A stretch of DNA of 32,526 nucleotides from positions 1 through 32,526 of the forward strand of contig CALMOL010000114.1 of the NCBI GenBank assembly GCA_937871685.1. Direction: 5' to 3'. The notes below the pieces were generated by a model. That model ran no database searches. It worked only from the letters and a program-made list of their open reading frames with translations, and was not told the DNA's origin. The first letter of the stretch is position 1, and the number at the start of each line of letters is the position of its first letter. Positions 1-32,526 of the stretch are shown piece by piece. Source of the DNA: an uncultured Verrucomicrobiota bacterium. Its GTDB lineage: Bacteria; Verrucomicrobiota; Verrucomicrobiia; Chthoniobacterales; SZAS-18. The translations under genes were made by a program, and so were the position numbers.

Positions 1-1210
1 GGTTGGTGACGGGCAGGCGAATGGTGAAGCGCGCGCCCCCGCCGGGGGCGCGGCCCGCGAGGAGCTCACCCGCGTGATTCTGGATGATGCGCCGCGCCAC
101 GGCCAGCCCGAGTCCAGTGCCTTGGCCGACGGGCTTCGTGGTGTAGAACGGCTCGAACAGCAGCGGCAGGTTCTCGGTGGGCAAGCCCGGCCCGCTGTCG
201 TCGATCTCCACTGCGGCCATCGCCGGGTTCCCGGCCGGCGGAAGGGTGCGGGCGGTGAGCCTGCCTCCCTCGGGCGACATCGCATCCGCGGCGTTGAGAA
301 AGAGGTTCACGAGGACCTGCTCGAGCCGCATGCGGTCAAGCGGCACGGGCGGGAGGCCTTCGGCTAACTCGCGTTCAACCTGGACGTGGAGGCGGATGAA
401 GGTGTGCCGCACGAGCTGAAGGGCGCGCTCGACCACTTCGTTGAGATCGCCCGGCTCGGCGCGCAGCGGGTGCGGGCGCGAGAAGTCGAGAAGAAGGTTC
501 ACCGTGGAGCCAGCGCGTTCCACCGCCTCGCGCATGTCGGCCAGCAGCCGGGCCTCGCGGCTGTCGGCCGGCACGCGGGAAACGAAGTAGTCGGCGCCGA
601 GCGAGAGGGTCATGAGCGGGTTCTTCACTTCGTGGGCGATGCCGGCGGCGAGCCGGCCGATGGAGTCCATCTTGGCCGACTCGATGAGCTGGAACTGCGC
701 CGCCTGCTCCTGCTCGAGCGAGCGTCGGAGGTCGTCGAGCGATCGCTCGAGCTGGTCGCGCGTGTGCGTCAATTCGGCGTTGCTCGCCCGAAGGTCCTCC
801 TCCGCCTGCCGACGCACGGCCACCTCGGCGAGGAGATTTTCGGTGCGCTGGCTGGCCGTCTCTTCGAGCGCAGCCTGGCGGCGGCGCACCGCGGCGGTGA
901 GCAGCACCACCATGCAGAAGAAGAAGGCAAGCATCGCGCCGTTCCACAGGGGGACCACCCAGAAGACCTCCAACGCCCGCCCGGTAAGGAAAAATCCCCA
1001 GCCCCACGCCGCCGCGCTCGCGCAGGCGACGACAACGCCAAGCGCGCGCCCCGCGCCCCAGGTGGTGAGCACCACCGGCACGAGGTAAAAGAGCACCAGC
1101 GACACGCGGAAGCGCGTCGCGTATTCCGCCGCCCCGATGCCGGCGACGAACGAGAGGCTTAGCGCCACGAGCGCGGCTCGCACCCAGGCGGGCGAACGGG
1201 GGGGGGACAT
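1..1210 (-). CDS. Membrane sensor histidine kinase, C-terminus cut by window edge
   Basis: Reverse-strand reading from ATG at 1210: MSPPRSPAWVRAALVALSLSFVAGIGAAEYATRFRVSLVLFYLVPVVLTTWG (hydrophobic N-terminus), coiled linker, H-box IAHEVKNPLMTLSLGAD, N-box LVNLFLNAADAM, G-boxes DDSGPGLP and GQGTGLGLAVARRI. Absent from the ORF track, presumably because no stop lies in the window. Confidence 0.9.
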   Translation of the reverse strand, partial: MSPPRSPAWVRAALVALSLSFVAGIGAAEYATRFRVSLVLFYLVPVVLTTWGAGRALGVVVACASAAAWGWGFFLTGRALEVFWVVPLWNGAMLAFFFCMVVLLTAAVRRRQAALEETASQRTENLLAEVAVRRQAEEDLRASNAELTHTRDQLERSLDDLRRSLEQEQAAQFQLIESAKMDSIGRLAAGIAHEVKNPLMTLSLGADYFVSRVPADSREARLLADMREAVERAGSTVNLLLDFSRPHPLRAEPGDLNEVVERALQLVRHTFIRLHVQVERELAEGLPPVPLDRMRLEQVLVNLFLNAADAMSPEGGRLTARTLPPAGNPAMAAVEIDDSGPGLPTENLPLLFEPFYTTKPVGQGTGLGLAVARRIIQNHAGELLAGRAPGGGARFTIRLPVTN

Positions 1211-1241
1211 GGAGCAGACGGTGGACCTCGGGGAAATCGCC

Positions 1242-2942
1242 CTATCCGCCGCGTGGCGGCACGCGCAGCGCCCGGTCCTCGGCGTCCGCGCCGGCCTCGG
1301 CGAGCGTGCGCAGCAGCCACGGCAGGAGCTGCTTTTTGCGCGACACCACCCCGGCCAGCTCCCAGAGCCCGGGGCCGGCGGTGGGATACGTGATGCGCCG
1401 GCGAAATTCCTCCGTCCCGCCGGCCACGAGGAGCAGCGAGTTGTGCGTGTGAATGTCGGTGACGAGCAGCGCGGCGAGGAAGAGGTTGTTTGCCGCGCGC
1501 CATTGCTCCAGCGCGGCGGCCACCTCGGCGCGCTTGGACTGGAAGAGGTCTAGCCCGGGTTCCTCGATCTGCGCCACCGAGAACCGCACGCCGCCTTCTT
1601 GGAAAGTCTTGCAGTCCGCCGTCACCGCCTCGGCGGGCGAGAGCGTGAGCAAAGGTGAGCCGACCGCAAAGATCTCCCGCGCGAGCTGCGCCGCTGGGAC
1701 CTGCGCGATTCCCTCCAAGCGCCCGAGGATCGCGCGGTCCACGTCGGTGGTCGTGGGCGAGGTGAGGTGCAGCGTGTCCGTGATGATTCCTGCCATGAGC
1801 AAGCCCGCGATCGGTGCCGGCACAGGCACGCCGGCCTGCTCGTAGCACATCGTCACGATGGTGGAGGTGGAGCCGACCGGATTATTCCAATACAGGATCG
1901 GCTCCGTCGAGGCGAAGCCGCCGAGGCGGTGGTGATCGAGCACCTCGATGACCCGCAGCCGATCCGCGCCGGGCACAGCCTGGGCCAGCTCGTTGTGATC
2001 CACGAGGATGAGCTGGCGGGGAATCGGGCGGATGAAGTCGCCCTTGGTCAGCACGCCCACGAGCCGGCCGTCCTCCTCGACCACCGGGAAGATCGCCGCC
2101 GGATGCGTGGCCGCGCGGGCGCGGGCAGCGTCCAGCGGCGTGTCGGGATGGAATGCGACGAAGTCGCGCTCCAGCATCGTGTCCACCCGCGAGGCGCCGC
2201 GCGAGAGCAGCACCGTGGTCGCCGCATCGAAGCGCGAGCGCGCCACCACTACGCCGGCGCGCGAGGCCAGCGCGCGCAGCTCGGCCGTCATCGTCAGGCC
2301 GCCCACCACCACCACGGCGCGCGTCCCGGCCTCGATGGCCGCGCGCTGGATGTCGTCGCGGTCGCCCACGAAGGCCACGAGGCGGCGCGGATCACGCTCG
2401 GCGATGCGGCCGCGAAAAGTCTCCACGCGCGTGACGGCCACGGTGAGCCAAAACTCTTCCGCGCGCTCGGCCGGGTCGCATGCGCCGACGAGCAGCTCGC
2501 CGTCAAAGGTGCGCAAGATGTCACCCAGCGTGGCCGTGACTTGGCGCGCCCGCTCCGCCTCGCCGCGCGAGGGGAAAAGCTGGTGCGTGATCTTATGCGC
2601 GGAAAGGAGACCGAGGCAGCGCTGGTCCTCCCCCACCACGGGCAGGCCGCGGAGCTGGTGCTCGTCGATGGAGCCAATGGCCTGCGTCACGGTGGCGTCG
2701 GCGCGCACCGTGATCACATCGGCCTCCATCACGTCGCGCACGAGCGGGGTCACGTCCGCAAAGAGAGGGGGCGCCGGCACGCCGAATTTTCCGAGCACGA
2801 ATTCGATGCGCGCGGTGAGGTTGCCCGCGCGGCCGGCGGTGACGTTTTCCATGCCCTGCGCCTGCTTGAGGTGCGCGTAGGCCACGGCGGCGGAGATGGC
2901 GTCCTGGTCGGGGTTGCGGTGGCCGATGACGATGGTCTCCAT
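1242..2942 (-). CDS. Putative manganese-dependent (family II) inorganic pyrophosphatase with inserted CBS/DRTGG regulatory region
   Basis: METIVIGHRNPDQDAISAAVAYAHL (DHH N-terminal motif), CBS-like segments (DVITVRADATVTQAIGSIDEHQLRGLPVV; FPVVEEDGRLVGVLTKGDF), LILVDHNE, VIEVLDHHRLG, DHHA2-like C-terminus. ORF extends to 3128 but ATG at 2942 begins the conserved domain. Confidence 0.9.
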   Translation of the reverse strand: METIVIGHRNPDQDAISAAVAYAHLKQAQGMENVTAGRAGNLTARIEFVLGKFGVPAPPLFADVTPLVRDVMEADVITVRADATVTQAIGSIDEHQLRGLPVVGEDQRCLGLLSAHKITHQLFPSRGEAERARQVTATLGDILRTFDGELLVGACDPAERAEEFWLTVAVTRVETFRGRIAERDPRRLVAFVGDRDDIQRAAIEAGTRAVVVVGGLTMTAELRALASRAGVVVARSRFDAATTVLLSRGASRVDTMLERDFVAFHPDTPLDAARARAATHPAAIFPVVEEDGRLVGVLTKGDFIRPIPRQLILVDHNELAQAVPGADRLRVIEVLDHHRLGGFASTEPILYWNNPVGSTSTIVTMCYEQAGVPVPAPIAGLLMAGIITDTLHLTSPTTTDVDRAILGRLEGIAQVPAAQLAREIFAVGSPLLTLSPAEAVTADCKTFQEGGVRFSVAQIEEPGLDLFQSKRAEVAAALEQWRAANNLFLAALLVTDIHTHNSLLLVAGGTEEFRRRITYPTAGPGLWELAGVVSRKKQLLPWLLRTLAEAGADAEDRALRVPPRGG

Positions 2943-3018
2943 GATGGCAGACCAGCTTTGGCGCGGCGCGGGCGCGGCGCAACCGTTGCCACCGCCCGCG
3001 CCGCGGATATCGGCGGGC

Positions 3019-4233
3019 ATGTATTCCTCCAAGGAAGTCCGCGCCTGCTTCCCCTCGCTCAAGGACGGCTTCGCCTTCCTCGACAACGCCGGCGGCTCGC
3101 AGGTGCCAGCCGTGGTCATCGACGCCATCGCCGACTATTTTCGCACAAAATACGCGCAGACCGGCGGCACCTATCCTGCCTCGGTCGCGGCGAGGGAGAC
3201 CATCGAAGCCGCGCACGCCTTCGTGGCCCAATTCATGAACGCGGGCCAAGCCGGCGGCGTGATCCTCGGGGCCTCGAGCACGACGCTCGTCCACGGCCTC
3301 GCCAACGCCTTCGGCGAAATCCTCCACGCGGGCGACGAGATCATCGTCTCCGACGCGAACCACGAGGGCAACGCCACCCCGTGGCGCCGGCTGGAACGCT
3401 TTGGGATCAAGGTCGTTGCGTGGCCCATCGACGCCGTCACGCTCGCGTGCGAGCCGGATTCCCTGCGTGCGTTGCTGACGCCTCGCACGCGCGTGGTCGC
3501 GTTCCCGCACGTCTCGAACCTCCTCGGCCGGGTGAGCGATGCTCGGGCCATTGCCGACGTGGCCCGGGCTGCCGGCGCGGTCAGCGTGTGCGACGGCGTG
3601 GCCTACGCGCCGCACCGAGCCATCGACGTGCAGGCGTTTGGCTGCGACTTCTACTTCTACTCGACCTACAAGGTCTTCGGCCCTCACATGGGCGCGATGT
3701 TCGGCCGCCGCGAGGCTTGGGCGCCGCTGACCGGCGCTAATCACGGCTTCATCCCACGCGATGCCTTCCCGACGAAGTGGGAGCCGGGCGGCGTCTCGCA
3801 CGAGGGCTGCGCCGGGGTGCTGGCGCTCCAATGGCACGTTGGATTCCTGGAAGGCGAGCCTTACCAGAACTACGTCTCCGTGCAGCGCGCCTTCGACCAC
3901 GTCGCCGACCTCGAACGCGGCCCGCACGCGCGGCTGCTGGAATATCTCACGGCGAAAAACGGCGTGAGCGTCCTCGGCCCCACCCAGCCCGGCCCGGACG
4001 CTGTAGCCCTGGTCTCCTTTCGCCACGCGCGCGTCCCGTCGGCCCGGATCGCCGCGGTGGTGAATCGCCGCGGCCTGGGGATCAAGCACGGCCATTTCTA
4101 CTCCGTGCGCCTGCTGCAAGCGCTTGGGATCGACCCCGAGGACGGCGTGGCCCGTGTGAGCCTGGCGCACTACAACACGGTGGAAGAGATCGGCCGCCTG
4201 ATCGCGGTGCTGGAGGAGGTTTTCGCCGGGTGA
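3019..4233 (+). CDS. Class V aminotransferase / cysteine desulfurase-like PLP enzyme
   Basis: MYSSKEVRACFPSLKDGFAFLDNAGGSQVPAVVIDAIADYF; VCDGVAYAPHRAIDVQAFGCDFYFYSTYKVFGPHMGAMFG (PLP-lysine context). ATG at 3019 preferred over ORF start 2896. Confidence 0.88.
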   Translation: MYSSKEVRACFPSLKDGFAFLDNAGGSQVPAVVIDAIADYFRTKYAQTGGTYPASVAARETIEAAHAFVAQFMNAGQAGGVILGASSTTLVHGLANAFGEILHAGDEIIVSDANHEGNATPWRRLERFGIKVVAWPIDAVTLACEPDSLRALLTPRTRVVAFPHVSNLLGRVSDARAIADVARAAGAVSVCDGVAYAPHRAIDVQAFGCDFYFYSTYKVFGPHMGAMFGRREAWAPLTGANHGFIPRDAFPTKWEPGGVSHEGCAGVLALQWHVGFLEGEPYQNYVSVQRAFDHVADLERGPHARLLEYLTAKNGVSVLGPTQPGPDAVALVSFRHARVPSARIAAVVNRRGLGIKHGHFYSVRLLQALGIDPEDGVARVSLAHYNTVEEIGRLIAVLEEVFAG

Positions 4234-4300
4234 GCCCACGCCGGCCGGCCCGGTCGCCGTTCCCGCGCGACTGCCTTCCTCTTCTTTCCCAGAAGCGACG

Positions 4301-4334
4301 TTCCGATCACCAGAAGACCTCTTCTGGATCGGAA
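4301..4334. repeat. Imperfect hairpin (7 bp + 2-nt bulge + 8 bp stem)
   Basis: TTCCGAT-CA-CCAGAAGA-CC-TCTTCTGG-ATCGGAA. Downstream of the aminotransferase stop; no T-tract follows. Confidence 0.75.
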
Positions 4335-4605
4335 AGAGGCATAACCGGCGACGGAAGTGGGCTTGCAGACTTGCAAGGGGCGGAACCGGCGACAGATGTG
4401 GATCTTCTTAGCCCAAAAGAGGCATATCTGGCCAGATGGATGCGTCTTGCAGGACATTTGGCGGCACTGGCTTCTGGGGGGAATCCATCGCCAAGACCGG
4501 CCCGGGTTGGGAGAGTGTGCTTGACAAAAAGGCGGGGAATATCTCCCATGCCGCGCCGTCCACTGAAGCGGGAAGGGTTCCTGCTTCGTCCGCCCTGCTT
4601 TTGCC

Positions 4606-7233
4606 ATGCCGTTGCCGTTCCGCCTTCTTTGCTCCATTGCCTTTGGCAGCCTCGTGTTTTCGTCCGCGCCGGCCGCCTACACGAATTTCGAAGCGCAGCA
4701 GTCGCGGCCGGTGTGCCTCTCGCCGGATGGGACGCGGCTCTTCGTCGTGAACACGCCGGACGCCCGGCTCTCCGTCTTCGATGTCTCCAATCCTGCCAAC
4801 CCGGCGCCGGTGCTGATCCGAGAGATTCCCGTCGGCCTGGAGCCGGTCTCGGTGAACGTGGTCTCCAACGACGAGGCGTGGGTCGTGAACCAGCTTTCCA
4901 ATTCCGTCTCCGTCGTGTCGGTGTCGGCTGGGGTGGTGACCGACACGCTCCAATGCGACGTGGAGCCGGCCGACGTCGTTTTCGCGGGTGGCCGAGCGTG
5001 GGTGTCGTGCGCACGGACGAACCTCGTGCGCTCCTTCGACCTCGCGACCCACGCGGCGGGCACGCCCGTGGCCATTGCCGGTAACGGGCCGCGCGGGCTG
5101 GCCGTCTCCGAGGACGGCACCAAGCTCTACGTCGCGGTAATGTTTTCCGGCAACGGCACCACCCTGCTGCCCGCCACGCTCGCGCCGGCCCAGCCGCCGC
5201 CGACAAACACCAGCCTCCCCACCCCGCCCCAAGTCGGCCTGATCGTCCCGGCCACTGACAGCCGCCTCCAGCCGAAGCCAAACCTGCCGGACAACGACGT
5301 GGGCGTGATCGATGTCGCCACGGCGGCCGTGACCCGCTACTACTCCGGCGTCGGCACGATCAATTTCTTCGTCGCCGTGCGGCCTGGCTCCGGCGAGTTG
5401 TGGGTCGCCAACACCGAGGCCCGCAACCTCGTGCGCTTCGAGCCGACGCTGCGCGGCCACGCCGTGGACAACCGCGTGACCCGCATCGATCCGGCGACGG
5501 CCGTCGCCACCCCGTTCGACCTGAACCCCGAGATCGACTACGGCGTGCTCCCAAACCCGGCGGCGCTCGCGACGGCGCTCGCCCAGCCCACCGCGCTCGC
5601 CTTCGAGCCGGGCGGGGCTTTCTTTTGGGTCGCGAGTTTCGGCACCGACCGCGTGGCGCGGGTCGATGCCGCGAGCGGCGCCGTGACCGCGCGCGTGGAG
5701 ACGGGACCGACCTCGGGCGCCTCCGCCAATCCCGCGGCGAAGCGAGGCTCGCGTGGGCTCGCTTACCAGGCTGCCACCGGCCGCCTCTACGTTTCCAACC
5801 GCATCTCCAACACCCTCACCGTGGTCTCCGTGTCGTCCGCCTCGGTGCTTTCCGAGGTGCCGTCCGGCAGCTTCGACCCCACGCCCAGCGTGATCCGCAT
5901 TGGCCGCGGCTTCCTCTACGACGCGCGCCTTTCCGGCAACGGCACGCAGTCGTGCGCCTCCTGCCACATCGATGGCCACCGCGACGAGCTGGCGTGGGAC
6001 TTGGGCGACCCCGGCGGCACCACGCAGACGGTGACCAGCCAGCCGCCCGGCGCGCCCTTCCCGCTGAACTTCACCATGCACCCGATGAAGGGGCCGATGA
6101 CCACGCAGACGCTGCGCGGCCTGCTCGGCCAGAATCCGCTGCACTGGCGCGGCGACCGCGCCGACTTCACGGCGTTCTCGGGCGCGTTCGCCTCGCTCCT
6201 CGGTGGGAGCGTGCCGGTCACGGCCGACATGGCGGCGTTCCGCGATTTCATGAACACGGTGGCAATGCCGCCGAACCCGAACCAGAAGCTCGATCGCACG
6301 CTGCCGGCCGCCTTTCCCCCGGGCGACCCGAATGCCGGCGACCCCGCCGCCGGCCGAAACACCTTCCTCAACGAGGACTACGTGCAGGGCGTCCGCTGCA
6401 ACACTTGCCACCTCCTGCCCACCGGCACGAACCGATCGATCATTCCCGGCTCGGTCATGCAGACCAGCCAGGACTTCAAGGTGCCGCAACTGCGCGACAT
6501 GTCGCAGAAAATCTTCTTCAAGCGGAGCGCCACGGCCGCGTCCCTGAGCGGCTTCGGCTACACCAACGACGGCACCGACCCTGACCTCTTCACGTTCCTC
6601 TCGCGCCCGGTGTTCGGCAACTTTGCGAACGATCCGGTGCGCAAGCGCAACCTGAGTGCCTTCGTCCTGTGCCTGGACACCGGCACCGCGCCGGCCACCG
6701 GTCACGGCCGCACGGTGCGCGCGTCGAATCTCACCACCTCCGCGGCGACTTGGACGCTGCTCGAGTCGCAGGCGGGGCTGGGCAACATCGACCTCGTCAT
6801 CCGCGGCCTGCTCGGCGGCGCACGTCACGGCCTGCGCTACCGGCCGGGAACCAACGACTACGCCTCGGACCAGGCCGGGCTCGGGCCATTCACGCGCGCG
6901 CAGTTGGAGAACCTCATCTCCGCCGGCACCGCGCCCGCACTGAGCTTGCTCGGCGTGCCGCCCGGCCAGGGCGCGCGGCTTGGCGTTGACCGCGATGAGA
7001 ACGGCATCAGCGACGCAAACGAGCCGCTGCCGCCGCTCGCGGTGCGGATCACGGGCGGCGCGCCGGAACTGAGCTGGCCGGCCGCGGGCGCGTCTCTGGT
7101 GCTGGAATTCGCCGACGATCTCGGCACGCCAGCGTGGCAGCCAGTCACCACGGCGCGTGTGGTCGGCGGCGCCGTCGTCGTCAGCGATCCAACGGTATCC
7201 CCACGGCGTTTTTACCGCCTGCGCCGGCCGTAA
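4606..7233 (+). CDS. Secreted YVTN-type beta-propeller / di-heme cytochrome c peroxidase-like protein
   Basis: Signal peptide MPLPFRLLCSIAFGSLVFSSAPAAY; repeated propeller-like blades (SPDGTRLFVVNTPDARLSVFDV, SEDGTKLYVAVM); two heme motifs CASCH and CNTCH; C-terminal ELSWPAAGASLVLEFADDLGTPAWQPVTT...RRFYRLRRP. Confidence 0.85.
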   Translation: MPLPFRLLCSIAFGSLVFSSAPAAYTNFEAQQSRPVCLSPDGTRLFVVNTPDARLSVFDVSNPANPAPVLIREIPVGLEPVSVNVVSNDEAWVVNQLSNSVSVVSVSAGVVTDTLQCDVEPADVVFAGGRAWVSCARTNLVRSFDLATHAAGTPVAIAGNGPRGLAVSEDGTKLYVAVMFSGNGTTLLPATLAPAQPPPTNTSLPTPPQVGLIVPATDSRLQPKPNLPDNDVGVIDVATAAVTRYYSGVGTINFFVAVRPGSGELWVANTEARNLVRFEPTLRGHAVDNRVTRIDPATAVATPFDLNPEIDYGVLPNPAALATALAQPTALAFEPGGAFFWVASFGTDRVARVDAASGAVTARVETGPTSGASANPAAKRGSRGLAYQAATGRLYVSNRISNTLTVVSVSSASVLSEVPSGSFDPTPSVIRIGRGFLYDARLSGNGTQSCASCHIDGHRDELAWDLGDPGGTTQTVTSQPPGAPFPLNFTMHPMKGPMTTQTLRGLLGQNPLHWRGDRADFTAFSGAFASLLGGSVPVTADMAAFRDFMNTVAMPPNPNQKLDRTLPAAFPPGDPNAGDPAAGRNTFLNEDYVQGVRCNTCHLLPTGTNRSIIPGSVMQTSQDFKVPQLRDMSQKIFFKRSATAASLSGFGYTNDGTDPDLFTFLSRPVFGNFANDPVRKRNLSAFVLCLDTGTAPATGHGRTVRASNLTTSAATWTLLESQAGLGNIDLVIRGLLGGARHGLRYRPGTNDYASDQAGLGPFTRAQLENLISAGTAPALSLLGVPPGQGARLGVDRDENGISDANEPLPPLAVRITGGAPELSWPAAGASLVLEFADDLGTPAWQPVTTARVVGGAVVVSDPTVSPRRFYRLRRP

Positions 7234-7414
7234 CGCCGTCAGATCACGTGCCGCAACATCGGCGGATTCTCTCGGCGCCTCGGCGGTCCCGGGAGGCCGA
7301 CGCACCCCGCCCATCGGCCAGCGTCGTGCCGGCCGTCGCCTTGACCGGGTTCTGACCGGTGCATCCGACAGAATCCGGCTGCACCAGAAAATTCGTGGTC
7401 GATGACCAGCCCGC

Positions 7415-8566
7415 TCACCCCACTGCCACCGCCGGCTTGGCCGTGGGCTTCTTTCCGCCAGTGAGCCGGTCCACGAGCAAGTTCACGCGCTTCTCCAGGA
7501 ACATCCCCCATGCGCCGATGACGACCCAGACGGCAACCACGCACAACAGGAAGCGCCACCACGGCTCGTCGCGGATGCGCAGGCCGATCCAGATCACGTA
7601 GGGCTGGTGCAGAAGGTAAAGCCCGTAGGAGAAGGCGCCGACGGTGGCCAGCCACTTCGCCAGCGGCTCCCAACGCTCGATCATCCCCGAGATCCCGCAC
7701 ACCGCGAAGAAGCAGGCCGCCCCGGTGAGGAAATCCACGTAGATATAGGGAATCGCGCGGACGAAGAACCAGAGCGCGTAGAGCGCGAGGCCGAGCCCGA
7801 GCCACCCGCCGCTGCGCAGGCCGCGCTCGATCCGGTCCGGCTCGCGCAGGTGCCACCAGCCCAGCGCCATTCCCAGCGCGAATTCCGGCAGCCGCGACAA
7901 AGCGAAGCCGCCTAGCGTCCACGCGCCCACCGATTGCAGCACGTCCAACTGCACCCACCGCGTGCCGAACCCGGTCACGAATGCCAGCCCCAGGAATGCC
8001 CATGGCCCGATCTTCCGCAGCGCGAGGAACAGCAGCGGAAACAGCAGGTAAAGCTGGATCAGCATGGCGAAATACCACCACGCCGCGTTCACATACATGA
8101 ACGTCATCTCGATGTTCACCATCCGCAGCCCCGCAAGGCTCCACAGGAAGCGCCCGTCCACCGGCTCCAGGCGTGCCACCATCGGCGACACGAGATAGAC
8201 CAGGTGCGCCACCCAATACATCGGGTAAAGCCGGATGAAGCGCGACCAATACCACTCGCCCCACGCGATGGAGCCCTTCTCTGCCTTGCGCGCCGTGGTT
8301 GCCGCGAGCGACCAGCCGCTCACGATGATGAACAGGCCCACCGCGTGGAACCCCAAGCCGGTGACGCCATACCAAAGCGTCTTCGCGAGCACGACCAGCG
8401 CGGAGGGCAGAGTCCCCCACCCGCCCGGCACGTCGGCGACCACCTCGGTAAGGAAGTTGTCCGAGAGCGGCGAGGGTGCCGAGAGCCACGTCGTGAAGAA
8501 GTGGAAATAGACGATCCAAAGAATGCCGATGCCCTTGGCAACATCGAGCCAGACGAGGCGTTTCAT
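7415..8566 (-). CDS. Acyltransferase 3 family integral membrane protein
   Basis: MKRLVWLDVAKGIGILWIVYFHFF N-terminus typical of acyltransferase 3; multiple TM segments; FSYGLYLLHQPYVIWIG. Confidence 0.88.
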   Translation of the reverse strand: MKRLVWLDVAKGIGILWIVYFHFFTTWLSAPSPLSDNFLTEVVADVPGGWGTLPSALVVLAKTLWYGVTGLGFHAVGLFIIVSGWSLAATTARKAEKGSIAWGEWYWSRFIRLYPMYWVAHLVYLVSPMVARLEPVDGRFLWSLAGLRMVNIEMTFMYVNAAWWYFAMLIQLYLLFPLLFLALRKIGPWAFLGLAFVTGFGTRWVQLDVLQSVGAWTLGGFALSRLPEFALGMALGWWHLREPDRIERGLRSGGWLGLGLALYALWFFVRAIPYIYVDFLTGAACFFAVCGISGMIERWEPLAKWLATVGAFSYGLYLLHQPYVIWIGLRIRDEPWWRFLLCVVAVWVVIGAWGMFLEKRVNLLVDRLTGGKKPTAKPAVAVG

Positions 8567-8619
8567 GAGTCAGGGGGCTGGTTGCGGATCGTTGCCGCGC
8601 TTTTCAGAGCACGCGAGGA

Positions 8620-8754
8620 ATGGTCGCCAACGTTTTGGATTGCGCGAGCTCTGCTCCCGCTTTCTTGCCGCCCTCGACGCCGGCGGGGTTTCCAGCCGTG
8701 GCCGACAGCAGAGCGAAAGCAGAGCTTCCGCACTCCAAAACGTGGCTCGACCAT
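8620..8754. repeat. Long imperfect inverted repeat (element family C)
   Basis: Left arm ATGGTCGCCAACGTTTTGGATTGCGCGAGCTCTGCT (8620-8655); reverse complement of the right arm (8716-8754) is ATGGTCGAGCCACGTTTTGGAGTGCGGAAGCTCTGCTTT. Confidence 0.85.
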
Positions 8755-8788
8755 GCGTGGGTGGCGCTCGAAAGATCATGGGCGCGCG

Positions 8789-9412
8789 TCACTGCTTTTC
8801 CTTCAGGACCGTGTCGATGGCGAGGCCGGCCGCGAGCAGGAGGATGCTCAACGAGGAGTCCGCCTCGCCCGAAAGCGAAATGATGTAATTGTCGGCCGTG
8901 GTGAAGAGTTCCTTGCCGAGGCCGGCCCACTTCTTCGTCACGACGCCCAGCTCCGTCTCGCCGCGCAGGAAGCGGAAGTTCCAGCCCTTCCAATCCCCCT
9001 TCACCATGGCCACTTCCTGGTTGTCGGGCGTGAACACGCGAAACGCGCCGCCGAGCGAGAACGCCTTGGATACGAAGTAACCGAGCAGCGCGCCGCCGGC
9101 ATCCATCACATCCACGCGTGGCCGGAAGAGCGCCACGCCGCGCCGGATCGAGAACACGATCTTGTGCGATCCCTCGTCGGCCCCCTCGTAAACGCGCACC
9201 ACCGTGGGCATCAGCGCCTTGTTGATGAACAAGCGCAGCACCTTCACCAGCGTGGAAATTTCCTCGCGCGCCTCACCGATCTTGGCCTGCGACTCCGGGT
9301 CGAGGATGTCATAAACGTCCAAGAGCTTCAGCAGGCCGGCGTGCTCGCGGATGAAGTATTGCTTGCGGTTCAGCAAGGGGGCAGGCCTGGCGGCGGAGTC
9401 GGGAGAAAGCAT
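8789..9412 (-). CDS. Phospholipid scramblase / LURP-one-like (tubby-like fold) protein
   Basis: MLSPDSAARPAPLLNRKQYFIREHAGLLKLLDVYDILDPESQ...; FRVFTPDNQEVAMVKGDWKGWNFRF...GLGKELFTTADNYIISL. Start ATG 9412 chosen. Confidence 0.7.
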   Translation of the reverse strand: MLSPDSAARPAPLLNRKQYFIREHAGLLKLLDVYDILDPESQAKIGEAREEISTLVKVLRLFINKALMPTVVRVYEGADEGSHKIVFSIRRGVALFRPRVDVMDAGGALLGYFVSKAFSLGGAFRVFTPDNQEVAMVKGDWKGWNFRFLRGETELGVVTKKWAGLGKELFTTADNYIISLSGEADSSLSILLLAAGLAIDTVLKEKQ

Positions 9413-9588
9413 CGGCGCATCTAACCCGCGAAGGGCGCCGCGCGTCAACCGGCGTCCGTCCGACGGAGAATTTTGACCCGACGGTTCCGTGTCTTGCGAG
9501 GTCGTGGCCTATCCTCGCCAACTCCGCGCTCCGTGTCGCCGCCGCAGGCGATGCGCGGCACGACCGAGCGGGAAACCAACTTCCCGTC

Positions 9589-10818
9589 CTATGACCTCGC
9601 CGCGCCGCCACGATCCCCAGCGCCCAACTCCGCGTAAAGATCAGCCGTCTGCCGCGCGATGGCGGCCCACGAAAACTTCTCCACCGCTCGCTTGCGGCCG
9701 GCGGCACCCATCGCGGCGCGGCGCTCCGGGTCGCGCATGAGCGCGTTGACGGCCGCGGCGAGGTCGCGCGCGAACTTCTCCGGGTCCACCGGCTCGAAGG
9801 GGCTCTCGGTCTGCTGCTCCAAAGAGACCTGTAGGCCGGTCTCGCCGTTCACCACCACTTCCTTGATGCCCCCCACGGCGCTCGCCACCACGGCGGTGCC
9901 ACAGGCCATCGCCTCGAGGTTGATGATGCCGAAGGGCTCGTAGATCGACGGGCAGCAGAACACGCCTGCGTGCGCGTAGAGCTCACGCACGATCGGCTTC
10001 GGCAGCATCTGCTCGATCCACACGACGCCCCCACGGTGCGCTTGAATCTCGGCCACCGCGGCCTTCATCTCCGCGGCGATCTCGGGCGTATCGGGCGCAC
10101 CCGCGGCGAGAACGACTTGGAAGCCTGGGTCGAAGTGCCGGATGGCCCGCACGAGGTGGATGATGCCTTTTTGCCGCGCGATGCGGCCGACGAAGAGCAC
10201 GAAGGGCCTCGACGGGTCCACGCCCAGACCGAGCAGGTGCCCCGACGGCTGGTCGGGATGGTATTCATCCGGATCGATGCCGTTGTAGATCATTCGCATC
10301 CGGTCGGGCGCGACGTTGAAAAGGCGTGACACGTCCCCGCGCGTTTCCTGCGACACGCACACCACCGCGTCGGCCATCTCCAGCGCGGTCTTCTCCACCC
10401 AGCAGGAGAAGTCGTAGCCGCGGCCGAGCTGCTCGCGCTTCCACGGGCGGAGCGGCTCCAGCGAATGCACCGTGATGACGAGCGGGATGCCGTAATTCAA
10501 CCGCGCGAAGATGCCGCCGAGGTGGGAATACCACGTGTGGCAATGAACCACATCGGCGTCGATGCCCGCGCCGTTCCATTGCACCGCGCGCTCGGCCGCG
10601 GCGAAGACGGAGCGAAGTTGCTTCGGCGCGGCGAACGAGGCCGAATCCACCGGGAAGCCGCCCACGGCCGGATTGGCACCCGGTTCATTTTGCCGGCCGA
10701 AGGTGCGAGCCTCGACGGTGATAAGCTTGGCCAGCTCGCGCGTGAGGTATTCGACGTGGACGCCGGCACCACCATACACGTCGGGCGGGAATTCGTTGGT
10801 GAGGAAGAGGGCTTTCAT
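9589..10818 (-). CDS. GT4 glycosyltransferase, actinobacterial-type glycogen/starch synthase-like
   Basis: MKALFLTNEFPPDVYGGAGVHVEYLTRELAKL; HCHTWYSHLGGI; VLFVGRIARQKGIIHLVRA; CCPSIYEPFGIINLEAMACGTAVVASAVGGIKEVV. Confidence 0.9.
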   Translation of the reverse strand: MKALFLTNEFPPDVYGGAGVHVEYLTRELAKLITVEARTFGRQNEPGANPAVGGFPVDSASFAAPKQLRSVFAAAERAVQWNGAGIDADVVHCHTWYSHLGGIFARLNYGIPLVITVHSLEPLRPWKREQLGRGYDFSCWVEKTALEMADAVVCVSQETRGDVSRLFNVAPDRMRMIYNGIDPDEYHPDQPSGHLLGLGVDPSRPFVLFVGRIARQKGIIHLVRAIRHFDPGFQVVLAAGAPDTPEIAAEMKAAVAEIQAHRGGVVWIEQMLPKPIVRELYAHAGVFCCPSIYEPFGIINLEAMACGTAVVASAVGGIKEVVVNGETGLQVSLEQQTESPFEPVDPEKFARDLAAAVNALMRDPERRAAMGAAGRKRAVEKFSWAAIARQTADLYAELGAGDRGGAARS

Positions 10819-10968
10819 GCGGGGCGGGACCGAGCATTCATCGCGCGCCGTCTCCAAGCCAGCCCCCATTTCCTCATGGGAGCTGCACGGACGTAAAATC
10901 ACGCCTCCCGAGGTGGATGGCGCGAAGGACCACGCCGTTCCCCTTGGAAGGCAAGCCCAACAGGGGTT

Positions 10969-12051
10969 TCAACCCTCCGGCTTCGGCGCGTCGTCCCACG
11001 GCCGGACTTCCACCTTGGCCTTGGCGAGGGCGTCCTTCAGCCAGGCGCGGAGGGCTTCCGCCTTTTTCGCGCGCAGCAGCACGCCGCGGATGATCGGCGT
11101 CGCCTCGGCGAGCGTGCGCGGCCCCGCCGGCAGGCGCGCCTCGGTTCGGATCACGTGAAACCCGAAGTCCGTCTCCACCAGCGGCCCGACTTGGCCGGCT
11201 GCGGTGCCGAAGAACGCGCCGTCCAGCGCTTGGGGGTGAGTGCCCATCGGGAAGGTGCCGAGGGAGCCGCCGGCCGACTTGGTGCCCAGGTCCTCGGAAT
11301 GCCGCGCGGCGAGCGCGGCGAAGTCCGCGCCGGGGCGCAAAGCCTGCGCGCGCAGGTCCTCGGCGACCTGGCGCTTGCGCGCGATCTCGGCGTCCATGGC
11401 GGCCTTCATCTCGGGCGTGTTGCGGCGGAGGCCGGGACGATCAATCTCCAGCTGCGACACGATCACGCCTGGCTTGGCGTTGATCTGGATGTGCGAGCCG
11501 GTCACGCGCTCGGGCCACTGGAACTCGGCGTCCTTTTGGTGCGCTTCGTAGTAAACCTTCGCCTCGTCCTCTGACACCATGAGGTCGCGCGTGAGCGCGG
11601 CCGTAAGGGCTTCCCCGCGCAGGGCGGCCGCGAGGACGGACTCGCGATATTCGTCGCGCGTGAAGCCGTTGTAGCTGAGGAAGCGCCCGTAGCGCTCCTC
11701 GCCGCCGTGGAAGTCCACCACGCGCCGCTCCGAGGCGTCAATCTGCGCGGCCGTAGGCGCGAGGCCGCGCCGCTCGGCCTCGGCCGCGATGAGGGAGCGC
11801 TCGACCAGCTCGTCGATGATGGCCGCGCGCAGCTTGCCGAGCGTTTCTCGCCCGGCGGCCGAGGCTGGGTCGAGCGCGAGCGCCTCGCGGCCGTTGCGCA
11901 GGAACGCCTCGACGAGCCGCCGCGGGATCGACCGCCCATCCACGGTGGCGGCGACCCCCGAGGGCACCTCTGCCCACAGGGCGGCGACGTAGCAAGGGAG
12001 CGCAACGACCGCAACGAGCGCGGCGCGGCGACGGAACGATCGGAACGGCAC
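10969..12051 (-). CDS. Peptidyl-prolyl cis-trans isomerase, PpiC/SurA parvulin type
   Basis: Signal-like RRRAALVAVVALPCYVAALWA; SurA_N-like VPSGVAATVDGRSIPRRLVEAFL; parvulin GADFAALAARHSEDLGTKSAGGSLGTFPMGTHPQALDGAFFGTAAGQVGPLVETDFGFHVIR. Start GTG 12051 is a guess within ORF 10969..12267. Confidence 0.88.
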   Translation of the reverse strand: MPFRSFRRRAALVAVVALPCYVAALWAEVPSGVAATVDGRSIPRRLVEAFLRNGREALALDPASAAGRETLGKLRAAIIDELVERSLIAAEAERRGLAPTAAQIDASERRVVDFHGGEERYGRFLSYNGFTRDEYRESVLAAALRGEALTAALTRDLMVSEDEAKVYYEAHQKDAEFQWPERVTGSHIQINAKPGVIVSQLEIDRPGLRRNTPEMKAAMDAEIARKRQVAEDLRAQALRPGADFAALAARHSEDLGTKSAGGSLGTFPMGTHPQALDGAFFGTAAGQVGPLVETDFGFHVIRTEARLPAGPRTLAEATPIIRGVLLRAKKAEALRAWLKDALAKAKVEVRPWDDAPKPEG

Positions 12052-12324
12052 GCGCGAGATTCGCCGTGACGACCGCCTCCTCAAGGCGATTCCGCGCCGG
12101 CCGGCCGGAGAGGGAGGGCGAATTTCTCGACACCGCGCCAATGAAAACCCGTGACGCGACTCGATGGGAAGCGGGCGCGCCGAGGGCTCGATCAGCAAGG
12201 GCGGCGCCCGGCCCGACCGCAGGGAGCTTGAAGAACGTGGGGTTCGGAGGCGTGCGAATCCAGTCAAAGGCGCACAGCAACCCCCACGAAATCAATACGT
12301 TTCGCGGCCCGGACGACAGTTTAA

Positions 12325-13764
12325 TCACAACGCCGAGGAAGCGGCAGGCGGACCGACTGGTCCCGAGGCGGCGGTCGAGGCCATGGGCGGGGAAGTTTTA
12401 GGATTGCTCGCGGTCGGCAAGGCGTAGGGTGAGGGCGGCGAGAAGTTTCGCAGCATGCCGATGTCGCGCGTGATGAGGCGAGAGCCGCGGTAGTTGAGCA
12501 GGTAAGCCCAAGCCCACTCGGCGAGCACGCCGAGCTTGTTGCGGAAGCCGACTAGATACAAAACGTGCACGAAGAGCCAAGCCATCCACGCCATGAAGCC
12601 GGAAAGATGCAGCCGCTTGAAGATGGTCGGGAACACCTCGGCAATCGCTCGCGCGCGGCCGATGGTGGCCATCGAGCCCTTGTCGAAATAATGGAAGGGC
12701 GTCGCTTGTCCGCCGGCCACGAGATGCCGGATGTTGGCGGCGGCGCACCGGCCCTGTTGCATCGCCACCGGGGAAAGGCCGGGCAGCGGCGTTCCGCCCT
12801 GGTGGGAGAAGTTGGCGGCGTCGCCCAGAACGAAGACGTTGGGATGGCCGGGAATGGAGAGGTCAGGGTTCACGATGGCGCGGCCGGCCTTGTCGAGCGG
12901 CGCGTCGGAGCCAAGCGTGCGCAGGAGCGGCGAGGCAGCGTTGCCGGCGGCCCATATCACGGTGCGCGACTCGATCCTTTCGCCGTTGGCGATCACCCCA
13001 AACTCGTCAACCCCCGTCACGCGCGTGCCAGTGCGAACTTCGACGCCGATTTCCTCCAACTGCCGGCGGGCGCTCTCGGACAAATCCTCGGCGAAGGCGC
13101 CGAGCACCCGCGGACTGCCCTCCAGGATGATCACTCGCGCCTTGGCGGGATCGAAGTGCCGGAAGTCTTCCGTCATGGAGTAGGTGCCGATCTCCTTGAT
13201 CGCGCCGGCCATCTCGACGCCGGTTGGCCCGCCGCCCACGATGACGAATGTCAGCGCGGCGCGGCGCTCGGCCTCATCGGTGGCCTTCTCGGCCAGCTCG
13301 AAGGCGGCGAGCATCCGCTGGCGGATTTCCAGCGCGTCCTCGACGGCCTTGAGCCCAGGGGCGAATTTCTCCCATTCGTCGTGCCCGAAATAAGAGTGCC
13401 GCGCACCGACGGCGAGAATGAGGTAGTCGTAGTCGAAGACAATGTCGTCGGTGAGGATGCTCTGGTTCTTGAGGTCGATCTGCCGCGCTTCGGCAAGAAA
13501 CACCTCGGTGTTTGATTGCTCGCGCACCACGCTCCGCAGCGGGGCAGCGATCTGCGCGGGAGCGAGCGCGCAGGTGGCGACCTGATAAAGCAGGGGCTGG
13601 AAGGTGTGGTGATTGCGGCGATCGAGGAGAGTCACGCGCACCGGGGCGTCGCCCAAAGCCTTGGCGGCCTCCAGGCCCGCGAAGCCACCCCCGATGATCA
13701 CCACGCGGGGCGGCAGCCCGGGAAGGTCGGCGGCGAGATCGTTCGGTCGGGTCAGGGTTTCCAT
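12325..13764 (-). CDS. ndh: Type II NADH dehydrogenase / NAD(P)-FAD-dependent oxidoreductase
   Basis: RVVIIGGGFAGLEAAKALGDAPVRVTLLDRRNHHTFQPLLYQVATCALAPAQIAAPLRSV; second Rossmann FVIVGGGPTGVEMAGAI; FVLGDAAN; C-terminal amphipathic/hydrophobic segment FMAWMAWLFVHVLYLVGFRNKL. Start ATG 13764. Confidence 0.92.
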   Translation of the reverse strand: METLTRPNDLAADLPGLPPRVVIIGGGFAGLEAAKALGDAPVRVTLLDRRNHHTFQPLLYQVATCALAPAQIAAPLRSVVREQSNTEVFLAEARQIDLKNQSILTDDIVFDYDYLILAVGARHSYFGHDEWEKFAPGLKAVEDALEIRQRMLAAFELAEKATDEAERRAALTFVIVGGGPTGVEMAGAIKEIGTYSMTEDFRHFDPAKARVIILEGSPRVLGAFAEDLSESARRQLEEIGVEVRTGTRVTGVDEFGVIANGERIESRTVIWAAGNAASPLLRTLGSDAPLDKAGRAIVNPDLSIPGHPNVFVLGDAANFSHQGGTPLPGLSPVAMQQGRCAAANIRHLVAGGQATPFHYFDKGSMATIGRARAIAEVFPTIFKRLHLSGFMAWMAWLFVHVLYLVGFRNKLGVLAEWAWAYLLNYRGSRLITRDIGMLRNFSPPSPYALPTASNPKTSPPMASTAASGPVGPPAASSAL

Positions 13765-13853
13765 GTCGGCGGGGAAGGGTGCCCCGAATCGGATCGTGCC
13801 GCCAGCTTGGCCGCGTGTCGCCAGGCTCCCGCGAGGGCATGATGCCGCGTTGC

Positions 13854-13871
13854 TTGTGAAACATTTCACAA
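13854..13871. promoter_or_regulatory. Candidate Rex (redox-sensing repressor) operator
   Basis: TTGTGAAA-CA-TTTCACAA: 8-bp perfect arms around a 2-bp centre, between divergent ndh and nuoD; matches the described Rex operator pattern TTGTGAA(N4)TTCACAA. Confidence 0.8.
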
Positions 13872-13956
13872 ATGGGAGTTGCGCCGCGAAGGGCGCAGAG
13901 GGACCATCTTCCCTCTCGCCGGGCGCCTTTCACCCATGCGCCGGGCGCTCCGGCTC

Positions 13957-15201
13957 ATGGCCACGCAGACCCTCGAAATCGGCGACACCCAAGCCCGCGC
14001 GCAGGCCGGCATGTCCGACCTCGTGGAGGACGCGGTGGGCGAAAAGCTCATCCTGAACATGGGGCCTTCGCACCCCGCCACGCACGGCGTGCTGCGGATC
14101 GTGCTGGAACTCGACGGCGAGGTCATCACCAAGGCCATCCCGGACGTCGGCTACCTGCACCGCGGCGACGAGAAGATCGCCGAGAACATGCAGTATAACC
14201 AGTTCATCCCCTACACGGACCGGCTGGACTACCTCGCGCCCCTCTCGAACAACGTGGCCTACGCCCTGGCCGTCGAGAAGCTGATGGGCTGGGAATTGCC
14301 GCCGCGCGGCAAGGCGATCCGGGTGATCTGCTGCGAGCTGGCGCGCATCTCAGCGCACCTGCTGGGACTCGGGGCCTTCGCCATGGACACCGGGGCGATG
14401 TCGGTCTTCCTCTACACGTTCACGGAGCGCGAGAAGATCTACAACCTGATCGAGACGCTCACCGGCGCGCGCTTCACGACGAGCTACACGCGCATCGGCG
14501 GCCAGATCCGCGACCTGCCCGAGGGCTACGGCGCGCAGGTGCTGAAGTTCGTGGACGGCTTCCTCCCCGTGATGGACGAGCTGGACAAGCTGCTCCAGCG
14601 CAACCCCATCTTCATGAACCGCACGCGCGACCTCGGCGTGATTTCGAAGGAGCAGGCCATCACCTACGGCCTGACCGGCCCGAACCTGCGCGGCTCCGGC
14701 GTGGAATACGACGTGCGGAAGGCCAACCCGTATCTCGACTACGAGCGCTACGACTTCGACATCCCCGCCGGCACGGTGGGCGACTGCTACGACCGCTACA
14801 TGACGCGCGGCCTGGAGATGCGCGAGAGCGCCAAGATCCTGCGCCAGGCCGTGGAGAAGCTGCCCGACGGCCCGATCAACGTCGAGGACGGCAAGAATTT
14901 CCTCCCGCCCAAGGAGCGCGTGATGAAGAAGATGGAGGAATTGATCCACCAGTTCATGATCGTCACCGAGGGGATCAAGGCGCCGCCCGGCGAGGTGTAT
15001 TTCGGCGCGGAGAACCCGAAGGGCGAGCTGGGCTTCTACATCCGCTCGCGCGGCGGTGGCGTGCCGCACCGGCTGAAGATCCGCGCCCCAAGCTTCGTGA
15101 ACCTTTCCATTCTGCCCGAGCTGCTGCCCGGCCATCTCATGAGCGACGTGGTCTCGATCCTCGGCTCGCTCGACTTCGTGATGGGCGAGTGCGACCGCTG
15201 A
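13957..15201 (+). CDS. nuoD: NADH-quinone oxidoreductase subunit D (49 kDa)
   Basis: LILNMGPSHPATHGVLRIVLELDGEVITKAIPDVGYLHRGDEKIAENMQYNQFIPYTDRLDYL; C-terminal DVVSILGSLDFVMGECDR. ATG 13957 or 13936 possible. Confidence 0.96.
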   Translation: MATQTLEIGDTQARAQAGMSDLVEDAVGEKLILNMGPSHPATHGVLRIVLELDGEVITKAIPDVGYLHRGDEKIAENMQYNQFIPYTDRLDYLAPLSNNVAYALAVEKLMGWELPPRGKAIRVICCELARISAHLLGLGAFAMDTGAMSVFLYTFTEREKIYNLIETLTGARFTTSYTRIGGQIRDLPEGYGAQVLKFVDGFLPVMDELDKLLQRNPIFMNRTRDLGVISKEQAITYGLTGPNLRGSGVEYDVRKANPYLDYERYDFDIPAGTVGDCYDRYMTRGLEMRESAKILRQAVEKLPDGPINVEDGKNFLPPKERVMKKMEELIHQFMIVTEGIKAPPGEVYFGAENPKGELGFYIRSRGGGVPHRLKIRAPSFVNLSILPELLPGHLMSDVVSILGSLDFVMGECDR

Positions 15202-15207
15202 AATGAT

Positions 15208-15287
15208 TTAGCCACGGAGACACAGAGGTCACAGAGAACTGAATCTTTCTTCCCCATCTCCGTGCGCCCTGTGCCTCTGTGGCAAAA
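15208..15287. repeat. Intergenic inverted repeat, family A copy 1 (nuoD-nuoE gap)
   Basis: GCCACGGAGACACAGAGGTCACAGAG (15211-15236) against CTCCGTGCGCCCTGTGCCTCTGTGGC (right arm): 20 of 26 positions complementary. Confidence 0.85.
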
Positions 15288-15301
15288 ACCTGATCCATCC
15301 A

Positions 15302-15835
15302 ATGAGCGCCGCCGCCGAAGAGATTCCCACGCTGCCGTCCGTTCCTGCCGAGCTGGAAGCGCGCATCGACGAGGCGATCACGCACTACCCGCCCGATTTC
15401 AAGCGCTCGGCGACTTTGCCGCTGCTGCACTTGCTGCAGGAGCACTTCGGCTTCCTCGGGGCGGGCACGGAGGAATGGGTGGCCCACAAGCTGGGCCTGG
15501 AGCCGGTGAACGTGTATGAGGTCATCACGTTCTACCCGATGTTTCGACGGGCGCCGGCGGGGCGGCACCACATCCGCGTGTGCCGCACGCTCTCGTGCGC
15601 GCTGGGTGGCTCCTACGAGCTGATGCGACAGCTTTGCGAGCTGGCGAAGATCGACCGCTCGCACGCCACGCACCACGCGCCGGTTTCCAACGCGGCCGAC
15701 GGCAAGTTCTCCATCGAGTTCGTCGAGTGCCTCGCCTCCTGCGGCACCGCCCCCGTGTGCATGGTGGACGACGATTTCTACGAGAACGTGGCGACCAAGG
15801 AGGCCGCCGCGCAAATTCTCCAGCGCTACGAGTAG
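15302..15835 (+). CDS. nuoE: NADH-quinone oxidoreductase subunit E (24 kDa, 2Fe-2S)
   Basis: EEWVAHKLGLEPVNVYEVITFYPMFRRAPAGRHHIRVCRTLSCALGGSYELM...FVECLASCGTAPVCMVDDDFYENV. Confidence 0.95.
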   Translation: MSAAAEEIPTLPSVPAELEARIDEAITHYPPDFKRSATLPLLHLLQEHFGFLGAGTEEWVAHKLGLEPVNVYEVITFYPMFRRAPAGRHHIRVCRTLSCALGGSYELMRQLCELAKIDRSHATHHAPVSNAADGKFSIEFVECLASCGTAPVCMVDDDFYENVATKEAAAQILQRYE

Positions 15836-15853
15836 TTCCGACCCGCCACGCTC

Positions 15854-17275
15854 ATGGTTTCCCTTGTCAAACACCCCCACCCCCGCGAGCGCCGGCTCGT
15901 CTTCAAAAACGTGGACCGGCCCGGCTGGTCGCCGGACATCGACACGTATCTCCAGGACGGCGGCTACGACGACCTGAAAAAGGGCTTCGGCATGAAGCCG
16001 CAGGAGATCGTCGGCGAGGTGAAGACCTCGCAGTTGCGCGGCCGCGGCGGCGCCGGATTCTCCTGCGGGATGAAGTGGGGCTTCATCAAGCCGGACGAGA
16101 AGAAGCCGGTCTATCTCATCTGCAATGCGGACGAGTCCGAGCCGGGCACCTTCAAGGATCGCTACATCATTCACCAGGACCCGCACCAGTTGCTGGAGGG
16201 GATGATCCTCTCCTGCTACGCGGTCAACGCCCGGCTGGCCTACATCTACATCCGCGGCGAGTTCCCCGAGGGCGCGCGCATCCTCGAGCGCGCCATCCAG
16301 GAGGCGCACGCCCGCGGCTTCCTCGGGAAGAACATTCTGGGCTCCGGCTTCGACCTGGAAATCTTCGTCCACCGCGGCGCCGGCGCCTACATCTGCGGCG
16401 AGGAGACGGGCCTGATCGAGTCGCTGGAAGGCAAGCGCGCCTACCCGCGCATCAAGCCGCCGTATTTTCCCGCGGTGCTTGGCCTCTACCAGTGCCCCAC
16501 CATCGTCAACAACGTGGAGACGCTGTGCAACGTGAAGCACATCGTGCGCCTGGGCGGCGCCGAGTTTGCCAAGATCGGACGGCCGAACAACACCGGCACC
16601 CGCATCCTCTGCGTGAGCGGCGACGTGCAGAAGCCCGGCTACTTCGAGCTGGAGTGCGGCGCGGTGACGATGGGCGAGCTGCTCAATGACCTTTGCGGCG
16701 GCCCGAAGCCCGGCCGGAAGTTCAAGGCCGTGATCCCCGGTGGCTCGTCCGCCAAGGTGCTGCGCGCGGACGACACCTACAAGATCAAGGTCAAGCAGCC
16801 CGACGGCTCCATGGCCGATCAGGAACTGAAGTTCGACGACATCGTCCTCGACTTCGACTCGCTCGCCGCCGTCGGCTCCATGGCCGGCTCGGGCGGCGTG
16901 ATCGTGATGGACGACTCGCGCGACATGGTGTGGGCGCTCAACAACATCAACGAGTTCTACGCGCACGAGAGCTGCGGCCAATGCACGCCCTGCCGCGAAG
17001 GCTCGCTCTGGATGAAAAAGATCACGGATCGTCTCGCCGGCGGCTACGGCGTGGCGGCCGACCCGCGCACGCTCAAGAGCGTGGCCGACAACATCGCCGG
17101 CCGGACGATCTGCGCCTTTGGCGAGGCTTGCGCGTGGCCGGTGCAGTCCTTCCTCCAAAAGTTCCCCGAGGACTTCGCCGGGGCCGCCGCCAAGAACGAA
17201 CTGCCGCGCGGCGCCCGCACCGCGCTCGAAGCCCTCAACCCCGCCCTCGCCGCCGCCGCGGCCGAGCGGCATTGA
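15854..17275 (+). CDS. nuoF: NADH-quinone oxidoreductase subunit F (51 kDa, FMN/NADH)
   Basis: LRGRGGAGFSCGMKWGFI; CNADESEPGTFKDRYI; GAGAYICGEETGLIESLEGKRAYPRIKPPYFP; ESCGQCTPCREG. Confidence 0.97.
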   Translation: MVSLVKHPHPRERRLVFKNVDRPGWSPDIDTYLQDGGYDDLKKGFGMKPQEIVGEVKTSQLRGRGGAGFSCGMKWGFIKPDEKKPVYLICNADESEPGTFKDRYIIHQDPHQLLEGMILSCYAVNARLAYIYIRGEFPEGARILERAIQEAHARGFLGKNILGSGFDLEIFVHRGAGAYICGEETGLIESLEGKRAYPRIKPPYFPAVLGLYQCPTIVNNVETLCNVKHIVRLGGAEFAKIGRPNNTGTRILCVSGDVQKPGYFELECGAVTMGELLNDLCGGPKPGRKFKAVIPGGSSAKVLRADDTYKIKVKQPDGSMADQELKFDDIVLDFDSLAAVGSMAGSGGVIVMDDSRDMVWALNNINEFYAHESCGQCTPCREGSLWMKKITDRLAGGYGVAADPRTLKSVADNIAGRTICAFGEACAWPVQSFLQKFPEDFAGAAAKNELPRGARTALEALNPALAAAAAERH

Positions 17276-17297
17276 GAAACCGCGCTATCCTGCCGCT

Positions 17298-17522
17298 ATG
17301 ACCGCCCAGCTTGCTGAACTCAAGAAGCTCTCCGTCGCCGAACGCCTGCTGCTCGTCGAAGACCTCTGGGATAGCATCGCAGAGGATGGCTTCATGCCCG
17401 AGATTACTCCGGAGCTGGCGGCCGAGCTGGACCGCCGCTCGGCGGAGCTAGACGCCAACCCGGCCAACGTCTTCACGCTCGACGAGGTGATTGAACGGGC
17501 GCGCCGCGAATTTCATGGCTAA
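17298..17522 (+). CDS. Addiction module antitoxin-like protein (TIGR02574-type)
   Basis: MTAQLAELKKLSVAERLLLVEDLWDSIAEDGFMPEITPELAAELDRRSAELDANPANVFTLDEVIERARREFHG (74 aa); typical LS..ERL.L.E.LWDSI...L..RL...P pattern. Confidence 0.88.
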   Translation: MTAQLAELKKLSVAERLLLVEDLWDSIAEDGFMPEITPELAAELDRRSAELDANPANVFTLDEVIERARREFHG

Positions 17523-17820
17523 TGCCCTTGTCATTTCCGCCGCGGCCGCCGTCGATCTCGTATCGGCGATTAATTGGTATGAAGGGCAAGAACCCGGTCT
17601 CGGCGAGGCGTTCATCCGTGCTTTCCGCGCCTGTGCCGACGGCATCGTCCGCCACCCGGACCTGCACCCGGTCGTCCGGGGCAAGATCCGGCGGGCTCTG
17701 GTCCGCCGCTTCCCTTACCAAGTGTTCTACCGCGCCGAGGAATCGCGCGTGGTGGTGCTGACCGTCTTCCACTCTTCCCTGAATCCTACCCGTCTCCAGC
17801 GCCGCCTGCGTGGGAGTTGA
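17515..17820 (+). CDS. RelE/ParE-family toxin-like protein
   Basis: MANALVISAAAAVDLVSAINWYEGQEPGLGEAFIRAFRACADGIVRHPDLHPVVRGKIRRALVRRFPYQVFYRAEESRVVVLTVFHSSLNPTRLQRRL; start overlaps the antitoxin stop (ATGGCTAA). Confidence 0.88.
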   Translation: MANALVISAAAAVDLVSAINWYEGQEPGLGEAFIRAFRACADGIVRHPDLHPVVRGKIRRALVRRFPYQVFYRAEESRVVVLTVFHSSLNPTRLQRRLRGS

Positions 17821-17832
17821 CCGTCTTCTCGT

Positions 17833-19518
17833 ATGTCCGCAGATGTTGCCGCTCCCGCTGCTGTCCAGCCCGTCGTCGCCCCGCCGGGCATGGTGAACGT
17901 GCAGGTGGATGGCCGCTGGATCCAGGTTCCGAAGGGCACCCGCGCCATCGAGGCGTGCAAGCAGAACGGCTCCTTCGTCCCGCACTATTGCTATCACCCG
18001 AAGCTTTCCGCGCCGGGCAATTGCCGGATGTGCCTGATCGAGTTCGGCAGCCCGAAGATGGGACCGGACCGCAAGCCGATCTACGGCCCCGACGGCTATC
18101 CGGAGATCTCCTGGATTCCCCGCCCGCAGATCTGCTGCTCGACCGACGTGGCCGAGGGCGCGGCCTACCGCACGCAATCGCCCCTCGTGGACGAGTGCCG
18201 GCGCGGCGTGATGGAGTTCCTGCTCATCAATCACCCGCTCGACTGCACGATCTGCGACCAGGCGGGCGAGTGCCGCCTCCAGGAGTTCTCTATCGACTAC
18301 GGCAACGCCGGCTCGCGCTTCATCGAGGAGAAGGTCAAGAAGCCCAAGCGCGTCGAGCTCGGGCCGCGCGTCACGCTGGACGACGAGCGCTGCATCATGT
18401 GCTCGCGCTGCATCCGCTTCTCGAAGGAGATCGCGCACGACGACGTGCTGGGCTTCACCGAGCGCGGATCGCACACCACGCTCTCGTGCTTCCCGGGCAA
18501 GAAGCTGGAGAACAACTACTCGCTCAACACGGTGGACATCTGCCCGGTGGGCGCGCTCACCTCGACGGACTTCCGCTTCAAGATGCGGGTGTGGTTCCTC
18601 AAGGAAACCAAGTCCATCTGCACGAGCTGCGGCACCGGCTGCAACACCGAGATCGGCTCCCGCGAGGGCAAGGTCTATCGCCAGACGCCGCGCGACAACG
18701 AGGCCGTCAACCAGTGCTGGATGTGCGACTACGGCCGCCTGAACTTCCACTTCCTCCACGACGAGCGCCGGATGACATCCGCGCTCGTCCGCGACGCCGA
18801 GGGCACCCCGCAGCCGCAGCCGCTTGCCAAGGCCATCGCCGCCGCGGCGAATCTTCTGCGCCAGTTCAAGCCATCCGAGATCGCCGTGATTGCCTCCGCG
18901 CGGCAGACCAACGAGGAGCTGTTCCTCACCGCCAAGCTGATCCGTCTCCTCGGCGCGCCGCTCTTCGACATCGTGGGCAGGCACCAGCACGCCGATGGCA
19001 TCCTCGTGTCGGACGACGGCAACCCGAACACGCGCGGCGCGCAGCTGATGAAGGTGTCCGCCGAACATCCCGGCTCCTTCGTCCCGATCATCGTCGGCAA
19101 GGTGAACGACGGCGCGATCAAGGCTCTCGTTTGCCTTTCCGAGGACGCCGTCGAGTTCGGCGCGAAGCCCGCCGCGCTGGCGAAGCTCGGCGCGCTCGTC
19201 ACGGTCAACCTTCAGTCGAACGCGACCACCGCGGCCGCCCACGTTGCGCTGCCGGGCGCGGGCTTCGCCGAGAAGCGCGGCTCGATGATCAACGTCAAGG
19301 GTCGCCTCCAGCGCCTCAACCGTGCCGTCCAACCGCCCGCCGGTGCAGCCGACGATTGGGAAATCCTGCGCGACCTCCTCGCCGCCCTCGGCGGTGGCAA
19401 CGGCTTGTATTCCATCGAGGACGTCTTCAAGCGCATGGCCGCCGAGGTGCCCGCGTTTGCCGGCCTGAGCCTGTCAAAAATCGGCGACCTCGGAGTGCCC
19501 CTGGAGGGGAAGATTTAA
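17833..19518 (+). CDS. nuoG: NADH-quinone oxidoreductase subunit G (75 kDa)
   Basis: N-terminal 2Fe-2S CKQNGSFVPHYCYHPKLSAPGNCRMC; HPLDCTICDQAGECRLQ; CIMCSRCIRFSKE; CTSCGTGC...CWMC; 561 aa. Confidence 0.95.
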   Translation: MSADVAAPAAVQPVVAPPGMVNVQVDGRWIQVPKGTRAIEACKQNGSFVPHYCYHPKLSAPGNCRMCLIEFGSPKMGPDRKPIYGPDGYPEISWIPRPQICCSTDVAEGAAYRTQSPLVDECRRGVMEFLLINHPLDCTICDQAGECRLQEFSIDYGNAGSRFIEEKVKKPKRVELGPRVTLDDERCIMCSRCIRFSKEIAHDDVLGFTERGSHTTLSCFPGKKLENNYSLNTVDICPVGALTSTDFRFKMRVWFLKETKSICTSCGTGCNTEIGSREGKVYRQTPRDNEAVNQCWMCDYGRLNFHFLHDERRMTSALVRDAEGTPQPQPLAKAIAAAANLLRQFKPSEIAVIASARQTNEELFLTAKLIRLLGAPLFDIVGRHQHADGILVSDDGNPNTRGAQLMKVSAEHPGSFVPIIVGKVNDGAIKALVCLSEDAVEFGAKPAALAKLGALVTVNLQSNATTAAAHVALPGAGFAEKRGSMINVKGRLQRLNRAVQPPAGAADDWEILRDLLAALGGGNGLYSIEDVFKRMAAEVPAFAGLSLSKIGDLGVPLEGKI

Positions 19519-19680
19519 GCCGCAAGCTCCAAGCCTCAAGGAAACTCGAAAAAGAAGAAAGCCCGAAAACCCGAAGCGAAATCAATCAAGCGAAGCTCAC
19601 GCTTTCTTTGCTCGAACGCCATCCCCCCGCCTTTTCTTCCTTCCTCCCTTCCGCCTTGCTTGAAGCCTGAAGCTTGATGC
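19519..19680. repeat. Intergenic inverted repeat, family B copy 1 (nuoG-nuoH gap)
   Basis: Left GCCGCAAGCTCCAAGCCTCAAGG; right CCTTGCTTGAAGCCTGAAGCTTGATGC (imperfect reverse complement); pyrimidine-rich stretch before the right arm. Confidence 0.75.
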
Positions 19681-19705
19681 TTTCGGATTTTCTTCCTGTC
19701 CTCCC

Positions 19706-20887
19706 GTGCCCGACTTCATCCAGCCCTGGCTCTTTCTCCTGCCGATCATCATCAAGGTGGTCGTCGTCTTCGCGGTCGTGATGGGCCTCGTGGCGTATGC
19801 GTCGCTCGCGGAGCGAAAAGTCTCGGCCTTCATCCAGGACCGCGTCGGCCCGAACCGCGTCGGCCTCCCGCTCACGCTGCTCGGCTTCAAGAAGGATCTC
19901 GCCATCGGCGGCCTTTTCCAGCCGCTGGCCGACGGGTTGAAGTTCCTGCTCAAGGAGGACCTCACGCCGGGGCACGTGAAGCCGTTCTACTACTGGCTCG
20001 CGCCCGCGCTGACCGTCGTGCCGGCGTTGCTCACCATCGCGGCGGTGCCGTTTGGGTCCACGCTCTTCGGCTACAAGATGGTCGTGGCCGACATCAACGT
20101 GGGCTTCCTGTTCGTGTTCGCCATCGCCTCGGTCGGCGTCTATGGAATCGTGATGGCCGGCTGGTCGTCGAACTCGAAGTATTCCTTCCTCGGCGGCGTG
20201 CGCTCCTCGGCGCAGATGATCTCCTACGAGCTCTCGATGGGCCTCTCGCTCGTGCCGCTCCTGCTCGTGATGGGCGAGTTGAACCTCGGCAAGATCGTCG
20301 AATACCAGGCGTGGCACGGATGGACCCTCCTGCCCTTCACCGACCTGCGCATCCAGTGGTCCCCGCACTGGGAAATCTCCGGCCTCAACTGGCGCGAGAT
20401 CCTGCTGTGGATCCCGATGCTGATCTCGTTCGTGATCTTCACCACGGCCGTGTTCGCCGAGACGAACCGCGCGCCCTTCGACCTGCCGGAGTCCGAGACC
20501 GAGCTGGTGGGCGGCTACCACACGGAATACTCCTCGATGAAGTTCGCCTGCTTCTTCATGGGCGAATACGCCGCCATGATCACCGGCTGCGCGCTCATCA
20601 CCACGCTGTTTCTCGGCGGCTGGCACCTCCCGATCCCGATTATTCACGACGGCGCGTTCTCCCTCCAGACGCGCACGGGCGACCACGGCACCCTCTGGGG
20701 CATCCTGAACATCCTCACCTTCCTCGGGAAGGTGATCTTCCTGGTGATCTTCTTCATGTTCGTGCGCTGGACGCTGCCGCGCTTTCGCTACGACCAGCTC
20801 ATGCGCCTGGGCTGGGTGTGGTTCTTCGAGATCGCCCTCGCCAACATCGTCCTCGTCGCGGTTCTCCTCGCCTTTTTCCCGAAGTAA
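19706..20887 (+). CDS. nuoH: NADH-quinone oxidoreductase subunit H
   Basis: YASLAERKVSAFIQDRVGPNRVG; FAETNRAPFDLPESETELVGGYHTEYSSMKFACFFMGEY; GTG start. Confidence 0.96.
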   Translation: MPDFIQPWLFLLPIIIKVVVVFAVVMGLVAYASLAERKVSAFIQDRVGPNRVGLPLTLLGFKKDLAIGGLFQPLADGLKFLLKEDLTPGHVKPFYYWLAPALTVVPALLTIAAVPFGSTLFGYKMVVADINVGFLFVFAIASVGVYGIVMAGWSSNSKYSFLGGVRSSAQMISYELSMGLSLVPLLLVMGELNLGKIVEYQAWHGWTLLPFTDLRIQWSPHWEISGLNWREILLWIPMLISFVIFTTAVFAETNRAPFDLPESETELVGGYHTEYSSMKFACFFMGEYAAMITGCALITTLFLGGWHLPIPIIHDGAFSLQTRTGDHGTLWGILNILTFLGKVIFLVIFFMFVRWTLPRFRYDQLMRLGWVWFFEIALANIVLVAVLLAFFPK

Positions 20888-20891
20888 CCCC

Positions 20892-21422
20892 ATGGCCATC
20901 ACCGTTCCCCGCCCCGACCTCTCGGCCGCCGAGAAGACCTATCTTCCGGCCCTCTGGGAAGGATTGAAGGTCACCGCCCGCCACTTCAAGAACAACCTCT
21001 TCGGCAAGGGCAAGGTCACGATGGAGTATCCCGAGGAGCGCTGGGACTCGCACCTGCCGGAATACTACCGCGGCGTCCCCGCCCTCGTCACCGACGAGCA
21101 CGGCAAGGACCGCTGCGTGTCGTGCCAGCTCTGCGAGTTCATCTGCCCGCCGCGCGCGATCACGATCACGCCGGGCGAGATCCCGCCGGGCGACACCTTC
21201 GCCAAGACCGAGAAGCGCCCGCAGGAGTTCAAGATCGACATGATCCGCTGCATCTACTGCGGGATGTGCGAGGAAGTCTGCCCCGAGCAAGCCATCTTCC
21301 TGCAGAAGGACTACCTCGTGGTCGGCACCCGCCGCGAGGACATGGTCCACGACAAGCAGAAGCTCTACGAGATCGGCGGCCTCAAGACCGGCCTCGTCAA
21401 CAAGTGGGACGAGAAGAAGTAA
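20892..21422 (+). CDS. nuoI: NADH-quinone oxidoreductase subunit I (2x 4Fe-4S)
   Basis: CVSCQLCEFICPPRAI and CIYCGMCEEVCPEQAI ferredoxin motifs. Confidence 0.96.
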   Translation: MAITVPRPDLSAAEKTYLPALWEGLKVTARHFKNNLFGKGKVTMEYPEERWDSHLPEYYRGVPALVTDEHGKDRCVSCQLCEFICPPRAITITPGEIPPGDTFAKTEKRPQEFKIDMIRCIYCGMCEEVCPEQAIFLQKDYLVVGTRREDMVHDKQKLYEIGGLKTGLVNKWDEKK

Positions 21423-21430
21423 TCCCGAAT

Positions 21431-21563
21431 TTCACCACGGAGGACACAGAGATCACCGAGGCCCGACCAGAAAACTTTTGCCGATGATCTCCGCGCCGGT
21501 CCCCACCCCACCTTTCTCCTTCCTCATCTGCCCTCTGTGATCTCTGTGTCCTCTGTGGTTTAA
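21431..21563. repeat. Intergenic inverted repeat, family A copy 2 (nuoI-nuoJ gap)
   Basis: Left ACCACGGAGGACACAGAGATCACCGAGG against reverse complement of the right arm ACCACAGAGGACACAGAGATCACAGAGG: 26/28 identical. Confidence 0.9.
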
Positions 21564-21573
21564 TTTTCGGCGA

Positions 21574-22074
21574 ATGTCCCCCGCGCTTTTCTGGTTCTTC
21601 TCCCTCATGATGATCGCCTTCGCGATCCTCGTGGTGGTGAAGCGCAATCCGGTCGCCTCGGCGCTCTCGCTCGTGGTCTCGTTCATCGGGCTGGCGGCGC
21701 TCTTCGTCTCGCTGGACGCCTACTTCATCGGCACGATCCAGATCCTCGTGTATGCCGGCGCGGTGATGGTGCTCTTCCTGTTCATCATCATGCTGCTCGA
21801 CCTCAAGGCGGAGGAAAAGCGCGTCGTGACCGCCGCGCCCCTGATCGGCGGGATCGTGGTGGGCTTCACCTTCCTCACGCTGCTCATCCGCGTGCTCGCC
21901 GGGAACGCGAACGGAAAGCTGCCGATGCCCGCCCTTCCCGGACCGGTGGACGACGTGAAGCGCGTCGGCGAGCTGCTCTTTTCCCAATACAACCTGCCGC
22001 TCCAGATCATCGGCACGCTGCTGCTCGTCGCCACGGTGGGCGTGGTGGTCCTGTCCAAGCGCGAGTTGAAATAA
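21574..22074 (+). CDS. nuoJ: NADH-quinone oxidoreductase subunit J
   Basis: Hydrophobic; VVVKRNPVASALSLVVSFIGLAALFVSLDAYFIGTIQILVYAGAVMVLFLFIIMLLDL. Confidence 0.94.
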   Translation: MSPALFWFFSLMMIAFAILVVVKRNPVASALSLVVSFIGLAALFVSLDAYFIGTIQILVYAGAVMVLFLFIIMLLDLKAEEKRVVTAAPLIGGIVVGFTFLTLLIRVLAGNANGKLPMPALPGPVDDVKRVGELLFSQYNLPLQIIGTLLLVATVGVVVLSKRELK

Positions 22075-22096
22075 GCCTTCCCTCCCCTGCCCTCGG

Positions 22097-22423
22097 ATGT
22101 CCGCGATTACCCTGAACGATTACCTGCTGGTCTCCGGCATCCTCTTCGCCGTGGGCCTGTTCGGCGTGCTCGTGCGCCGCAACATCATCGTGATCTACAT
22201 GTGCCTGGAGATCATGCTGAACGCGGCCAACCTCGCGCTCGTCGCCTTCTCGCGCTTCCACGTCGCGCCGGACGGGATGCCCGACTACCACGGCCAGGCG
22301 CTGGTCTTCTTCATCATCACCGTGGCCGCTGCCGAGGTGGCCGTGGGCCTGGCGATCATCGTGGCGCTCTACCGCACCCGCCAGACCACGCAGATCGACG
22401 AGATCAACAAGCTCCAGTATTGA
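22097..22423 (+). CDS. nuoK: NADH-quinone oxidoreductase subunit K
   Basis: YLLVSGILFAVGLFGVLVRRNIIVIYMCLEIMLNAANLALVAF; VAAAEVAVGLAIIVALYR. Confidence 0.95.
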   Translation: MSAITLNDYLLVSGILFAVGLFGVLVRRNIIVIYMCLEIMLNAANLALVAFSRFHVAPDGMPDYHGQALVFFIITVAAAEVAVGLAIIVALYRTRQTTQIDEINKLQY

Positions 22424-22429
22424 CCGAAG

Positions 22430-22570
22430 GCTTCAAGCACCAAGCACCAAGCTTCAAGGAATTGCGCTCCGCGCCCGAGTCCAACCCGCCCCACCCCGCC
22501 ACTTTTCGCAAACTTTCGGCCTTTCCTCTCTTTCTGCCTTCCTTGAAGCCTGAAGCTTGAGGCTCTCAGC
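22430..22570. repeat. Intergenic inverted repeat, family B copy 2 (nuoK-nuoL gap)
   Basis: Left GCTTCAAGCACCAAGCACCAAGCTTCAAGGA; right CCTTCCTTGAAGCCTGAAGCTTGAGGCTCTCAGC. Confidence 0.85.
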
Positions 22571-22582
22571 TCTTTCCTTTCG

Positions 22583-24439
<1,857 letters not shown>

Positions 24440-24454
24440 CAACCCTTCCGCGAA

Positions 24455-26008
24455 ATGGCGCTTTATCTTCTCATCCTCCTGCCGCTGCTCGGCGCGGTGC
24501 TCGCGCTGCTGGGCGTCGCGCCGCGGAAAGTGTCGCTCCTCGCGTCGCTGGCCACGCTCGGCCTCGGGCTGGTCCTCCTCCTCGGCTACAACCCTCGCCT
24601 CGCCGACCCGCTCTCGGCCCCGTCGGCGGCGCAATTCCAGTATGTCGCCGACCTGCCCGTGGTGCCCTCCATCGGCCTCGGCCTCAAGGTCGGCGTGGAC
24701 GGCCTCGGCCTGATGATGGTGGTGCTCGCGGGCCTGGTCTCGCTCTGCGCCGTGCAGGTGGCTCCGGCCGAGCGCGAGGAGGACGGCGCGTATTTCGCCT
24801 GCCTCCTCTTCATCACCGCGGGCTGCGTCGGCGCGTTCGTCTCGCTCGACCTCTTCTTCTTCTACGCCTTCCACGAGCTGGCGTTGATCCCGACCTTTTT
24901 GCTCATCGGCATCTGGGGCCACGGCGAGCGCGTCGCGGCGGCGTGGAAGATCACCATCTACCTGGCGCTCGGCTCCTTCATCCTGCTGATCGGACTGCTC
25001 TGGCTCTACCTGTCGTTCCCGGCCGAGGTGCGCACCTTCGACCTGCTCAAGCTCTACCAGTTCGCCGAGCGCGGGGCGCTCGAAGGCGCGCCGCAAAAGG
25101 AAATCTTCCTCGTCCTCCTTGCTGGCTTCGGCGTGCTGATCTCGCTCTTCCCGTTCCACACCTGGGCGCCGCAGGGCTACGCCGCCGCGCCCACCCCGGC
25201 CGCGATGCTCCACGCCGGCGTGCTCAAAAAGTTCGGTCTCTTCGGCCTCCTGCGCGTGGCGTATCCCCTCCTCCCCGAGGGCGCGCGGGAAGCCACGGGC
25301 ATCCTCGTCGTCCTGCTCATCGGGAACCTCCTGTGGGTCGGCCTCGCCGCGATCGCCCAGCGCTCGCTCGACTCGCTGCTCGGCTACTCCAGCGTGATGC
25401 ACATGGGCTACGCGTTCCTCGGCCTGGCGAGCCTCTCGCCCATCGGCCAGAGCGGCACCGCCCTGCTCCTGTTCGCGCACGGCCTCTCGGTCGCGGCGCT
25501 CTTCGCCATCATGGGCGAGGTGCGCGACCGCACCGGCACCACGCGGCTCGACGAGCTCGGCGGCCTCGCCCAGCGGATGCCCTTTCTCTCGGTGTGCTTC
25601 GGGTTCGCGATGTTCGCCTCCATCGGCCTGCCGGGCTTCGCCAATTTCGTTTCCGAGCTGCTCGTGTTCTTCGGCGCCTTCGGCGTCGATGGCGTCCATG
25701 TCGGCAAGCGCATGGCTGGCGACGGCCTCTGGATCATCTTCTCGCCGCTCCAGGTCGGCGTCATCGCCGGCCTGTGGGGCGTGGTCATCTCCGCCGTTTA
25801 CATGCTGCGCGCCTACCGCCGCATTTTCTGGGGCGTGCTGCCCGATGCCCTGCGCGAGCAAACCGATCCCCCCCTCGCCGCGCGCTGGCCCTACGCACTG
25901 CTGATCGTCGGGCTGATGGCGATCGGGTTCTGGCCGCGCCTGCTCCTCGACGTGATCAAGCCGGGCCTCGGCGTGCAACCCACCCCGGCTGCCCAGGCGG
26001 GCAGATGA
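24455..26008 (+). CDS. nuoM: NADH-quinone oxidoreductase subunit M
   Basis: LFFFYAFHELALIPTFLLIGIWG; FPFHTWAPQGYAAAPTPAAMLHAGVLKKFGLFGLLR; SVMHMGYAFLGL. Confidence 0.95.
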   Translation: MALYLLILLPLLGAVLALLGVAPRKVSLLASLATLGLGLVLLLGYNPRLADPLSAPSAAQFQYVADLPVVPSIGLGLKVGVDGLGLMMVVLAGLVSLCAVQVAPAEREEDGAYFACLLFITAGCVGAFVSLDLFFFYAFHELALIPTFLLIGIWGHGERVAAAWKITIYLALGSFILLIGLLWLYLSFPAEVRTFDLLKLYQFAERGALEGAPQKEIFLVLLAGFGVLISLFPFHTWAPQGYAAAPTPAAMLHAGVLKKFGLFGLLRVAYPLLPEGAREATGILVVLLIGNLLWVGLAAIAQRSLDSLLGYSSVMHMGYAFLGLASLSPIGQSGTALLLFAHGLSVAALFAIMGEVRDRTGTTRLDELGGLAQRMPFLSVCFGFAMFASIGLPGFANFVSELLVFFGAFGVDGVHVGKRMAGDGLWIIFSPLQVGVIAGLWGVVISAVYMLRAYRRIFWGVLPDALREQTDPPLAARWPYALLIVGLMAIGFWPRLLLDVIKPGLGVQPTPAAQAGR

Positions 26009-26013
26009 AAAGA

Positions 26014-26150
26014 TCCAAGCTTCAAGCCTCAAGTTTCAAGGAAGGCCCGAAACCCCGTAAAATCTCAAGGCGACCCGTCCCGCGCTTTTCTTCCTTGGCC
26101 TCGCTTCTCCCTTTCCGTCCTTCCTTGAAGCTTGAGGCTTGAAGCTTGGA
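26014..26150. repeat. Intergenic inverted repeat, family B copy 3 (nuoM-nuoN gap)
   Basis: Left TCCAAGCTTCAAGCCTCAAGTTTCAAGGAAGG (26014-26045) against right CCTTCCTTGAAGCTTGAGGCTTGAAGCTTGGA (26119-26150): 31/32 positions complementary, the odd one a potential U-G wobble. Confidence 0.95.
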
Positions 26151-26160
26151 CCCTTCCTGC

Positions 26161-27645
26161 ATGAACCCTCTCTATTTAGAGACCGCCGTCATCCTCCTTG
26201 GCCTCGGCCTGATCCTCGCCGAGGCCTTCGCCGAGACGGTCGAGAAGCGCACCTTCGCGTGGGTCGCCATCGCCGGCCTCGCGGCGGTCCTCGTCCTCAC
26301 GTTCTTCGTGGACCCCGGCACGGCGGCGCCCGGCGACAATTGGCGGCGGTTCTACGCCACCGACGGCGCGGCGATGTTCTTCAAGCGCTTCGCCCTCGTC
26401 ACCACGATCCTCGTGCTGCTGATGGCGCTCGACTACCTGCCCGTCGTGCAGCGCTACATCGCCGGAGCGCGGCCGGGCGCGGGTTTGGGTGAGTTCCTGA
26501 CGCTCCCCGTGTTCACCTGCGCCGGCCTGATGTGGATGGCCTCGGCGAAGGACCTCACGATGATCTTCGTGTCGCTGGAGCTGGTGACCGTTTCCTTCTA
26601 CGTGCTCGTCGCCTACATGCGGCGCAATTCCGCGTCCTTGGAGGCCGGGGTGAAGTATCTGATTCTCGGCGCTCTTTCCACCGGCTTCCTCGTGTATGGC
26701 CTGGTGTGGACCTACGGCCTCTCCGGCCACACGGCGCTCGACCAGATCGGCCCCGCGCTCGCCGCCCTGCCGCCCGAGAGCGGCGGCGCGGTGTTCTTCG
26801 CCTTCGTGCTGGTGCTCGTCGGCCTCGGCTTCAAGATCGCCGCCGCGCCCTTCCAGCTTTGGGTGCCAGACGTGTATCAGGGCGCGCCCACGCCGATCAC
26901 CGCCTTCCTTTCCGTCGGCTCGAAGGCCGCCGGCTTCATCGTGCTGATGCGCGTCCTCGACGTGTTCCTGAGCGTCCCCTCCGTCGTCCCCAAGGCCGGC
27001 CTCGTGCTCGTCGGCGTCACCGTGGCCACGCTCGTTTACGGCAATCTGGCCGCCCTCCCGCAGACCAATCTCAAGCGCCTCCTGGCCTACTCCTCCATCG
27101 CCCACGCTGGCTACCTGCTCGTCGCCGTGACGAGCGTGCTGCCCTCCGCGGGCGGCACCCCGCCCCCGATCCCGATGGGCGCCACCGTCGCCTTCTACCT
27201 CGGCGGCTACCTGCTCATGACCATCCTCGCCTTCGCGGTGATGGTGGCCGCCGGCAACCACCTCCCCGGCGACGAGATCATCCACTTCAACGGCTTGGCC
27301 AAGCGCTCCCCCGCCCTCGCCTTCGGCCTGCTGGTGGGAATGGCCTCGCTGGCCGGCGTGCCCTTCACCGTGGGGTTCTTCGGCAAGTTCTTCGTCTTCG
27401 CCGGCGCCGTGGCGCGCGGCCAATGGCTGCTCGTGGCCGTCGGCACCGTGGCCGTGGCGTGCGGGTTCTACTATTACCTCAAGGTGGTGCGCGCGATGTA
27501 TTTCCAGCCGCCCGTGCCCGGCCAGGAAACGGCCATCCCCCTCTCCGGCCCCACCCGCGCCGTGGTCGTCGCGCTGGCCGCCCTGATCCTCTTCCTCGGC
27601 GTGTGGCCCCAGCCGGCGCTGAATTTGTTCCCCGGCGCGCGCTAA
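26161..27645 (+). CDS. nuoN: NADH-quinone oxidoreductase subunit N
   Basis: MNPLYLETAVILLGLGLILAEAF; DLTMIFVSLELVTVSFYVLVAYMRRNSASLEAGVKYLILGALSTGFLVYGL; PFQLWVPDVYQGAPTPITAFLSVGSKAAGF. ATG 26161 preferred to TTG 26146. Confidence 0.95.
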   Translation: MNPLYLETAVILLGLGLILAEAFAETVEKRTFAWVAIAGLAAVLVLTFFVDPGTAAPGDNWRRFYATDGAAMFFKRFALVTTILVLLMALDYLPVVQRYIAGARPGAGLGEFLTLPVFTCAGLMWMASAKDLTMIFVSLELVTVSFYVLVAYMRRNSASLEAGVKYLILGALSTGFLVYGLVWTYGLSGHTALDQIGPALAALPPESGGAVFFAFVLVLVGLGFKIAAAPFQLWVPDVYQGAPTPITAFLSVGSKAAGFIVLMRVLDVFLSVPSVVPKAGLVLVGVTVATLVYGNLAALPQTNLKRLLAYSSIAHAGYLLVAVTSVLPSAGGTPPPIPMGATVAFYLGGYLLMTILAFAVMVAAGNHLPGDEIIHFNGLAKRSPALAFGLLVGMASLAGVPFTVGFFGKFFVFAGAVARGQWLLVAVGTVAVACGFYYYLKVVRAMYFQPPVPGQETAIPLSGPTRAVVVALAALILFLGVWPQPALNLFPGAR

Positions 27646-27873
27646 GCGGGCGGACTTGGGAGAAGGCACGATTGCCTGGTCCTAATCGGCCGCGTTTTTG
27701 CAGTTTGAGAGCGGGGTGCCCAGGATGAGCGATGGCACGCGCTGCACGCATCGGCCACTTCCAGAAGCGGCGCCCGCGCACATCGAGGATGACCCATGGC
27801 TCGGAGCGCAGGCGGACCTATTGGCCACGCACGGAGCGGCCGGCCGCAGGCGAGTGCCCGCCGCGCGAGGTCT

Positions 27874-29163
27874 TCAGGGGCTGTTATATTTGTAGGTGAT
27901 GTCCGCGCTTCCGCCAAAGGTCGCGCAGCTATTGCCGATGGTCGCCTTGAGCGCGACCCCGCCGTTGGAGTGGCCTCCCGTGCAGGTGTTCGCGATGCCC
28001 GGCACCTGCAGGCCGTAGGGCCCGGAAGTAGTCTGGCCTTGGCAGCTGGTTGCCGTGAAGTCCGCGTAAAGCCCGATTCCCGAGTTGCTGACGCCTTGGC
28101 AGTTGGTCGCGTTGGACGCCCGCAGCCCGATGTCCGAGTCGCTGGACCCATAGCAGTTGGTCGCACTGGCGGTCGAAAGGCCGATGCCGGAGGTGCTGGT
28201 TCCGTAGCAGTTCGTGGCGGACTGCTCCGCGCGCAAGCCACGGTTGGTCGTGCCCCGGCCGGTGCAATTCATGGCCACCCCGGCGAGCAGCCCAAGCTGG
28301 CCATCGCCATAGCAGCCCGTGGCCGTCTCGGAAGCATAAATGCCGACGCTGGTGGCGCTGTAGCCGTAGCAATTGCTGGCCACGGAGACCTTCATGCCAT
28401 AGCTGTTGCTACCCAAAGCGATGCCCGTGCAACCGATGGCTTCCCGGCACGAGATGGCCTCTTTGATGCCGCGCACGAGGGCGACGCAGTCGCTCACCGC
28501 CGCGGATGCGCGGATGCCGTAGTTGCCGCATTCGGTGACCGAGGAAGAGCGCACGGTCGCCGCCTGGATGCCGTATCTGCCGACGTGCCGGACCGCGCAA
28601 CGCTCGACCACGGCGGAGGAAACGAGGGGTGCGGTGATCACGGAACCGAGGTTGATCCCGTCCCCTCCGCAGCCGGTGACGGTGAGATCGTGCACGCGCA
28701 CGCCGCTGCCAAGGTCATCGGCACCCGCGGCGATTCCGTCGAGAAACCCGGCGCCCGAGAAGGCACCGGTGCTGCTGATGGTGCCCGAGCCGAAGATGTG
28801 GCCGTTGCGCACCGTCACGTTGGTGAATCCGGCAGAGATGGTCACGGCGGTTCCGGTGGCCGGGTTCGCACTGGAGGAGATGGTGAAGCCGTTGAGGTCC
28901 AGCGTCACATTGCTGGCGTTGACCGTGATGGCGCCGCCGCCAGCGACCGCGATGTTGCCGGCGAGGTAGTAGGAGCCGGACGCCGAGATGACGAAGGGCG
29001 CGCTGCCGCCGGGGATGAGCGTGCGCGGCTCGACTTGGTCCAGCCGCTTCATGGTGGGCGCGGGCGCGCCGGGCGGGGTGAGGCTTCCCTGGCCCATGAG
29101 CCTCGACGCCGCGGTGGCGGAAACCAAGAACGCTAAGGCGAAAATGAACGAGTCGGGGCGCAT
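27874..29163 (-). CDS. Secreted right-handed parallel beta-helix protein with Cys-ladder repeats
   Basis: Signal MRPDSFIFALAFLVSATAASRLMGQ; AITVNASNVTLDLNGFTISSSANPATGTAVTISAGFTNVTVRNGHIFGSG; repeats TNCYGTSTSGIGLSTASATNCYGSSDSDIGLRASNATNCQGVSNSGIGLY. Confidence 0.82.
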   Translation of the reverse strand: MRPDSFIFALAFLVSATAASRLMGQGSLTPPGAPAPTMKRLDQVEPRTLIPGGSAPFVISASGSYYLAGNIAVAGGGAITVNASNVTLDLNGFTISSSANPATGTAVTISAGFTNVTVRNGHIFGSGTISSTGAFSGAGFLDGIAAGADDLGSGVRVHDLTVTGCGGDGINLGSVITAPLVSSAVVERCAVRHVGRYGIQAATVRSSSVTECGNYGIRASAAVSDCVALVRGIKEAISCREAIGCTGIALGSNSYGMKVSVASNCYGYSATSVGIYASETATGCYGDGQLGLLAGVAMNCTGRGTTNRGLRAEQSATNCYGTSTSGIGLSTASATNCYGSSDSDIGLRASNATNCQGVSNSGIGLYADFTATSCQGQTTSGPYGLQVPGIANTCTGGHSNGGVALKATIGNSCATFGGSADITYKYNSP

Positions 29164-29600
29164 CGAAGCAGGGGGCCAGACGATAGAAAACGGCCGACCG
29201 GGGGTCGTCGTCAACCTTTCCCTGACGCTCCGCTGGCGGCGGGGCTCCCCTGGAAAAGAAGAAGACATCACGAAATAAGGCGCTCGATGAAGCGGTTTGG
29301 GCGGCTTGGGCTGCCATCTTCCGCGCTGGGCCGTCCGCGCATTTCGGGGCACGGGTGGGCCTTGGGGTGAAGAAAGGTCGGGCTCCACGAATGGACCGGA
29401 GACATCGAAGCCCTCGTTGCGGGCCCGCGTCGCCGATGACCTTCTGGCGCAACTCCGCGCCCTCTCGAAGGCCGGCCGCAAGGCCATCAGCGCGGCGATG
29501 AGCGCCGCCGTGGCGGCACGGAAAACCCACCTCCACGCCGGCCTCGGCGCCGGCCAGCTGCCGAAGTCGATCTTCGAATGTAGGGTGGGCTTGGACGGCC

Positions 29601-29804
29601 CTACGCCGGAGCCTGCTCCATGCGTTCCACGTATCCATCGATCTGCGCCTGCAATTGGCGGATTTGCTCGAGTGGTCCCTCGGCCAGCAGGGCGAAATTG
29701 CGCGCGTTCTTCGCGAGCACCTCGTCCCGGAACGATTCCAAGATGCGCCGCATCCGGCCCATCTGCTCGATGGCTTGATAAAGCTGCTCAGGAGTTTCGA
29801 TCAT
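29601..29804 (-). CDS. Small helical protein, partner of upstream nucleotidyltransferase-like gene
   Basis: 67 aa MIETPEQLYQAIEQMGRMRRILESFRDEVLAKNARNFALLAEGPLEQIRQLQAQIDGYVERMEQAPA; ATGA overlap with the preceding gene. Confidence 0.75.
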   Translation of the reverse strand: MIETPEQLYQAIEQMGRMRRILESFRDEVLAKNARNFALLAEGPLEQIRQLQAQIDGYVERMEQAPA

Positions 29805-30244
29805 AGCTTGATGAGAATAAGGCCTTTTCGTCGGCCGGGCTGTCCCCGCACCTGCGCGAAAAATTCGGTCGCCTGCGCAAACGACTCGGCGCCGCTCTTG
29901 GCCACCACCCTATCAAAGCCAAAGCGCCGGCGCACCCGCCGGGCCGCGATGAGGTTGTAGCGGTGGGGTGCCAAGTCGGCGCTGAAATCGTGATCCGCCG
30001 GGACCACCCCGACGAGATCAATGTCGCCCGGATCCGGCTTGGCGGTGACGAAGCTGCCGTCCAGGAGAATCGCCTCGAACAGGCCCGCGGCCCGGGCCTC
30101 CCGCAAGAACTCACCGAAGCGACGCCACAGCTGCGGCCGGAGATCGCTCCCTTGGAAAGCGCCGAACCTCTTGCCAATTTCCCCGGCTGACGCCTCGTGA
30201 ATTCCCGGCGGCAGATGCCCGTTCTGGTCCAAGGGCGGAATCAT
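29801..30244 (-). CDS. Nucleotidyltransferase-fold protein (resembles DUF6932-type)
   Basis: MIPPLDQNGHLPPGIHEASAGEIGKRFGAF...AILLDGSFVTAKPDPGDIDLVGVVP: GS-(x)n-DxD Pol-beta NTase-like signature. Confidence 0.75.
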   Translation of the reverse strand: MIPPLDQNGHLPPGIHEASAGEIGKRFGAFQGSDLRPQLWRRFGEFLREARAAGLFEAILLDGSFVTAKPDPGDIDLVGVVPADHDFSADLAPHRYNLIAARRVRRRFGFDRVVAKSGAESFAQATEFFAQVRGQPGRRKGLILIKL

Positions 30245-30270
30245 GACGAGGGCTGGAGGTTGAGGCCGGC

Positions 30271-30525
30271 TTGACCGGAGGTAAAGCACCCATCGTCGGA
30301 TTGATCACGCGATTGCTTGGATTCCGACAAAGGCGAATCGGGGGCCTGCAATTCCGCGCCGTCATCCTCATGCACGCCGACGCGCTGCCCTCGGCGCGCG
30401 CCGACGAGCGCCTGCCGCGCTACGTGGCGCTCACCCGCACCGAAGACTTCCTGCTCGTCACCGCCACCGGTGAGAAAGGCTACCTGCGTGAGCTGATCGC
30501 CAGCGGCGAGGCCGAGGTGAGCGGA
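30271..30525 (+). pseudogene. C-terminal remnant of a UvrD/Rep-type helicase
   Basis: LQFRAVILMHADALPSARADERLPRYVALTRTEDFLLVTATGEKGYLRELIASGEAEV resembles the UvrD C-terminal core (YVALTR...L.VT.TG); no helicase N-terminal domains upstream. Confidence 0.6.
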
Positions 30526-30527
30526 CT

Positions 30528-31052
30528 GCGGCAGCGCGATTCGTCATCACGGGCTCGGTCCCCCTCACTCGCACCGGCCTGAACGCCGACGCCTCCAGCG
30601 CCGTCGGCTATCCCGCCGCCCGCCTCAACGCCGCCGGCCGTCTCCAAGTCATCTTCTCGCGCGACGCCGAGCGCGCCGAGCTGGGTTACGCCGTAGAGTC
30701 CTCCCCCACCCTCGCCGGCGCGAGCGCCACCTGGATCACCCTCGCCACGAGCACCGGCGGCGTCCCCTTCGTCGTCCAAGCAGGCGCCACCGAGACCGGC
30801 GACGGAACCCTCAAGACCGTGACCGTGCAAGACGCCGCCGGTGCCCCGCACCGCTTCCTCCGCGTGCGCGTGACTGCCCCCGCGGTGATTCAATCGGAAG
30901 GCACCGTAAGGGTGGAGGCCCTCCCCATCATCGGGGAATCCCGGAGCGATCCGTCGCGCACCAAGCAACGGGTTGAATCCCATGGCTTGGCGTGTGGCCA
31001 TGGACGACGGAAGCCCGCCGGGCATCCGAAGGTCCACCGCAAAGCACCATGA
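30528..31052 (+). pseudogene. C-terminal remnant of a large secreted/surface protein
   Basis: Frame without proper start: FVITGSVPLTRTGLNADASSAVGYPAARLNAAGRLQVIFSRDAERAELGYAVESSPTLAGASATWITLATSTGG...VTVQDAAGAPHRFLRVRVTAP, resembling verrucomicrobial C-terminal beta-sandwich segments. Confidence 0.5.
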
Positions 31053-32294
31053 GCCACAAGCGCGAAAAGTTCGTTTCCGCCTCGGATCGGGAAGCCGCGT
31101 TCGTCGCGCAGCGCAACCGCAAGATGGCGCGCTCCTCCCACGCCTACGTGCGCGGCAACACGCAGAAGTTCTACGAATGGCTCGATTCCAGCCAGCGCTC
31201 GGCCGTGCCCGCGGGACCCTCGGTCTGGATCGGCGGGGACTGCCACGTCGGCAACCTCGGGCCCCTCGCCAACGCCAAGGGGGAGATCGCCATCCAGATC
31301 CGGGATCTGGACCAGACGGTGATCGGCAACCCGGCCCACGACTTGGTCCGGCTGGGATTGTCGCTGGCCAGCGCCGCGCGCGGCTCCGACTTGCCCGGCG
31401 TGACCACGGCCCGGATGCTCGAGCAGATGGTCGAGGGCTACGAGCAGGCCTTCGAGGACGTGCAGGCCGGCGCCAAGGGCGAGGTCGCCCGGCCCGAGGT
31501 GGTCAAGATCGCCATGCGCGACGCGCTCCGCCGCAAGTGGCGGCACCTAGCGCGGGAACGCATTGAGGACACGACCCCCGGGATCCCGCTCGGGGAGCGC
31601 TTCTGGGCCCCTGTCCGAGGAGTAAAAGAGCGAGAACAAGCGCTTCTTCGGCCAGGAGAGCGTGCGCCGCCTGGTGACGTCGCTGCGCTCGCGCGATGAC
31701 GACGCCGAGGTGGAGGTGCTGGACGCGGCCTATTGGATGAAAGGGTGCAGTTCGCTGGGCCGGCTGCGCTACGCGGTCCTGCTCGCCATCGGCGACAAGC
31801 GCGGGGAAGTTTGCCTGATGGACGTGAAGGAGGCCGCCCAGGCGGTGGCGCCCCGCGCCGCCGATGCCCAGATGCCCGCGGATAACGCCGAGCGGGTGGT
31901 CGCGGGCGCGCGCCACCTTTCTCCCGCGCTGGGCGAGCGGATGCTGGCGGGCAAGCTGCCGGGCCGCTCCGTTTTCCTCCGGGAGCTCCTTCCGCAGGAC
32001 CTCAAGTTCGAGATCGAGAAGCTGGAGGAGGACGAGGCCATGAAGGTGGCGAAGCTCCTGGCCAAGGTCGTCGGCAAGGCGCACGCCCGGCAGATGAGGG
32101 ACGAGGAGCGGCGCGGGTGGCAGGCGGAGCTGATCCGCAACCGGAGCAAGACGCTGGACGCGCCTTCCTGGCTGTGGGCGAGCGTGGTCGAGCTGCTCGT
32201 GAGCCACGAGGGCGCCTACCTGGAACACTGCCGCCGCCATGTCCCCGCCGCGCCGGCGATGGACCTTCCCCTAGCCAGCGCGCCTCCGCGGTGA
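31049..32294 (+). pseudogene. DUF2252 family protein gene, frameshifted and with in-frame stop
   Basis: First part MSHKREKFVSASDREAAFVAQRNRKMARSSHAYVRGNTQKFYEWLD...WIGGDCHVGNLGPL...RDLDQTVIGNPAHDLVRL...GIPLGERFW; continues in another frame as PLSEE*KSENKRFFGQESVRRLVTSL...DAAYWMKGCSSLGRLRYAVLL...LPQDLKFEIEKL. Confidence 0.82.
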
Positions 32295-32334
32295 ACGTGA
32301 ACCCGTTGGGCCTTCGGTCGTTGCGTTAAGGAAC

Positions 32335-32526
32335 GTGATCCCCGCGCCAGCTGCTGCCCAGAGTCACGAGGCGAATCAAACGCTCACCGTCGTGCTCGTG
32401 AATCCGTCGCCCGATCCCGTCGTCGCCACCATTCCGCGCCCCGCGCTGCCGCCGCTGCTCACTTCCTTCGGCGGGCGCGTATCGCGCAATGGCGCCTACT
32501 GGCAAGCCGCCCCCCGCGCCCTCCTC
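32335..32526 (+). CDS. Partial unknown protein running off the right edge
   Basis: Open frame ...HEANQTLTVVLVNPSPDPVVATIPRPALPPLLTSFGGRVSRNGAYWQAAPRALL; no clear start, possibly another remnant. Confidence 0.3.
   Translation, partial: MIPAPAAAQSHEANQTLTVVLVNPSPDPVVATIPRPALPPLLTSFGGRVSRNGAYWQAAPRALL

Follow-up and report, generated by a model that had tools for sequence, protein, structure and literature searches.

Results

The ndh-nuoD intergenic region

The window, i.e. the whole stretch of 32,526 nucleotides analysed here, corresponds to contig C114 of a 4.97-Mb draft assembly (534 contigs, 89.92% complete) of an uncultured Verrucomicrobiota bacterium. The features relevant to this study are the following:

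12325..13764, minus strand: ndh, coding for an NADH dehydrogenase of the NDH-2 type; predicted divergent target (Pfam Pyr_redox_2, 157.7 bits; NDH2_C, 31.6 bits)
13854..13871, no strand assigned: predicted Rex operator TTGTGAAACATTTCACAA (sequence match; kept at nuoD in relatives)
13879..13884, plus strand: putative nuoD -35 element TTGCGC, beginning 8 bp past the operator (operator-anchored comparison)
13902..13907, plus strand: putative nuoD -10 element GACCAT, 17-bp spacer (operator-anchored comparison)
13957..15201, plus strand: nuoD, which opens the complex I cluster; predicted divergent target (Pfam Complex1_49kDa, 372.7 bits)
15302..27645, plus strand: nuoE, nuoF, nuoG, nuoH, nuoI, nuoJ, nuoK, nuoL, nuoM and nuoN, 3' of nuoD (Pfam matches); presumed to be co-transcribed with nuoD

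The palindrome TTGTGAAACATTTCACAA, made up of two perfect arms of 8 bp each, is located about midway between the two divergent genes. The ATG of ndh (minus strand, 13764) is 89 bp away and that of nuoD (13957) 85 bp away; nuoD may instead start at the in-frame ATG 13936. Sequence, arms, coordinates and both spacings (89 and 85 bp) reproduce what a preceding sequence-only reading of this DNA had reported. The 18-bp palindrome perfectly matches the Rex operator pattern TTGTGAA-N4-TTCACAA, as well as the published Rex operator TTGTGAANNNNTTCACAA (PMC5355995; PMC2883068). It is the sole match to this pattern in the window even if three mismatches are tolerated, while 0.22 matches are expected at this stringency in the shuffled window.

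A generic sigma-70 promoter scan of positions 13600-14100 found no consensus promoter. Promoter elements were therefore inferred from 57 non-identical nuoD regions brought into register at the operator. A TTG begins at exactly +8 from the operator in 45 of these 57 regions and NANNNT is present at +31 in 30, while the combination TTG-N16-18-NANNNT occurs in 41. The GACCAT hexamer of the window is a weak -10 element, yet it is in register with those of the relatives. On the basis of this alignment, nuoD transcription would start near position 13914, and the operator would occupy about -60 to -43, directly next to the -35 element. Such a position just upstream of the putative -35 element is less classical for a repressor and counts against the interpretation we favour below. 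In the atpB regions, a TTG is found at +8 from the operator in 14 of 23 cases.

Rex is encoded on a separate contig

The genome harbours a single rex gene, positioned on a contig other than that of the window (G000:C508:46-666), in agreement with the sequence-only reading, which had proposed a search for a Rex homologue. The contig starts about 45 bp upstream of the gene. The encoded full-length protein of 207 amino acids was recognised by profile search of the genome with PF06971 (59 bits) and scores 227.5 bits against the NCBIfam equivalog NF003992, whose cut-off is 226. It aligns end to end with the solved Rex structures PDB 2vt2, 3keo and 3ikv (4e-37 to 2e-34). An N-terminal winged-helix domain carrying the recognition helix QLRKDLS is followed by a Rossmann domain with the nucleotide motif GAGNLG (GxGNLG in the family), and the length is as expected for a Rex protein (about 210 residues). 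In G215 and G110, two distant rex-bearing genomes from outside the class, the palindrome is found 50-64 bp ahead of the rex gene, an independent link between motif and Rex.

Sites in the remainder of the genome

Only three perfect TTGTGA-N6-TCACAA sites are present in the 4.97-Mb genome, compared with zero matches to the reversed control pattern. All three precede energy-metabolism genes, namely ndh/nuoD, atpB (F1Fo subunit a; site about 130 bp upstream of the gene) and a polyprenyl-PP synthase gene (ispB). A site with one mismatch (L005 1501-1518; G000:C72:10867-10884) lies between an RpoD/RpoS-like sigma factor gene and a ComM-like gene; we left it unassigned, as no such site was seen at promoters of RpoD/RpoS-like or ComM-like genes in the relatives' loci examined. 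Sites with three mismatches (L006, L007, L008 and L009) are located within or next to repeat-rich or unrelated genes and were discarded as they look like chance matches. We also observed repetitive intergenic stretches in whose translations motifs recur in several frames (L003 2515-3018, L005 1-294, L007 1310-1830 and L009 1052-1544); possibly, these are interspersed repeats of this genome.

The polyprenyl-PP synthase operator differs from that of nuoD in its geometry. In 13 of 17 ispB regions the operator is preceded, at a distance of 4-5 bp, by a [TC]ANNNT hexamer, which places the transcription start inside the operator. A GTG within the operator is in frame with the IspB protein in 15 of the 17 regions, a count which partly reflects extrapolated BLAST starts. 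This GTG is probably the start codon, and the arrangement suggests a leaderless ispB start inside the operator. In the present genome (G000:C395) the operator occupies L003 1501-1518 and the gene 1503-2237, the operator encoding M-K-x-F-T. The reading frame of this gene appears shifted part-way through, at about L003 2050-2240, owing either to an assembly error or to decay.

Conservation and predicted targets in relatives

The closest named NuoD relatives are Verrucomicrobiota records with one exception (L214, labelled Betaproteobacteria). Of 80 named NuoD loci of the phylum, over half retain the site at nuoD, so that the conservation upstream of nuoD/ndh for which the sequence-only reading had suggested looking does exist. 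While the intergenic DNA flanking the operator has diverged, the operator itself is strictly kept at orthologous positions. With a matrix built from 54 sites located elsewhere than at nuoD and ndh, matches upstream of nuoD score 24.9-33 bits and all remaining nuoD upstream regions about 6 bits or less; since its training sites had been collected by pattern, the matrix is rigid and scores degenerate sites too low. Some rex-bearing relatives are devoid of a good nuoD site (G008, G009, G024, G033 and G056). The complete ndh-site-nuoD arrangement occurs in 11 genomes including this one, which belong to families f1, f4, f6 and f9. No neighbouring ndh was detected at the nuoD site of family f5 or of many other Verrucomicrobiota.

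According to tblastn and ORF inspection, the genes 3' of the palindrome in relatives comprise nuoD, atpB, ispB, mqnE, actA, cydA and nuoB, and sdhC is preceded by a less regular site. The name actA was given from the multiheme cytochrome appearance of the product, for which NCBIfam yields only a sub-threshold match to QrcA. As mqnE proper was not found in the present assembly (only a homologue at 39%, interrupted by an internal stop) and the retrieved locus of its actA homologue contains no site, both genes rest on the relatives as targets. The sequence-only reading had anticipated further sites at cyd, adh and ldh; cydA was indeed encountered in relatives, while adh and ldh are not among the sites examined, whose predicted targets are respiratory rather than fermentative. 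In several relatives (L065, L075, L078, L022, L023, L025 and L091) one Rex-type site is common to mqnE and an ECF sigma factor gene that diverges from it.

In relatives from the class whose complex I genes are dispersed (L259-L291), the nuoB, nuoD, nuoE, nuoF, nuoG, nuoH and nuoI loci each possess a site of their own, nuoG, nuoH and nuoI having been identified by eye. That these orphan genes each carry an operator suggests selection for joint control after operon dispersal. In distant phylum members (loci L279, L281 and L292), NuoE/NuoF-like genes (27-41% identity) are found near Rex-type sites; perhaps these encode subunits of a hydrogenase or formate dehydrogenase.

Co-occurrence of sites with rex and with CRP/FNR-type proteins

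Among 57 genomes, i.e. that of the window and its relatives, 24 possess both rex and Rex-like sites, none possesses rex only, three possess sites only and 30 possess neither (Fisher p=4e-13, shared ancestry ignored). Site presence hence tracks rex across genomes. The three genomes with sites only (G002, G005 and G006) are MAGs of the same family, 89-92% complete and split into 120-640 contigs, in which rex was not detected, a direct protein search included. The same contrast recurs inside two families: G035 and G056, the only sampled rex genomes of families f6 and f13, carry three and two TTGTGA-N6-TCACAA sites, respectively. Sites in the rex-less genomes G011, G015 and G045 have a centre other than A/T, and no recognised target adjoins them. 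In a phylum-wide sample, the eight genomes of the same class with a strong rex match harbour 6-11 sites each, as opposed to 0 or 1 in the other sampled genomes of that class. Most rex-bearing genomes outside the class are without a perfect site, which implies that the regulon there is small or that a different motif is used.

The consensus of E. coli CRP is TGTGA-N6-TCACA and thus shares core and spacing with the palindrome. Binding of a CRP/FNR-family protein would therefore equally account for the core at 13854-13871, which on its own does not discriminate between the two families. Sites are also present in nine of the 11 relatives whose HTH_Crp_2 match is strong and full-length, although this positive association is weak (p=0.017) and far below that of rex. 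The present genome, however, yields only weak partial HTH_Crp_2 matches (<=28 bits, about 35 residues), and a full-length match is absent in 18 of the 27 site-bearing genomes, this one included. G003, G006, G010, G035, G042 and G056 are even devoid of any HTH_Crp_2 match, yet all of them carry sites; conversely, G013 and G020 possess a strong CRP but no sites. In addition, the sites extend beyond the CRP core to TTGTGAAA-NN-TTTCACAA, the A/T beside the core being nearly invariant as in Rex operators. Based on the distribution of HTH_Crp_2 matches relative to that of the sites, which follow rex far better, we rejected CRP/FNR as the binding protein and consider this assignment very unlikely. 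Even less credence, indeed next to none, is due to a chance palindrome or a structural hairpin without a regulator, in favour of which nothing but the short length of the motif can be adduced. Against it stand the three perfect genomic sites versus zero for the reversed control, the strict orthologous conservation amid diverged flanks and the co-occurrence with rex. Besides, the position between divergent genes means that the palindrome is not a terminator for ndh or nuoD.

Discussion

Taken together, the palindrome is in all likelihood an operator of Rex, a repressor which senses NAD(H) and would co-repress ndh and nuoD at low NADH/NAD+. The sequence-only reading had already regarded the site as Rex-like, a view now strongly backed by the presence of rex in the genome and by the retention of the site in relatives. 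Of the outcomes named there as refuting, those accessible to sequence analysis, namely a genome devoid of rex and a palindrome not kept in relatives, did not occur. On the other side stand the three site-bearing MAGs in which rex was not detected, the rex-bearing relatives with no good nuoD site, the position of the operator beside a weak putative promoter and the actA locus devoid of a site. While site, gene, conservation and predicted regulon emerge from sequence comparison, the proposed binding by Rex, direction of control and response to NADH are ascribed by analogy with the Rex family. At a low NADH/NAD+ ratio a Rex dimer would occupy the intergenic site and keep both divergent promoters, that of ndh and that of nuoD, repressed. 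A rise in NADH would release Rex, permitting NDH-2 and complex I to be made. ATP synthase and the quinone-tail enzyme would be induced alongside them, such that NADH could be re-oxidised.

Our interpretation departs from the sequence-only reading in one respect, as the latter had envisaged a switch between non-pumping and pumping NADH oxidation, for which Rex would have to act in opposite directions on the two NADH dehydrogenases, repressing one and activating the other. Opposite signs are conceivable given that the operator is common to both genes and located just upstream of the putative nuoD -35 element; activation of nuoD from this position would, in fact, be the only way to rescue the switch. 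One operator and one repressor common to divergent promoters, however, imply that ndh and nuo are under the same sign of control, and in S. avermitilis nuo and ndh2 are alike under repression by Rex (PMC5355995). Moreover, atpB shows the same operator-promoter spacing, as does nuoD in genomes without adjacent ndh, so that the ndh/nuoD pair is no special case. We thus deem a switch improbable and retain co-repression of both genes by Rex.

Operator and regulator are of an already known kind, as Rex control of nuo, ndh, atp and cyd has precedent. The interesting part is the breadth of the predicted regulon, which spans electron input, quinone synthesis and ATP synthesis, and which assigns a regulator and a signal (NADH/NAD+) to respiration in a little-studied Gram-negative phylum. 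With some reserve, we favour the more general view that in respiring Verrucomicrobiota Rex may govern nearly the whole of oxidative phosphorylation (NDH-2, complex I, alternative complex III, bd oxidase and ATP synthase) along with menaquinone synthesis (mqnE and polyprenyl-PP synthase). The operator would have been re-established before each nuo gene upon break-up of the operon and would double as the ispB start region, its GTG likely serving as a leaderless start codon. Our literature search, itself incomplete, retrieved no study of Rex in Verrucomicrobia, nor did it reveal a shared ndh/nuoD operator, quinone-synthesis and alternative complex III targets or operator-bearing dispersed nuo genes.

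Comparison with known Rex systems shows both agreement and divergence. The S. aureus Rex operator TTGTGAAW4TTCACAA (PMC2883068) is a near-identical palindrome, while the regulon of that organism mainly comprises fermentation and nitrate respiration (cited in PMC5355995), no such targets being among the sites examined here. In B. subtilis, Rex controls yjlC-ndh (cited in PMC5355995), so that ndh is a Rex target there, although its operator is not shared with complex I. Closest in content is the regulon of S. avermitilis, where Rex directly represses nuoA1-N1, ndh2, atpIBEFHAGDC and cydABCD and where NADH lowers Rex binding (PMC5355995). The operator consensus TTGTGAANNNNTTCACAA is the same, but in S. 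avermitilis nuo and ndh2 are controlled separately through degenerate sites, and the regulon extends to heme genes (PMC5355995). In contrast, a single perfect operator is predicted to serve ndh and nuoD together in the present genome, and polyprenyl-PP synthase, mqnE and alternative complex III join the putative targets in this lineage.

Follow-up and report, generated by a model that had tools for sequence, protein, structure and literature searches.

A probable type II toxin-antitoxin insertion between nuoF and nuoG in an uncultured Verrucomicrobiota bacterium, at a junction that holds varied small genes across Chthoniobacterales

The TA pair and its flanking genes

The window analyzed here is a stretch of 32,526 nucleotides (contig CALMOL010000114.1) from an uncultured Verrucomicrobiota bacterium of the order Chthoniobacterales, and two small genes lie between nuoF and nuoG of the complex I operon that it carries (Table 1). 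An earlier note had described them as a TIGR02574-like antitoxin and an overlapping RelE/ParE-like toxin, placed on the nuo strand with 22 bp separating them from nuoF and 12 bp from nuoG; this description proved accurate, with exact coordinates and with profile scores over the cut-offs. The identities of nuoE, nuoF, and nuoG were backed by NCBIfam models, nuoF scoring 471.7 bits against NF010120 (cut-off, 389) and 558.4 bits against TIGR01959 (cut-off, 558.65) and nuoG scoring 444.8 bits against TIGR01973, slightly under the cut-off of 470. The nuoF sequence is 87% identical to that of a genome of the same genus (G002). Both flanking genes are complete, are on the same strand (+) as the toxin-antitoxin (TA) pair, and show no damage.

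Table 1. Features of the nuoF-nuoG junction (positions in the window)
Feature	Position	Strand	Description
nuoF, upstream flank	15854..17275	+	473 aa, stop intact
22-bp spacer, nuoF to antitoxin	17276..17297	+	GAAACCGCGCTATCCTGCCGCT
TATCCT, -10-like hexamer	17286..17291	+	ends 6 nt before antitoxin ATG (leaderless spacing); candidate promoter
Antitoxin gene	17298..17522	+	ATG 17298 to TAA 17522, 74 aa, TIGR02574 / PF09720
8-nt overlap	17515..17522	+	ATGGCTAA; toxin start within antitoxin stop
Toxin gene	17515..17820	+	ATG 17515 to TGA 17820, 101 aa, ParE_toxin (RelE/ParE superfamily)
12-bp spacer, toxin to nuoG	17821..17832	+	CCGTCTTCTCGT
nuoG, downstream flank	17833..19518	+	561 aa

The antitoxin scored 65.0 bits against TIGR02574 (NCBIfam), far above the cut-off of 31.9, and 56.2 bits against PF09720 (Pfam; cut-off, 23.3); a search of the PDB returned no credible relative of it. 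The toxin scored a modest 31.0 bits against PF05016 ParE_toxin (Pfam; cut-off, 23.0). Its resemblance to known ParE structures is a matter of family profile: a profile of 12 toxin sequences matched ParE2 chain 8c26 best (E 7e-12, almost full length) and also matched the ParE chains 5cw7, 5czf, and 6x0a, whereas the single sequence matched PDB ParE weakly (E 0.011). Of the six residues that do not vary across the 12 aligned toxins, five fall within the conserved motifs WYE, P48, R59, and FP66-67, all of which the window toxin keeps. A C-terminal K/R-W position that is conserved in many relatives reads R-L in the window, as it does in some relatives. A single-sequence structure prediction of the toxin was set aside at a pLDDT of 47.

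Judged from its profiles and layout, this is a type II TA pair made up of a TIGR02574 antitoxin and a ParE-like toxin. As in other TIGR02574/PF09720-ParE pairs, an antitoxin above the curated cut-off is adjacent to a ParE/RelE toxin and precedes it with an overlap, and the chromosomal TIGR02574/PF09720 plus PF05016 pairs resemble it in family membership, in the order of the two genes, and in the overlap or contact between them. It differs from them in that most lack close co-directional neighbors on both sides and in that no -35 element precedes it. By analogy with the family, the ParE-like protein would be toxic and the antitoxin would neutralize it. It is possible that the pair is instead decaying or already neutralized, the toxin being weak or inactive and the insertion effectively inert, and the modest ParE_toxin score, the R-L change (though shared by some relatives), and a promoter that seems truncated would all be consistent with this. 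We regard such decay as unlikely, since both reading frames are intact, the conserved toxin motifs are kept, and the antitoxin score is so far over its cut-off.

Elsewhere in the window, palindromic repeat-like sequences were observed in five other nuo gaps (15202-15301, 19519-19705, 21423-21573, 22424-22582, and 26009-26160). They are of two types, a CACAGAG type and a AAGCTTCAAG type, with arms of 46 nt in the nuoI-nuoJ gap and 44 nt in the nuoM-nuoN gap; the nuoM-nuoN element has 98 matching stretches in the genome, many of which come from both arms of one copy. A gene resembling NDH-2 (PF07992, NDH2_C; 12325-13869, -) is divergent from nuoD. A DUF2252 match (PF10009, profile positions 4 to 172 of 392) ends within a frame at 30992-31699 (+) and is followed by an overlapping frame at 31662-32294 (+); a frameshift may have split the gene. 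Scanning the window for Rfam families and tRNAs gave no matches.

Absence of the pair from close relatives

The nearest named contig belongs to a Verrucomicrobiota metagenome-assembled genome (MAG) of SZAS-18 (L077, which is also the contig of G002), and many relatives of the window are labeled Chthoniobacter or Spartobacteria. The earlier note had proposed checking close relatives for the same insertion or an empty site, and the site is empty of the TA pair in both genomes of the same genus: G002 has a clean 12-bp gap between nuoF and nuoG, and G001 has a gap of about 93 bp. A tree built from 119 nuoF/nuoG sequences groups the window, G001, and G002 in one clade with an SH-aLRT of 100. As both same-genus relatives lack the pair and the clade is fully supported, these comparisons indicate that the pair is an insertion, most simply gained in the lineage of the window. 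It is a singleton among the 119 junctions. In a survey of 207 nuo-region loci, no further member of the same TA family was found at the nuoF-nuoG junction; three more matches to the family lie in the flanks, on the opposite strand.

The third-position GC content (GC3) of the two TA genes is 0.773 and 0.735, below the 0.90 to 0.95 of the nuo genes. Other genes of the window range from 0.76 to 0.90, which puts the pair at the low end, and another small gene (29801-30289) is also low at 0.76. The composition of the pair thus fits acquisition but is not proof of it. The TIGR02574/PF09720-PF05016 family has six hits in the source genome alone, and the closest toxin relative within 97 genomes of the order is 48% identical. 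Six plasmid relatives of the toxin were found, all partial and below 50% identity, and no donor was seen among them. When both ends of the insertion were searched for terminal repeats, inverted or direct, only short matches at chance level came up, such as TTGACCGTCTTC (17817-17828), which is similar to CTGACCGTCTTC inside the toxin gene.

The source genome, a single MAG, is fragmented (534 contigs, 89.9% complete, 2.1% contaminated), and the join is absent from any second assembly, so a TA-bearing fragment could in principle have been misjoined into the nuo operon. This is very improbable, as nuoF, nuoG, and the TA pair are all complete and separated by short, operon-like spacers, and a chance misjoin would hardly be so clean on both sides. 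The spacer before nuoG (CCGTCTTCTCGT) is also 12 bp long, exactly like the nuoF-nuoG gap of G002 (CCATTTTCCAAG), which lacks the pair.

Contents of the nuoF-nuoG junction across the order

The nuoE-F-G order had been taken in the earlier note to be normally uninterrupted, which does not hold in this order of bacteria. With an empty junction defined as one of less than 250 bp without any match and all others counted as occupied, the nuoF-nuoG junction was occupied in 48 of 119 cases and empty in 71. Most of the occupied junctions (35 of 48) hold a GxxExxY open reading frame (ORF; PF13366). Another four hold an ORF labeled aspartyl-protease-like, a weak label in that one member matched PF13975 and PF13650 below the cut-off (E 2-3e-4) and another had no match at all. 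Small membrane-type ORFs were found in three, a 23S-IVP (PF05635) in one, and a PIN toxin together with a partner resembling VapB in one (L115; CAIRYQ010000069); three more are long junctions with no assigned content, and the window is the remaining one. In L115, the PIN gene scored 29.0 bits against a cut-off of 23.6, the antitoxin is an RHH match under its cut-off, and the stop of the PIN toxin overlaps the nuoG start (TGATG). Counting all labels, the tree implies 30 state changes in junction contents; the junctions compared include those of related genomes, so the counts are not numbers of independent events.

Long gaps are concentrated at this junction. Of 61 nuoF-nuoG gaps, 17 measure 250 bp or longer, versus 7 of 207 for the G-H, H-I, I-J, J-K, and K-L junctions pooled (Fisher p 1.6e-7), a test that covered loci with flanks, left out D-E and E-F, and treated related genomes as independent. 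The D-E gap is long in 39 of 51 loci, in the examples read because of a BamE-like ORF, and E-F is fused in many genomes. In many relatives, for example, L044 to L056, nuoE and nuoF seem to make up one fused frame of about 650 to 790 aa.

In close pairs of loci, the filler begins directly after the nuoF stop codon, as seen when L223 (12 bp) is compared with L229 (474 bp). Short inverted repeats were observed on the flanks of the GxxExxY ORFs (PF13366) in L044, L045, L046, L059, L061, and others, and at some junctions the start of the GxxExxY ORF overlaps the nuoF stop. GxxExxY-like or IVP ORFs were also seen at nuoK-nuoL (L104, L123, and L124), nuoG-nuoH (L137), and nuoI-nuoJ (L145).

On the sequence comparisons, we interpret nuoF-nuoG as a plastic site in this order, one that takes small accessory genes. 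A stronger reading is that it is a true insertion hotspot, entered independently by at least five unrelated kinds of small genes, among them two unrelated TA families, and this would point to a shared and so far undescribed mechanism of targeting or tolerance acting just after the nuoF stop codon. We consider the chances of this stronger reading to be about even.

Comparable sites have been reported in Escherichia coli, where the mazEF pair in relA-mazG and the yafNO pair in dinB-yafP were described as inserted TA pairs at sites termed plastic; the two operons are undisturbed in other strains, parDE fills the relA-mazG gap in Salmonella, REP sequences occur in folA-apaH, and the mechanism of TA integration and the choice of site were stated to be unresolved (PMC7167474). 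TA modules within operons are also mentioned in the TASmania work (PMC6504116). The window pair resembles relA-mazEF-mazG and dinB-yafNO-yafP in that a type II TA pair occupies a gap between genes of a conserved operon, with intact flanking genes on the same strand, an undisturbed site in kin, and other elements in the gap elsewhere. It differs in lying in the complex I operon, in belonging to the TIGR02574/ParE-like family, and in coming from another phylum. By this analogy, it would be a further case of an operon-embedded TA pair at a plastic intercistronic site of the type of mazEF in relA-mazG, at a site that we did not find described in the literature searched. A search by title and abstract returned no description of a TA pair between nuoF and nuoG, and no mention of TIGR02574 was found in the literature searched.

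Promoter elements and transcription

The 22-bp spacer upstream of the antitoxin contains a -10-like hexamer at a position typical of the family. Of 47 antitoxin leaders, 12 have a TANNNT motif ending exactly 6 nt before the start, as against 0 of 115 nuoG leaders; the motif lies at 5 to 8 nt in 19 of the 47, with a TTG -35 at 16 to 19 bp in 14 of these 19, and each distance outside 5 to 8 nt has 0 to 2 occurrences, with the caveat that a script picked the antitoxin starts and may have misplaced some of them. Shine-Dalgarno-like motifs were present in 1 of the 47 leaders. For the window hexamer, the chance of occurrence in shuffled sequence was 0.002 at a distance of 6 nt and 0.005 at 5 to 7 nt. 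No TTG -35 is located 16 to 19 bp from it, since that position falls within nuoF codons, and a sigma-70 consensus scan of the region found no promoter. We infer from this pattern that the antitoxin promoter is of a leaderless type and was cut short by the insertion. The earlier claim that there is little room for separate promoters is weakened by the hexamer, which, kept at its family-typical place, makes separate transcription of the TA genes possible.

No terminator-like site was detected on the + strand of the nuoF-nuoG interval, and transcription of nuoG to nuoN from an upstream nuo promoter would therefore cross the TA genes, which makes read-through plausible. The suggestion that the pair may be co-transcribed with nuo agrees with this and with the tight, co-directional arrangement, and is tempered by the -10-like element, which would allow separate transcription. 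On the whole, the pair is probably co-transcribed with nuo.

Passenger or partner of complex I

We think it likely that the pair was acquired recently into a plastic nuoF-nuoG site and is a selfish or neutral passenger for which no specific link to complex I is needed. Related bacteria repeatedly carry other small genes at this junction, and for that reason the pair looks like a passenger and not like a purpose-built link between a toxin and respiration. A type II pair would have entered after the nuoF stop and ahead of the nuoG start, leaving the nuo genes undamaged and allowing reading of nuo to continue through it. Expression probably comes from two sources. One would be nuo read-through, in which translation would re-initiate at the antitoxin, 22 nt past nuoF, and the 8-nt overlap would couple the toxin to the antitoxin; the other, weaker source would be the truncated leaderless promoter (TATCCT without a -35). 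Transfer and passenger persistence would then account for the presence of the pair, and, as with TA pairs in general, cells that suddenly lost it would be harmed by the toxin, the longer-lived of the two products.

It was also suggested in the earlier note that TA dose could be tied to respiratory gene expression and that loss of the operon could be penalized. On a rival explanation of this kind, the pair stays in the operon for its function: its dose would track nuo expression, or it would penalize cells that lose or silence complex I. Tight co-directional spacing is indeed rare in the family, in which, by rough gene calls, same-strand genes lie within 60 bp on both sides in 2 of 35 pairs, the window and L172. 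The L172 pair, at about 1430-2040 (G004:C8), was observed between sucB and lpd, co-directional with them; its genome is from the same family of bacteria as the window, and sucB-lpd is also an energy-metabolism operon. Such functional coupling nevertheless seems quite unlikely, since the pair is absent from both same-genus genomes and from all other surveyed junctions, unrelated genes fill nuoF-nuoG in other genomes, the TA genes retain a -10-like element of their own, and their composition is unlike that of nuo. Neither a tie of TA dose to respiration nor a selected penalty for operon loss finds backing; there is no sign of a conserved respiratory role, and a regulatory link with respiration, though possible, has no support here.

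The passenger reading suggests caution in inferring function from operon position, as a TA pair within the complex I operon need not regulate respiration. Close relatives carry the nuoF-nuoG junction empty, filled by a TA pair, or filled by something else, and this natural series allows the ends and preferences of insertion to be compared directly.
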